From the IMG/VR virus record IMGVR_UViG_3300021247_000155, positions 1 through 47,090 of that record: a stretch of DNA of 47,090 nucleotides; one strand, 5' to 3'. Made by a program: the position numbers and the translations under genes. Under the pieces are notes generated by a model that searched no databases, was not told where the DNA came from, and saw nothing but the letters and a program-made list of their open reading frames with translations. The stretch's first letter is position 1, and each line of letters starts with the position of its first letter. Shown one piece after another: positions 1 to 47,090 of this stretch. The stretch is from a virus.

Positions 1-771
1 CCTGACCACTCCTATGTGCCAACAAACATCAAAAAGTTAGATGATAAAATCCTTGGGCTTATGCAGGGACACTTTACGGTTATCAAGGGTCCGACAGGGA
101 TCGGAAAAAGTGAGCTAATGCGTTATCTAGAGTATAACTTTATCAGCAACTATCCAGAAGTAACCTTTGCGTCTTGGCATTTGGAAGAGACTAAACTTCG
201 TGGCATCCTTGGTCTTGTGTCATATGCCCTCAAGGACAACCTAACACGTAAAGACCTGATTACTGACAAGAACCGTATGGCTGATGTAGAGGAGTCTATT
301 AAGAGTATTACCAACAAGTCTGGCTATATGCAGTTCCACTTGCGTGAGCAGGATGGTGCGGAAGCCCTGATCGACCAAATCCGAATTCTTACTCAAGTCT
401 ATGGGTGCAAATATGTCCTATTCGAGCCTATCCAAGATGTTATCAATACGGGTTCAGAAGATAGCAAAGAGCCTGTCTTGGCTGACCTTGCTGTTCGCCT
501 TTCAAAACTTGCTGCCGATCTAAATGTGGGTATCGTGACTATTGCCCACACAAACGAAGATGGGGAGGTTAAATATTGCAAGATGATCGGGCAACGGGCC
601 TCTGTCGTTATTGACTTGACGCGGGACAAAGACAGTGATAATCATCTTGATAAGAACACTTTGAAGCTGGTAGTTAAGAAGAATCGTCCTTGTAGCCTTG
701 AGGGTGAAGCTGGTTCTATGGTGTTTGATCAGGATACGTTTACTTTGGCAGAACTTGGGGGTGGGTGGTGA
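1..771 (+). CDS. Primase-helicase, C-terminal helicase part (5' end outside window)
   Basis: RecA-fold replicative helicase domain that unwinds DNA at the phage fork, T7 gp4 type. The frame is open to base 1, so the true start lies upstream. Walker A GPTGIGKS is at visible residues 30-37. A Walker B-like hydrophobic strand (KYVLFEP) follows near residue 137, then an AHT motif near 182. The zinc-finger and TOPRIM part begins at 46597 at the other end of the window, so one gene appears split by the cut point. By comparison with T7 gp4, roughly 130 residues between TOPRIM and Walker A are missing. A separate DnaB-like helicase is the alternative. Confidence 0.85.
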   Translation, partial: PDHSYVPTNIKKLDDKILGLMQGHFTVIKGPTGIGKSELMRYLEYNFISNYPEVTFASWHLEETKLRGILGLVSYALKDNLTRKDLITDKNRMADVEESIKSITNKSGYMQFHLREQDGAEALIDQIRILTQVYGCKYVLFEPIQDVINTGSEDSKEPVLADLAVRLSKLAADLNVGIVTIAHTNEDGEVKYCKMIGQRASVVIDLTRDKDSDNHLDKNTLKLVVKKNRPCSLEGEAGSMVFDQDTFTLAELGGGW

Positions 772-772
772 T

Positions 773-946
773 ATGGGGGCAGATATGACGATTGATGGAG
801 CCTTTGATGATTGGCTAGATGGGCTGACACCAACTAACAGTGTGCGAAGGGAGTGTGTTGATCCGAAAGACATCAATAAACTTCGCTGGGCATTCACTTT
901 TGGTTGGCTATTAGCACTGGATTATAAGGAAAAAGAGGTAGAATGA
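773..946 (+). CDS. Hypothetical protein, 57 aa
   Basis: Small acidic protein starting one base after the helicase stop (TGATATG); an in-frame ATG at 785 is a possible alternative start. The C-terminal half (LRWAFTFGWLLALDYKEKEVE region) is hydrophobic and aromatic but too short to call a membrane segment. It overlaps the next gene by 4 bases (ATGA), so it is translationally coupled inside the replication operon. No family recognised. Confidence 0.55.
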   Translation: MGADMTIDGAFDDWLDGLTPTNSVRRECVDPKDINKLRWAFTFGWLLALDYKEKEVE

Positions 947-1263
947 AACTGTATATTGCTATTTTAGACGAGTTTCCTGACTATATGGCCCCAACCCTAG
1001 TCGCCCACTCTGTTTTAGGGGCACATCTTGTTTTTCTAAATGACCCGATTTACCAGAGTTGGCTAAACCACAGCTTCAAAAAGTGTGTGTTGAGGGTTAA
1101 TCAAAAGGAGTTCAGTAAGATATCTGAACTTGGCTCTGTATATCTGGGGCACGAAAATACTACACTAGGCGGTAGGAAAAGTTGTGCCGTTGTCCGGCCT
1201 TACGTAGATAGTAAGGACATCCCAAATGCGCTAAAATTTGCAAAGCTGTGGAAACCCGCATGA
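943..1263 (+). CDS. Conserved phage protein, possibly PTH2-like fold, 106 aa
   Basis: Starts in an ATGA overlap with the upstream gene and ends in an ATGA overlap with the next. The sequence has an N-terminal strand (KLYIAILDEFPD) followed by LVAHSVLGAHL, which loosely recalls the AQ-xx-HA helix of peptidyl-tRNA hydrolase 2. The ending KFAKLW fits a conserved C-terminal strand and helix. Similar short proteins sit near the polymerase in T7-like replication modules and are sometimes named peptidyl-tRNA hydrolase. That assignment is from memory and tentative; no catalytic residue can be defended here. Confidence 0.5.
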   Translation: MKLYIAILDEFPDYMAPTLVAHSVLGAHLVFLNDPIYQSWLNHSFKKCVLRVNQKEFSKISELGSVYLGHENTTLGGRKSCAVVRPYVDSKDIPNALKFAKLWKPA

Positions 1264-1847
1264 AGTTTATCGTTCTGGATAGCGAAAGTGACGGCTTCTG
1301 GAAAGATGCCACCAAGCTACATTGTGTCGAAGACCATATCAAGAAGCATCTTTCTTATGAGCCAAACACTGGCAAAGTTTTTTGGAAAATCTCTCCAAAC
1401 AACCGTATTAAAGAAGGTCAAGAAGTTGCCTGCAAAGATGGTCAGAGAGGTCAAATTACTGTAACTTTTGAAGGTAAGTCTAAAAACTATAGATTGCACA
1501 GAGTTGCTTGGTTGTTGCATTACGGCTCTTGGCCTAAGGGTTGCCTTGACCATGTTAATAACAACCCCAGTGATAATCGTATAGAAAATCTGAGAGAGTG
1601 TTCTCATTCTGACAACATGAAAAACCAAAAGGTCCGAAGAGACAGTTCCACAGGTTACAAAGGTGTTTGTTATAGACCCAGTAAATCTGGTGGTTTTTAT
1701 ACTGCTCAAATTTACTACAATAACAAGTTGCGCTATATTGGCTCTTATAAGACTGCTGAACAAGCTGCATCTGCTTACGATGAAGCGGCCATACTACTGC
1801 ACAAGGAGTTTGCAAAAACAAATGCGGATTATTGTTCTAGACAGTGA
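1260..1847 (+). CDS. HNH-AP2 homing endonuclease fused to a duplicated DNA polymerase N-terminus
   Basis: The first 23 residues (MKFIVLDSESDGFW...) are a copy of the DNA polymerase N-terminus, 19 of 23 identical to the intact polymerase at 1822. They run in frame into an HNH endonuclease. The HNH core has LHRVAW, then LDHVNNNPSDNRIENLR (catalytic H of DH, and the two N), near residues 75-110. An AP2-type DNA-binding domain follows (GYKGV...YIGSYKTAEQAA...YDEAA, about 130-180). The start ATG overlaps the previous stop (ATGA). The last 26 bases overlap the polymerase start and contain its ribosome binding site. Probable role: free-standing homing nuclease cutting an endonuclease-free polymerase gene. 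Confidence 0.88.
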   Translation: MKFIVLDSESDGFWKDATKLHCVEDHIKKHLSYEPNTGKVFWKISPNNRIKEGQEVACKDGQRGQITVTFEGKSKNYRLHRVAWLLHYGSWPKGCLDHVNNNPSDNRIENLRECSHSDNMKNQKVRRDSSTGYKGVCYRPSKSGGFYTAQIYYNNKLRYIGSYKTAEQAASAYDEAAILLHKEFAKTNADYCSRQ

Positions 1848-3696
1848 ATCGGACAATTTTTGGAAGAATGCTACAAAACTTCACTGCGTGGCTTGGACAG
1901 AAGATGGAGAGACGTTCCACCATACAAACAGTTATGATGAAATCCGCTTTCTACTGAATAGCCCTGACAAGCGCATTGTTTGCCACAATGCTATTCGGCA
2001 CGATCTGCCCACCTTCAATAAGTTGCTTGGCACTGATCTTAAGTATACCGACTTCGTAGACACCTTGGCCTTGTCATGGTATATCAACTTTGAACGTGAT
2101 CGCCATGGTCTTGAAAGCTATGGAAATGACTATGGGGTTCCTAAGCCCAAAGTTGAGGATTGGACCAACCTAACCTACGAAGAATATGCTCATCGCTGCG
2201 TTGAGGATGTAAAGATCAACTGGCTTATGTGGCAAGATATGCTGCGTAGGCTCAAGATGCTCTATCCAGTTGAAGCGGACATGCTGCGTCTTATCGACTA
2301 TCTAGGGTTCAAGATGGACTGCGCCCTAGAGGCTGAGACCATGATGGTAAAGCTGGACGTAGAACGCGCCCAGAAGAACTATGATAAACTTGAAGCCATG
2401 GAAGCAGAGAAGGTCGTAGAACTCGCTAAGGCTATGCCAAAGAAACCAATCTATAGGGTTGTAAACAAGCCTAAGATCATGGTGAAGAAGGATGGCTCAC
2501 TGAGTGTAGCAGGGGCTAATTGGGTGCAGACTCTAAAGGATTTGAAGCTGCCACCAAATACTGCTGGCCCTGTAAACGTCTTGGTTTCAATGGAGGACGC
2601 CAACCCTAAGTCCAATGTGCAGGTCAAAGATTGGCTCTTCAGTAATGGCTGGGAACCTGATCACTTCAAGTTTGACCGTAACAAGGACACTGGTGAAGAA
2701 CGGATGATCCCTCAGATCAGATACCTGAAGGGTCACCCGAAGGAGGGTGAACTGTGTGATTCCATCTTGGCTCTTGCAGAGCATACCCCCTCAGTAGAAA
2801 TTCTGGATGGTTTGACTGTTATCCAGCATCGCAAGGGTTTCTTCAAGGGTATGCTAGAGAGCCACAAAGATGGTTGGTTGGTGGCAGGTATTGAAGGGTT
2901 GACTAACACCTTCCGCTTCAAACACAGAAAACCTTTGGCGAACATTCCGAAGGTAGACAAACCTTGGGGCGACGAGATCAGGGGGTGCCTTATTGCCCCT
3001 GAAGGTAAGGTGTTGTGTGGTGCTGACGCAGTTTCCCTAGAGGATACCACCAAGCGACATTACATGAAACCGTTCGACCCAGACTATGTGGAAATTATGT
3101 CTCAGCCGGGGTGGGACCCACACCTTGACCTTGCGGTATTTGCTGGGGCTTGTTCAGCAGAGGATGTAGAGAGGCATAAGACTGGTGAGCGTAGCCTGAA
3201 AGCCCTACGTAGTAAGTTCAAGCAGACTAACTATAGTGCTGTCTACGGTATCGGTGCCACCAAACTAGCTAGGGAAACTGGCCTAAGTAAACCAGAGGCT
3301 CAGAAGCTGCTTGACGCCTATTGGCAACGCAATCACTCTGTAACTAAGGCTGTAGAGAAGTTTCAGATCGAAGTCATTGGCCCTTATATGTGGTTGAAAA
3401 ACCCTGTATCTGGTTTCTGGCATAACCTTCGTGCTGAGAAAGATGCGTTCTCTACAGCCAACCAATCGACAGGTGTCTACTGCTTTGACACTTGGCTTTA
3501 CTATGTGCGACAAGCTGGTATTAAGATTGCCATGCAGTTTCACGATGAAGAGGGACACTACATTGAACGTGGCTCAGAAGTAGAAAACGAAAAGGTTCTG
3601 CGGGAGGCTATCCGCAAGACCAATGAGAAATTGAAACTCAATGTCCTTCTTGATATCGATGTTCAACACGGGGATAATTACGCCCAGACCCACTAA
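1822..3696 (+). CDS. DNA polymerase I, family A, with 3'-5' exonuclease, 624 aa
   Basis: Replicative phage polymerase. The N-terminal DEDD exonuclease shows IVLDSESD (motif I), HNAIRHDLPTF (motif II) and YAHRCVEDVKINW (motif III). Polymerase motif A is around GADAVSLED, motif B (O helix) is RSLKALRSKFKQTNYSAVYG, and motif C is QFHDEEG. An upstream open frame extends to 1663 but is only the shadow of the endonuclease. ATG 1822 is chosen because it restores the conserved exonuclease start and has AAGGAG at 1803-1808, 13 bases upstream, inside the endonuclease gene. At 624 aa it is a compact T7-type polymerase without the N-terminal 5'-nuclease domain, which is encoded separately at 6156. Confidence 0.93.
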   Translation: MRIIVLDSESDNFWKNATKLHCVAWTEDGETFHHTNSYDEIRFLLNSPDKRIVCHNAIRHDLPTFNKLLGTDLKYTDFVDTLALSWYINFERDRHGLESYGNDYGVPKPKVEDWTNLTYEEYAHRCVEDVKINWLMWQDMLRRLKMLYPVEADMLRLIDYLGFKMDCALEAETMMVKLDVERAQKNYDKLEAMEAEKVVELAKAMPKKPIYRVVNKPKIMVKKDGSLSVAGANWVQTLKDLKLPPNTAGPVNVLVSMEDANPKSNVQVKDWLFSNGWEPDHFKFDRNKDTGEERMIPQIRYLKGHPKEGELCDSILALAEHTPSVEILDGLTVIQHRKGFFKGMLESHKDGWLVAGIEGLTNTFRFKHRKPLANIPKVDKPWGDEIRGCLIAPEGKVLCGADAVSLEDTTKRHYMKPFDPDYVEIMSQPGWDPHLDLAVFAGACSAEDVERHKTGERSLKALRSKFKQTNYSAVYGIGATKLARETGLSKPEAQKLLDAYWQRNHSVTKAVEKFQIEVIGPYMWLKNPVSGFWHNLRAEKDAFSTANQSTGVYCFDTWLYYVRQAGIKIAMQFHDEEGHYIERGSEVENEKVLREAIRKTNEKLKLNVLLDIDVQHGDNYAQTH

Positions 3697-3702
3697 GTAA
3701 AT

Positions 3703-3738
3703 AATTGTCAGGTTTGACCTTAAAACGACTTGACAATT
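3703..3738. promoter_or_regulatory. Inverted repeat overlapping the ssDNA-binding protein promoter
   Basis: AATTGTCA at 3703-3710 and its reverse complement TGACAATT at 3731-3738 form perfect 8-bp arms. The right arm lies on the -35 hexamer of the following promoter. It may be an operator, or a weak terminator after the polymerase; no U-run follows. Confidence 0.45.
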
Positions 3739-3758
3739 CAGAGCCGACAACCTAAATA
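3730..3758 (+). promoter_or_regulatory. Sigma70-type promoter upstream of the ssDNA-binding protein
   Basis: TTGACA (3730-3735), 17-base spacer, TAAATA (3753-3758). It lies in the only sizeable gap of the replication operon and would boost the ssDNA-binding protein and downstream genes. No phage RNA polymerase gene is visible, so the host polymerase is presumed to read it. Confidence 0.7.
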
Positions 3759-3787
3759 CAACTTCCACATAAACTCTCGGAGTGAAT

Positions 3788-4387
3788 ATGAGCAACAAAT
3801 CCAAATTCGTCACCATTGATGCAGAACTCGAATATGCACAGGTTTTCTTTGAGAACCGCGATATGGGTAACGATCAGGTAGACCATTCTGATACGGATGG
3901 CATGTATAAAGTTACCTTGATCCTTGACGAAGACAACCGGAACAAAGCCATTGAGGCTGGCGCACCGGAGAAGCAAGGTGCACACCTTCAGTTCAAGCCC
4001 TTTGAACGTGATGGCAAGACGCTCTATAAGACCACTGTTCGTCGTCCCCACTTGCACCCCCGCTTTATGAAGCAAGATGAGAACGGCCAAAACACTGATG
4101 AGCGTCTGGTGGTTGGCCCCCCGAAGGTCTTTGACTTGAATGCAGCCCTTGCAGCTTGGAGTGAAGCTGGTGAGAAGGGCCGTCTTGACGACTATGCACG
4201 GGATTGGACTCATGAAGATGGTCTGATTGGCAATGGAACTAAGGCTAAGGTCAAGTTGGTTATCCAGTCTGGTATTGGTGTCCACGGTAAGGCTAAGGGT
4301 AAGAAGTTTACCCGTGTAGAGTTGGTTGGTATTGCCTTTACTGATCTCGTGGAATACGCTGGTGGGGGTTCTGGTGGGTGGGTTTAA
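3788..4387 (+). CDS. Putative single-stranded DNA-binding protein (T7 gp2.5-like role), 199 aa
   Basis: Follows the polymerase under its own promoter. It has several beta-rich segments (MYKVTLILDEDN, KVKLVIQSGIGV, FTRVELVGIAFTDL), compatible with an OB fold. The ending is Gly-rich (GGGSGGWV) instead of the acidic aromatic tail of classical SSBs. ATG 3788 is preferred over GTG 3782 because CGGAG lies about 8 bases upstream. The role is inferred from position in a T7-type replication module and from fold impression; no diagnostic motif is present. Confidence 0.6.
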   Translation: MSNKSKFVTIDAELEYAQVFFENRDMGNDQVDHSDTDGMYKVTLILDEDNRNKAIEAGAPEKQGAHLQFKPFERDGKTLYKTTVRRPHLHPRFMKQDENGQNTDERLVVGPPKVFDLNAALAAWSEAGEKGRLDDYARDWTHEDGLIGNGTKAKVKLVIQSGIGVHGKAKGKKFTRVELVGIAFTDLVEYAGGGSGGWV

Positions 4388-4429
4388 CCCCCCACTTACC
4401 ACCAACAAAGGATAGAACAAGGGAAACCA

Positions 4430-4615
4430 ATGTATTACGAATTTCTAGCTAAAGATGTAGAAGGCCAACGAGATATCCTGATCTCTCAAGGTGAGGTTGA
4501 GTATCTTGGTGATCTTCTTGAGGCTATGCTCACATTCCTACAGGCTTGTGGCTACTCTTATGCAAAGCAACTATATGTCGTCAAGGACGATGGTGAAGAA
4601 TTGGGGACGCTTTGA
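4430..4615 (+). CDS. Hypothetical protein, 61 aa
   Basis: Acidic small protein with AAGGGA about 6 bases before its ATG. It ends in a TTGA overlap with the thyX start, so the two are probably translationally coupled. No domain recognised; the middle (YLGDLLEAMLTFLQACGYS) is a likely amphipathic helix. Confidence 0.6.
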   Translation: MYYEFLAKDVEGQRDILISQGEVEYLGDLLEAMLTFLQACGYSYAKQLYVVKDDGEELGTL

Positions 4616-5286
4616 AGGTATCAGCTAAACTCATTGCTTTGACGGAACCCGTCATTGGGGTTCCCGCCGCCAATGCAGAGGCTTTGGTGGCTTACTGTGC
4701 ACGGGTGAGCAACCCTTCTAACCAAGATAACCCAGATTACAGCAAACTGCTTGACTACTGCCTTCGGAACAAACACTTCAGTGTCTTCGAGATGGCTAAT
4801 GCTGTAGTTGAAGTCAATGCACCACGGGATATCACACGGCAGCTACTGCGACATCGTTCATTCAGTTTCCAAGAGTTTAGTCAACGATATTCTGACGAGA
4901 TCGAGTTTACCACTCGTGATATTCGTCGTCAGGATACCAAGAACCGTCAGAACTCTATTGACGACTTTCCTGATTACGACAAAGACTTTTTTAGAGGTGG
5001 GACGGACAGTTGGGCCAAAACAGCCCAAATCCTATATAAAAGCATCCTTGATGGTGGTGGGGCTAAAGAGTGCGCTCGTGTTATCCTACCTGAAGGGTTG
5101 ACTATGAGCCGCCTATACGTCAATGGCACTCTGCGCAGTTATTTGACCTACCTACAAGTTCGGTTGGACGAAACTACGCAACTTGAACATAGAATCTTGG
5201 CACAGAAAATAAAAGAGTGCCTTGAGCCAGCTTTCCCAACGGTCTTGGGGAGACTTTTGCAAGAGGCGCAGGATTTAGGTGGGTAG
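4612..5286 (+). CDS. thyX: Flavin-dependent thymidylate synthase ThyX
   Basis: Converts dUMP to dTMP with methylene-tetrahydrofolate and FAD, supplying dTTP for phage replication. The signature RHRSFSFQEFSQR matches the ThyX motif RHR-x7-S-x-R. The C-terminal half has REx-like substrate residues and YLTYLQVRLDETTQLEH, typical of the family. At 224 aa it is full length. The TTG start overlaps the previous TGA (TTGA), a pattern repeated elsewhere in this genome. An HNH endonuclease gene begins inside its last codons. Confidence 0.93.
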   Translation: MKVSAKLIALTEPVIGVPAANAEALVAYCARVSNPSNQDNPDYSKLLDYCLRNKHFSVFEMANAVVEVNAPRDITRQLLRHRSFSFQEFSQRYSDEIEFTTRDIRRQDTKNRQNSIDDFPDYDKDFFRGGTDSWAKTAQILYKSILDGGGAKECARVILPEGLTMSRLYVNGTLRSYLTYLQVRLDETTQLEHRILAQKIKECLEPAFPTVLGRLLQEAQDLGG

Positions 5287-5869
5287 ACCAACTGTAAGAT
5301 TTGTCGGAGAGCGCAAAGGCCACCTTGAAGTTGTTGGGATTATTCCACAAAATAAAAGTGGCCGACACGTTCAATTAGAGATTGTTTGCCATGCTTGTGG
5401 TAAAACCATTACAATGTCTTCTGTAGTCTTTACAAAGTCAAAGTCGTGTGGTTGTGAACGGCACAAATCTGATACTTGGAAAAGAGTTGGCGCTAAAATC
5501 ATGCCGTGGCAACTCGAATATGGAGAGGCCGCAAGAAGGTTACTTGTACTAAGATACAAAAGGTCCGCAAAACAAAAAGGCTTGCCGTTTGAACTAACGA
5601 ATGATGAATTAACCAGATTGTTTAAGTCATCGTGCGCTTACTGTGGAAAGGCAGAGACAAACCTAGTAAAAGGTCTTGGAAAGACTAGTGGAGATTTCGC
5701 TTATGTAGGTCTTGATAGAGTTGACCCATTCAAGGGTTATACGCAAGATAATGTTGTGCCTTGCTGCTGGTTGTGTAATATGATGAAAAATACACTTACA
5801 CAAGGTGCTTTTATAGGGCATGTCTCTTTGATCTATCAACACTCGAAAGGTAAAAATGACAAAAGCTAA
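5279..5869 (+). CDS. HNH homing endonuclease downstream of thyX, 196 aa
   Basis: The GTG start lies 8 bases inside the thyX end. An N-terminal zinc-ribbon-like region has CHACG and a CGC pair (about 38-60). The HNH core is CAYCG, then GLDRVDPFKGYTQDNVVPCCWLCNMMKN (about 125-170), with the ββα-metal arrangement of C-x2-C HNH enzymes. No AP2 domain is present, so it is a different lineage from the endonucleases at 1260 and 12758. Likely a free-standing homing nuclease targeting thyX or the neighbouring sequence. Confidence 0.85.
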   Translation: MGRPTVRFVGERKGHLEVVGIIPQNKSGRHVQLEIVCHACGKTITMSSVVFTKSKSCGCERHKSDTWKRVGAKIMPWQLEYGEAARRLLVLRYKRSAKQKGLPFELTNDELTRLFKSSCAYCGKAETNLVKGLGKTSGDFAYVGLDRVDPFKGYTQDNVVPCCWLCNMMKNTLTQGAFIGHVSLIYQHSKGKNDKS

Positions 5870-5900
5870 ATCCTTTGCAGGAATGGAATACTACAAATGA
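5856..5900 (+). CDS. Tiny ORF, 14 aa, possible leader or gene remnant
   Basis: ATG 5856 lies 14 bases before the endonuclease end and is preceded by GAAAGGT. It encodes MTKAKSFAGMEYYK and stops in an ATGA overlap with the next gene. It could couple translation into the 91-aa gene, or be the leftover start of a gene disturbed by the endonuclease insertion. Weakly supported. Confidence 0.3.
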   Translation: MTKAKSFAGMEYYK

Positions 5901-6172
5901 TGGAAACAAAAGACTTCGCTGATAGTATGCGTAAGCTGCTACTGAACACCTACACTGATGATGGCACACAAAACTTGCTTGATCTGATCATTGTGGCTGA
6001 GATGAAGGATTGTCTTGCTACAGTAATTGACCCAATGTTCAATGGTGGTGCCGATCCTCTTGATCGGTTCTTGGACACTGCGGCATTCCTTCGAGTGATT
6101 CAATATCACTACACCAAGTCGCAGTATGAAGAATTTCTCAAGAGTTTGATGCCAAATGAAACTCTTGATTGA
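5897..6172 (+). CDS. Hypothetical protein, 91 aa
   Basis: Predicted mostly helical acidic protein. It overlaps the exonuclease start by 17 bases, so it belongs to the same operon. No motif recognised. The position just before the FEN-type exonuclease suggests a replication accessory, which is context only. Confidence 0.55.
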   Translation: MMETKDFADSMRKLLLNTYTDDGTQNLLDLIIVAEMKDCLATVIDPMFNGGADPLDRFLDTAAFLRVIQYHYTKSQYEEFLKSLMPNETLD

Positions 6173-6857
6173 CGGTGATACGCTGACTTATAGGGCGGCT
6201 TTTAGCCAAGATGCCACGACAATCTCAGGGGTTTGTGATAAGCTGGATGAATTGATGGGTTACATTTTTGAAGCCACCAACCCTTATGCTACTCCTGAAG
6301 ACTTCCAAGTGTATCTGACTGGTAAGGGTAACTTTCGGAATGCCCTTACCGATACCTATAAGGCTAATAGGTCTGGCAAAGAGAAGCCCCTGATGTTACC
6401 ACTCGCTAGGCAGTATCTCATTGACAGTTATAGTGCTATAGTTTCTGTGGACCAAGAAGCAGATGACGATATCGCTATTGCTGCTACCAAGTATTACCCT
6501 GACTGTGTGATTGTCTCTGTGGACAAGGACTTTCGACAAATTCCGGGGACCATCTACAACCCAACACGGAATACTTGGGAGGTTATCACAGAAGATACAG
6601 CCCGACTTAATTTCTATGAACAGGTCTTGACTGGGGATACAGTGGACAACATCATTGGAGTTCACAAGGTTGGCCCTAAGACCGCCCAGAAACTCTTGGC
6701 CCCCTGCCAGACTGAAGAAGAGATGTATAAAGTCTGTATTGAGGCTTATAAGGGCGACGTTGAAAAGGTGATCCTAAATGCGAGGTTGTTGTGGCTAAGG
6801 CGCGAAGAAAACCAAGTGTGGGAACCGCCTATCAGCGCAGCTTCCGATCTGGTCTAG
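6156..6857 (+). CDS. 5'-3' exonuclease (FEN/RNase H-like), 233 aa
   Basis: Flap or 5'-3' exonuclease of the polymerase I N-domain family, which removes RNA primers and degrades host DNA (T7 gp6 role). Visible metal-site motifs: LLIDGDTLTYRA at the N-terminus, DQEADDDIAI (about 95), IVSVDKDFRQI (about 118) and TGDTVDNIIGVHKVGPKTA (about 163, with the helix-hairpin-helix). Complements the exonuclease-less N-terminus of the phage polymerase. Its 3' end overlaps the endonuclease I gene by 67 bases. Confidence 0.9.
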   Translation: MKLLIDGDTLTYRAAFSQDATTISGVCDKLDELMGYIFEATNPYATPEDFQVYLTGKGNFRNALTDTYKANRSGKEKPLMLPLARQYLIDSYSAIVSVDQEADDDIAIAATKYYPDCVIVSVDKDFRQIPGTIYNPTRNTWEVITEDTARLNFYEQVLTGDTVDNIIGVHKVGPKTAQKLLAPCQTEEEMYKVCIEAYKGDVEKVILNARLLWLRREENQVWEPPISAASDLV

Positions 6858-7198
6858 AAGTCAAGGTAGCCACAAAACTCAAAGAGTCTGGTGTAGAGTT
6901 TGAATACGAAACCCTGAAGATCAAATACAGGGTAGACGAAATCAGGACTTATACACCGGACTTCGTTTTCCCTAATGGGTTGATAGTTGAGGCCAAAGGC
7001 TACTTTGACTCTAACGACAGGAAGAAGCACTTGCTGATTAAAGCACAGTTTCCTGAGTTGGATATCCGCTTTGTGTTCCAGAATTCTGCCACAAAGATAC
7101 GGAAAAGTTCTAAGACCTCTTATGGTGACTGGTGCCAAAAGAATGGTTTCATTTACGCAGATAAGGAAGTTCCAAAAGAATGGTTGACCGAATTGTAA
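6791..7198 (+). CDS. Endonuclease I, Holliday junction resolvase (T7 gp3-like), 135 aa
   Basis: Resolves branched DNA and helps break down host DNA. The PD-(D/E)xK site is seen as an E in GLEVKVA, then YTPDFVFPNGLIVEAKGYF (D, E-x-K). Length matches T7 endonuclease I (149 aa). GTG start inside the exonuclease gene; SFRSGLE matches the conserved N-terminal region. Overlaps the next gene by 19 bases. Confidence 0.9.
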   Translation: MAKARRKPSVGTAYQRSFRSGLEVKVATKLKESGVEFEYETLKIKYRVDEIRTYTPDFVFPNGLIVEAKGYFDSNDRKKHLLIKAQFPELDIRFVFQNSATKIRKSSKTSYGDWCQKNGFIYADKEVPKEWLTEL

Positions 7199-7428
7199 AC
7201 GTTATTGCTGGCCCTTTCCATTCGTCTGAAATCCCTGACTGGGATGATGTTGATGATGGCTTTGGGTTGCCCTATGGTGAGGGCTTTATGTTGGTGGTAA
7301 CTATGCAGGATGAACGTGGTGTGTTGACCACAGAAGAGTTGATCTTCCAAGACTTTGATGAAGCCCTTGAGATGGTCAATCACTTCGTGGATCAGATTGT
7401 CCCCCTAGAATGGAGTGATAACTTTTGA
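7180..7428 (+). CDS. Hypothetical protein, 82 aa
   Basis: Acidic protein starting within the endonuclease I end and ending in a TTGA overlap with the next gene. The pattern of alternating strands (GFMLVVTMQDERGVLTTEELIFQDFDEALE) suggests a small alpha/beta domain. No family recognised. Confidence 0.55.
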   Translation: MVDRIVNVIAGPFHSSEIPDWDDVDDGFGLPYGEGFMLVVTMQDERGVLTTEELIFQDFDEALEMVNHFVDQIVPLEWSDNF

Positions 7429-7592
7429 GTAAACTCACCCTTGTTGACCCCCCTCGTGGGTGGGCCTACGGCTTTCCAGCGCCCCTAGAACCAGACTACA
7501 CTGAACAACTCCGTAAGGCTGGTTACCCAGAAAAAGACATCCCACTGGCCCTAAATCACTCTCGCTATATTGAGGTTGATGCCAATGAGTAA
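7425..7592 (+). CDS. Hypothetical protein, 55 aa, TTG start
   Basis: Open frame MSKLTLVDPPRGWAYGFPAP... filling the gap between the 82-aa gene and the phosphoesterase. The TTG start is embedded in TTGA, as for thyX and other genes here. The stop overlaps the ATG of the next gene (ATGAGTAA). The tight overlaps and gene-like composition support it as real. Function unknown. Confidence 0.6.
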   Translation: MSKLTLVDPPRGWAYGFPAPLEPDYTEQLRKAGYPEKDIPLALNHSRYIEVDANE

Positions 7593-8358
7593 GACAGTAA
7601 TCGTTTGGACTTGCAGTCATGCCACCCCCGAAGTGGGGAATGAGCGGTTCAGTTGGCTCGGAGACCTGATCGAAGATATCAAACCTAGTTATGTGGTTGA
7701 CCTTGGTGATGGGGCTGACATGAAGAGCCTCAACAGCTACGACACTCGTTACCCACAGGCTATCGTGGCCCAATCCTATCAGGCTGATATTGAGGTCTAC
7801 AACGATGCTCAATCTCGTATCTGGGATCGTTACTCTTTGAAGAAGAAGAAACGTCCTTGGCGTATTGGCTTTGAGGGTAACCACGAGCATCGCATCCATA
7901 CTGCACTAGCCCATGACCCACGACTTGAAGGTGATAAATACGGTGTTAGCTTTTCCCATCTACAGACAGACCATTGGTTTGACGACTACCACAAATACGA
8001 AAACAGTGGCCCTGCGATTGCTGACTATGATGGGGTATCTTATGCTCATTACTTCAGTAGTGGTAACTTTGGCTCTGCTATGAGTGGCATCCACCATGCG
8101 TATTCTCTCTTGCAGAATCGCAACCATTCGTCTACTTGTGGTCATAGCCACAAACGATCTCTATATTTCAAGGATGGTAGCCACCCAAGAGGCATCATTG
8201 GCTTGGTGGCAGGTTGCTTCAAAGGGGGTCAAGAGGGTTGGGCTGGACAGTCTCAGAACGACTGGTGGAAGGGTGTAATTATCAAGAGGGAAGTAAACAA
8301 TGGTGTCTATGAACCAGAATTCGTCAGTTACGAACGACTCAAAAAAGCCTATGGATAA
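7585..8358 (+). CDS. Calcineurin-like metallophosphoesterase, 257 aa
   Basis: Two-metal phosphoesterase. Motifs in order: WTCSHATP (D-x-H site, with S or C in place of the usual D), DLGDGAD, GFEGNHEHR and CGHSHKRS. The missing first Asp may mean altered metal binding. ATG 7585 is chosen over TTG 7570 because it gives the standard overlap with the previous stop. Related phosphoesterases are common in roseophages; substrates are unknown and could be nucleic acid ends or nucleotides. It is followed by a SLOG-fold gene overlapping by 59 bases. Confidence 0.85.
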   Translation: MSKTVIVWTCSHATPEVGNERFSWLGDLIEDIKPSYVVDLGDGADMKSLNSYDTRYPQAIVAQSYQADIEVYNDAQSRIWDRYSLKKKKRPWRIGFEGNHEHRIHTALAHDPRLEGDKYGVSFSHLQTDHWFDDYHKYENSGPAIADYDGVSYAHYFSSGNFGSAMSGIHHAYSLLQNRNHSSTCGHSHKRSLYFKDGSHPRGIIGLVAGCFKGGQEGWAGQSQNDWWKGVIIKREVNNGVYEPEFVSYERLKKAYG

Positions 8359-8752
8359 AGCGCCAAGGGTTCTCATTTGTGGTGGTTCTAAGTTTGGTAT
8401 CCTTGACGATGGCTCTGTAAACCAGCGGGTTGTTGGCAATGTCAACAAACTTTTTGATAAGATCATCTCTTATAAGTTCCCAGACGCTGTGGTAGAGATC
8501 GTCTCTGCAAGCAATGTAGGGGTTGAGACTTACGGTGTGGCTTATGCCAAAGATAGAGGTCTGAAGCTACATGAGTATGAAGCCAACGTAGAGAGATACG
8601 GCAACTCAGCGGGTGCTGTTCGCAGCCACAAAATGCTCTTTGATGGTCGGCCTGATCTGGTTATTGCCCTTGCTGGTGGGGCAGGGACACGGCACATGAA
8701 GGCCATCTCTATGGACTATGGAGTGGAAGTCTTGGAGGTAAGTCTTGTTTAA
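8300..8752 (+). CDS. DUF2493-like SLOG-fold nucleotide-binding protein, 150 aa
   Basis: Rossmann-like SLOG domain: RVLICGGSKFG (first strand and glycine loop), EIVSASNVGVETYGVAYAKDRG, NSAGAVRSHKM and LVIALAGGAGTRHM (PGG-x-GT-like motif). This order matches DUF2493/YspA proteins, thought to bind nucleotides or nucleotide-derived signals. ATG 8300 has GAGGGAAG upstream; ATG 8351 (residue 18) is the other reasonable start and begins closer to the domain. Neighbours are the phosphoesterase and a DNA methyltransferase. The molecular role in phages is unknown. Confidence 0.72.
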   Translation: MVSMNQNSSVTNDSKKPMDKAPRVLICGGSKFGILDDGSVNQRVVGNVNKLFDKIISYKFPDAVVEIVSASNVGVETYGVAYAKDRGLKLHEYEANVERYGNSAGAVRSHKMLFDGRPDLVIALAGGAGTRHMKAISMDYGVEVLEVSLV

Positions 8753-9482
8753 CTTGATGCTCGGTGATTGCTTAGGACGCATGAAGGAAATCCCTGATAG
8801 ATCAGTTGACATGGTGCTGACCGATCCACCCTATGGCACGACGCGATGTAAGTGGGATTCGGTGATCCCATTTGAACCGATGTGGGAGCAGGTTCGTCGC
8901 GTACTGAAACCGAGTGGGGTAGCGGTGTTTACCGCGAGCCAACCCTTCACTTCGGCGCTGGTGATGAGCAATGTTCGAGGGTTTAGATACGACTGGGTTT
9001 GGCGAAAGCCAAAAGGCACTGGCCACCTGAACGCAAAGAAGATGCCACTACGCGACAAAGAGGATATCTTAGTATTCTGCGGTAGCCCTCCCCCTTACAA
9101 CCCACAGTTTACTACGGGAACACCGTACAAGAGAAAGGCGGGCGATCCTACAAAGGCAACATCCACTACCGACATCTACGGGGCTTACACGAATTTCCGA
9201 AATGACAACGAGGGTAGGCGATATCCCAAGCAGGTTCTAGACTTCCCGGTGGTGGAACGGGGAAATGTTCACCCCACCCAGAAACCCGTCGCTCTAATGG
9301 AGTATCTGATTCGCACCTACACAAATGAGGGTGAGACGGTCCTTGATTTTACAATGGGTAGTGGAACTACTGGCGTAGCCTGTATCAATACAGAACGAAG
9401 TTTTATCGGGATTGAGTGTGATGAAAACTACTTCAAGATTGCAGAGGTACGAATCAAAGAGGCTATAAATGTCAAAACGTGA
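8745..9482 (+). CDS. DNA methyltransferase, DPPY type (beta class), 245 aa
   Basis: S-adenosylmethionine-dependent N6-adenine or N4-cytosine DNA methylase. Catalytic DPPYGTTRCKW lies near residue 27. The target-recognition region is about 60-170. HPTQKP is near 185, and the SAM-binding FTMGSGTTGVACIN is near 208, so the order is beta-class. TTG 8745 is chosen because GGAGGT at 8734-8739 lies 5 bases upstream. Probably protects phage DNA from restriction or marks its own genome. Overlaps the next methyltransferase gene by 14 bases. Confidence 0.9.
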   Translation: MFNLMLGDCLGRMKEIPDRSVDMVLTDPPYGTTRCKWDSVIPFEPMWEQVRRVLKPSGVAVFTASQPFTSALVMSNVRGFRYDWVWRKPKGTGHLNAKKMPLRDKEDILVFCGSPPPYNPQFTTGTPYKRKAGDPTKATSTTDIYGAYTNFRNDNEGRRYPKQVLDFPVVERGNVHPTQKPVALMEYLIRTYTNEGETVLDFTMGSGTTGVACINTERSFIGIECDENYFKIAEVRIKEAINVKT

Positions 9483-10008
9483 TGGGAACAAGTTTGACCG
9501 GGTTAGCCGAGACTACTACGCCACTATAGACCCTATTGCTGTGGCTAGGCTAGTGCCGCACCTGAAACGTCCTTGCTACTACTGTGAGCCTTGTGCTGGG
9601 GCTGGTGACCTTATCAAAGCACTTTCTGAGAAAGGCCCCTATGGCTGCATTGGTGCCTATGACATTGAACCACAAAAGCCTACGATCACTCAGCGCAACT
9701 GCCTGACCCTAAAAAGTTCAGACTTTGACTTCACTGGGTTGGACTACTTCATCACTAATCCTCCATTTGCGTGGGGCATGCTAAAGCCAATCTTAGATCA
9801 CTTGCCAAAGATTAAGCCTACTTGGTTGCTCTTGCCCGCTGATCGTATGCACAATGTTCGCATGGGGCCTTACATGAAAATCTGTGAGAAGGTTGTCTCT
9901 GTTGGTCGTATGTATTGGCAGGAGAACAAAGTAAAGGGGGTGGACAATTTTGCTTGGTTTCTCTTTAATGACCACACCCTAAAGACAACGGAATTTATTG
10001 GACGATGA
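9469..10008 (+). CDS. Class I SAM methyltransferase with NPPF motif, 179 aa
   Basis: Shows the SAM-binding motif EPCAGAGDL (about 44) and catalytic NPPFAWG (about 96), an arrangement (SAM site before NPP) typical of gamma-type N6-adenine methylases. There is no obvious separate target-recognition domain, so it may be a minimal DNA or protein methylase. It follows a beta-class methylase directly; two dissimilar methylases side by side suggests broad protection. Substrate not determinable from sequence. Confidence 0.75.
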   Translation: MSKRDGNKFDRVSRDYYATIDPIAVARLVPHLKRPCYYCEPCAGAGDLIKALSEKGPYGCIGAYDIEPQKPTITQRNCLTLKSSDFDFTGLDYFITNPPFAWGMLKPILDHLPKIKPTWLLLPADRMHNVRMGPYMKICEKVVSVGRMYWQENKVKGVDNFAWFLFNDHTLKTTEFIGR

Positions 10009-10151
10009 CCAAAGAAAAAATCATACGACTTATTGAAGACCGAGGTTTTGTATCTATCTTGAAAGACCACGACCTGACTTTGTGGAAGACACTTGAAATA
10101 CTGGATGACCTTGGGTACCTTTACTTGGAGAACTACGCAGATGAAGAATAA
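10005..10151 (+). CDS. Hypothetical protein, 48 aa
   Basis: MTKEKIIRLIEDRGFVSILK... begins in an ATGA overlap with the methyltransferase stop and ends 11 bases inside the next gene. The sequence looks like a small helical or winged-helix-like fragment. The overlaps on both sides support translation. Confidence 0.55.
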   Translation: MTKEKIIRLIEDRGFVSILKDHDLTLWKTLEILDDLGYLYLENYADEE

Positions 10152-10329
10152 AACCCCTTGGTATAAGTGGCCCAACAACATTGACCCAAGTATCAAACCT
10201 TGGTATTCCATTGCTAGGGTCTTGCTGTTCCTCCCTTTGGGTTTGACAGGTTTCTCACTTATGTATCTGGGCCTCTTGGGTGGTGCAGGAGTCCGTATGG
10301 CAGAAGACTTCCGTAAGGATTGGTTTTAA
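10141..10329 (+). CDS. Small membrane protein, 62 aa
   Basis: A hydrophobic stretch (IARVLLFLPLGLTGFSLMYLGLLGGAGV) at about residues 21-48 would span the membrane. A Trp-rich N-terminus (TPWYKWPNN) precedes it. ATG 10141 is favoured over the upstream frame start because GGAG lies about 11 bases before it. Ends in a TAATG overlap with mazG. Function unknown. Confidence 0.6.
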   Translation: MKNKTPWYKWPNNIDPSIKPWYSIARVLLFLPLGLTGFSLMYLGLLGGAGVRMAEDFRKDWF

Positions 10330-10655
10330 TGACTGAGAGTAAATCAGACTTCGATGTGTTCCAAAAAGCGGCCATGTCCACCGCGATCTACCCCAAAGAC
10401 AAAGCCCTAGAGTATACAGCTTTGGGTCTAGCCTCTGAAGCTGGGGAGTATGCAGGTAAGATCAAGAAACTAATCCGAGATGGGGTCATTGACGACAAAG
10501 CTGCTGCCTATGAACTTGGCGATGTGTTGTGGTATGTTGCCACAGCAGCAGAGGCTTTAGGTTATGATATGTCAGAGATTGCTGAGATGGTCTTAGTTAA
10601 ACTACGTGACCGTAAAGAACGAGATGCACTCAAGGGGAGCGGTGATTACCGATAA
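10329..10655 (+). CDS. mazG: MazG-like nucleotide pyrophosphohydrolase, 108 aa
   Basis: All-alpha NTP pyrophosphohydrolase that hydrolyses (d)NTPs to monophosphates, possibly feeding nucleotide salvage or lowering alarmone effects. MazG metal motifs are visible: SEAGEYAGKIKK (E-x2-E type) near 36 and ELGDVLWY (E-x2-D) near 64. The start overlaps the previous stop (TAATG). It sits three genes before the ribonucleotide reductase, consistent with a nucleotide metabolism role. Confidence 0.88.
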   Translation: MTESKSDFDVFQKAAMSTAIYPKDKALEYTALGLASEAGEYAGKIKKLIRDGVIDDKAAAYELGDVLWYVATAAEALGYDMSEIAEMVLVKLRDRKERDALKGSGDYR

Positions 10656-10843
10656 TGGAACCTTTCTACTACGAGTATGACAACGATGAAGAAGAGTATG
10701 CTATCTGTGAAGAGGGTGGCGGCTATGAGCATGGGGCAACATTCGACATTGTTCACTTTTGGACCCTTAGTCAAACTAATGCCGAGGATGCTGTGAACCT
10801 CCTGAACAAAATCTGGAAAACACGAAAGAACAAATATGAATAA
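10655..10843 (+). CDS. Hypothetical acidic protein, 62 aa
   Basis: Very acidic N-terminal half (YYEYDNDEEEYAICEEGGG) followed by a helix rich in Asn and Lys. Starts in a TAATG overlap with mazG. Its end overlaps the short RNR-like stub by 8 bases. No family recognised; could be a DNA mimic, which is speculation from charge alone. Confidence 0.5.
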   Translation: MEPFYYEYDNDEEEYAICEEGGGYEHGATFDIVHFWTLSQTNAEDAVNLLNKIWKTRKNKYE

Positions 10844-10898
10844 CTACTTGCCTACCGACTACTCTGCTTTTATCCATACTTCGCGCTATGCCCGTTGA
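10836..10898 (+). pseudogene. 20-codon stub resembling the N-terminus of another class II RNR
   Basis: ATG 10836 gives MNNYLPTDYSAFI and ends SRYAR before TGA, just before the ribonucleotide reductase. From memory, F-I-x-x-SRYARW is the opening motif of monomeric class II ribonucleotide triphosphate reductases, where Trp (TGG) would replace this TGA. The next frame is the start region of a differently organised class II RNR. It may be a remnant of a replaced RNR gene, or a chance or leader peptide. Confidence 0.45.
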
Positions 10899-10936
10899 CT
10901 AAGCAACTAACTAAAATAAACGAAAGAGAAGTAAAA

Positions 10937-12673
10937 ATGACTGGACCCAATATCCCCGTAGCTATCTGGGCTGATGAAGTTAAGTACCGCCAAGAGGGGG
11001 AGACTTATGGGCAAAAATGTGCCCGTGTTGCAGAGGCACTGACTGATAGTAAAGACCACTACACTAAATTCAACGAGATTCTAAAGGAACAGCGTTTCCT
11101 CCCCGGTGGACGTGTACAAAGTGCAGCTGGTTCCTACCGTAAGGTAACGGCTTTTAACTGCTTTGTTATGCAGAAAGTGCCCGATAGCCTTATGGGAATT
11201 ATGGAAGTGGCCACAGAGGCGGCAAAGACTATGCAAATGGGTGGCGGGGTGGGTTACGATTTCTCCAGTATTCGCCCTAAAGGTGCGCGTATTAAGTCTT
11301 TGGGTAGTCAGGCTTCCGGTCCCGTCTCGTTCATGGGTATCTTGGATGCGATCTGTAAAACTATTGCTTCGGCAGGGCATCGTCGCGGCGCTCAGATGGG
11401 TTGTCTCCGAGTGGACCACCCAGATATCATGGAGTTCATTACGGCTAAGGCCAATAGCAATAACCTGACTCAGTTCAATATCTCAGTGTTGGTCACTGAC
11501 AAGTTTATGAACGCCGTTAAAAACGACGAACCTTTTGACTTGACCTTTGATGGGCATATTTTCGATACAGTTCGTGCGCGTAGTTTGTGGGATGCTATGC
11601 TCCGAGTAAACTGGGATTGGGCTGAACCGGGTGTTATTTTCATTGATCGAGTCAATGAAATGAACAACTTGTACTACATCGAAGATATCTCCGCAACTAA
11701 TCCGTGTGGTGAGCAACCTTTGCCACCCTATGGTGCTTGTCTGTTGGGTAGTTTTAATCTGACAAAATACGTATACCGTAATGGTGCAGGTTTTTCTTTT
11801 AACTGGCCCCTGTTGCAGCATGATATACCTTATGTCGTCCGTGCTATGGACAATGTAATTGATGAGACCATTTATCCGCTACCACAACAAGAGGAAGAGG
11901 CTAAAAATAAGCGCCGTATGGGTTTGGGTGTAACTGGTCTAGGTAACGCTCTTGGTGCCTTGGGGTTGCGTTATGGATCAACTGATGCGACTGCATTTAC
12001 AGAAAAAGTTCTGGAGGCTATTGCTAACTGGTGCTATGCAGCATCGGCATCTATCGCGTCTGAAAAAGGTGCGTTCCCTGCTTTTGACAAAAATAAATAC
12101 CTCAAGTCGAAGTTTGTGCAGAAGCTGGACTCCGAAGTCCAAGCGATGATTGAGAAATACGGTATTCGTAACTCTCATCTTACGTCGATTGCACCAACGG
12201 GTACAATCAGCCTAACTGCAAATAACGTATCTTCTGGCCTAGAACCTGTGTTCTCGTTGTCTTACACACGGACTATCCAAACCGCAGACGGGCCAATGTA
12301 CGAAAAAGTGGAGGACTATGCTTTCCGAGAGTGGGGTATTGAATGTGTAACAGCGGATCAAATTTCCGTACAAGACCACGTAAACATGCTGACTTCCGCA
12401 CAAAAGTGGGTGGACAGTGCCTGCTCCAAGACTTGTAATGTTGGTGACGAGGTTTCGTGGGATGATTTCAAGAACGTATATATGCAGGCTTGGCAAGGTG
12501 GTGCTAAGGGTTGCACAACCTTTCGTGCATCTGGGAAACGGTTTGGTATCTTGAACTCATCTGCCTCTGAGGATGTTATTGATACCAAAAAAGAGGCTGA
12601 CGAGACCGTTGTAGAGGGCGGGGCTTGCTATATCGACCCTGAATCCGGTATGCGTAGTTGCGATAGCCTATAG
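10937..12673 (+). CDS. nrdJ: Class II (B12-dependent) ribonucleotide reductase, 578 aa
   Basis: Makes deoxyribonucleotides using adenosylcobalamin. Features: IWADEVKYRQEGETY at the N-terminus, GGGVGYDFSSIRPKGA, the active-site loop NPCGEQPLPPYGAC with the radical cysteine, and LTSIAPTGTISL. It ends with a C-terminal redox pair in GGACYIDPESGMRSC. No separate small subunit is present, as expected for class II. ATG 10937 has AGAGAAG about 6 bases upstream; TTG 10895 (TTGA overlap with the stub) is an alternative. Typical of roseophages and cyanophages, whose hosts supply B12. Confidence 0.92.
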   Translation: MTGPNIPVAIWADEVKYRQEGETYGQKCARVAEALTDSKDHYTKFNEILKEQRFLPGGRVQSAAGSYRKVTAFNCFVMQKVPDSLMGIMEVATEAAKTMQMGGGVGYDFSSIRPKGARIKSLGSQASGPVSFMGILDAICKTIASAGHRRGAQMGCLRVDHPDIMEFITAKANSNNLTQFNISVLVTDKFMNAVKNDEPFDLTFDGHIFDTVRARSLWDAMLRVNWDWAEPGVIFIDRVNEMNNLYYIEDISATNPCGEQPLPPYGACLLGSFNLTKYVYRNGAGFSFNWPLLQHDIPYVVRAMDNVIDETIYPLPQQEEEAKNKRRMGLGVTGLGNALGALGLRYGSTDATAFTEKVLEAIANWCYAASASIASEKGAFPAFDKNKYLKSKFVQKLDSEVQAMIEKYGIRNSHLTSIAPTGTISLTANNVSSGLEPVFSLSYTRTIQTADGPMYEKVEDYAFREWGIECVTADQISVQDHVNMLTSAQKWVDSACSKTCNVGDEVSWDDFKNVYMQAWQGGAKGCTTFRASGKRFGILNSSASEDVIDTKKEADETVVEGGACYIDPESGMRSCDSL

Positions 12674-12746
12674 TAATAACTATATAGACTATAGGCATGG
12701 TGTGGTAGGTCTTGTGCGGGACTTACCACACACACCATAGTAATAA
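12670..12746. other. RNR-endonuclease gap: hairpin flanked by 10-bp direct repeats
   Basis: ATAGTAATAA occurs at 12670-12679 and again at 12737-12746. Between them is an imperfect hairpin (12697-12738): GTAGGTC pairs with GACTTAC, and ATGGTGTG with CACACCAT across a 4-base bulge. No U-run follows, so it is not a standard terminator. It may shield the RNR mRNA 3' end or mark the insertion border of the endonuclease cassette. Confidence 0.45.
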
Positions 12747-12757
12747 GAGGTACACAA

Positions 12758-13303
12758 GTGGAAGACTTCTTAAAGCAAAACTTAGGTTATTGTCATATGT
12801 CTGGCAACCTATACTGGGTAAAAGAAGGGGGTAACAGCCGGAAACTGGGTAAGCCTGTGGGTTCCAACTCAGAACGTGGCAGAAAAATTTATAAAGTGTT
12901 TGGCGCGAGAGTTAATGGTAAAGATAGCAGTTTCTACTGCCACCGAGTTATTTGGTTGCTGTGTTACGGACACTGGCCAAGTGCACAGATTGACCATATT
13001 GATGGTGACGGATGTAACAATAGGTTGAGTAATCTTCGTTTGGCTACAATCTCTGAGAATACCCGTAATACGTCTAAAAGAGACTTTTGCAGTTCGATCT
13101 ATAAGGGTGTGAGTTGGAACAAGGCAGCTAACAAATGGTGTGGTTACATTAACTACAATAAAAAACGCAAGAGTTTAGGTTACTTTACCAATCAAGTTGA
13201 TGCCGCTATTGCTTATGACAAAGCTGCAAAAGGACTTTTTGGTGAGTTTGCCAAATTAAACTTCCCAGATAAAACTGGAATTCAATCTAACTTAACAGGT
13301 TAG
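12758..13303 (+). CDS. HNH-AP2 homing endonuclease downstream of RNR, 181 aa
   Basis: Same architecture as the nuclease at 1260. An N-terminal region has GYCHMSGNLYW. The HNH core is YCHRVIWLLCYGHW, then IDHIDGDGCNNRLSNLR (about 65-95). The AP2 domain is YKGVSWN...SLGYFTNQVDAAIAYDKAA (about 112-165). GTG start with AGAGG about 8 bases upstream. It has its own stem-loop terminator overlapping the stop. Probably a homing nuclease targeting the RNR gene or its flank. Confidence 0.87.
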   Translation: MEDFLKQNLGYCHMSGNLYWVKEGGNSRKLGKPVGSNSERGRKIYKVFGARVNGKDSSFYCHRVIWLLCYGHWPSAQIDHIDGDGCNNRLSNLRLATISENTRNTSKRDFCSSIYKGVSWNKAANKWCGYINYNKKRKSLGYFTNQVDAAIAYDKAAKGLFGEFAKLNFPDKTGIQSNLTG

Positions 13304-13326
13304 CCCTTCGGGGCTTTCCTTCTTTC
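13302..13326 (+). terminator. Intrinsic terminator after the endonuclease gene
   Basis: AGCCC-TTCG-GGGCT stem with a stable UUCG tetraloop, followed by TTTCCTTCTTT. It starts in the stop codon of the endonuclease gene. A short stem, so probably a partial terminator within the long early operon. Confidence 0.7.
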
Positions 13327-13344
13327 ATATAAAGGGTGATAACA

Positions 13345-13563
13345 ATGTTGAATTTTGGTCAAGCACTAGAGAATCTTAAAGATGGTTGTCGCGTAGCCCG
13401 AACAGGTTGGAATGGTAAGGGTATGTGGTTAATGGTCCAGTGGCCGGACTCACATAGCAAAATGAGCCTACCCTATATTTACATGAAAACTGCGGACGAT
13501 AAGTTGGTCCCTTGGTTGGCAAGTCAAACAGATATTCTTGCAGAAGACTGGCTGGTGGTGTGA
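13345..13563 (+). CDS. DUF2829 protein, Tad2-like anti-Thoeris sponge, 72 aa
   Basis: Matches the DUF2829 pattern: N-FGQAL-x2-LK-G-xx-VAR-x-GWNGKGM, then YIYMKTAD-x-x-LVPWLASQTD-xLAEDW. DUF2829 proteins include Tad2, shown in other phages to bind and sequester the cyclic ADP-ribose signal of Thoeris defence. Family membership is clear from the motifs; anti-Thoeris activity of this copy is inferred. ATG 13345 has AAAGGGTGA upstream and is preferred over GTG 13336. It directly follows the terminator, so it may be an independent insert. Confidence 0.85.
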   Translation: MLNFGQALENLKDGCRVARTGWNGKGMWLMVQWPDSHSKMSLPYIYMKTADDKLVPWLASQTDILAEDWLVV

Positions 13564-13565
13564 GC

Positions 13566-13724
13566 ATGATTATTGGGCTTATAACTATTGCAGGTTTGGT
13601 GGTCCTTTGTTTTCTACAATGGAAGGTCTATGACAGTCTTGATACTGTGGTGGACCGCCTCACTGATGTAGAGGGCGATATTGAAGAAATCTGGAACATC
13701 TCTGGGAACTCCCCTAATGACTAA
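13566..13724 (+). CDS. Small membrane protein with coiled tail, 52 aa
   Basis: An N-terminal hydrophobic helix (MIIGLITIAGLVVLCFLQW, residues 1-19) is followed by a charged helix (DSLDTVVDRLTDVEGDIEEIW) with heptad-like spacing. Topology suggests a single-pass inner-membrane anchor with a cytoplasmic coil. ATG 13566 lies 2 bases after the previous stop. No family recognised. Confidence 0.55.
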   Translation: MIIGLITIAGLVVLCFLQWKVYDSLDTVVDRLTDVEGDIEEIWNISGNSPND

Positions 13725-13971
13725 CCCCACTATGAGTGATAACTTCACAATGATTACCCGCACTGACTGTGTTTGGTGTGACCGGGCCAAGGGACTTCTG
13801 GATGGCCGAAACTTGGATTGCATCTACTACTCTTACGCAAACCAACCCCTGTTACGATTGGTTATGAAGAAGGCGGGACTAAAGACTTTACCACAAATCT
13901 GGCATGGCGACACCTATATTGGTGGTTATACTGAACTTGAAACCTACCTAGAAAGTCTCACAGATGATTGA
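13717..13971 (+). CDS. Glutaredoxin, 84 aa
   Basis: Thioredoxin-fold disulfide reductase: FTMITRTDCVWCDRAKGLL with the CVWC active site, TLPQIWHGDTYIGGYTEL with the cis-Pro loop, and the GG-x-x-x-L glutathione-binding end. Likely reduces the C-terminal cysteines of the phage class II RNR encoded upstream. ATG 13717 overlaps the preceding stop; ATG 13732 is an alternative. Confidence 0.88.
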   Translation: MTNPTMSDNFTMITRTDCVWCDRAKGLLDGRNLDCIYYSYANQPLLRLVMKKAGLKTLPQIWHGDTYIGGYTELETYLESLTDD

Positions 13972-14665
13972 CAAACCCAAAGGTAAGCGTGTTTCCCGTT
14001 ACAAGAATGCAGAGGAAGAGGCCACGACTAAGTTTGTCAACCTATCACCCCTGAACGACAACCAGAAAGAATACATCAACGCACTCAAAATCACTGATCA
14101 GATCATTGTTTGTGGTTATTCAGGGACTGGCAAGACCTACATTGCTGCCACCTATGCAGCTAATATGTATCTGGCCCGTCAAATCAGTAAGATCATTGTG
14201 ACCCGACCCAATGTATCTGTTGGCAAAGACCTTGGTTATTTTCCCGGAGACTTGAACGAGAAGTTTACCCCTTGGGCTGCACCTGTGCTAGACGTTCTTG
14301 AGCAACAACTAGGTAAGGGTGCCTTGGAGACTGGCCTGAAGAACGGAAACATTGTGTTGTCCCCCTTGTCTACTATGCGTGGTCGATCCTTCAAGGATGC
14401 TTTTGTCTTGCTTGACGAAGCCCAGAACACTACTCTGTCAGAGATCAAGATGTTCTTGACACGAATCGGTAAGGGGACTAAGGTTGTCATCAACGGGGAT
14501 ATCCGTCAGTCTGATATCAAAGAAGCGTCTGGGTTGTCCAAGATTATCCACATGGTCAAGAAGTATGAGATGGGTATCCCTGTTATTGAGTTTGGTGTTG
14601 ACGACATTGTTCGTTCTGACATCTGTCGTGACTGGATTATTAACTTTGAACGTGAGGGACTCTGA
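13964..14665 (+). CDS. phoH: PhoH-like ATPase, 233 aa
   Basis: P-loop ATPase of the PhoH family. Walker A is GYSGTGKTYIA (about 48), then VTRPNVSVGKDLGYFPGDLNEKF, and Walker B is DAFVLLDEAQNTT (about 143). PhoH is frequent in marine phages; roles proposed include RNA helicase or RNA processing, and the link with phosphate stress is not general. Starts 8 bases inside the glutaredoxin gene and overlaps the next gene by one base. Confidence 0.9.
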   Translation: MIDKPKGKRVSRYKNAEEEATTKFVNLSPLNDNQKEYINALKITDQIIVCGYSGTGKTYIAATYAANMYLARQISKIIVTRPNVSVGKDLGYFPGDLNEKFTPWAAPVLDVLEQQLGKGALETGLKNGNIVLSPLSTMRGRSFKDAFVLLDEAQNTTLSEIKMFLTRIGKGTKVVINGDIRQSDIKEASGLSKIIHMVKKYEMGIPVIEFGVDDIVRSDICRDWIINFEREGL

Positions 14666-15156
14666 TGCGATATAAGAACGGTGACCGTGTATTTGTTGTT
14701 TATGACGTTTTTGGTGTAGAGGGCTATGCCACCTTGAAGTCCGACAGATTGCGGGATGGCACTTACGCTGCCGAGTTTGATTCTATACTCCCGTATGGTC
14801 ACACTTGCGGTGGACGAACCAAAAATGACTACGGCCTTTGGTTGTCTGACCGTCACATTAGGGGCTTAACTTCACCAACGGTTATCCCCGTGACAACCGT
14901 GTATGACCAAACCCCCTATGAGGGGCCACAAAAAAGCAAATACGACCCCCTCTCTGAGCAAGTTGGTGGCGGACACTATAAGGGTATGAAGATTCAACCT
15001 GTAGAGTTCATCCTAGCCAATGAACTTGGGTTCTGTGAGGGTAACGCAATCAAATATATCTGTCGGTATAAACAGAAAGGGGGTGTTGAGGACTTGAAGA
15101 AGGTCATCCACTACGCCCAACTACTGATTGCCGATCTTGAGAAGTCCGACAAATGA
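14665..15156 (+). CDS. Protein with C-terminal DUF3310 domain, 163 aa
   Basis: The N-terminal half (YKNGDRVFVVYDVFGVEGYATL) looks like a small beta-barrel. The C-terminal 70 residues match DUF3310 (SaV-like): QVGGGHYKGMKIQPVEFI, then GNAIKYICRYKQKGG-x-EDL-KV-HYAQLL. DUF3310 is widespread in phages and sometimes called a nucleotide kinase, without firm proof. Ends in an ATGA overlap with a 20-aa membrane peptide. Confidence 0.8.
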   Translation: MRYKNGDRVFVVYDVFGVEGYATLKSDRLRDGTYAAEFDSILPYGHTCGGRTKNDYGLWLSDRHIRGLTSPTVIPVTTVYDQTPYEGPQKSKYDPLSEQVGGGHYKGMKIQPVEFILANELGFCEGNAIKYICRYKQKGGVEDLKKVIHYAQLLIADLEKSDK

Positions 15157-15215
15157 CAGGGATTATCATTGCAGTCTTGATCGTCTTTGTTTACTACTAC
15201 GTGACAAACGAGTAA
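15153..15215 (+). CDS. Tiny single-pass membrane peptide, 20 aa
   Basis: Encodes MTGIIIAVLIVFVYYYVTNE, almost wholly hydrophobic. The start overlaps the previous stop (ATGA), and the bidirectional terminator follows 2 bases after its stop. As last gene of the rightward operon it is well placed to be a real small protein, but it is below normal calling length. Confidence 0.5.
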   Translation: MTGIIIAVLIVFVYYYVTNE

Positions 15216-15216
15216 A

Positions 15217-15263
15217 AGAAAAGCCCGCTAGGATTCCAATCAAGGAGTCCTGCGGGCTTTTTT
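15217..15263. terminator. Bidirectional intrinsic terminator between convergent operons
   Basis: Outer stem AAAGCCCGC (15220-15228) pairs with GCGGGCTTT (15252-15260), with an inner AGGATTCC/GGAGTCCT stem. A run of six T follows on the plus strand and A/T residues flank on the minus strand. It ends the rightward early operon and the leftward late operon, which meet here. Confidence 0.9.
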
Positions 15264-15526
15264 CATTCTGGGTTGTGACGATAGAGTTCGATGATATCTC
15301 GTTTGACTTCCTTTAAGTCTGACTTGATCTCCTGCATGATCTCCCTGTCTTCTGCCCTACGGGCATCACGACTTTGTATTTCACTTTGAAGTAGGGCGAT
15401 TTGCTCTTTGTTGGTTAGGACATTCTTGATCAACCAAGTAAACCCAGTTACGACCAAACCAACAACAGCACCAACAATATAGTTAAGGAAATCGTAAATC
15501 ATCTTTTGAAAAGCCCCCTGATCCAT
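15263..15526 (-). CDS. Putative holin, 87 aa
   Basis: One N-terminal membrane segment (FLNYIVGAVVGLVVTGFTWLI, about 13-33) followed by a long charged helix (NKEQIALLQSEIQSRDARRAEDREIM...). Located last in the late operon, after the spanin and endolysin genes, and overlapping the spanin gene by 28 bases. Together this fits a class III-like holin or a membrane-anchored lysis regulator. With one clear membrane segment the call rests on context. Confidence 0.55.
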   Translation of the reverse strand: MDQGAFQKMIYDFLNYIVGAVVGLVVTGFTWLIKNVLTNKEQIALLQSEIQSRDARRAEDREIMQEIKSDLKEVKRDIIELYRHNPE

Positions 15527-15834
15527 CTGGCAATTTCGTTAGGTGATGGCAGGAGCCACCCAAGGACAAGAAGCACAATCATCCAGATTGGTGTCTGCTG
15601 GATATTCACTTCTTTGATTTGGTCAGCCACAACAGGTGTAGACTGGGTAACCATATCTCTACCCACTTTGTTGGTAGTTTGATTGGCTACAGCTTGTTGA
15701 GTAACTTCTTTACCCACATTTGCATTGGTGTTGATGCTGGGACCACCCTTGAGCAAATCCAGAGGTGTGCAGGAAGCAAGAAATACCACACAGACTAGGG
15801 GGCAGCATTTGGTGATCAGAGTCCGCGCATACAT
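15499..15834 (-). CDS. Putative unimolecular spanin, 111 aa
   Basis: N-terminal lipoprotein signal with lipobox VFLASC (Cys near residue 22), a Gln/Asn/Thr-rich middle (about 30-75), and a C-terminal membrane segment (TPIWMIVLLVLGWLLP, about 81-96) with a positive tail. Outer-membrane lipid plus inner-membrane helix in one chain is the layout of T1-type u-spanins, which fuse the two membranes at lysis. Lies between endolysin and holin genes. An Rz1-like lipoprotein is the alternative. Confidence 0.6.
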   Translation of the reverse strand: MYARTLITKCCPLVCVVFLASCTPLDLLKGGPSINTNANVGKEVTQQAVANQTTNKVGRDMVTQSTPVVADQIKEVNIQQTPIWMIVLLVLGWLLPSPNEIARWIRGLFKR

Positions 15835-16283
15835 AGGGTCACCTTGCTGTCAGCCCTACGATTTACCAGACCTTTGACAGTCTTGCCGTCAGCCTTAACC
15901 CACTTCTTGAGTTCGTTACACGCAGCCTTGTAGTTACCTTGGTTGGCCAGCTTCATCATGGTGGACTTACCAGCGGCTTGGATACCTACATTGTAGGCCA
16001 ACTCTAGCATAGAGGCTTGGACACCTACAGGGATGTTAGGGTTGGTCATGTAGGCTCGAAGACCCATGTAATATTCGCCCACAGCCTTGACGAGCATATC
16101 TTCACACTCAGCTTTGGTGTAGGTATCTCCCATCTTTACACCACGAGTTTCCCCGTAGCAGACTGTAGGGACACCCACAATATCACGGTAGGCTGTGGTA
16201 GACAAGCCTTCCCACCCAGCAATGAAGGGGGTAGCCATAGTGACAACCACTGCTGCCACCCCCACTGTTAATTTACTCTTCAT
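15816..16283 (-). CDS. Endolysin, GH24 lysozyme with SAR-type N-terminus, 155 aa
   Basis: Muramidase cutting peptidoglycan glycan strands. An N-terminal weakly hydrophobic segment (LTVGVAAVVVTMATPFIAG, about 5-23), rich in Ala/Gly/Thr, precedes the catalytic Glu in WEGLSTTAYRD. The catalytic triad Glu-Asp-Thr is spread over WEG, YRDIVGVPTVCYGET. The signal suggests a signal-anchor-release enzyme exported by the host Sec system and activated on release. Overlaps the spanin gene by 19 bases. Confidence 0.88.
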   Translation of the reverse strand: MKSKLTVGVAAVVVTMATPFIAGWEGLSTTAYRDIVGVPTVCYGETRGVKMGDTYTKAECEDMLVKAVGEYYMGLRAYMTNPNIPVGVQASMLELAYNVGIQAAGKSTMMKLANQGNYKAACNELKKWVKADGKTVKGLVNRRADSKVTLCMRGL

Positions 16284-16337
16284 AAAAACACCTTTGTCGT
16301 AATACTTTACGCCTTACCGTGCGTAAGCCGGAAGATT

Positions 16338-16676
16338 CTACGCCTCAATTTGCATAGCTGTCTTGAACAGGTCGTCTAGTTGGTTTTCATCGTAACCCAA
16401 GAGATACCCGAAAAATTGGATATCTTGACTATTACGACGCCATTCTTGGGCACTATCAATGACGATACGCTGCGCCCAAGTTGCTTGTGTGTCGCGGTAG
16501 TTCTCGATCTTAGCCCACTCAGTTTCCCCCAGCGCAAGTTTACCCTGCATTGGGCTACACTTCATGGCCTCCCGCTTGGCTTGGGTGTGGGCTACAATTT
16601 CCTCTGGTGAATACTCAAACTCACGGGTGGTAACTTCACCTGTCTGCGCATTTGTGATGATTTCAATCGGCATCAT
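16338..16676 (-). CDS. Putative tail fibre assembly-type protein, 112 aa
   Basis: Begins MPIEIITNAQTGEVTTREF, like short phage proteins encoded just after receptor-binding genes and often named tail fibre chaperones. The remainder is helical with Trp-rich segments. It overlaps the upstream structural gene by 4 bases (ATGA). Function is from position and N-terminal resemblance only. Confidence 0.5.
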   Translation of the reverse strand: MMPIEIITNAQTGEVTTREFEYSPEEIVAHTQAKREAMKCSPMQGKLALGETEWAKIENYRDTQATWAQRIVIDSAQEWRRNSQDIQFFGYLLGYDENQLDDLFKTAMQIEA

Positions 16677-17209
16677 TTAACCCCGTAGACTTTAATCGAA
16701 CCTGCATCAAAGCTGCCAGCAGTAACACCAAACGTGATCGATGTTGTTGCCGTGGAGTACCCTGTGCGGTTCATGTAATTAGTTGGTGTGCTAAGGCCAC
16801 TTGGAGGTGCCGCAGGGTTTTGCACTGATGATTGCCCAGAAATTATTCCAGACGAAAGTAGCAAATCAAATACGCCATACCAAGCGTTTGATGCCGTGGA
16901 GTTTGCAGCACCGATGATTAAAAATGATGAAACAATATACAGGCTCGCCGGGTTGATGCTTGAAGAAACCCCATCAATCTCAATCATCAGTTTTTTATAC
17001 GGCGTCAAAACCAAGCCAGATAGAGTTTGTGACGCCCCGCTTGTCGTAGTGATCGTCCCCAGCAAAACAGTTGGTAGCAACGATGCTGGGGCGCTCGCGT
17101 CAGCTTCAGCAATGGCAAGGGGGTTATCCCGCCACTTCTTAGCAAGTTCAGAGGTGAGTGGGGCTTCAGGGTCAGTCTCAGCGTTTGTAATCGCAATGTA
17201 TGATGTCAT
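16673..17209 (-). CDS. Tail tip or receptor-binding structural protein, 178 aa
   Basis: The N-terminal 40 residues (SYIAITNAETDPEAPLTSEL, then KKWRDNPLAIAEADASAP) are a recurrent adaptor-like start in alphaproteobacterial phage tail proteins. The C-terminal portion is Ser/Thr/Gly-rich and beta-predicted, with little charge, as in surface-exposed tail domains. Last structural gene before lysis. Likely distal tail, role in adsorption inferred. Confidence 0.6.
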   Translation of the reverse strand: MTSYIAITNAETDPEAPLTSELAKKWRDNPLAIAEADASAPASLLPTVLLGTITTTSGASQTLSGLVLTPYKKLMIEIDGVSSSINPASLYIVSSFLIIGAANSTASNAWYGVFDLLLSSGIISGQSSVQNPAAPPSGLSTPTNYMNRTGYSTATTSITFGVTAGSFDAGSIKVYGVK

Positions 17210-17221
17210 GTGTCGAGTTCC

Positions 17222-18997
17222 TTAGATAAAGGCATATGGGACAGAACCATCAGACAAAACAAGTGTCGAGGAACTAACGAACCAAGCACCCGTCCTTTTC
17301 TGTGCGTCTGTGGCTAGACTATACACGGGTGACCCATTTGCCATGATCTGTCCGTATTTTCCATTAAACTGGAAAGCCTGTGTGGTGATCTCTAGTTCGT
17401 GCCCAAAACGCTTTTCAACAGTCTTGATGACCTGAACCAGCTTCTTTACCACCAAACCAGTCTCGTCAGTTACAACACGACTATCAATCTCAAGAACGTC
17501 TACAAGCCCAATACCACGATCTTTAGCATCCAAGAGGATCGTGTAAAGAACTGGTGGTGTATTGAAGCGTTTCAATAGGCGAAGACCTAGGGTTCGCACC
17601 ACAGCATCAGCACCATTATTCAGCCACCGGCAAAAGACCTCACGGAACTTAGTATCATTGTAGGCATTTACGCCTTCTGCATCAGTGTCCACAAGCACAT
17701 TGATCTGGTCATAGTTGCTTTTGTCTTTGTAGTCTTTGGTGGGGTCAGATTGTTTGGTGTAGAAGTGAACCTGAGTTAGACGATCTTCGTCACGGTCTTC
17801 TTGTTTGATAGACTTGATGTTGTCCCTGTCGGATACTGGCGTGATACTGGCATCACCTACTGGGTGGCTGGCCTGAAGTTTGATCTTCTGATTGACTTCA
17901 TCCCACCAAATTGATACCCCAAGGATAGCTAATTCACCGATAAGTTGGCTCACACCTGTGGGCTTAGTGATAACTGTGTCCAGCGTAAGGCTGCTAAGCC
18001 ACTTGGTTATCTCTGGTTCCCACTCAGTTACAAGGGGGCAATATGAAGTCGGGATATTAGCGTAGTTTACCAGCAGATCGTAGATTGTGTCATCAATCCG
18101 TGCAGCCTGAATGTTCAGGGCTTCTTGGAAGCTGTCCCCAAGGGTGTGTGTGGCAGCAATTGTGCCGTATAGGCCACGACCTGTGATGGTGACCACATCC
18201 ACAGACCTCGTGAAAGATACCACCTCAGAACCGATAGTTGCCCAACCTGATGCTGCGTATTCAACACCGATACCAGCAGGGGTCAGACTAAACACTTGGC
18301 CCACAGCAGCAGTCACGTTAGCCCCAAGTTTACCCTTAGAGGGTCTAGGTGCTACAGCCTTTTTATCATCGGCAAGGGCAAGGATGTCTTTGCCCTCAAA
18401 GGACACGTTACCATCTTTATCAGGACCAACCATGTTGGTGATAATGAAGTTCCGGGTTTGGTCAACCACAAGAACACCACCATCAATAAAGCCATCCACA
18501 ACACGAAGAGACCTTCCTGCATAGTAGGGCCACCGAGCCTTCAGCTTAGTAAAGAAAGTGCCACGGTCTATGGGGTTGTAGCCTACCGCTGAGGATTGTG
18601 CAGCGCCACTCACACGTTGAGTTTGATATTTGTCAATGCCGATATCGTCAGCTACAAAGTCCTTGAGTTTAACCTCTACAGTGGCCCTACGACCAAAGGC
18701 ACCAAGGCGATCATCACTACCTGCGATGTTCACTGTGCTAGAGAACGCTGTTACACCTTTTTCTTGAAGGCAAGGGTAAGCATTCAGACCTTTAGGTAGG
18801 TTGCTTCTGTTATTGACAAACTTGACGGTGAGGGTCGTCTTAGTGAAAGCTGGCTTGGCTTGGCAAGTTGCATAGGTGTTAAAGCACTTGTTTGTTCCTG
18901 TGGTTCCAAGGATTGCTGTGCAAGCCCCTGTCCCGTAGGTCAAACTACAATAGTCAACATCAATCTCAACGATCTGGATAGGTTCTCTAGTCGCCAT
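17222..18997 (-). CDS. Central tail tip/hub protein, 591 aa
   Basis: Large protein following the tape measure and distal tail genes, in the place of the tail hub of siphophages and gene transfer agents. The N-terminal 50 residues hold several cysteines (YCSLTYGTGAC, NKCFNTYATC), which could bind metal or form disulfides. A middle region has hub-like strands, and the last 60 residues are Ser-rich. Overlaps the preceding gene by 11 bases. Exact fold not recognised. Confidence 0.65.
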   Translation of the reverse strand: MATREPIQIVEIDVDYCSLTYGTGACTAILGTTGTNKCFNTYATCQAKPAFTKTTLTVKFVNNRSNLPKGLNAYPCLQEKGVTAFSSTVNIAGSDDRLGAFGRRATVEVKLKDFVADDIGIDKYQTQRVSGAAQSSAVGYNPIDRGTFFTKLKARWPYYAGRSLRVVDGFIDGGVLVVDQTRNFIITNMVGPDKDGNVSFEGKDILALADDKKAVAPRPSKGKLGANVTAAVGQVFSLTPAGIGVEYAASGWATIGSEVVSFTRSVDVVTITGRGLYGTIAATHTLGDSFQEALNIQAARIDDTIYDLLVNYANIPTSYCPLVTEWEPEITKWLSSLTLDTVITKPTGVSQLIGELAILGVSIWWDEVNQKIKLQASHPVGDASITPVSDRDNIKSIKQEDRDEDRLTQVHFYTKQSDPTKDYKDKSNYDQINVLVDTDAEGVNAYNDTKFREVFCRWLNNGADAVVRTLGLRLLKRFNTPPVLYTILLDAKDRGIGLVDVLEIDSRVVTDETGLVVKKLVQVIKTVEKRFGHELEITTQAFQFNGKYGQIMANGSPVYSLATDAQKRTGAWFVSSSTLVLSDGSVPYAFI

Positions 18998-19781
18998 AAG
19001 CGTAGACCTCCATACTTACCGCCATCCAAATACCAGTATTGTCAAAGGTAGGGGCCAACACTGAACCTTCGGTGCGCCACACATAGCCAACGTCCTTCGA
19101 GAAGATCGAGGGTCCAGCAGCCCACACAAAAGCCTTACCAGAGTTATAGTGTTCACGGAAAGCCAAGATGGTTGATTCACCAAAGGTTCGATCAACAGCT
19201 ACAAGATTGATTGCAGTCTGACCACCTTGACGAAGCACACGGTTACCCAAGAACTGACCACCAATAGAGGTAGATGTCAAGAGTTCATATGTCTGGGACA
19301 ACCACACAGGTTTGTAGGGTGGCATTACCCCAGCGGGAAAGTTGAACCTAGCACCAGCCATAGCCACACCAATATAGGGGGCTGTTCCACCAGAGATATT
19401 GAAGCGCCAATACTGGGCCGATACCGAGGTGAACAAAGCTAGGATAGTGGTATCGTCTGTCGGAACGATTGTTGCTTGTGTAGTCCACGTAACACCATCA
19501 GGAGAACTCTGGACCAAAATGGTGTTGCCAGAAGTCCCACAGTTGTGAGCCACAAGAGAAGCACAATCAACAGCGACAGACGACCCATAGTTGATAGTAA
19601 AGGTAGCTGGGAGAGAGTTAGGTTTCCAAGAGTTATAGGTAGCCTCAGAAACGGCATTCTCTTTGGGGTAACCTGTAGCTTCGCTAGAAGCAGAAAGTGT
19701 GCCACTAGCGAAGATGTTGTTCCACAGGATTGTTGGGAGGCTATCCTGACTTGTCGGGGTGTTAGTGATAACAATAGTCAT
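18987..19781 (-). CDS. Distal tail protein with discoidin-like domain, 264 aa
   Basis: Residues about 30-150 (SASSEATGYPKENAVSEATY, then WKPNSLPATFTINYGSSVAVDCASLVAHNCG and YWRFNISGG) resemble F5/8C discoidin carbohydrate-binding sandwiches. The C-terminal part looks like a structural ring domain. The place directly after the tape measure gene fits a distal tail protein. The carbohydrate-binding fold could help host contact. Confidence 0.65.
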   Translation of the reverse strand: MTIVITNTPTSQDSLPTILWNNIFASGTLSASSEATGYPKENAVSEATYNSWKPNSLPATFTINYGSSVAVDCASLVAHNCGTSGNTILVQSSPDGVTWTTQATIVPTDDTTILALFTSVSAQYWRFNISGGTAPYIGVAMAGARFNFPAGVMPPYKPVWLSQTYELLTSTSIGGQFLGNRVLRQGGQTAINLVAVDRTFGESTILAFREHYNSGKAFVWAAGPSIFSKDVGYVWRTEGSVLAPTFDNTGIWMAVSMEVYAYGD

Positions 19782-19827
19782 TCTTACCTCTAGGTCATAA
19801 AGTATTTTCGTTGTTTGTGGGGATCAA

Positions 19828-22152
19828 TTATTTACCAACCACGAACACCTTCCCACGGCGGTCATTCTCACTGTAGAAAGCCTCAAAGAGATTAATCAGA
19901 GTTTGCCCCGTGTAGAGGTTCTCTGGGCTGATGCTGTCTATGTAGACTGTTTGTGGTGTGGCTTGTGCAGTTGTGGTGGGGACAGTCGCAGAACCACGAC
20001 CACCACCAGAAGATGTCCCACTCGTGGTCCCAGAACTAGAGACACCTTTAATGGCAGCAACGAAACCGATACCCTTAGCGATAACAGCGGCAGCAGTTCC
20101 AAAGCCAAGGACACCCTTCTTGAGTTCAGCGGCAGCACCTTGATAGGTAGACACAAGGGCTTCAGCAGCAGCAAAGACTTTAGAGATACGAAGGGCTTTG
20201 TCATTGAAAGCACCCAAGGCACTCAGGATTTCCCCTGCACCACTCAAGGTAGTCTCCAACATACTCTTGTTGCCAGCCTCTTTAATACCAGCAAGGCGCT
20301 TTTGGTGTTCCTCTTCAAGACGAAGTTCGGCTTCGTGACGACCACCAATGATGGCCAATTCTGCATCAGAAGCAGATTGCAGGGATGCTTGACTCTCTGC
20401 ATACCATTGGTCAATAACCTCACGCTCAGTCTGTAGGCTATTGATGAGGGTTTCAAGCCCAGCATTACCTGCTGCACCTCCACCAGAACCACTACCGACA
20501 GCACCACTGGGTGGGGACGTGTATCCATATCGCATGGAGTAGAGGTCTTCTGCTGTAGGTAACGCATTACCACGACCACTATAGGTTTTTCCAGAGGGGT
20601 CAGTTGGGATACCCTGATCACCCATAGCAGCTAGTTTTGTAGCAGTATCAAGAGAAATGCCAAGGTTACCAGCAAGGCGCAGGGCTTCGTTAGCCGCACT
20701 AGAGATATTAGAGAAAGCGATGTGGGATAGTTGTGCAGCAGAGACACCAGCCTTTTCTGCTGCTTTCGCAAGGGCTTCCCCTTCCGTCCGACTTTTAGCG
20801 TAGACCCCATAGGCAACAACTAGAGAAGCCTCAAGTTCTTTTGCTGCCCTAAGTTCCTGTTGTTTGTCTAGAATAGCCGCCTTATTCAAACCGCCAGCAA
20901 CAGACATTTCACCGTTGATCATACGCTGGGCTTCAGCTTGAGCATTCAAGAGGAAGAGCCTATCTTCCATTACCTTTAGGCTTGCGGCCAGTTGATCTGC
21001 TTCATCGTTAAACAAAGCCCCAAGATCGATACCACCAGCCTGTGCAGTTGCCATGTAAAGAGCGTCAAGTTCTGCCCTTACGATGGGTATCTTCTTGCTC
21101 AAGTCTTCCATCTCTTGGCTTGCCAAGGCTAGGCCAGAAGAAGTAGTATCAAACTTTAGTTTAAGGAAACCCTCTTGATTCTTTTGAATCTCTGAGTTGA
21201 GTGCAGACAGTGCGTTTTTATAGGTCTCAACACCAAGGCTACCCTCTTTAGCGTTTTCCCCAGTCCGCATAAAGACGGCACCAAGGGCAGTAACCAGTGG
21301 GATGGCAATACCAAGGCCCGTGCTAAGGGCGATCAGGCCACCAGTGCTAAGGCCCAAGAACCCCGCGCCCATCATGGGGAGGACACCAACCAACTGTGTG
21401 GCTTGCTGGCCAAAGGCAACCATCCAGTTTGTGCCAGACTGGACCTGCACCAGAAAGTCTCCGACCTGATAACCAACTTGCTGTGTGACCACACCATACT
21501 GGTTTAGGCGGGAAGACGCTTGTTGAATATGCTGCGAGAACCTGTTGCTGGCGTCACCAGCATTGTTCTGGAAGTTTTGATACTCAAGGTTCAAACTCTC
21601 TACAGCAGCTTCGTGCTGTTTGGTAGAGGTCACACCAAGCATATGTGCCCGGTTCAACTCTTTGAGAGAAGATTCATAAAGGCGGGACGCAGCGTAAACT
21701 TGGTCGTATTTTTGCCGTAGACGTTCAATCTCAGCTTCCATAGCCGAGGCACTTGCACCAGCAGAGATACCTTGAGCACCCAAACCAAGATTACCACCAA
21801 TTTGAGACTGATAGGCTCTGGCAGATGCAGCAGCGGCTTGTTCACTTGCTTGACGTTGTTTAACAATCTCAGTAGTAATCTTGGCTTCTGCTTGGGCTTG
21901 CTTCTGGGCAATCTTCTCAGACTGGTCTTTGATGCTCAAGATACGCTGTTGGTCACGTAGCCAATCTTTAGTCTCTTGTGCCATATACTTGAAGGTGTTT
22001 GCACTCTTCAACCCAGCACGTTCAAAAGCAGCGAAACTCTGGGCCGCAGTTTTTGTAGAACGATCTACAGCATCCATATCCGATTGGATTTGACGGAGTG
22101 CATCACGGCCTTTGACTTCAACAACAATTCCGATTGTGCCAAGATCACTCAT
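19828..22152 (-). CDS. Tail tape measure protein, 774 aa
   Basis: Longest gene here. N-terminal helices and coiled coils (about 1-220, Gln/Ala-rich) are followed by hydrophobic segments GTNWMVAFGQQATQLVGVLPMMGAGFLGLSTGG and AIPLVTALGAVF (about 235-295), more helices, then a Gly/Ser-rich C-terminus. This is the standard layout of siphovirus tape measures, which set tail length and reach the host membrane. Preceded by the frameshifting chaperone pair, as expected. It overlaps the GT frame by 4 bases. Confidence 0.9.
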   Translation of the reverse strand: MSDLGTIGIVVEVKGRDALRQIQSDMDAVDRSTKTAAQSFAAFERAGLKSANTFKYMAQETKDWLRDQQRILSIKDQSEKIAQKQAQAEAKITTEIVKQRQASEQAAAASARAYQSQIGGNLGLGAQGISAGASASAMEAEIERLRQKYDQVYAASRLYESSLKELNRAHMLGVTSTKQHEAAVESLNLEYQNFQNNAGDASNRFSQHIQQASSRLNQYGVVTQQVGYQVGDFLVQVQSGTNWMVAFGQQATQLVGVLPMMGAGFLGLSTGGLIALSTGLGIAIPLVTALGAVFMRTGENAKEGSLGVETYKNALSALNSEIQKNQEGFLKLKFDTTSSGLALASQEMEDLSKKIPIVRAELDALYMATAQAGGIDLGALFNDEADQLAASLKVMEDRLFLLNAQAEAQRMINGEMSVAGGLNKAAILDKQQELRAAKELEASLVVAYGVYAKSRTEGEALAKAAEKAGVSAAQLSHIAFSNISSAANEALRLAGNLGISLDTATKLAAMGDQGIPTDPSGKTYSGRGNALPTAEDLYSMRYGYTSPPSGAVGSGSGGGAAGNAGLETLINSLQTEREVIDQWYAESQASLQSASDAELAIIGGRHEAELRLEEEHQKRLAGIKEAGNKSMLETTLSGAGEILSALGAFNDKALRISKVFAAAEALVSTYQGAAAELKKGVLGFGTAAAVIAKGIGFVAAIKGVSSSGTTSGTSSGGGRGSATVPTTTAQATPQTVYIDSISPENLYTGQTLINLFEAFYSENDRRGKVFVVGK

Positions 22153-22547
22153 TTGCTAACTACCCTCAAGTAAACTGCGTCTAGTCTTTTAACTGCGTTT
22201 ATTTCCCAAGGGAGCAGTTTATTGTCTGTCATTCTTTTCCAAGCATCAATCTCTTGGTAGCTGATGGGTAAGGGGCCATTGAAGCCTTGACCACGGGTCT
22301 GATTGAGCAATAAAAAAGCAGCCCAGACGTGTTCCAATAACTCAGGGAATTCTGGTCCCTGTAGAGCCAATGGAGTTCGCCCAGACTGCCTTTCTACTTC
22401 AGTTAAATGCTGCCGCTCAGTAATACCCTCTTTGTCAGGAATAGAGAGTTTGAAATCCCACTCTGCATATTCCTCTAGGTCAAGGATCAGGTCTTCAAAA
22501 AAGCTGAGTAATCCTCTTGGGCTTCCACAACCTGTTGACGCAACCAC
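22149..22547 (-). CDS. Tail assembly chaperone T part, made as a G-T fusion by -1 frameshift
   Basis: This frame overlaps the end of the G gene and lacks a convincing start of its own. After the slip at 22496-22502 the fused product continues as EDLILDLEEYAEWDF and carries about 116 further residues. As in lambda gpG/gpGT, the fused form is expected in small amounts and recruits the tail tube to the tape measure. The location directly before the tape measure supports this. Confidence 0.82.
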   Translation of the reverse strand: MVASTGCGSPRGLLSFFEDLILDLEEYAEWDFKLSIPDKEGITERQHLTEVERQSGRTPLALQGPEFPELLEHVWAAFLLLNQTRGQGFNGPLPISYQEIDAWKRMTDNKLLPWEINAVKRLDAVYLRVVSK

Positions 22548-22888
22548 GGCAACTTCGTGTAAAGATCAATGGCATCAGCCACAGAGAACTTCGGGGACTT
22601 GCCATTAAGTTGGATATTCCACTCTTTTGTGGTTTTAGCTAACAGGTCCAAAGTCGAGTTTTCCATATCTTCAGCGGTAAAGGTAACTTTCTTACCCTTA
22701 GAGGCTTTCTGGATACGTTTGTTGACTTGTTCGTGAAGCACTTCTTTGTATTGAGCCGAGTGAGGTGCATATACAGTGATGGTCATTTCTTTGCCATCGT
22801 CTTTCAGCAGGGGTTCATCGGTAGCAAAGTGCTTCAGAGTTACAGTGATAGTGTCCCCAGAGGGGATCAAGTTGAATAGGTCGGCCAT
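22487..22888 (-). CDS. Tail assembly chaperone G, 133 aa
   Basis: N-terminal beta-strands (DTITVTLKHFATDEPLLKDDGKEMTI) are followed by a helical half ending EAQEDYSAFLKT. Position between major tail protein and tape measure, and the frameshift site near its end, identify the lambda G-type chaperone coating the tape measure during tail assembly. Confidence 0.82.
   Translation of the reverse strand: MADLFNLIPSGDTITVTLKHFATDEPLLKDDGKEMTITVYAPHSAQYKEVLHEQVNKRIQKASKGKKVTFTAEDMENSTLDLLAKTTKEWNIQLNGKSPKFSVADAIDLYTKLPWLRQQVVEAQEDYSAFLKT
22496..22502 (-). promoter_or_regulatory. Programmed -1 ribosomal frameshift site
   Basis: On the minus strand the heptamer is T-TTT-TTG in the G frame (GCT TTT TTG AAG). 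After a -1 slip it reads TTT TTT GAA GAC, joining the T frame without a stop. X-XXY-YYZ geometry is met, and the G stop lies three codons downstream. Confidence 0.85.
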
Positions 22889-22932
22889 GTCGGGTGGTCC
22901 TTCAGTTTCATTGAGCCGGGATAAGAGTTAAA

Positions 22933-22949
22933 CGGGTGGGCCACCCCCG
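22933..22949 (-). terminator. GC-rich hairpin between tail tube and chaperone genes
   Basis: GGGTG-GGC-CACCC stem, followed on the minus strand by GTTTAACT. It lies in the 125-base gap after the major tail gene and could attenuate transcription so that the tube protein exceeds the chaperones. The U-run is short. Confidence 0.4.
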
Positions 22950-23013
22950 ACAAGTAGCACCACCCTGCCCCCGCAGCGAAGCGAGGATTAGTTTACCCTA
23001 AGTGGGGATTCTG

Positions 23014-23937
23014 TTAGGTCGAGCGAGTCAGCTTAATATTGGTGGCCTCTGTCGTGTCGTAGAGTGCCACAAAAGGGAGGCTGATGATACGCGAAGTCGG
23101 GTTGTCCACAGGAACCGAGGCACCGTTGATCTTGACACGCGGGAACAAGAAGGTGTAATCCGAGACGCCAGTGGGGTCGTCCACAGAAACCTCAAGAGCC
23201 GTTTGGGTCTCGTTAAGGAAGCGGTTGATCAGCGCGGCATCCTCGAAATAGGCTGTGATTGTTCCTTCAACTGTCGCCATGCCATACTCAAGTTGAGGTG
23301 TCGTGCTAGAACCAACAACAAAGGTGGGGGCAAGGGCGTTATTCAGGGTAAAGTCAAAGCCCGTCACAATAGCCGAAGAGGCCAAAACACCACCAGCATC
23401 AGCAATCTTGAGGGTGCCAGAGTAAGCGTCAAAAGGTTGGTTGCTCGAAGCAGCAGTCTTTACCGCGTCTACAGATGTGCCAGAGATGGTCATATTCTTA
23501 CCAATCACACTGAACGTGCCAGTGACCATCTGGTTGGGCTTGATCGAAACAGCCATAGAAGATACAGTCATACCCGTAAACAGGCGGAACTGTGTAATGT
23601 CTGTAGCTGCATCTTCAATAGAGAAGGATTTGGTGGTTGTGCCGATCTTCAAGACGTTGGTCGAAAAGGTGGACATGAAAGCTGATTCAAAGAGCGGGTC
23701 ATAGTCAGCTTTACGGAGGTCAACAGCAATATCACCAGTTGCGGTGCGGTTACCATGACGGTCAACACGAGGCATACGGTCAGGTTGAATATCATTACCC
23801 TGCACACGATCTTTGGTCAGATCAAGCGAATGAGTTGTGAAGGGAAGTTGGATCAGAGAGGGGGTGGCAGGGGTAGTGCCAAAAACAGTTTCAGCAACAT
23901 ACGAGAGGCCAGAGCGGCTACCTTGTGCGAAGGGCAT
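23014..23937 (-). CDS. Major tail tube protein, 307 aa
   Basis: Starts MPFAQGSRSGLSYVAETVFGTTP, a common opening of siphophage tube proteins. It is followed by SIKPNQMVTGTFSVIGKNMTIS and related strands, giving an all-beta tube fold. Length is normal. It lies between the tail terminator and the chaperones, the canonical position. Expected to be one of the most abundant virion proteins, consistent with a following attenuator-like hairpin. Confidence 0.85.
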   Translation of the reverse strand: MPFAQGSRSGLSYVAETVFGTTPATPSLIQLPFTTHSLDLTKDRVQGNDIQPDRMPRVDRHGNRTATGDIAVDLRKADYDPLFESAFMSTFSTNVLKIGTTTKSFSIEDAATDITQFRLFTGMTVSSMAVSIKPNQMVTGTFSVIGKNMTISGTSVDAVKTAASSNQPFDAYSGTLKIADAGGVLASSAIVTGFDFTLNNALAPTFVVGSSTTPQLEYGMATVEGTITAYFEDAALINRFLNETQTALEVSVDDPTGVSDYTFLFPRVKINGASVPVDNPTSRIISLPFVALYDTTEATNIKLTRST

Positions 23938-23952
23938 AGTTAGTTTCCTTTG

Positions 23953-24357
23953 TTATCTGTAAATATACCATGCAACCGTAACTGGTGTGCAATAGAATGG
24001 GGAGTCAAGGAAACTCGTCCTGACTTCGGAGTAGTCGATACTGACGATATAACCACCATAAGATACATCGGTTGTGGCGTTAAATCTGTCAAGCAAGAGG
24101 TCTGCAATGTCGTATCCAGCACCGGGTCCAAGCCCTTCAGGTGTGCAGATCAACAGATTGTAGAGGCCATCATAGCGTTGTTGTGGGTTGAGACCACGAA
24201 CAGCAGGTCTACGTAGGGTAGGGACAAGGTCGGCCTTGATAAAGGAAGAGCCTGTTGTGGCTTGATACGGGACGTTCTGACGAGCAATGGGTGGCAACCC
24301 TGTTGCTGTAGCCAAGTGGTTGTCTAGGCAAGCCCTGATGTCATTGATGATCGTCAT
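23953..24357 (-). CDS. Tail terminator, DUF4128-like, 134 aa
   Basis: Begins MTIINDIRACLDNHLATATGLPPIARQN and later has YDGLYNLLICTPEGLGPGAGYDIADLLLDRF, fitting the small alpha/beta tail terminator family (lambda gpU-like, DUF4128) that caps the tail tube and sets the joining interface. Overlaps the upstream connector gene by 4 bases. Confidence 0.78.
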   Translation of the reverse strand: MTIINDIRACLDNHLATATGLPPIARQNVPYQATTGSSFIKADLVPTLRRPAVRGLNPQQRYDGLYNLLICTPEGLGPGAGYDIADLLLDRFNATTDVSYGGYIVSIDYSEVRTSFLDSPFYCTPVTVAWYIYR

Positions 24358-24779
24358 TGGCTCCCTTTCACTTTATTGATTGCGTCTTCTAGGTGGGCCA
24401 TTGCTCGACTTCTGACACCAGTATAGACTTGGTATGGACTCTTTGTCCCCCAACCACCCCACTCAACTTTGTTTGCATAAGGGCTTCTGTTGGCGATATA
24501 GACTTGAGTAGTCCCTTCAGGAAGACCTTTGATCTGCCCACCTAGTTTGTCAATGGCGTCTGATACGGCAGTTCCATTGTCTAGGGGTTTGCCGTGGGAA
24601 TTCTGTTTACCACCAGAACCTGTGGTGTTCGTAATAGAGTGGTTCCTAACGTATGTCCCAGTCAAGATCGGAGAGGACATAACCAAGTCTTCTGCAACAT
24701 TGTAGAGAAACTCGTCTCGGACTTTATCTAAGTCGCCCTCTACCTTTTTGAGCAGAGCGGCCATTGAGCGTTGAACCAT
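24354..24779 (-). CDS. HK97 gp10-like tail completion/neck protein, 141 aa
   Basis: A helical N-terminus is followed by SSPILTGTYVRNHSI and YIANRSPYANKVEWGGWG, the hallmark of HK97-gp10 family proteins (P-x-x-TG-x-x-R...N...PYA-x-x-EYG). Acts at the head-tail joint. Its order after the stopper and before the terminator is canonical. Confidence 0.8.
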   Translation of the reverse strand: MVQRSMAALLKKVEGDLDKVRDEFLYNVAEDLVMSSPILTGTYVRNHSITNTTGSGGKQNSHGKPLDNGTAVSDAIDKLGGQIKGLPEGTTQVYIANRSPYANKVEWGGWGTKSPYQVYTGVRSRAMAHLEDAINKVKGSQ

Positions 24780-24780
24780 C

Positions 24781-25143
24781 TTACTCTCTCACTTGAAGGA
24801 GGTAGCACATTGCAGCACTACCTGACTTGATCTCCGAAACCTTCACGATATTCACTGTGTCCCCAAGACCTACAATCTGGTCTGTGGCATCTGGTGCAGG
24901 GGTATCTGTGCCATCTATTTGCCTTGCATCGAGGACAAGGCGACGGTCACCACGAAGAACAGAGATACCGTCGATCATACTGGGTGTGTAGTCGTAAAAA
25001 TACCCACGAACTGCGTAGTTTGTTTCAGTCTGAGTGACTGTCCCTGTGGCTGTATCATACGAACTAGCAACCCTCTTTTTTAGTGTCAGACTGAGGCCAT
25101 GCTCTCTGATCAACTGACGAAGAGTGAACGGATCAAACGCCAT
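24781..25143 (-). CDS. Head-tail stopper (head closure) protein, 120 aa
   Basis: MAFDPFTLRQLIREHGLSLTL, then VRGYFYDYTPSMIDGISVLRGDRRLVLDA, a beta-barrel stopper type. ATG 25143 is chosen over TTG 25158 because it gives an 11-base overlap with the preceding gene and the usual start. The role follows from gene order between connector and gp10-like protein. Confidence 0.7.
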   Translation of the reverse strand: MAFDPFTLRQLIREHGLSLTLKKRVASSYDTATGTVTQTETNYAVRGYFYDYTPSMIDGISVLRGDRRLVLDARQIDGTDTPAPDATDQIVGLGDTVNIVKVSEIKSGSAAMCYLLQVRE

Positions 25144-25606
25144 TTGGTTCACTCGCAATCAGGGGGTCACCCGCTTCTGGGTTATCAAAGCGATCAATCG
25201 TGAATACAGGTTGGACACGATCCGAATCTTGGTTGTTGACCTCTACCGCTGCAACAGAGATACCACCACCAAAGACACCAAGAGACTTGCCAGAAGTCTT
25301 TTTACCTTGTGCCTCAACTTGTGTGGCCAGTTGTTGGTATTGCTTTGCACGGTCACTGTAATTGGCAGAGAGTGCGCCATCTAGTTGTGTGGTAACCATA
25401 CGGCTAAATTTGGCTGCAATCACTCGACAAATCCAAGCCGCCGCGTAGTAGACATTGTTGTTTGCTTGTGAAAGGGCAAACGTAATCTCTTCATCTTGGA
25501 CTAGGGGATCAGAACTATCTGTATCTCCCACCAAAAGGCGAACGGAATTGAGGCGACCAGATGCAGTCGTGGTATTCAAATCAGACGCAGAATATGTAAA
25601 AGCCAT
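25133..25606 (-). CDS. Head-tail connector (adaptor) protein, 157 aa
   Basis: Contains SVRLLVGDTDSSDPLVQDEEITFALSQANNNVYYAAAWICR, the helical adaptor pattern of gp6/gp15-like connectors that bind the portal from outside. The C-terminal third is extended and Asp/Asn-rich. It follows the capsid genes and precedes the stopper. Confidence 0.78.
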   Translation of the reverse strand: MAFTYSASDLNTTTASGRLNSVRLLVGDTDSSDPLVQDEEITFALSQANNNVYYAAAWICRVIAAKFSRMVTTQLDGALSANYSDRAKQYQQLATQVEAQGKKTSGKSLGVFGGGISVAAVEVNNQDSDRVQPVFTIDRFDNPEAGDPLIASEPNGV

Positions 25607-25620
25607 CTAGTCGCCCTCGT

Positions 25621-26028
25621 TCAGTTTTCCATTTCCCCATAAGCACTACGCCACCGACGAATAAGACCAATTTGCTTATCTTTAACTCGTGAGGTTGGGC
25701 ATTTCTTTTGAAGAAACTCTTTGTTGTGTTTTGCCTTGAGTTTGACTTTACCGTTGATATTGTCAACCATCAAGTGTAGTTGATCAATGGACAGGTCTTC
25801 TAGTCCATCACCAACAGCAATCTTTTTGACTGCTTCATCTTCAAGTTCTTCGTTGTGGTGAAGAAAGTCTTGATAGAACATCGTTTGAATGGTGTCATGC
25901 GGTGTCCCAAAGAACTCCCACTGAAACCTCTCGCCCCTCTTCCAAATCTTCCCGGCCATCTGGATGCCATCAACTTTGACAAACACTGGCCGAGAAGGGT
26001 TGAAAAAGAGAGAATGTGTCGGGTTCAT
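25621..26028 (-). CDS. Hypothetical protein in head operon, 135 aa
   Basis: Not recognised. The N-terminal half has strands (SRPVFVKVDGIQMAGKIWKRGERFQWEFFG). The C-terminal half is Lys/Arg-rich (VKLKAKHNKEFLQKK and DKQIGLIRRWRSAYG). It sits between major capsid and connector, where minor head proteins occur, but the basic C-terminus could also bind nucleic acid. Confidence 0.6.
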   Translation of the reverse strand: MNPTHSLFFNPSRPVFVKVDGIQMAGKIWKRGERFQWEFFGTPHDTIQTMFYQDFLHHNEELEDEAVKKIAVGDGLEDLSIDQLHLMVDNINGKVKLKAKHNKEFLQKKCPTSRVKDKQIGLIRRWRSAYGEMEN

Positions 26029-26043
26029 CCTCTCTCTCCCTTA

Positions 26044-27051
26044 TTAGGCGATAACGGTAGCGATGAAAGCGCCGAGGTCCGACGACACAACTTTGTGGTC
26101 GTAAGCAAGGTTTGCTTCCAGAACTTCAGCCACACCATCAATGGCCAGATAGTCGCCAGTGTAGGACTTGATCGTGATGCCCTGACCCGAAGCATTGCCC
26201 AGATCATCCCATGTGAAGGTATAACCAGCCGAGGGGACCATCAGACCAGCAGCGCGCGGACGATAGTAGAAAGCAGCCGACTTACCGCCAATGAAGGCGT
26301 TGGATTCGGTCAGACCTTCCAGAGCCGTGTTCTTCACGGTCTCCATGACGAGGAACTCTTCCACATCAAAGATTTCAGCCAGTTTGGCGTCAGTCACCAG
26401 AGCAGTGTTCGTCACGGTAGCGCCGCCATTCAGACGGGCGAGGATCGTGGGGTGGTTAACCAGAGTGTCGCGGACCTCTTTACCGACAACCATAACGTTG
26501 GGTTTGAAACCACCCGACTTCAGTTGCACGGTGCGCATGATGTTGGTCACATCAACAATCGGGGTCGAGTTGGTGTAATCCGACCACTGACGCACTTGGT
26601 TGGTCGAGGGCGAACCCGAAACACCAGCCCAGTCCGTGCCCCAAACCGAAGCTGCGAAGAAGGTTGAAGCCCATTTGATCTCACGGTCAATCAGGAGTTG
26701 GTGGGTCAGCATCTGCGAACCAGCCGAACGAATGTCCAGAGCGGTGTCAGCGTTTGCCAGCGTCTCGAAGTCGAAGTCGGTGGCCAGCGAGAAGACATCT
26801 GCCGAGTAGGTATCGGTCGAGAGGGTCATGCCAACACGCGGTGCTTGGGTGCGCGGTGCACGAGGCTGCACTTGACCCACACGGTTGAAGTCAGCGCGGT
26901 TGTAGATGTAGTATTTGTCGGTCTTTTTAGCAACCGAAACACGGGGGAAAACCCGGTCTGCAATAAAGCCATTTGCGTCTTGCAGGTAGGCAATCGTCAG
27001 GTTAGTGAGGGGGGCGTCAATATGGACAGCGCCAGCATTCAACATAGCCAT
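26044..27051 (-). CDS. Major capsid protein, 335 aa
   Basis: Shows the P22/HK97-like capsid layout: an N-arm (PLTNLTIAYLQDANGFIADRVFPRVSVAKKTDKYYIY), an E-loop region (VQPRAPRTQAPRVG), a spine helix (QMLTHQLLIDREIKWASTFF) and an A-domain (NVMVVGKEVRDTL, YRPRAAGLMVPSAG). Position after decoration and scaffold genes is canonical. Codon use here is more GC-rich than in flanking genes, usual for highly expressed capsid genes. Confidence 0.9.
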   Translation of the reverse strand: MAMLNAGAVHIDAPLTNLTIAYLQDANGFIADRVFPRVSVAKKTDKYYIYNRADFNRVGQVQPRAPRTQAPRVGMTLSTDTYSADVFSLATDFDFETLANADTALDIRSAGSQMLTHQLLIDREIKWASTFFAASVWGTDWAGVSGSPSTNQVRQWSDYTNSTPIVDVTNIMRTVQLKSGGFKPNVMVVGKEVRDTLVNHPTILARLNGGATVTNTALVTDAKLAEIFDVEEFLVMETVKNTALEGLTESNAFIGGKSAAFYYRPRAAGLMVPSAGYTFTWDDLGNASGQGITIKSYTGDYLAIDGVAEVLEANLAYDHKVVSSDLGAFIATVIA

Positions 27052-27098
27052 TTGTGGTATTCCTTATTAAACTAGAGTAGCGAAGCTACGCTTCTCGA

Positions 27099-27470
27099 TT
27101 AGGCCGCAGCAGCTTCAGCGCGGGACAGTTCAACCGTGATGATCTGACCAGCAGCACCAGCTTCAGTTGCGTAACCAACGATAATGTTGGTCGAGGCCGC
27201 TTTCTTGGCTTTGCCAGCCGCGTCAACTGCCACAGCATCGCCACGAGCGATACCACCAGCCGAACCAACCAGAACCGTCACACGGCCATCGTAGGCAACA
27301 GTGATGGCTTGGTTTGCGGCAGTAGCTGCTTGCAGAGCGACGCCATCAGTGCGGACGCTTGCAGACGAGTTGTCAATCTGGCCATCAGCAGCGAGAGTAA
27401 CAAAAGTGAATTGCGAGAAAGCCGAGCCCGAAGTGTAGGTGCGGGTGGCCATGCGTTCCGTAAATGCCAT
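27099..27470 (-). CDS. Capsid decoration protein, DUF2190-like, 123 aa
   Basis: Small Ala/Thr/Val-rich all-beta protein (GVALQAATAANQAITVAYDGRV, GGIARGDAVAVDAAGKAKKAAS, IVGYATEAGAAGQIITVEL). Matches the DUF2190 decoration pattern of surface-stabilising capsid proteins. Directly precedes the major capsid gene. Confidence 0.82.
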   Translation of the reverse strand: MAFTERMATRTYTSGSAFSQFTFVTLAADGQIDNSSASVRTDGVALQAATAANQAITVAYDGRVTVLVGSAGGIARGDAVAVDAAGKAKKAASTNIIVGYATEAGAAGQIITVELSRAEAAAA

Positions 27471-27486
27471 GATAAAGGCTCCTTAT

Positions 27487-28338
27487 TTACTTTTTGTAGG
27501 TTTCAAGCAGAAGGGACTTACCTTCAGCAGTTTTGATGACAGCAGCATACGCTTTGTAGAAGTCTTCCTTCTTCTCAACTTGCCGTGCTTTGACAATATC
27601 GTTCAGTTTGTCAGCGGGCGTTTTGAGATCGTTTTCTGCGTCTGTTTTGCCAACTTCTTGATAGATGCCAGCAAAAGCAGCATCAGCGGCACGAAGGATC
27701 GACAGCAGCACTTCATCGCCACCAATCGACTTCAGCAGTTTACCGCGCTCATCAGCAGTCCCTTTGAAATTCGGGAGAACCTCTTCGGCGCGTTTACGGA
27801 GTTCTTCAACCTCACGGGCTTTTTGCAACTCTTCTAGTTGTTTAAGGACGGGAGTCGGAATCGCGGACTTAGCCACCATCTCGCCACCAACCTCAATCGT
27901 TTCCTCTGCGGCTTTTTCAACAGGGGCAGTTTCGAGTTCTGCAACCTTGCCCTTCAGAGTTTCGATTTCTTCGAGAAGCATCTTGTTAACTTCTTCAAGT
28001 TCAAGGGCTTCTGCTTTCCACGACTTGCGCATAGGTTTATCACCACAGGCTTTGTCAGTTTCCATTGCAGCACCGTCACAACCTTGGCAAGTCGGGTCTG
28101 TGCAATTCTCACAAGGTCCAACTTTCGCCATCTCTTGTCGTGCTTCCATCTGTGCGTCCATCATTTCCTCTTCCGGGGTCTTGATTTCAATCTCAATGGA
28201 GATACCTTTTTCAATCTCTTCTTCCATGTCTTTCCCTTCTGGGGTGGCTTTGAAGATAGCGATCTTAGCGAGTGGGTCATCACCCATATCGACCAAGGAA
28301 ACCTCTTCAAGTTCCAAGTTTACGAGTTCGGTGGGCAT
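27487..28338 (-). CDS. Scaffold protein carrying the final conserved strand of the prohead protease, 283 aa
   Basis: Residues 1-31 (LVNLELEEVSLVDMGDDPLAKIAIFK) match the last conserved strand of XkdF/U35-type prohead proteases (LEEVSLVD-x-x-A-N-P-A). The rest is a typical scaffold: acidic coiled coil (about 40-150), a Cys cluster (CENCTDPTCQGC, about 76-87), and a Lys-rich helical C-terminus. In related phages protease and scaffold are one gene or adjacent. Here an HNH gene ends one base into this start (TAATG), and its AAGGAG supplies the ribosome binding site. Confidence 0.75.
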   Translation of the reverse strand: MPTELVNLELEEVSLVDMGDDPLAKIAIFKATPEGKDMEEEIEKGISIEIEIKTPEEEMMDAQMEARQEMAKVGPCENCTDPTCQGCDGAAMETDKACGDKPMRKSWKAEALELEEVNKMLLEEIETLKGKVAELETAPVEKAAEETIEVGGEMVAKSAIPTPVLKQLEELQKAREVEELRKRAEEVLPNFKGTADERGKLLKSIGGDEVLLSILRAADAAFAGIYQEVGKTDAENDLKTPADKLNDIVKARQVEKKEDFYKAYAAVIKTAEGKSLLLETYKK

Positions 28339-28892
28339 TATACCAACTCCTTTTGTAACAGTTTGTTACTTTTAGCTAAGTTTATATCCGCAGGAAGTAT
28401 TTGTAAATTCCACGGAACGTGCAAACCACACACATTTTCCCCACGAAGAGGGACTATATGGTCAACATGGTAAGTCTCGCCAGATACAGCCGCCAAATCT
28501 TTAGCGAGCCAATAGAAGTTTTCTATAAATGACTTTTGTTCAGGTGACAACCATTTTGGGGCAGCCTCGCGAATCTTCTTTTTTCGCAATGACGCGCTAG
28601 AAATAACCTTGTGATGATTTAACTTCTTCCACCGTTTGCATGTTTTTAATCTGTCTTCACGGTTTGCTAAATAATTCTTTCGGTTCTTTTTATCTATGGC
28701 TTCTTTGTTTTCGAGGTAATAGGCTTGCCTTCTGGCCTTGTCTTTGCCCTTATTTTTATCCCGACTTACTTTATTTTTAGCGAGTAAACACTCTTTGCAC
28801 ATAGAGTGCCTGCCAAACTTGCCGTCTTTTGTTTTATAGAAGCCTTCTAACTCTTTCTCTACACAACAAACTGAGCAAATCTTACTCTGCAT
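28338..28892 (-). CDS. HNH homing endonuclease inside the protease-scaffold locus, 184 aa
   Basis: The N-terminal zinc-finger-like part (CSVCCVEKELEGFYKTKDGK, MCKEC) is followed by a basic linker of short repeats. The HNH core is ETYHVDHIVPLRGENVCGLHVPWNLQILPADINLAKSN (about 140-178). Paralogous to the gene at 35022-35657. Starts 11 bases inside the protease end and stops in TAATG of the scaffold gene, so it precisely fills the space between them. There is no room for an intron, and it has its own stop, so it is not an intein. Confidence 0.88.
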   Translation of the reverse strand: MQSKICSVCCVEKELEGFYKTKDGKFGRHSMCKECLLAKNKVSRDKNKGKDKARRQAYYLENKEAIDKKNRKNYLANREDRLKTCKRWKKLNHHKVISSASLRKKKIREAAPKWLSPEQKSFIENFYWLAKDLAAVSGETYHVDHIVPLRGENVCGLHVPWNLQILPADINLAKSNKLLQKELV

Positions 28893-29739
28893 GTTCTTTC
28901 AAAGCCCTTCCACCAATGCTGAAGCTGGAAAGTTTGCCAGCCTTGACCTCTTTCCATACTTGATCATCATTAACGCGAATTGCAATGACCCAGCCCTCAC
29001 GGTCAGACTGGATACCCAATGCCTTAGTAACATCATTTGTCAAAGGCATGGAGTGGATTACTTCACCAATGGCTTCACCAGAGTGCATTCTCTTGGCTGT
29101 TCTCATGGAGAGCATGAAATTCGTGGCAGCTTTGGCCAGTTGGTCAGGGCGGATAAACTCACCACTGTGATCAAGGCTCAACTCACCTTTGTTGGTGGAA
29201 ACATAGGCCCAACCATACGCGAGACGCTCTTCGTTATTAACCTTGAGGATTTGACCCTCAACTTCAACCTTAGTCATCTCTGAGATGGGGTCTTCAAACT
29301 TCACAATATCAGACACGCTTTCATCCGACCAAAGACGGCACGACCAATAACGGGCAGAGGTCTTATCTGTGGCAGTATCGCAAGAATGTCGCGCACGGAA
29401 GTTAGAACGAGCCTCTGGGTCATCTCTGCGGATTTCCATGTTGGGGTCACCAAAGGTAACCTTCTTGACGCCATCGCCGCTCTTTACGTATACACCGAAC
29501 TTCTTGCTAGACCCTTCGGGTAGACGGAAGGGTTTATCCAGAGTGACTTCTTTACCTTGATGCAAGGCTTTCTCTACGGCTTGTTTGGCTTGAGACCACG
29601 CACCCGCAAAGGCTCGACTTTCAGTCATGCCCCCTTCAGACATCATGGAGTTAAAGACATTGCGGAAGACTGTTTGTTGGTGGGCGGAGAGTTTACCCCG
29701 AACAGCTTTTGGCAAAGCATCATTAGACGTGTAGGGCAT
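28882..29739 (-). CDS. Prohead protease (XkdF-like) with N-terminal ChaB-like domain, 285 aa
   Basis: Residues 1-60 (PYTSNDALPKAVRGKLSAHQ, then FRNVFNSMM) match ChaB-type domains fused to XkdF proteases. The protease part runs about 160-285: LAYGWAYVSTNKGELSLDHSGEFI, RTAKRMHSGEAIGEVIHSM (His) and GKLSSFSIGGRALKEHAE (catalytic Ser region). It ends right after SFSIGG; the next conserved strand, LEEVSLVD, is at the start of the gene at 28338, beyond the HNH gene. Cleaves scaffold and capsid during head maturation. Possibly works as two chains. Confidence 0.8.
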   Translation of the reverse strand: MPYTSNDALPKAVRGKLSAHQQTVFRNVFNSMMSEGGMTESRAFAGAWSQAKQAVEKALHQGKEVTLDKPFRLPEGSSKKFGVYVKSGDGVKKVTFGDPNMEIRRDDPEARSNFRARHSCDTATDKTSARYWSCRLWSDESVSDIVKFEDPISEMTKVEVEGQILKVNNEERLAYGWAYVSTNKGELSLDHSGEFIRPDQLAKAATNFMLSMRTAKRMHSGEAIGEVIHSMPLTNDVTKALGIQSDREGWVIAIRVNDDQVWKEVKAGKLSSFSIGGRALKEHAE

Positions 29740-30469
29740 CGTTTCTCACCAAGATAAGTTGCTGATTTGAGTAGACACGGGTTCCGTTATTTGCAACTAG
29801 GGCAACCTGATTATCGATATCTGTTTTCTCTGGGATAGCACCGGGTATGGGTGGCAGGGTAGAGATGTGTTGTTGGTAGACCTCTGTGGCATATACAGTG
29901 ATGAAACTAGAGCCATAAAAACGCCAACGAGCGTCAAGTTCTGCGTTTTCATTCTTGTTACAAGAGAAGTCACCGTATACACTGTAGGCCGTGTAACCAA
30001 CAGGGACTGTGTAGATGGCCTTGGAAGTAGCGGCTTGTCCGGGTGTCATTTGACCAACGATAGTCCCAGAAGCAGAGTCCACTCGAATAGTCACTGTGCC
30101 TACGTTAGAAGCCCCACTATCCATGTAGATTGCACTGTTCAAGCGCCTAAACTTAACTGCACCTGTGTTGACAGTGGTTGTCCCAGAGATAGGCACCACA
30201 AGTGTCAGAGGTTTGAAGTCTTCATCAAGACCATTCAGGATAACACTATAAATGTCTGAAGCAGACGTAGAGGCAATATAGAGGGTTTTACCGGAACCAT
30301 TCCAAGCGGACCAAGGATAAGCACCACCAACATTCCAGACAGTTTCTGGAACAGCTCCGGCATCAACTTGATTATTCTTACCACTAGTAAACACTACAGA
30401 GTTTTCAGAGGCCTCACCCTTTGCAATGGCAAAGTAATTGTTCTCGAAGTTTAGTTTACCCCAAGTCAT
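29723..30469 (-). CDS. Virion structural protein, 248 aa
   Basis: Beta-rich protein with ISGTTTVNTGAVKFRRL and TVTIRVDSASGTIVG. The C-terminus is helical and ends YSNQQLILVRNDALHV. Sits between portal and protease and overlaps the latter by 17 bases. Similar proteins occur near portals in marine phages as minor head or fibre components. Specific role unknown. Confidence 0.55.
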   Translation of the reverse strand: MTWGKLNFENNYFAIAKGEASENSVVFTSGKNNQVDAGAVPETVWNVGGAYPWSAWNGSGKTLYIASTSASDIYSVILNGLDEDFKPLTLVVPISGTTTVNTGAVKFRRLNSAIYMDSGASNVGTVTIRVDSASGTIVGQMTPGQAATSKAIYTVPVGYTAYSVYGDFSCNKNENAELDARWRFYGSSFITVYATEVYQQHISTLPPIPGAIPEKTDIDNQVALVANNGTRVYSNQQLILVRNDALHV

Positions 30470-30483
30470 TGCGGCACTCCTTG

Positions 30484-31860
30484 TTAGCCTTGTGGCATAG
30501 CAGGGTTTGCCGCAGCAGCTTGTTGCTCTTTTAGTTTGCGATCTTGGTAGGCTTGTTGATACTTGATGGGATCAAAATCAATCTCTGCCACACCCATGAG
30601 GTCAGTGACAACCTCAATTTGATCTTGGACCTCAATACCTGCACCATTAAGGTTGCGAAGGAAGGAAGAAATCTCACGCAGATCGTGGGGTGCCACATCA
30701 CCAGCGACCAGTTTAGGCATAGTCTCCCAAGGCAGACCATTCAGTTGCCATAGGCGCTCAACTAGCTGCTTATTAAGCACGTCAACGATGTTGTTGATGT
30801 AACTCTCAAGGCTACGTAGGAAAAGGTCTGTCTTGGTTTTAGACAAGGCATACGAGCCACCACTGCTCCCAAGCATCAGGAACTCAGCCATCAGGCTACG
30901 AGCGATATCGTGCTGATATCGTTTGATCACAGGGTCAACCTCAATAGAACGAGAACCATTAGCGGTAATCAGTTCGATATCCATCAAGCGTTGATTTGTG
31001 GGTTTACCGTCAGCATCAACATAGAGGTCAGAGGGCAGAAGTGCATAACCCTGATCATTGTTCTTCAGATCACGAAGAATACGCTCAAACTGGGTCCGCA
31101 GAGCAGTCTGATCATTGGTGGCATCGCTGCTCAGGTATTCAGCAGGCATACGCCCAATAGGGACACCATGAAGTTCTCGTTCAATAGCCACAGCTTCATA
31201 GTTTTGTATCTTGTTGAGGTAAGTATAGCTGACATATGCGTTCCTGAGAACTGAGCGGCCAGAGGGGTCATTATTTAGGCTTGTGGTGCGGTAATAGATG
31301 GACTTCTCTGTGGGGATCATCACGGGGGTTTTACCCCATGTAGCGTCTTGCCACACACCAAGGATTTCCCCAGAGTTTTGGTCAACTTCAAAGTGGGCTA
31401 CGGTCCAAGGGGCACGGATGGCAATCTTACGAATACCAATACGACCATCGCTAAACTTAGAGTTTTTCTTGGGGCTAGGCAGTTCACCACCACGGCGCTT
31501 GTAGACAACCTCAAACCACCCAAAACCATAAGTCAAGTAGGAGAGAGCCTCAGAGATGTGGTCATCAAGGCTGTGGTCCATGTCATCAAGGACAGACTGC
31601 AAGAAGTCTACTTCGGCCTTGGCAACTTCACTGTCATCGGCGGGCTTGATCTTAATCTCAACGTCCCGAAGAGTTTGTTCCACAGCATACATGACAGAAC
31701 CAACAATGGCATTATTGTCACGCATCTCTTTGAACTTCTGGATGGCTTTTTTACCGCGAAGTTCTTGAAGGAACTCATCTGCACGAATTTCACCTGTATA
31801 GGTGCTGCGCCCAGAAACACCGAGTTCAATCTTTGCGTTTGTTTCGGAGAGTTTCTTCAT
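30484..31860 (-). CDS. Portal protein, DUF935/Mu gp29-like, 458 aa
   Basis: Forms the DNA-entry ring of the head. Recognisable by KAIQKFKEMRDNNAIVGSVMYAVEQTLRDVEIKI, LTYGFGWFEVVYKRRGG, RVL-like YYRTTSLNNDPSGRSVLRNAY, and SSGGSYALSKTKTDLF near 345, in the order of DUF935 portals. ATG 31860 with AAAGAG upstream is preferred to GTG 31890. Downstream of terminase and a GC-rich insert. Confidence 0.88.
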   Translation of the reverse strand: MKKLSETNAKIELGVSGRSTYTGEIRADEFLQELRGKKAIQKFKEMRDNNAIVGSVMYAVEQTLRDVEIKIKPADDSEVAKAEVDFLQSVLDDMDHSLDDHISEALSYLTYGFGWFEVVYKRRGGELPSPKKNSKFSDGRIGIRKIAIRAPWTVAHFEVDQNSGEILGVWQDATWGKTPVMIPTEKSIYYRTTSLNNDPSGRSVLRNAYVSYTYLNKIQNYEAVAIERELHGVPIGRMPAEYLSSDATNDQTALRTQFERILRDLKNNDQGYALLPSDLYVDADGKPTNQRLMDIELITANGSRSIEVDPVIKRYQHDIARSLMAEFLMLGSSGGSYALSKTKTDLFLRSLESYINNIVDVLNKQLVERLWQLNGLPWETMPKLVAGDVAPHDLREISSFLRNLNGAGIEVQDQIEVVTDLMGVAEIDFDPIKYQQAYQDRKLKEQQAAAANPAMPQG

Positions 31861-31886
31861 TGGGATTTGCTCTTTATTGGTTTTGA

Positions 31887-32201
31887 TCACAGGGTTTCAA
31901 CATCTACCCGCATCAGATTGTTTGCTTCTAGTGTTGTCACCCAGTGGTCATAGGGCTGCACGTTATCCGCAAAACTGGAAACCATCACGGCAAGTAGCGG
32001 GACGGCTTCGACGGGCGGATCGGCCATGAGGTTAAGAAAATCCTGTGAAACGTCGGGGCGGCATCCGTAGTGCGTCGCAGGCTCTAGCCCGGTGGCAGAT
32101 AGCGGCACAGAGAAATTGCCTTCGCCCCATCCCTGTGCCACCCCGAAGGCGTTTCCAGCGTCACGATATGCGGCGGGTAGGATCAAAACGGCGCTTGTCA
32201 T
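31887..32201 (-). CDS. Hypothetical structural-locus protein in GC-rich insert, 104 aa
   Basis: Starts MTSAVLILPAAYRDAGNAFG and includes SVPLSATGLEPATHYGCRPD, a pattern seen (from memory) in alphaproteobacterial prophage tail loci. Base composition is clearly more GC-rich than the portal and terminase genes around it. Coupled by a 4-base overlap to the tail-like gene upstream. Likely transferred together with it. Function unknown. Confidence 0.55.
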   Translation of the reverse strand: MTSAVLILPAAYRDAGNAFGVAQGWGEGNFSVPLSATGLEPATHYGCRPDVSQDFLNLMADPPVEAVPLLAVMVSSFADNVQPYDHWVTTLEANNLMRVDVETL

Positions 32202-33328
32202 AGCGTCACCCCCGGAGTATTGCGGGCAATCAGGGCTTCAACCCGTGCAATAGTTGCCGCGTCAAGGTTCGGGCCGAAACGGACAGCATGGCCGAAGTCT
32301 AAGCCGTTGAATGGAATCAATGTTCCGCTACGGCTGTAGATGTAGGCTGGATATGCGAGGTAGTTGCCAGTGCCTTGGTCAACTGAAGATGTCGCTACCT
32401 GTATTCTGTTCGCGTAAAGAATAGATGTATCCGCCGAAATATCAGCAATATACGTCAAAACGCTTGAGTTTGGAGCAGGTAGAGTATTCCCAGTCATAAA
32501 CGAGGTAGCAAGCACGGTTCCCCTAGAGGCGGCACCGTATGACCGCGTTGCGCCGCTAATAACGGGAGCAATAACATAAAACGATCCGGGGTTCACGTTA
32601 GGATCGGCGCTGTATTCCAAAAACACTGCAGACGCCGCATCCGACAGTTTCCGCACCCCAGCAAATACCTGAACCTTATCCGTGTTTGGCGTAATCGTCG
32701 GGGTCACATAGGCATCATCCACGCCGTCCGCTTGGACGTAGTAGCAGGTCGGAACGCCAGCTTCTGTGATATCATATTGCGAATTGACGCGCTGATAGGT
32801 GGTGGCTGATGATCCGATCTCAAGCTGTGCCAGCGTCACACTTCCGCTAATGGTCAACGTCAAGCTGCCCGCCGTGGGCGTGAAGGTCAGCGTCACGCGG
32901 TTGCCCGCGCCTGTCCCGACCAGAGGCCCCGCAGTTGACGCGCCGGAAAGCGTCACCGTTCCCGTGCCAGTGAATGCCAATGTATGCGCTACGGCGGTTA
33001 CAGTCACAGACTGCGTTGACAGGGTATCTGTCGCGTTCAACAGGTTCCGCCGCCCCGTCTTGGGCATCCAGCCATACACGCCGCGCTTGGCATCGCTTAC
33101 GGCGACTTGGTGATTGCCGCGACCGGATTTATCACGGCGGTATCCCACACTCTGCCCCGCAGCAGTCACAGGAATGGTTCCTGCGCGGTCCTGATACAGC
33201 GTAGTGATATCCCAAGGCTCGAAGGTGAAACCGGGTTCGTTGGCAGAGAACAAAATGTTAGCCAAAGTTTGGCGAGCGCCAGAAAGAAGTTGCCCTCTCA
33301 GGGACACAGGAATAGCAATAGAGGGCAT
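32198..33328 (-). CDS. Tail-spike or fibre-like surface protein in GC-rich insert, 376 aa
   Basis: The N-terminus (RQTLANILFSANEPGFTFEPWDITTLYQDRAGT) is like the module preceding prophage tail or lectin-type domains. The middle is Thr/Ser/Val-rich beta (SVTVTAVAHTLAFTGTGTVT). The C-terminal half resembles a LamG-like sandwich (FAGVRKLSDAASAVFLEY). Its position between terminase and portal is unusual for a fibre gene. GC-rich composition suggests recent gain from a rhodobacterial prophage. Could alter host binding or decorate the head. Confidence 0.6.
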   Translation of the reverse strand: MPSIAIPVSLRGQLLSGARQTLANILFSANEPGFTFEPWDITTLYQDRAGTIPVTAAGQSVGYRRDKSGRGNHQVAVSDAKRGVYGWMPKTGRRNLLNATDTLSTQSVTVTAVAHTLAFTGTGTVTLSGASTAGPLVGTGAGNRVTLTFTPTAGSLTLTISGSVTLAQLEIGSSATTYQRVNSQYDITEAGVPTCYYVQADGVDDAYVTPTITPNTDKVQVFAGVRKLSDAASAVFLEYSADPNVNPGSFYVIAPVISGATRSYGAASRGTVLATSFMTGNTLPAPNSSVLTYIADISADTSILYANRIQVATSSVDQGTGNYLAYPAYIYSRSGTLIPFNGLDFGHAVRFGPNLDAATIARVEALIARNTPGVTL

Positions 33329-33344
33329 ATTGATTTCCTTGAGA

Positions 33345-33611
33345 TCAGATTACCAGCGAGTGGATACCAGTTGCGGTAGTGCCAGTCGATTTAATGCGCG
33401 TAACACCAGCGCAGCTCACATAGAAGTTAGACGGAAAAGTTACAGTGCGGTCTGTACCATCTACCGTAAATACCACAGCACCACCATTGGTGACATAGAA
33501 TCCTATAACTTGATTAACTGCGCTTGCACCCATGTTATTCGTGGAGTCATTGGGTGTAACCGGAATCCAGTCACGGACCATACCAGAGGTCAAATCAACA
33601 TAATTAGCCAT
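33345..33611 (-). CDS. Small structural protein, 88 aa
   Basis: All-beta predicted (IGFYVTNGGAVVFTVDGTDRTVTFPSN), with a Ser/Thr-rich end. It sits with the tail-like protein between terminase and portal. May be a small virion surface protein; no family recognised. Confidence 0.5.
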   Translation of the reverse strand: MANYVDLTSGMVRDWIPVTPNDSTNNMGASAVNQVIGFYVTNGGAVVFTVDGTDRTVTFPSNFYVSCAGVTRIKSTGTTATGIHSLVI

Positions 33612-33646
33612 GTTTCTATTTCCTAAATTGCGCTTCTAAAGCGATG

Positions 33647-35032
33647 CTATTGCCGTAAAGAAAGACCTTTCGCATCGGAATAGGCCAAATTAAGTTCTGG
33701 TTTAGCCACCCCTTTAAGGGAAAGGTCGGTAATGGCCCAAACTAGGGCATCCAGACGATCTGGTGAACCAATAGAACCCATGGGTTCCCACTGGACCATT
33801 TGATCTTCTAGTGCATCAAGACCTTTATTGTGCTTGACCTTACCACGCTCATAGAGGGCAGATACAGGTTCTGCACGAGCAAATTTACCACGGGAAGCAT
33901 GGACAAGACGAATAGGAACCACATCACTAACTGTTTGGAGTGTGTGTCGAACCATATCGCCGCCTTGGTTCCTTTCAGCTACAATACGATCAGCAGAAAA
34001 TCTCTCATAGAGTTCTACTGCTTTTGTCGCCCAACCTTCAGGGGTATACCGATCTGTGTGATCTTCAAGAATATAGCAAGTTCCGTTGAGGTCAATACCC
34101 GCAACGATGATACCCGTCATGTCAGATTCAGCATTCGCTGTGACAGCCGGATCAACAGATACCACAACCCTAGCAAGGGTAGTAGCAAACTCGACAGGAT
34201 CACTGATTTCTGTTTCACATGTTGAAAGAACCGCACGGTTCCAGAGGGCACCAGACGCTTCGTCCATAACCTCTGCGTAGAGTTCTTGACGACCTAGCCG
34301 AGTGCCTTCATACTGAGTTTTGACAGCTTCTAGATAGGTGTCTGCAAGGTTCGCAGAGTTATCAAATGTAGAACCAGTGACGACCTTTGTCTTATTACTC
34401 TTTAGGATGTCTCGAAGGAGTTTTGTAGGCTTCGGTGTTGTCGTAATAAAAATACGTGGGTGTTTGCCAAGTCGCAAACAAAACTGCAACATGTCATAGG
34501 TTTCACGGTCTTTATTCCAAGCGCAAAGCTCGTCAATCCAAGCTGCATCGCCTTGAGGGCCACGAAGGCGCTCCGGCTCTTCACTAGAGTAAAAAGTTAC
34601 TGTGGCCCCATTTGCCCAAGACAAAGTCCGCTTTGTGGGAGACCACTCAGGATAGCCCATATGGGCACCCTTGTAAGTTTTATCGCCTGCCCAACAGATA
34701 GCGAGGAACCCGCTCTCCCCCTTAACCATGACTCTTTCTAAGTCCGAGTTGGTCGGGGCAACAGCCATGATCCGGCGTTTACCTAGTTTAACTTGTTCAC
34801 GGCACCACTGAGCGCCAGCCCACGTTTTACCCCAGCCACGACCAGCAAGGGCTAAAAACACGTTCCAGTCACCCTCTTCTGGTGGGACTTGTTCGGGTCT
34901 TGCCCAAAAGCGGTAATTGTAGCGAAGCTCTTCGGCCTTCTTAGGGTCAAGTTGCTGGAGAACTTCCGCTACATCTTTACCCATCGAACGAAGGTCATCA
35001 GCGTGTAGCGAAAGTCCGTTTTTACCAGCCAT
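33647..35032 (-). CDS. terL: Terminase large subunit, 461 aa
   Basis: DNA-packaging motor. ATPase: LALAGRGWGKTWAGAQW (Walker A, about 64) and GDAAWIDELCAW (Walker B, about 164), then the coupling TTT in FITTTPKPTK. Nuclease: SVDPAVTANAESDMTGI (first Asp), DRIVAERNQGGDM, and later DALEDQM and DRLDALVWAITDL with further metal-binding Asp. The start overlaps the HNH gene end by 11 bases. Confidence 0.93.
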   Translation of the reverse strand: MAGKNGLSLHADDLRSMGKDVAEVLQQLDPKKAEELRYNYRFWARPEQVPPEEGDWNVFLALAGRGWGKTWAGAQWCREQVKLGKRRIMAVAPTNSDLERVMVKGESGFLAICWAGDKTYKGAHMGYPEWSPTKRTLSWANGATVTFYSSEEPERLRGPQGDAAWIDELCAWNKDRETYDMLQFCLRLGKHPRIFITTTPKPTKLLRDILKSNKTKVVTGSTFDNSANLADTYLEAVKTQYEGTRLGRQELYAEVMDEASGALWNRAVLSTCETEISDPVEFATTLARVVVSVDPAVTANAESDMTGIIVAGIDLNGTCYILEDHTDRYTPEGWATKAVELYERFSADRIVAERNQGGDMVRHTLQTVSDVVPIRLVHASRGKFARAEPVSALYERGKVKHNKGLDALEDQMVQWEPMGSIGSPDRLDALVWAITDLSLKGVAKPELNLAYSDAKGLSLRQ

Positions 35033-35657
35033 TATACTTGTTGCTCTTTTTAATGTTTAGACTAGCGGGCAATACTTGGAGGTTCCACGGAACATGGAGA
35101 CCACAGACAGTCTTACCTTGAAGGGGCACTATGTGATCAACATGATATTTTTCGCCGCTAACCAATTCGCAATCCCTTGCTAGGGTGTAAACGTCATCTA
35201 TTTGTTTTTTCTGCTCTTCACTTAACCAGTTTGGTTGGGCCTTTAGCTGATTACCACGACGCCGTGCGTCTTTAGCTCGTAGCCTGTCGGGATTACGTTC
35301 CGCCCAACTTTTTATGCGGGTTTTGCATATTTCTCTATTTTCAGAGCGATACAGAGATTGTTTCTCAAGAATCTCTTCTTGGTTTTGGCTGTAGTAGTTG
35401 TTGACAATCCGTTTTCGACCCTCTGGGTTATTCTTAACCCACTCTTTGGTTTTTGCGTCGTAGTGCTCTCGTTTCTCAAGATAACACTTACGTTTACCAG
35501 CCGCCACTTTTTCTCTATTGTTTTCTCTGTATAGTTTATCAGAGATTTTCTTACAAGACCTGCAAGAATTGTGGTAACCGCCTTTTTGAGCTTTGTTCTT
35601 ATTAAACTCTTCAACAGGTTTTTCAACCTTACAAGAGCAACAAACTTTACTCGGCAT
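35022..35657 (-). CDS. HNH homing endonuclease between terminase subunit genes, 211 aa
   Basis: N-terminal zinc-ribbon-like part (CCSCKVEKPVEEFNKNKAQ, CRSCK), a Lys/Arg/Asn-rich repeat linker (about 40-140), and an HNH core EKYHVDHIVPLQGKTVCGLHVPWNLQVLPASLN (about 168-203). Paralogous to 28338-28892. Overlaps TerS by 11 bases and TerL by 11 bases. The small and large subunits stay intact as reading frames, but TerS ends with codons lying in the endonuclease start. Confidence 0.88.
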   Translation of the reverse strand: MPSKVCCSCKVEKPVEEFNKNKAQKGGYHNSCRSCKKISDKLYRENNREKVAAGKRKCYLEKREHYDAKTKEWVKNNPEGRKRIVNNYYSQNQEEILEKQSLYRSENREICKTRIKSWAERNPDRLRAKDARRRGNQLKAQPNWLSEEQKKQIDDVYTLARDCELVSGEKYHVDHIVPLQGKTVCGLHVPWNLQVLPASLNIKKSNKYNGW

Positions 35658-36033
35658 CGTCTACCTTATTTTTTACACCAAGAAGTGCAATTAGGTCATC
35701 AATAGCGGATGTCTGCTCAGTCTCAACTTCACTGTCAACTTCAACAACAGTTTGAGTGGGTGACCAACCAGCTTTGCTACGCAGGAACAACTCAGCAGCC
35801 TTGAGATCACCATCAAGTGCCTTAGCCACAACAACAGCGCCAACAGCCTCTTGGATATCCGCACGAGCCTGAGCGATATCATCACGATAGGTCTTATACA
35901 TGCCGTTCATGGATGTTGGTGCATGTTCGTAAGTCTGGATGTTATCCAAGATGACCTTCATCGACACACCAGCCCGGATGGCCTTGCGAATGTATGTCGC
36001 TATTTTAAGATTGTGCTTCAGCTTCTCAGCCAT
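35647..36033 (-). CDS. terS: Putative terminase small subunit, 128 aa
   Basis: N-terminal helix-turn-helix-like region (IATYIRKAIRAGVSMKVILDNIQTYEHAP), a helical oligomerisation middle (ARADIQEAVGAVVVAKALDGDLKAAELFLRSKAGW), and an acidic C-terminus. Recognises phage DNA and loads the motor. First protein gene of the late operon, followed by the HNH and TerL. Its last codons (...AE stop) coincide with the endonuclease start. Confidence 0.8.
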   Translation of the reverse strand: MAEKLKHNLKIATYIRKAIRAGVSMKVILDNIQTYEHAPTSMNGMYKTYRDDIAQARADIQEAVGAVVVAKALDGDLKAAELFLRSKAGWSPTQTVVEVDSEVETEQTSAIDDLIALLGVKNKVDDAE

Positions 36034-36135
36034 GTTACGAAACCTCAGACTCTAATTGTTATTGTCCCAGTATTTGTAACTAGGGTATAGCCTAGAAGCA
36101 ATATTTGAAGATTATCGCTTGTAGGTGATATGAAT

Positions 36136-36211
36136 TGGTGCCACCTGAGTGAATCGAACACTCTATCTTCGGGTTACAAATCCGTTGCATCGCCAGCAAT
36201 GCTTAGGTGGC
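36136..36211 (-). tRNA. tRNA-Thr(TGT)
   Basis: 76 nt with encoded CCA. Acceptor GCCACCT/AGGTGGC is perfect. D stem is GCAT/ATGC, T arm GAGTG-TTCGATT-CACTC. The anticodon loop TTTGTAA gives UGU, reading ACA. The anticodon stem has an A-C and an A-A mismatch, so it may be weak. Lies in the late leader, upstream of TerS. Confidence 0.82.
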
Positions 36212-36215
36212 GATT

Positions 36216-36249
36216 TGGTAGTTGTTCGCTCTGCCATTGAGCCACAACA
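36216..36249 (-). ncRNA. 34-nt tRNA-like minihelix: acceptor stem, D arm and CCA only
   Basis: Read on the minus strand: GTTGT, then a D arm GCTC-AATGGCA-GAGC, then ACAAC and T-ACCA. The acceptor arms pair perfectly and close directly on the D arm; anticodon and T arms are absent. It lies 4 bases from tRNA-Thr and 6 from tRNA-Trp. Most likely an internally deleted tRNA gene. Whether it is processed is unknown. Confidence 0.5.
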
Positions 36250-36255
36250 GTGAAT

Positions 36256-36330
36256 TGGCAAAGGTGCAGGGACTTGCACCCTGTCTAAGAGTTTTGGAGA
36301 CTCCCGGCAGAACTACACTGCATCACCGAT
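36256..36330 (-). tRNA. tRNA-Trp(CCA), partly degenerate
   Basis: 75 nt with encoded CCA. The anticodon arm GGAGT-CTCCAAA-ACTCT has the classic Trp loop. T arm CAGGG-TGCAAGT-CCCTG and D stem GCAG/CTGC are good. The acceptor has two mismatches at the outer end, and the D loop lacks GG, so it may be poorly charged or degenerate. Confidence 0.65.
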
Positions 36331-36333
36331 AAA

Positions 36334-36620
36334 TAGACAACACTACAGACGATCTTAATGGGTGTTGAAACCACAAACGATCTCTCAGAGTTTCTGGTGT
36401 TGTCTAGTAGCCCTACTACAAACTCTTTTTCGGGCAAGCAAGAAGTCTGTGGTGTATCGTGGTGACTAGACCACGACAGGGACCGACAGACATAAGGTAG
36501 TGGCCCCTCTGGGTGCGCTTGGATTTCTTGCTGACATTTTAATTCAGCTACCAGATGGCGTGAGGTGCCTTTACGAAGATTACCAGCTTACAACGTCTGG
36601 TCCTTCGCAAGGTCTAAATA
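36334..36620 (-). ncRNA. Structured leader of the late transcript with nested inverted repeats
   Basis: Perfect inverted repeats: 10 bp (36334-36343 with 36397-36406); 8 bp AGCAAGAA/TTCTTGCT (36437-36444 with 36525-36532), enclosing GTCTGT/ACAGAC (36445-36450, 36486-36491), which encloses TCGTGGT/ACCACGA (36457-36463, 36470-36476). A further CGAAG/CTTCG and ACCAG/CTGGT pair lies at about 36575-36610. No convincing open frame. Elements of 73 and 96 nt are close to tRNA size but do not fold as tRNAs. Confidence 0.5.
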
Positions 36621-36697
36621 AAGTCAAGCCACATCGGCACCCTATATTCACGTTCAAATATATTGAGGAAGTATGATGGTTGCAGCTTGTGGATGTG

Positions 36698-36726
36698 TAT
36701 ATAGGTTGTAGTTACAGTTTTGTCAA
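36698..36726 (-). promoter_or_regulatory. Strong sigma70-type promoter for the late operon
   Basis: On the minus strand TTGACA (36726-36721), 17-base spacer ending AACTACAACC, then TATATA (36703-36698). It would start transcription near 36691, through the structured leader and tRNAs into the terminase and all virion genes. Best-matching promoter in the window. Confidence 0.8.
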
Positions 36727-37358
36727 GTCTTTTTGATTTTAACGTAAGGACCAATGTTTTTGAACCAATCAGGCATAGTAAAATCGTATCTATGCACTTT
36801 ATTATCCAATTCCCATTCTTTTCTAACGGAGATCGCCTCTTTGTAATTAAAGGTCCTGTAAATGGCTTGGGTGGCACCCCTCCTAACCACAAACAACTGG
36901 GATTTAGGGTTATAGAACACACCCTCTGTAGCAGTCTCAACATATTTGTGTTCACTTACAGGCTCGTTATCACCAGCCCTCTTTGCCACCACCAAGTTGT
37001 CGTAGGCCATATTGAAGCGGTTACCATCCTTGAATCTAACACAGTCGTCGTCACTCAAGAAGAGGTTGTCCACTAAAACACATGCGACTCTGTGCAGATA
37101 CAAAGTCACCGTGTTACCTTGGCTATCCCGACAAGCATACTTGAAGTCCAATAGTTTTCTCCCATCAGACTTACGGGTGAAAATACCCTCAATGGGATCA
37201 TAGTCGAACATAGCCACCAAATCATCACAACTGAACCCCAAGTAGGAACCCATACAGCATCTCCCATTTAAGCCTGACCACCAATAACAGTCAGCTAACC
37301 TATAGTTATCCGTCAACCCAATGTAGTATGCTCTACATTTCTTATTCGTGTAGAACAT
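36723..37358 (-). CDS. Degenerate HNH-AP2 protein, possible regulator, 211 aa
   Basis: The middle (FDYDPIEGIFTRKSDGRKL, then LYLHRVACVLVDN, VRFKDGNRFNMAYDNLVVAK, about 50-130) aligns in layout with the HNH cores at 1260 and 12758. However, the catalytic D-H is replaced (CVRFKDG), so cutting is unlikely. The C-terminal part (GVFYNPKSQLFVVRR...YRTFNYKEAISVRKEWEL) is AP2-like. N-terminal extra region holds several Cys; Met36 is an alternative start. It sits at the head of the late region, next to the late promoter and repeat blocks. A DNA-binding regulator derived from a homing nuclease is plausible but unproven. Confidence 0.65.
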   Translation of the reverse strand: MFYTNKKCRAYYIGLTDNYRLADCYWWSGLNGRCCMGSYLGFSCDDLVAMFDYDPIEGIFTRKSDGRKLLDFKYACRDSQGNTVTLYLHRVACVLVDNLFLSDDDCVRFKDGNRFNMAYDNLVVAKRAGDNEPVSEHKYVETATEGVFYNPKSQLFVVRRGATQAIYRTFNYKEAISVRKEWELDNKVHRYDFTMPDWFKNIGPYVKIKKT

Positions 37359-37374
37359 GAGTATTCATGCAGAT

Positions 37375-37413
37375 CATAGATGATCATATAGTCATCCGTA
37401 TACCAGTAGATGT
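37375..37413 (+). repeat. Dispersed repeat block 1, copy A
   Basis: 39 bases matching 43407-43445 at 36 of 39 positions. Starts CATAGATGATCA and ends GTATACCAGTAGATGT. A partial further copy of the last 18 bases follows at once (CTGTATACCAATAGATGA). Confidence 0.8.
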
Positions 37414-37510
37414 CTGTATACCAATAGATGATTGTTAAACCTATAGGCTATATAAGATCACATAGATGATAGTTGACCCTATAGAGTATAGAGGCTCATT
37501 CCTAGACAGT

Positions 37511-37555
37511 AGTATACACAGCGGGGGAGACCCTAAAGATACATGGGTTGTAGTT
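37511..37555 (+). repeat. Dispersed repeat block 2, copy A
   Basis: 45 bases matching 43464-43508 at 42 of 45 positions. Starts AGTATACACAGCGGGG and includes ACCCTAAAGATACATGGG. It runs into TTTGTCAAGG, whose complement is a TTGACA box at 37568-37563, giving a possible minus-strand promoter with a weak -10. Confidence 0.8.
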
Positions 37556-37731
37556 GTGGGTTTGTCAAGGGCTACAAATTATTTTTTTTCTGTATTTTTG
37601 GTGGCCCCCTGGGAGCAAATCTCTATTCTTGTGGTGGTTAATCGTTACATACCGACATAATTTGTTACTTTACAATGGGTTGTGGTTATGAGTTAGGGAC
37701 TCTTTACTCTATTTTTGGTGGTTATCACTTT

Positions 37732-37752
37732 TTGTTACGGATATTGTAACAA
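37732..37752. promoter_or_regulatory. Operator-like palindrome TTGTTAC-N7-GTAACAA
   Basis: Perfect 7-bp arms separated by 7 bases in the AT-rich part of the control region. The TTTGTTAC half-site recurs near 37659 and 43534. Typical size for a dimeric repressor or activator site. Confidence 0.5.
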
Positions 37753-37815
37753 TTCGTGATCAGATTTATTTTATGATTGTGTTATTTTTGCAACACATTG
37801 AGGTCAGATGTAAGT

Positions 37816-37831
37816 GTGATATATTTGTCAC
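37816..37831. promoter_or_regulatory. Operator-like site GTGA-N8-TCAC, copy 1
   Basis: 16-base palindromic site with T-rich spacer, preceded by GT. A second copy with the same spacing lies 67 bases downstream. Resembles a CRP-type half-site pair but with an 8-base spacer instead of 6. Confidence 0.45.
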
Positions 37832-37882
37832 CCTAGGTATACGAAAAAAAAGATTTTACCATTGGGGTAATATACTATTAGT

Positions 37883-37898
37883 GTGATACTTTAGTCAC
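37883..37898. promoter_or_regulatory. Operator-like site GTGA-N8-TCAC, copy 2
   Basis: Second copy, also preceded by GT, with spacer TACTTTAG. The centre-to-centre distance of 67 bases to copy 1 is about six helical turns, which would suit looping. Confidence 0.45.
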
Positions 37899-38031
37899 GG
37901 GGGTAGGGGTGTAACCTATTGGCAACACTACATAATTTGTTGCCCTGATTGAATTTTTTGTCTTGGCCATATACTGGGTAACCAAACAAACCCCGAATCA
38001 CCCCCATTTTTCCAAGGGACCCATGGCCGGG

Positions 38032-38048
38032 TGTCAACCCCCTTGACA
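38032..38048. promoter_or_regulatory. Palindrome TGTCAA-N5-TTGACA
   Basis: Perfect 6-bp arms, each identical to a -35 box in opposite directions. No convincing -10 element is present at 16-18 bases on either side, so an operator or vestigial divergent promoter is more likely than an active one. Confidence 0.4.
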
Positions 38049-38403
38049 GGTTGTAGAGGAAAATAAACCACTGATTCTACACAATAAATGTGTTGACAAT
38101 CGGGAAAATTCTGAGGGAGAGAGGTGATTCGGCTACCCCTAAGCTAAACCGATCAGTTTACTCTACACCCCAAATTGGTCAAAGAATCTTACCAATCCGA
38201 CTATCTAAAAGATTGATTCCATTGGCGCATATCCACAACGGGCCTGCCCTATAGCATTGCCACCAAAGACTAAGGAATACCCCTCAATCTAAGCCCCTAT
38301 GGCGCGTCTAGCGTGGTGTCAGGTAGGGGCATGGCCCAAGACGCTAGACCCTATCAGGCGGCCTTGTTTGAGGGGTCGCAGCCCATAACATCACGCAAAG
38401 CAA

Positions 38404-38433
38404 AGCCCGCCAAGGATTGAACCAAGGCGGGCT
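38404..38433 (-). terminator. Terminator for the leftward small operon
   Basis: AGCCCGCC (38404-38411) and GGCGGGCT (38426-38433) form a perfect 8-bp GC-rich stem with a 14-base loop. On the minus strand the stem is followed by TTGCTTTG, so it would stop transcripts coming from the genes at 40640-38460. Confidence 0.7.
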
Positions 38434-38459
38434 AAGGTAGGATGCGAGAGGGTGCTAGC

Positions 38460-38549
38460 TTATGTGTTATCGTCGCATGCTATGGCATAGCCTAGTGCAA
38501 GGACAACGAACGGCATGATCCAAGGCGCGATATCAACTAGGGCTTGCAT
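38460..38549 (-). CDS. Small membrane peptide, 29 aa
   Basis: MQALVDIAPWIMPFVVLALG followed by YAIACDDNT. The start shares one base with the stop of the 76-aa gene upstream (TAATG). One hydrophobic helix covers residues 8-24. The tight overlap and the following terminator favour a real gene. Confidence 0.5.
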   Translation of the reverse strand: MQALVDIAPWIMPFVVLALGYAIACDDNT

Positions 38550-38779
38550 TAGAAGGCCACCCCGCTCGCCGTATTGATGACCAAGACATCAAAACCCGCT
38601 TGGATCATGTCGCGCTGATACGCCTCGGCTTTTGCCAGAGTGAACAACGGACCGAAGGCTTTGACGGCGTGATTCCCGTCCTTTGCCAAGCGGTAAACCT
38701 TGGGGCCGCAAGCCGTGGGCAGCTTGCCAAGGAAAGCGATTGCGGGGGTGTTGAAAGCGTTATTTGCGTGGGATTGCAT
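38549..38779 (-). CDS. Hypothetical protein, 76 aa
   Basis: Contains KVYRLAKDGNHAVKAFGPLFTLAKAEAYQRDMIQAGFDVLVINTASG, an alpha/beta mini-domain that looks like a conserved small protein of rhodobacterial phages or plasmids. Coupled to the 29-aa peptide. Function unknown. Confidence 0.6.
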   Translation of the reverse strand: MQSHANNAFNTPAIAFLGKLPTACGPKVYRLAKDGNHAVKAFGPLFTLAKAEAYQRDMIQAGFDVLVINTASGVAF

Positions 38780-38846
38780 AGGGGGTATTCCTCTTGTGTG
38801 GTTAGCCTGTAAAGGCGGATTGATTGTGGGTTGTGGTAGGTAGAGT

Positions 38847-40640
38847 CTAGGCGGCTTCTAGTTCTAGATCAAGCTGGCGATTGATTACATTGCCAATGTG
38901 ATCCAGTTCAAGGTAAGGTTTCAAAATCAAAGTATAAACGGATTCCAAGCGTTCATCGCTCCAAGTTTTGACAATATCAAAATATCCTTCTTCTTTGATT
39001 TCATCTTGAGTCCAGTTTTCTCCATTGGGAAGCGTCAAGATTTGATTGTTACGGAAATATTCCCCCGATTTATCAGACCGCGTGTAATCGCCGGCTTCCC
39101 AAGTCTGGATAAAGGTTTCTTCGCAATCGACGTAGATAGTGTCATCGATATGTGAATATTCACCCACATTGTTACAATAAACGTAGTCACCAGCACCCAA
39201 GCAAGATTGGCAAACGTAGTGCGAACTATAGCGCGATGTATAAACGGATTGCATAGAGTCAATCTCGCAATCTTCATTGCAGCAACCGCAAGGCGCAAAG
39301 CGGTTATCGTAACAAGATTCACACAAGGACATATTCCCGCCGTAGTATGTGGAGTCTTCATCGCAATCGCATCCGCAAGCCTCGCATTGGCAATAAGCCT
39401 CAGGCTCAGGATAGATAGAACCGCCAGTTGTGCGGATGTCAATTCTACCCGAGCCAATGCGGAAATAGTCGCCACAATCTTCGGCCTCAGAGTCAAGGTC
39501 ATGGTAAGGCATTAGATACTTGCCATTGCCAGCATCAATCTTGGCAATCTTTGCGCCCTGAAAAGTTGGATCATAGGAGTCAACGTCAAAGCCTTCAGAT
39601 AGCAGAGTATCCCAAATCATTTGGGTCGCGCTATCTGACAGGCTGTAAATGGGCGCGGGAATGTATCTTCCCTTGGCAATGCAAACCACAACCCTAGCGG
39701 CAATCCCGCCCTTTGCGTCTTGGGCAAAAATTACTTTGAAGTCACCAGACGCATACGATTCCGCCGGGTGCGCGCGCAGGCCCCAGTAATCCGGCGTATG
39801 GCGCATACAAGAACTACTGAGCGATTTGATATCGTGCGGCACAAGGCTGTAGTTGACATCATTGGCGCGGCTTTGGTCATAACAATAGGCGTGGTAAAAA
39901 GACTCGCGGGTTTTACCTTGACAGATAGTATATTCAACAGGAGTCATTTCCTCTTTATACCAAACTGCAAAGGCATTGCATTGCGTTTCCGTCAGAAATG
40001 GGAGGGCGCGCTTGATTGCCCGCGCAGGCTTTGCGCTGGTCCGGCGCTGGGCGTCATACTTTGCGCGGGATTCGTAGAAAGCCATAAGTTGCGGGTTTTC
40101 TATCGCAGGCGCAAATTGAAACATATCAAAGACGCGGTCTTGATATGTGCGCCAATGTCTAGTAAATGCAAACTGAGATTGCAAGGTTTCATCGGACGGA
40201 TTCGCATAGGCTTTCCTATCAATCTCAATATAGGAATCGGTCAAAATGTCGCAAATCTTGTTTTGAATTGCGCGGTTTACATGGCGCAACTCAACTAGGT
40301 AATCAGACCCAAAGAAATTAGTTTTACCTACCCAATCCGCCACGATATCGGCAGGAATCTTTCCGATAGCGTGCAGATTTGCTGTTTCTGCTATGTTAGC
40401 TTGGATTCGAGTTGCATGGCGCATGATTTGGGAAAACAGGATTGCACTAGCTTCCTCTTGAACAATCTCTTGCGCGTCACTAACATGAAGAGAGAAAAAT
40501 TCACAGGAAAACCCATTGTCTGGGTAAGAATAAGTTACCCAGTTACCGGATATTTCCTTAGTTACAAGCCCCGCGATTCCAGCGGATTCAAGGTGCGATT
40601 CAACTACGGATTCATAGGTCAAGGTGGTTTGGGCTGTCAT
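38847..40640 (-). CDS. Large cysteine-rich protein with zinc-binding cluster, 597 aa
   Basis: N-terminal 350 residues: a helical/beta region with YESVVESHLESAGI and RALPFLTETQCNAFAVWYKEEMTPVEYTICQGKTRESFYHAY, without a recognised domain. Residues about 435-530 hold a dense cysteine cluster: CQCEACGCDCDED, LCESCYDN, CGCCNEDCEID and VCQSCLGAGDYVYCNN, spaced like RING/LIM-type zinc fingers. A charged C-terminus follows. ATG 40640 has AGGGA about 9 bases upstream; an upstream in-frame start at 40712 overlaps the tandem repeat border and is unlikely. Transcribed away from the early genes, so possibly an early takeover protein. Confidence 0.7.
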   Translation of the reverse strand: MTAQTTLTYESVVESHLESAGIAGLVTKEISGNWVTYSYPDNGFSCEFFSLHVSDAQEIVQEEASAILFSQIMRHATRIQANIAETANLHAIGKIPADIVADWVGKTNFFGSDYLVELRHVNRAIQNKICDILTDSYIEIDRKAYANPSDETLQSQFAFTRHWRTYQDRVFDMFQFAPAIENPQLMAFYESRAKYDAQRRTSAKPARAIKRALPFLTETQCNAFAVWYKEEMTPVEYTICQGKTRESFYHAYCYDQSRANDVNYSLVPHDIKSLSSSCMRHTPDYWGLRAHPAESYASGDFKVIFAQDAKGGIAARVVVCIAKGRYIPAPIYSLSDSATQMIWDTLLSEGFDVDSYDPTFQGAKIAKIDAGNGKYLMPYHDLDSEAEDCGDYFRIGSGRIDIRTTGGSIYPEPEAYCQCEACGCDCDEDSTYYGGNMSLCESCYDNRFAPCGCCNEDCEIDSMQSVYTSRYSSHYVCQSCLGAGDYVYCNNVGEYSHIDDTIYVDCEETFIQTWEAGDYTRSDKSGEYFRNNQILTLPNGENWTQDEIKEEGYFDIVKTWSDERLESVYTLILKPYLELDHIGNVINRQLDLELEAA

Positions 40641-40712
40641 AGGATGATTCCCTAGGTTGCGGTTTCTCTTTCCCCTATATGGCGCAAGATTCGTAGCTTG
40701 GCAAGGCCCCAT

Positions 40713-40792
40713 GGGCGCTGCCGTCGGGGTTCCGATCTAGGGGCGCTGCCGTCGGGGTTCCGATCTAGGGGCGCTGCCGTCGGGGTTCTGGT
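40713..40792 (+). repeat. Three tandem 28-bp repeats
   Basis: Units GGGCGCTGCCGTCGGGGTTC followed by CGATCTAG start at 40713, 40741 and 40769. The first two are identical; the third is 24 bases and changes after GGGGTTC. GC-rich in an otherwise AT-leaning region. Confidence 0.88.
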
Positions 40793-41065
40793 ATTGATTC
40801 CGCGAAACCTAGTTTTTGCATAAGATTCCCCTTGCAGAATCGCTTTGCTTCCCCTATGTAGGGCTTATGAACCCGTTTTGAGCGGGCTGGGGCGCCCATT
40901 GCGTTCGCAAAAAACGGGGAGGATTCGATGTATGCGAATCACCTACCCAAAAGTATAGAATCAAAGAGTCAAGCTGTCTTTTGTCAGTTGGTGGAAAGCC
41001 GCTTTTCTGACCCTTTTCGTATGTAATAAGGCTTAACTAAATCAGCCTGAATTAAGAAATAAAAT

Positions 41066-41123
41066 TATCACGACAATTCCGGTAGTCTTTAGGTTGATAG
41101 CGCTATCACGACAATTCCGGTAG
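41066..41123 (+). repeat. Direct repeat of a 20-bp element
   Basis: TATCACGACAATTCCGGTAG occurs at 41066-41085 and 41104-41123, exact copies 38 bases apart, with AGCGCT between. Likely protein-binding sites. Confidence 0.8.
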
Positions 41124-41203
41124 CGTATAGGGTATTTACATGACCCTCCCCCAAAAACGGTCAGACGATTCAATTCGACAACCACAAACAAGAACCAACT
41201 AGA

Positions 41204-41274
41204 CCCCCACGGTGGAAATTTGTGGTCAAACCCCCACGGTGGAAATTAAGGGTTCACTCCCCACAGTGGAAATT
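41204..41274 (+). repeat. Three 27-bp iterons with palindromic CCAC-N-GTGG core
   Basis: CCCCCACGGTGGAAATT at 41204 and 41231, and a CCCCACAGTGGAAATT variant at 41259. Period about 27 bases. The central base changes (G, G, A) while the palindrome is kept, which argues for selection as a dimer-binding site. They lie about 60 bases upstream of the early promoter -35. Confidence 0.85.
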
Positions 41275-41335
41275 TGGGGTTCAAATACGGACCATAACCT
41301 GTGTTTGTGGTTCATAATCAAACCAAAAATAATTC

Positions 41336-41364
41336 TTGACAACCCACCATGATTCGTCTACATA
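41336..41364 (+). promoter_or_regulatory. Sigma70-type early promoter
   Basis: TTGACA (41336-41341), 17-base spacer, TACATA (41359-41364), preceded by AATAATTC. The predicted start near 41371 lies after an in-frame ATG at 41349, which excludes that codon as the peptidase start. Confidence 0.75.
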
Positions 41365-41408
41365 AAGTGAACAAGGGCCTGACGAACAGGCCACAAGAAA
41401 GGACTACA

Positions 41409-42476
41409 ATGACCTACGCTGATAACCACAAAACCAAAACCTTTTCCACCCTGAGGTATAAAGCACCTAATCTGCTAGACATGCTTGCCTACAAGCGTCC
41501 CCAGAACTCCAAGTGTCAAGGTAAATTCTGCCGTAGGTTCCTTGAGCCTGTCTTTGGTAAGCCCGATCTTCATGGCAACTACTACATAATCATTGGTGAC
41601 CGTCCTCGTGTTGCTTTTATGTCACACCATGATACCGTCCACACTAATGATGGTCGTCAAGTTGTTGTCATTGACGGTGACTTCGTTAAGGCACCTAGCA
41701 ACAGTGATTGCCTTGGGGCAGACTGCACCACTGGCGTGTATATCATGCTCAGGATGATCGAGGCTAAGGTTCCCGGTGTCTATGTGGTCCACGCAGCAGA
41801 AGAAATTGGTTGCTTGGGTTCCGCTGCCCTTGTCAAAGACTTCCCCTCGTGGATGTCCCATGTAGACTTCGCTATTAGCTTTGACCGTATGGGTTACGAT
41901 TCGATCATCACCCATCAAACCTCTATGCGGACTTGCTCTGACGAATTCGCCCAAAGCCTAGCAGATATCTTGGACCTTGGTTTCAAGGCTGATGATACAG
42001 GTGTATACACTGATAGCAACGAATACACGGATTTCATCTCGGAATGCACTAACATCTCTGTCGGCTACTTCAATCAGCACTCCAAGAATGAGAAGCAAGA
42101 CCTTGTTTTCCTTGAGGCTTTGATCGAACAACTCTGCGATGCAGACTGGTCTAAGTTGGTGGCAAAGCGGGTAGCTGGCACTCAAGAGTATGCTTCTTAT
42201 GCTCGGAAAGATCGTAGCATGAAGCACAACGACTACTATAAGAGCTGTGAGCGACGCCCTATCAGTTCTGTGGATTACTACAATGATCCGTGGTCACAAG
42301 ATTATGGACGAGTAGAGTCTGACGAAGGCATCGACATTGACAATCTGGTAAAGGTTATCAAGCGTTATCCTCAAGAAGTGGCTCAACTCCTTGAATCTTT
42401 TGGCTATAGTTCTGATGGTTTGCTTGATGACTGCATCAATATCTCCCACAAATCAGAGCATTATTACGGTCACTGA
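41409..42476 (+). CDS. M20/M28-like zinc exopeptidase, 355 aa
   Basis: Metallopeptidase fold: AFMSHHDTVHT (H-x-D), SDCLGADCTTGVYIML (bridging Asp), HAAEEIGCLGSAAL (Glu-Glu catalytic pair), AISFDRMGYD (metal Asp), and NISVGYFNQHSKNE (last His). Two-metal aminopeptidase or deacylase-like, probably cytoplasmic since no signal is seen. The C-terminal 100 residues are Tyr/Ser/Arg-rich and unlike the family. ATG 41409 has AAAGGA about 7 bases upstream. As first early gene it may act on a host peptide or small molecule. Confidence 0.78.
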   Translation: MTYADNHKTKTFSTLRYKAPNLLDMLAYKRPQNSKCQGKFCRRFLEPVFGKPDLHGNYYIIIGDRPRVAFMSHHDTVHTNDGRQVVVIDGDFVKAPSNSDCLGADCTTGVYIMLRMIEAKVPGVYVVHAAEEIGCLGSAALVKDFPSWMSHVDFAISFDRMGYDSIITHQTSMRTCSDEFAQSLADILDLGFKADDTGVYTDSNEYTDFISECTNISVGYFNQHSKNEKQDLVFLEALIEQLCDADWSKLVAKRVAGTQEYASYARKDRSMKHNDYYKSCERRPISSVDYYNDPWSQDYGRVESDEGIDIDNLVKVIKRYPQEVAQLLESFGYSSDGLLDDCINISHKSEHYYGH

Positions 42477-42487
42477 TCAGAATAATC

Positions 42488-42517
42488 TTGACGAATCACC
42501 TAAGAAGGCCGTATAGA
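42488..42517 (+). promoter_or_regulatory. Sigma70-type early promoter 2
   Basis: TTGACG (42488-42493), 18-base spacer, TATAGA (42512-42517), preceded by AATAATC as in the promoter at 41336. The predicted start near 42524 favours ATG 42548 for the next gene. Confidence 0.7.
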
Positions 42518-42547
42518 ATGCTTATGGAAACACTTGAGGAACTTGCA

Positions 42548-42811
42548 ATGGACAACATGGTAGATACCTTTACGCCAGTCTTTATCGGTGACCGTGACTT
42601 TACGGTATCCTTCACCAAAGCCAATAGTGATGAGGTTCGCACTATGCGTTGCAACTTCTTCAAGCCCGGTGACACCAAGACCTTTGATGAGGTCTTTTTG
42701 CACACCACCAACCTTGAGAGCAAAGACCTTGTGACTGTCTATGACCTAGATGCAGACAAGTGGAAGTCCTTCTACCAATCTCGTGTGGTGACTTGGGGTT
42801 TGACACGTTGA
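42548..42811 (+). CDS. SH3-barrel-like protein (DUF2693-type pattern), 87 aa
   Basis: [24 protein letters not shown], then [24 protein letters not shown], fits the short phage family annotated as SH3 beta-barrel fold (expression of the form V-x-FTK-x-x-GE-R-MRCT, ending in VWD-x-x-x-x-x-WR-F). ATG 42548 has GAGGAA about 8 bases upstream and lies after the promoter start; upstream ATGs at 42518 and 42524 are too close to the -10. Role unknown. TTGA overlap to the next gene. Confidence 0.65.
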
Positions 42812-43179
42812 TCTCCACGCTGTGCCTAGCTTTGGCCATCTATGTAGAGGCTCGTGGTGAACCTATTGACGGGCAGCTTCTGGTGGCTGAAGTAGTCCTC
42901 AACAGGGCTGCTGTAGATGATTATTCAGGTGGAGTCTGTGGGGTTATTTTTGCACCACACCAGTTCTCTGGTGTCACCCCACACCTGAACATCTACACAA
43001 TTCTAATGGACGAGTCTTGGAAGACTTCTATGCTTGTGGCTCAAGATGCCCTTAGTGGAAATACGCTAGGCTCAGGGGCCACCCATTACCACACAACTGA
43101 GATCAAACCCTACTGGGCTGATAGTCTGGTGAAGCTAGGCCAGTATGGTGACCACATATTCTACAAGGAGAACACGTAG
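42808..43179 (+). CDS. SleB-like cell wall hydrolase, 123 aa
   Basis: [46 protein letters not shown] carries the SleB/hydrolase_2 pattern, with the catalytic Glu in Y-x-EARGE. Likely cleaves glycan strands of peptidoglycan. The TTG start is in a TTGA overlap, and the first residues [13 protein letters not shown] are hydrophobic but too short for a clear signal. It lies in the early region, far from the lysis cassette, so it may not serve lysis. Confidence 0.8.
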
Positions 43180-43361
43180 TGTGTATGCCACAAAACCTTG
43201 GTGTAGTCCCAGTGAATGCGTATATCAGATCACTAGAGCAGAAAGCCGACGCCTTAGACTGGTCAGGTGCTTATCCTCAAGCAGATGCACTCAGGAAAGA
43301 AGCACAGAGCGTCAAGAAGTATCACCTAGACACTGGTAGTGTGTTCTACCCTATGTTCTAG
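43179..43361 (+). CDS. Hypothetical protein, 60 aa
   Basis: GTG start overlapping the previous TAG, with AAGGAG about 9 bases upstream; ATG 43185 is the alternative. Helical middle (SLEQKADALDWSGAYPQADALRKEAQSVKKY). No family recognised. Followed by a 198-base gap with the dispersed repeats. Confidence 0.55.
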   Translation: MCMPQNLGVVPVNAYIRSLEQKADALDWSGAYPQADALRKEAQSVKKYHLDTGSVFYPMF

Positions 43362-43406
43362 ATGTTTACTCTTTAGATGTCTGTTAACCCTATAGATCAG
43401 ATAGAC

Positions 43407-43445
43407 CATAGATGATCAGGTAGTCATCTGTATACCAGTAGATGT
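43407..43445 (+). repeat. Dispersed repeat block 1, copy B
   Basis: 36 of 39 positions identical to 37375-37413. Block 2 follows only 18 bases later, against 97 bases in the other locus, so the two blocks are separable units. Confidence 0.8.
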
Positions 43446-43463
43446 TATCTGTCCCTAGGGGGT

Positions 43464-43508
43464 AGTATACACAGCGGGGCAAACCCTAAAGATACATGGG
43501 ATGTAGTT
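43464..43508 (+). repeat. Dispersed repeat block 2, copy B
   Basis: 42 of 45 positions identical to 37511-37555. It is followed by a TGTCAA (minus-strand TTGACA at 43520-43515) at nearly the same distance as in copy A. Confidence 0.8.
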
Positions 43509-43559
43509 TCCCAATGTCAAGGGTAAAACCTGATCACATTTTGTTACAATGGATGAAAC

Positions 43560-43766
43560 ATGGATAAAACCACCTTGGAAGCTACGATGGACTACTTGGA
43601 TGAAACCCTCCAAGGTCTTAAATACCTTCAAAGTGAAATCCCTCGCTGGGATTATGACACAGAAGAAGAGGTTGAAGCCTATGCTGTGGTTGTGGCAATG
43701 CTACAAGATTGCAAAAACTTCCGAAAAGACTTGACGAATCGCTTTAGTCTGTGCGAGAAAGAATGA
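43560..43766 (+). CDS. Hypothetical protein, 68 aa
   Basis: Acidic helical protein (DYLDETLQGLKYLQSEIPRWDYDTEEEVEAYAVVVAMLQD). No strong ribosome binding site; TTGTTACAAT just upstream may be a -10-like element or operator half-site. First gene after the repeat gap. Function unknown. Confidence 0.5.
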   Translation: MDKTTLEATMDYLDETLQGLKYLQSEIPRWDYDTEEEVEAYAVVVAMLQDCKNFRKDLTNRFSLCEKE

Positions 43767-43782
43767 ACAAAGAGGAGTTAAA

Positions 43783-44043
43783 ATGAAAAGCAAACGTGAT
43801 GACTTCCTAAAGGTATCCCCATATGAATCAGATATGGGTGAACTCATTGGAAAGACCCCAACTGAGGTAGGACGACAACGACTAGAAGAAGAGGGTATCT
43901 TCCAGAAGTCACCACTAGACGCCATTCGGGCTAAGTGCCTTGATTGTGTAGGTGACAACACAGAGATACGTAAATGTGTGTCCTTCACTTGTCCTTTGTG
44001 GCATATGAGAATGGGCCGTAACCCTTTGTATGGGAATTCGTGA
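43783..44043 (+). CDS. Small zinc-binding protein, 86 aa
   Basis: C-terminal AIRAKCLDCVGDNTEIRKCVSFTCPLWHMRMGRNPL has the pattern C-x2-C...C-x5-CPLW-x-RMG-NP, found in small phage and prophage proteins of Proteobacteria. Good AGGAG ribosome binding site about 7 bases upstream. Possible DNA- or protein-binding zinc knuckle. ATGA-type overlap with the next gene. Confidence 0.7.
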   Translation: MKSKRDDFLKVSPYESDMGELIGKTPTEVGRQRLEEEGIFQKSPLDAIRAKCLDCVGDNTEIRKCVSFTCPLWHMRMGRNPLYGNS

Positions 44044-44144
44044 TGAGGTCAATCTTTTGGGTTGTATTTGCAATCTTGATTGGTTATGTTGTGGGGACAA
44101 TCTTGATGATTGTCGCACTTAACGTATTAGATGGAGGTGTCTGA
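44043..44144 (+). CDS. Small membrane peptide, 33 aa
   Basis: MRSIFWVVFAILIGYVVGTI continues LMIVALNVLDGGV, hydrophobic throughout. Start shared with the previous stop (TGATG). Its 3' end carries GGAGGT, the ribosome binding site of the next gene. Confidence 0.5.
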   Translation: MRSIFWVVFAILIGYVVGTILMIVALNVLDGGV

Positions 44145-44145
44145 A

Positions 44146-44646
44146 ATGACCGAAGAAACCCACCCCGCAGGCACGGATGATCTGGTGAATCGACTTAGAA
44201 GCTACCAAGAATTTGAACAAAATCGCGATGGTCAGATTGTCTGTGTAGAATCTGAAATTGCTAACGAAGCCGCCAACCACATCGAGCAACTTGTTGCGAC
44301 AGTTGAACAGCTTGAGGCCGCCCTCACCCGCGCCAATGCCGCTGCGGCTGCGGCGTATGAGGTGGCGGCAAAATCGCTGGACGCAGTTGCGGACCAATGG
44401 TCGTGCGGGCATCCAGCTAGGTACTGCGATTGCGCGCGTGACGTAGAACAGTGGAGGTTTGCATCTGATGAAGTGCGCGCCCTCGCCACGCCCGACCAGA
44501 CCGCCGCACTGGACAAGCTGATCGCGGAGGCTGTGGCTGACAAAGATGATGAAATTTCACGACTCAATCAGAATTTAGGCGACATGCGGGATAACGTCGA
44601 GATCGCCTATTATCGTGGATACTGGGCAGGGGGGAACGGGGAATGA
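44146..44646 (+). CDS. Coiled-coil protein starting the GC-rich cassette, 166 aa
   Basis: N-terminal DDLVNRLRSYQEF, a heptad region (ANHIEQLVATVEQLEAALTRANAAAAAAYE), a CGHPARYCDCARD cluster (about 91-103) that may bind metal, and a TAALDKLIAEA segment shared with the protein at 44795. Such modules recur in rhodobacterial prophages. ATG 44146 with GGAGGT at 44132-44137. Composition changes sharply to GC-rich within this gene. Function unknown. Confidence 0.6.
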   Translation: MTEETHPAGTDDLVNRLRSYQEFEQNRDGQIVCVESEIANEAANHIEQLVATVEQLEAALTRANAAAAAAYEVAAKSLDAVADQWSCGHPARYCDCARDVEQWRFASDEVRALATPDQTAALDKLIAEAVADKDDEISRLNQNLGDMRDNVEIAYYRGYWAGGNGE

Positions 44647-44798
44647 CCAAACTGATCCCACTCGACGCCGCAATCCGCGCAGTTAATCTGGCCATCTGGA
44701 AATCCCCAATCAAAGCCCAGATCAGCGCGATTGACGCCAGCAACGACACCGCAGAAGCCCTGCGCGCCATCCTCGCCCTGATCGGAGAAAAGAAATGA
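44643..44798 (+). CDS. Small module protein, 51 aa, paralogue of 45330 gene
   Basis: Begins MTKLIPLDAAI and ends AILALIGEKK, the same ends as the 121-aa protein at 45330 (MTDLIPLDAAI...AILALIGEKK), with a shorter middle. ATGA overlaps on both sides. Looks like an internally shortened duplicate. Confidence 0.6.
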   Translation: MTKLIPLDAAIRAVNLAIWKSPIKAQISAIDASNDTAEALRAILALIGEKK

Positions 44799-45121
44799 CC
44801 GCACCGGAACGCATTTGGGCATTTAGCGCCGACGATATCGCAGAGAATGAAGGCGGTGCCACAATCGTGGCGCACGAGAGCTATCAACCCTACGCCACAG
44901 AATACGTCAGGGCCGACCTTGCCGCCGACCATACCGCCGCGCTGGATAAGCTGATCGCGGAGGCGGAAGCGCGTGGTAAAACCATCGGTGAGGCAACGGA
45001 AAAAATCAGACGATTGATTGAGTGGCTAGGCGAAGACGATTGCAACGTATTCCTGTTGCCGCACGATGATGTGGTGAAGATGCGCGCCGCCCTCGCCGCC
45101 AGCAAGAAAGGCGGGGTGTGA
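44795..45121 (+). CDS. Module protein, 108 aa
   Basis: MTAPERIWAFSADDIAENEGG, then EYVRADLAADHTAALDKLIAEAEARGK and RRLIEWLGEDDC. The ending MRAALAASKKGGV is a common tail of these cassette proteins. The N-terminal MTAPER is shared with the gene at 45692. Function unknown, helical C-terminal half. Confidence 0.6.
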   Translation: MTAPERIWAFSADDIAENEGGATIVAHESYQPYATEYVRADLAADHTAALDKLIAEAEARGKTIGEATEKIRRLIEWLGEDDCNVFLLPHDDVVKMRAALAASKKGGV

Positions 45122-45333
45122 TGATCCAGACAAATATTAAAGTCTCGCCGGATCAAGTGTTTTCCGACCTTGCCGGAGAAATCCAAGCCAATGATGGCGA
45201 CACCGTGGCGCATCTGCGCGGATACCACGGGAAAAACTGGTGGCAGATAACAATATCGCAAAGGCCAACATACCGCGACGGGTTTTTGATCTTTGACGGA
45301 GTGGATGACAACCTGACTGAGGTGACGATATGA
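45121..45333 (+). CDS. Hypothetical protein, 70 aa
   Basis: Small alpha/beta protein (MIQTNIKVSPDQVFSDLAGEIQANDGDTVAHLRGYHGKNWWQI). ATG 45121 overlaps the previous stop (TGATG). GC-rich as its neighbours. No family recognised. Confidence 0.55.
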   Translation: MIQTNIKVSPDQVFSDLAGEIQANDGDTVAHLRGYHGKNWWQITISQRPTYRDGFLIFDGVDDNLTEVTI

Positions 45334-45695
45334 CTGACCTGATCCCACTCGACGCCGCGATTGCGTGCCTGACAGAAACGTTCAAAGGCATCGGAGAGCG
45401 TGAAATAGATGCGCTTGATGGGTGGTGGGAGACATCATCCGAGTGTGATTTCGGCGCAGATCGCCTGAACACTGCTATTGTTGGGTTGCGCGCCATCCCC
45501 ACCATTGACCCCGCCGCGATCCGTGAGGCCGCGCTGAGAGAGGCGGCTGCGAAATGCGCTGAACATGCAGAGGCCGCGCGCAAGAAACTTGGCGCATCTG
45601 AAACCAGCGAAGAAGCCGTAGCATGGGCGCTGATCGTCACGCGCTGCGATTTGCTGGAAGAAGCCATCCTCGCCCTGATCGGAGAAAAGAAATGA
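45330..45695 (+). CDS. Module protein, 121 aa
   Basis: MTDLIPLDAAIACLTETFKG, a middle with an Ala/Glu-rich helix (AAIREAALREAAAKCAEHAEAARKKLG), and AILALIGEKK at the end. Longer paralogue of the protein at 44643. ATGA overlaps at both ends. Function unknown. Confidence 0.6.
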   Translation: MTDLIPLDAAIACLTETFKGIGEREIDALDGWWETSSECDFGADRLNTAIVGLRAIPTIDPAAIREAALREAAAKCAEHAEAARKKLGASETSEEAVAWALIVTRCDLLEEAILALIGEKK

Positions 45696-46534
45696 CCGCG
45701 CCGGAACGTTACCGCAAGAAACCTGTCGTAATCGACGCAATCAAATGGACAGGCGACAACCTTCGCGCCGTGATCTGCTTTACGGATGGACCGCCAGACA
45801 CCCGCTCATCCCACGCTGGTATGATGTGGGAGAGGTATGAAGATTTGGCCCATCGCGAAGGGCTGAAAATATACACGCTGGAAGGCACTATGAACGCAGA
45901 TGTTGGCGACTACATCATCAGGGGTGTGAAGGGGGAGTTCTACCCGTGCAAGCCAGAGATTTTCGCCGCCACCTATGAACCCGCCGACCTTGCCGCCGTC
46001 CAGCCCGCGCAGGTGCGGGTGAAGCCGCTGGAGTTTAATTTCCTCAATTTGGGGCGTTTCGCTTATTCGGTGCCTTCGATTGTTGGGTATTATGAAATCC
46101 ATCACGATGCAGATTTGTTTTCTGTTTGGTATAACGGAAGTAGCATCCATCATGCACTTCCTACAATTGCTTCAGCCAAATCCGCAGCACAGGCCGACTA
46201 CGAAGCCCGCATCCTCGCCGCCATCGAACCGCAGCCCGACCCCCGCGACGAGCAGCGCCGTGCGCTTGAAAAGGTGATCCGCAATCAACGTGTGCAAATC
46301 AAACGTCTGGCCGCAACAGCCGAGGCGCATTGGCGCTTTGTTAACCGCGTCCGAGAAGAACGCCTAGCTGACCCCCGCGACGAGGTGATTGCGCGGCTGG
46401 TGGAGGCGCTGGAGCGCGTCCTATCATGGCATGACAAGGATAAGCACACAGCAGGACAAATGACGCTTGAACGCAGCAGCGTATTTTCGAAAGCCCGCGC
46501 CGCCCTCGCAGCGGCCAAGGCGGTGCAAAAGTAA
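45692..46534 (+). CDS. Two-part phage protein with YRKKPVVI N-terminal domain, 280 aa
   Basis: Residues 1-115 (YRKKPVVIDAIKWTGDN, LKIYTLEGTMNADVGDYIIRGVKGEFYPCKPEIFAATYE) are a well-spread phage domain found in many siphophages. Residues about 120-180 form a second small domain (VKPLEF...YYEIHH). The C-terminal 100 residues are helical, Arg/Ala-rich (ARLVEALERVL, KARAALAAA). It seems to be a fusion of cassette pieces. Last gene before the primase. Confidence 0.68.
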   Translation: MTAPERYRKKPVVIDAIKWTGDNLRAVICFTDGPPDTRSSHAGMMWERYEDLAHREGLKIYTLEGTMNADVGDYIIRGVKGEFYPCKPEIFAATYEPADLAAVQPAQVRVKPLEFNFLNLGRFAYSVPSIVGYYEIHHDADLFSVWYNGSSIHHALPTIASAKSAAQADYEARILAAIEPQPDPRDEQRRALEKVIRNQRVQIKRLAATAEAHWRFVNRVREERLADPRDEVIARLVEALERVLSWHDKDKHTAGQMTLERSSVFSKARAALAAAKAVQK

Positions 46535-46596
46535 CCCTAGTAATTTTGATCACTATGCCCTACATAGGACATTCAGAATAATTCAAAAGGAACCAG

Positions 46597-47090
46597 ATGA
46601 CAGAGATTTCCAAACAACCTTGCCCACACACTTCTTGTGGTAGTTCAGACGCTTTCTGCTGGAACACTGAGAAGCATGTTGGCATTTGCTATAGCTGTGG
46701 TCAGGCTTACCCCCAGAAGAAAATGGATGTCTTTGATTGGGCTAGTGACAAATACCCCCTTACTAAAGGGGTGGTCACCAAAGAGGTAAGTGACGATTCT
46801 GGTTGGCTAGACGATACCACAACCCTTTCAAGCGATAACTTTGAGGTTGGTGATGGGTATTATTACCCCATGCGTGGCATCCTTAAAGGGACTATGCAGT
46901 TCTACAACTGCTTGACTTACGATAAAGACGGTAGCCCGCACCACCATGACTACATCTACCCTGATGGAGGCATCAAGACGCGTATCTTCCCTAAAGAATT
47001 CACAGCTAAGAACTTTCGGGCTGACCAACTCTTTGGTATGAATTTGTTTCCCGCTGGTTCTGCTGGGGCAGTTACGATTACCGAAGGTGA
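46597..47090 (+). CDS. Primase-helicase, N-terminal zinc finger and primase part (3' end outside window)
   Basis: ATG 46597 with AAAAGGA about 6 bases upstream. CPHTSCGS (about 9-16) and CYSCGQA (about 31-37) form the Cys4 zinc finger that reads primer start sites. A T7 gp4-type primase domain follows, and the window ends in AVTITEG, the start of the TOPRIM catalytic strand. The Walker A helicase half is at 1-771. Frame open at the end. Confidence 0.88.
   Translation, partial: MTEISKQPCPHTSCGSSDAFCWNTEKHVGICYSCGQAYPQKKMDVFDWASDKYPLTKGVVTKEVSDDSGWLDDTTTLSSDNFEVGDGYYYPMRGILKGTMQFYNCLTYDKDGSPHHHDYIYPDGGIKTRIFPKEFTAKNFRADQLFGMNLFPAGSAGAVTITEG

Follow-up and report, generated by a model that had tools for sequence, protein, structure and literature searches.

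In the genome of an uncultivated phage, known from a single metagenomic record, a gene for an HNH/AP2 homing-type endonuclease opens with a version of the first 23 codons of the family A DNA polymerase that follows it, and the intact polymerase starts within the 3' end of the nuclease gene with a second, differently spelled version of the same codons. The window analyzed spans a complete IMG/VR virus record (47,090 bases), and the features at this locus are collected in Table 1. We consider it likely that the nuclease entered at the boundary of polymerase codons 23 and 24 together with a diverged polymerase start, or with a whole polymerase, and that the resident 5' end was left in place as its leader. 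Such an arrangement would show a way for a homing endonuclease to persist in an essential phage gene with neither intron nor intein: it uses the start codon of the gene for itself, and a recoded copy restores the gene.

Table 1. Features of the nuclease-polymerase locus, in positions of the window.
Feature	Position	Strand	Basis or remark
Upstream accessory gene, phrog_5822, unknown function	943..1263	+	Stop overlaps stub start as ATGA
Stub: putative displaced polymerase codons 1-23, start codon and leader for the nuclease	1260..1328	+	Similarity to polymerase starts
Body of the HNH/AP2 homing-type endonuclease (codons 24-195), lacking its own start codon	1329..1847	+	Family matches, start-codon scan, well-folded model
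HNH_3 domain, residues 77-120	1488..1619	+	Pfam PF13392, E 2.5e-17; profile match to I-HmuI 1u3e
AP2-like DNA-binding domain, residues 131-179	1650..1796	+	PF00847, E 6e-6, under the curated cut-off; AP2 structures by profile and fold
AAGGAG, candidate ribosome-binding site of the intact polymerase	1803..1808	+	13-nt spacer; inside the nuclease gene
Overlap of nuclease and polymerase ORFs, 26 nt	1822..1847	+	Nuclease tail ADYCSRQ-stop is the polymerase 5' end read in a second frame
Diverged (recoded) second copy of polymerase codons 1-23	1822..1890	+	14/17 shared-residue codons unlike the stub
Intact family A DNA polymerase, 624 aa	1822..3696	+	PF00476, phrog_17; colinear with relatives over 1-624

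The two copies of polymerase codons 1-23

The nuclease ORF (1260-1847, 195 residues) starts with MKFIVLDSESDGFWKDATKLHCV and the polymerase ORF with MRIIVLDSESDNFWKNATKLHCV. Over 23 codons the two starts agree in 19 residues and in 46 of 69 bases; 18 codons differ, 14 of them synonymously, and the similarity ends abruptly past codon 23. Shuffling the stub residues gives 1.5 matches on average and never more than 8 in 20,000 trials, so the 19 matches observed do not reflect chance. An earlier, sequence-only reading of this DNA had reported the duplicated polymerase N-terminus on the HNH gene with its mostly synonymous differences, as well as the restart of the polymerase inside the nuclease end, and it was correct on both points, coordinates included.

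With Met and Trp set aside, 14 of the 17 codons for shared residues are spelled differently, compared with 10.55 expected at full synonymous saturation under the codon usage of this genome (P(>=14) 0.057), and the longest exact run in register between the copies is 5 bases. Judged by codon spelling, the pair is therefore no recent tandem duplication. Compared with related polymerases, the window polymerase is the deviating copy at three of the four differing residues (R2, N12 and N16) and the stub at the fourth, F3, which is also present in the relative L114; F13 and C22 are common to both copies. GC3 is 0.57 in the stub and 0.44 in the polymerase head, in a segment too short for this value to be used.

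We further simulated duplication under a simple model with 400 runs per setting. With a free or weakly constrained stub, none of the 400 runs in any setting gave at most four amino acid differences together with at least 14 synonymous ones, and with a strongly constrained stub (omega 0.1) the observed pattern appeared in at most 0.5% of runs. From this substitution pattern we infer that both copies would have belonged to functional polymerases through almost the whole time since they separated, and that the stub state is recent, on the assumption that the nuclease leader is not itself selected for polymerase residues.

The nuclease and its leader

The catalytic HNH domain is present, with conserved D97, H98 and N100 followed by D105, N106 and R107. 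The AP2 domain is counted as present on the combination of a Pfam score of 26.9 bits (cut-off 33.3), a match of the family profile to AP2 structures (E 3.5e-12) and a fold match. The profile of the nuclease family also matches I-HmuI (1u3e, E 1.9e-7), as does the predicted fold. Homology to this family begins at window residue 24 or 25 in most phage and IMG/VR matches, and related nucleases have a Met of their own just at that point (MTIEKMILEHL in L178, MQELTFAYLREAL in L226). The stub is thus not native to the nuclease, and the possibility raised in the sequence-only reading, that these 23 codons are an inherent part of the nuclease family, finds no counterpart among the relatives.

No in-frame ATG, GTG or TTG occurs between codons 1 and 79 of the nuclease ORF and the HNH domain starts at residue 77, so that a whole nuclease can be made only from the ATG of the stub. 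A structure model predicts residues 1-12 to be disordered (pLDDT <50) and gives most of the body pLDDT values >90. No Shine-Dalgarno-like motif is found 5' of the stub; the polymerase ATG is preceded by the AAGGAG listed in Table 1. When the codons of the stub are joined to polymerase codon 24 onward, an uninterrupted polymerase of 624 residues results, which defines the extra DNA as 562 bases at the codon 23/24 boundary.

Across about 90 surveyed loci encoding nucleases of the same family, the window alone has a leader copied from a neighboring gene (E 2e-12). Two loci considered as further copied leaders, L193 and L253, were rejected since their strong hits are tandem nuclease copies, and PWKp1, INT55, Slant and S19cd, in which the nuclease match extends from before residue 25, have ordinary starts and no copied leader. 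We also note that in phiKDA1 (L173) the gene of a family member (2477-2971) runs 26 bases into the gene that follows, an overlap as long as that in the window and probably a coincidence. Elsewhere in the window, a second and different HNH-like ORF (5279-5869, named by eye) lies 3' of a ThyX-like gene (4612-5286), and two tRNA genes, Thr(TGT) and Trp(CCA), are found on the minus strand at 36136-36330.

Related phages and the placement of the two copies

In two polymerase-profile scans of IMG/VR we recovered about 30 distinct polymerases with 55-66% amino acid identity to that of the window, all colinear with it; the nearest described relative is that of Roseobacter phage CRP-6 (51%). None of these roughly 30 relatives has a nuclease of the same family upstream of its polymerase. 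In nearly all of them the first 69 bases are nearer to the stub than to the window polymerase, with matches of 55 and 42 bases, respectively, in L009, 53 and 45 in L089, 52 and 45 in L016, 52 and 42 in L114, and 49 and 48 in L105. The highest match of any relative is thus 55/69 to the stub and 48/69 to the polymerase head. In L009-L017, moreover, the upstream ORF stops within the ATGA of the polymerase start, just as gene 943-1263 does at the stub. The stub-like starts of the relatives and this common coupling place the stub in the ancestral start position, and the comparison with polymerases of nuclease-less relatives that the sequence-only reading had proposed bears out its view that the stub retains an ancestral ATGA coupling.

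In L010-L016 a different small gene, likewise ending in ATGA, occupies the slot of gene 943-1263. Genes like the latter occur elsewhere in T5-like phages, Pseudomonas phages and other unrelated ones, and a search for the source of the stub through this gene returned only such unrelated carriers, none with a close relative of the polymerase. A DNA pattern search of viral contigs found no closer relative with the F13/W14 motif, and no relative of the polymerase was found among genome contigs.

Nucleases of the same family do occur at the other end of the polymerase. In the sister phages L018, L109 and L110 one lies directly 3' of the polymerase, and in L118 (3969-4535), L117 (4353-4919) and L120 (2347-2904) the HNH gene overlaps the polymerase 3' end in another frame. 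In these last three the nuclease leader comes from reading the codons of the polymerase C-terminus in a different frame, and the polymerase TGA lies within the ATT GAC codons that open the nuclease body. In the nuclease tree the window enzyme clusters with those of other phages, apart from the ones in the sister phages (SH-aLRT 88), and the polymerase therefore seems, from the grouping of these genes, to have been invaded more than once. A same-family HNH gene is also found between two annotated DNA polymerase ORFs, possibly a polymerase in pieces, in Klebsiella phage BUCT_49532 (L172, MZ374361.1, 987-3594).

In a tree of the 69 columns the stub falls near L009 and L089, and the polymerase head falls on a long branch near L105. 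A tree in which the two are forced to be sisters is not rejected (AU p = 0.507, from 69 bases only). Placed on a tree of the rest of the polymerase, the best arrangement treats the head as native and groups the stub with L105, L017 and L106, 1.4 log units better than the sister pair and not significantly so; arrangements with a native stub lie 1.4-2.1 log units below the best, again without significance. The head stands out as unusually diverged when compared with L009 and L089, falling within the lowest 2% and 9% of windows of similar amino acid identity, and similarity rises right at codon 24, codons 24-31 matching L089 nearly perfectly. No such step is seen against L105, L017, L106 or the second clade. 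On average over the relatives, divergence in the head does not exceed that in the remainder of the gene, so that the head alone is not marked as foreign. Trees of the helicase, the polymerase and ThyX, used as a test for import of a whole polymerase, show no significant conflict and place the window as a lone lineage, and the search found no donor or intermediate form. On 69 bases either copy may be the resident one, and the imported tract may have comprised the nuclease and head or also the whole polymerase; the trees of codons 1-23 proposed in the sequence-only reading do not single out a source of the copies.

Proposed insertion, alternatives and known systems

Homing endonucleases cleave alleles from which they are absent, and repair of the break copies them in, as reviewed for T4 in PMC2988022. 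In the explanation we favor, the nuclease would have cut or nicked a polymerase near codon 23, and the break would have been repaired from a donor carrying the nuclease together with a diverged polymerase start or a whole polymerase, by homologous exchange on the right side and, on the left, by a non-homologous join that kept the frame, a course of events that would yield exactly the anatomy observed. The displaced resident 5' end would have become the leader of the nuclease, bringing a start-less nuclease under the polymerase's own start. Ribosomes would enter the nuclease through coupling from the upstream gene and would reach the polymerase at its own ATG. Since the intact gene rebuilds the codon 23/24 boundary, its diverged first 23 codons would be what prevents recutting, and the divergence of the copies, with no long run in register, would also block deletion of the nuclease by recombination between them. 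The sequence-only reading had proposed such an import from a relative, and this is supported in part: the foreignness of the stub to the nuclease and the stub-like starts of relatives agree with it, and the trees neither resolve the source nor prove that a whole polymerase was imported.

Cutting by the nuclease, its target site and its mobility are putative, and immunity of the recoded copy, as the sequence-only reading had suggested, is plausible. With the same 23-codon segment spelled in two ways, this genome provides ready substrates for asking whether silent divergence protects the carrier of a homing nuclease. We regard it as a rather speculative extension that the locus is a home-and-rescue element, in which a 562-base cassette of start-less HNH nuclease and recoded head would insert at polymerase codon 23/24, take the start codon of its target for its expression and at once restore an uncuttable polymerase.

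A narrower version of the favored event has the smallest imported tract, a minimal mobile cassette equal to the 562-base insert, in which nuclease and recoded head replaced codons 1-23 and everything from codon 24 onward is resident. This version, an exact mirror of the fungal mORFs discussed below, is possible rather than likely: it accounts for the complete gene obtained from the joined flanks and for the divergence profile against L009 and L089, but not for the missing codon-24 step against the other relatives, and the stub-native placements are the poorer ones, if not significantly. A tandem (target-site) duplication of the 5' end at insertion, followed by selection on the stub protein within the nuclease or its leader that left mostly silent changes, appears improbable to us. 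The residues F13 and C22 common to both copies would suit it and so would the sister relation that the trees do not reject, but silent divergence is at or past saturation where a simple tandem duplication would be expected to leave little, strong constraint in the simulations hardly ever reproduces the pattern, the first 12 residues of the stub are predicted to be disordered, and related nucleases do without a stub. The simple duplication that the sequence-only reading had set against its own proposal is accordingly disfavored by the combination of saturated silent sites and conserved residues, which an idle stub does not reproduce; the sister relation of the copies is neither shown nor rejected.

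The sister phages suggest another origin, in which the nuclease was once 3' of a polymerase, a second polymerase arrived behind it and the old one was mostly deleted. Same-family nucleases that directly follow or overlap the polymerase 3' end (as in L018, L109, L118 and L120) make this conceivable, but the window nuclease groups elsewhere, and we give this origin little credence. HNH genes are often intron-borne, and a nuclease in frame with the stub could also lie within an intron, an intein or a bypassed segment, with stub codon 23 joined to polymerase codon 24. This is the least credible of the alternatives, since the gap is 562 bases, the intact polymerase start makes joining needless, and no splicing domain is found in the protein. 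A group I intron was rejected because no ribozyme core surrounds the ORF (no Rfam match in 700-4500 at E values up to 1), and an intein because Pfam shows only HNH_3 and AP2 and the intact polymerase restarts behind the nuclease. Finally, a single record could be a chimera of metagenome assembly, but the architecture is in frame and start-dependent, no repeat of at least 13 bases was found at either junction and no run in register between the copies exceeds 5 bases, which argues against repeat-driven assembly and makes a chimera very unlikely.

Several phage systems share elements of this arrangement. The T4 seg and mob genes (PMC2988022) and the IPA-HNH genes (PMC10448857) are, like the window nuclease, intronless genes, HNH with or without AP2, beside essential replication genes, and 29% of HNH/AP2 genes have a DNA polymerase gene nearby (PMC10448857). 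The free-standing endonuclease genes of T4 are intergenic (PMC2988022), whereas the window nuclease starts within its presumed former target gene, on the codons of that gene. In phage Aeh1 (cited in PMC2988022) the HNH gene mobE is likewise inserted in a protein gene, nrdA, but the split nrdA works in pieces, whereas the window has a complete polymerase behind the insert. The methylase gene of ShiLan also contains a non-splicing HNH insertion; there the HNH gene lies in a different frame and reading of the host gene continues across it (PMC11855218), whereas the HNH gene of the window is in frame and ends the old frame. I-HmuI, matched by profile and fold, is intron-encoded (PMC2988022), and no intron was found in the window. 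We found no described phage case of this arrangement in the open-access literature searched.

The closest parallel comes from the mitochondria of Glomus and Allomyces, in which mobile endonuclease ORFs carry a foreign C-terminal gene end and the native end is displaced (PMC3630166). These mORF hybrids comprise Allomyces atp6 and Glomus atp6, atp9, cox2 and nad3, and the two Glomus atp6 ends are 63.5% identical in nucleotides and 91% in amino acids, one copy being 91.2% identical in nucleotides to a close relative (PMC3630166). As in the window, the endonuclease is housed in a protein gene of which one end is present in a second, silently diverged copy, and the displaced native end clusters with relatives; correspondingly, the two window copies share 46/69 bases and the stub up to 55/69 with relatives. 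The hybrids differ in replacing the C-terminal end and leaving over the native 3' end, whereas in the window the 5' end is duplicated and expression of the nuclease depends on the displaced native piece. They also encode LAGLIDADG or GIY-YIG enzymes, as opposed to the HNH/AP2 nuclease in a phage. The window locus thus appears to work like a fungal mORF hybrid in 5' mirror image, although we do not class it as a member. As fungal mitochondria offer a documented example of the same solution at the opposite end of a gene, phages may have come to it independently.
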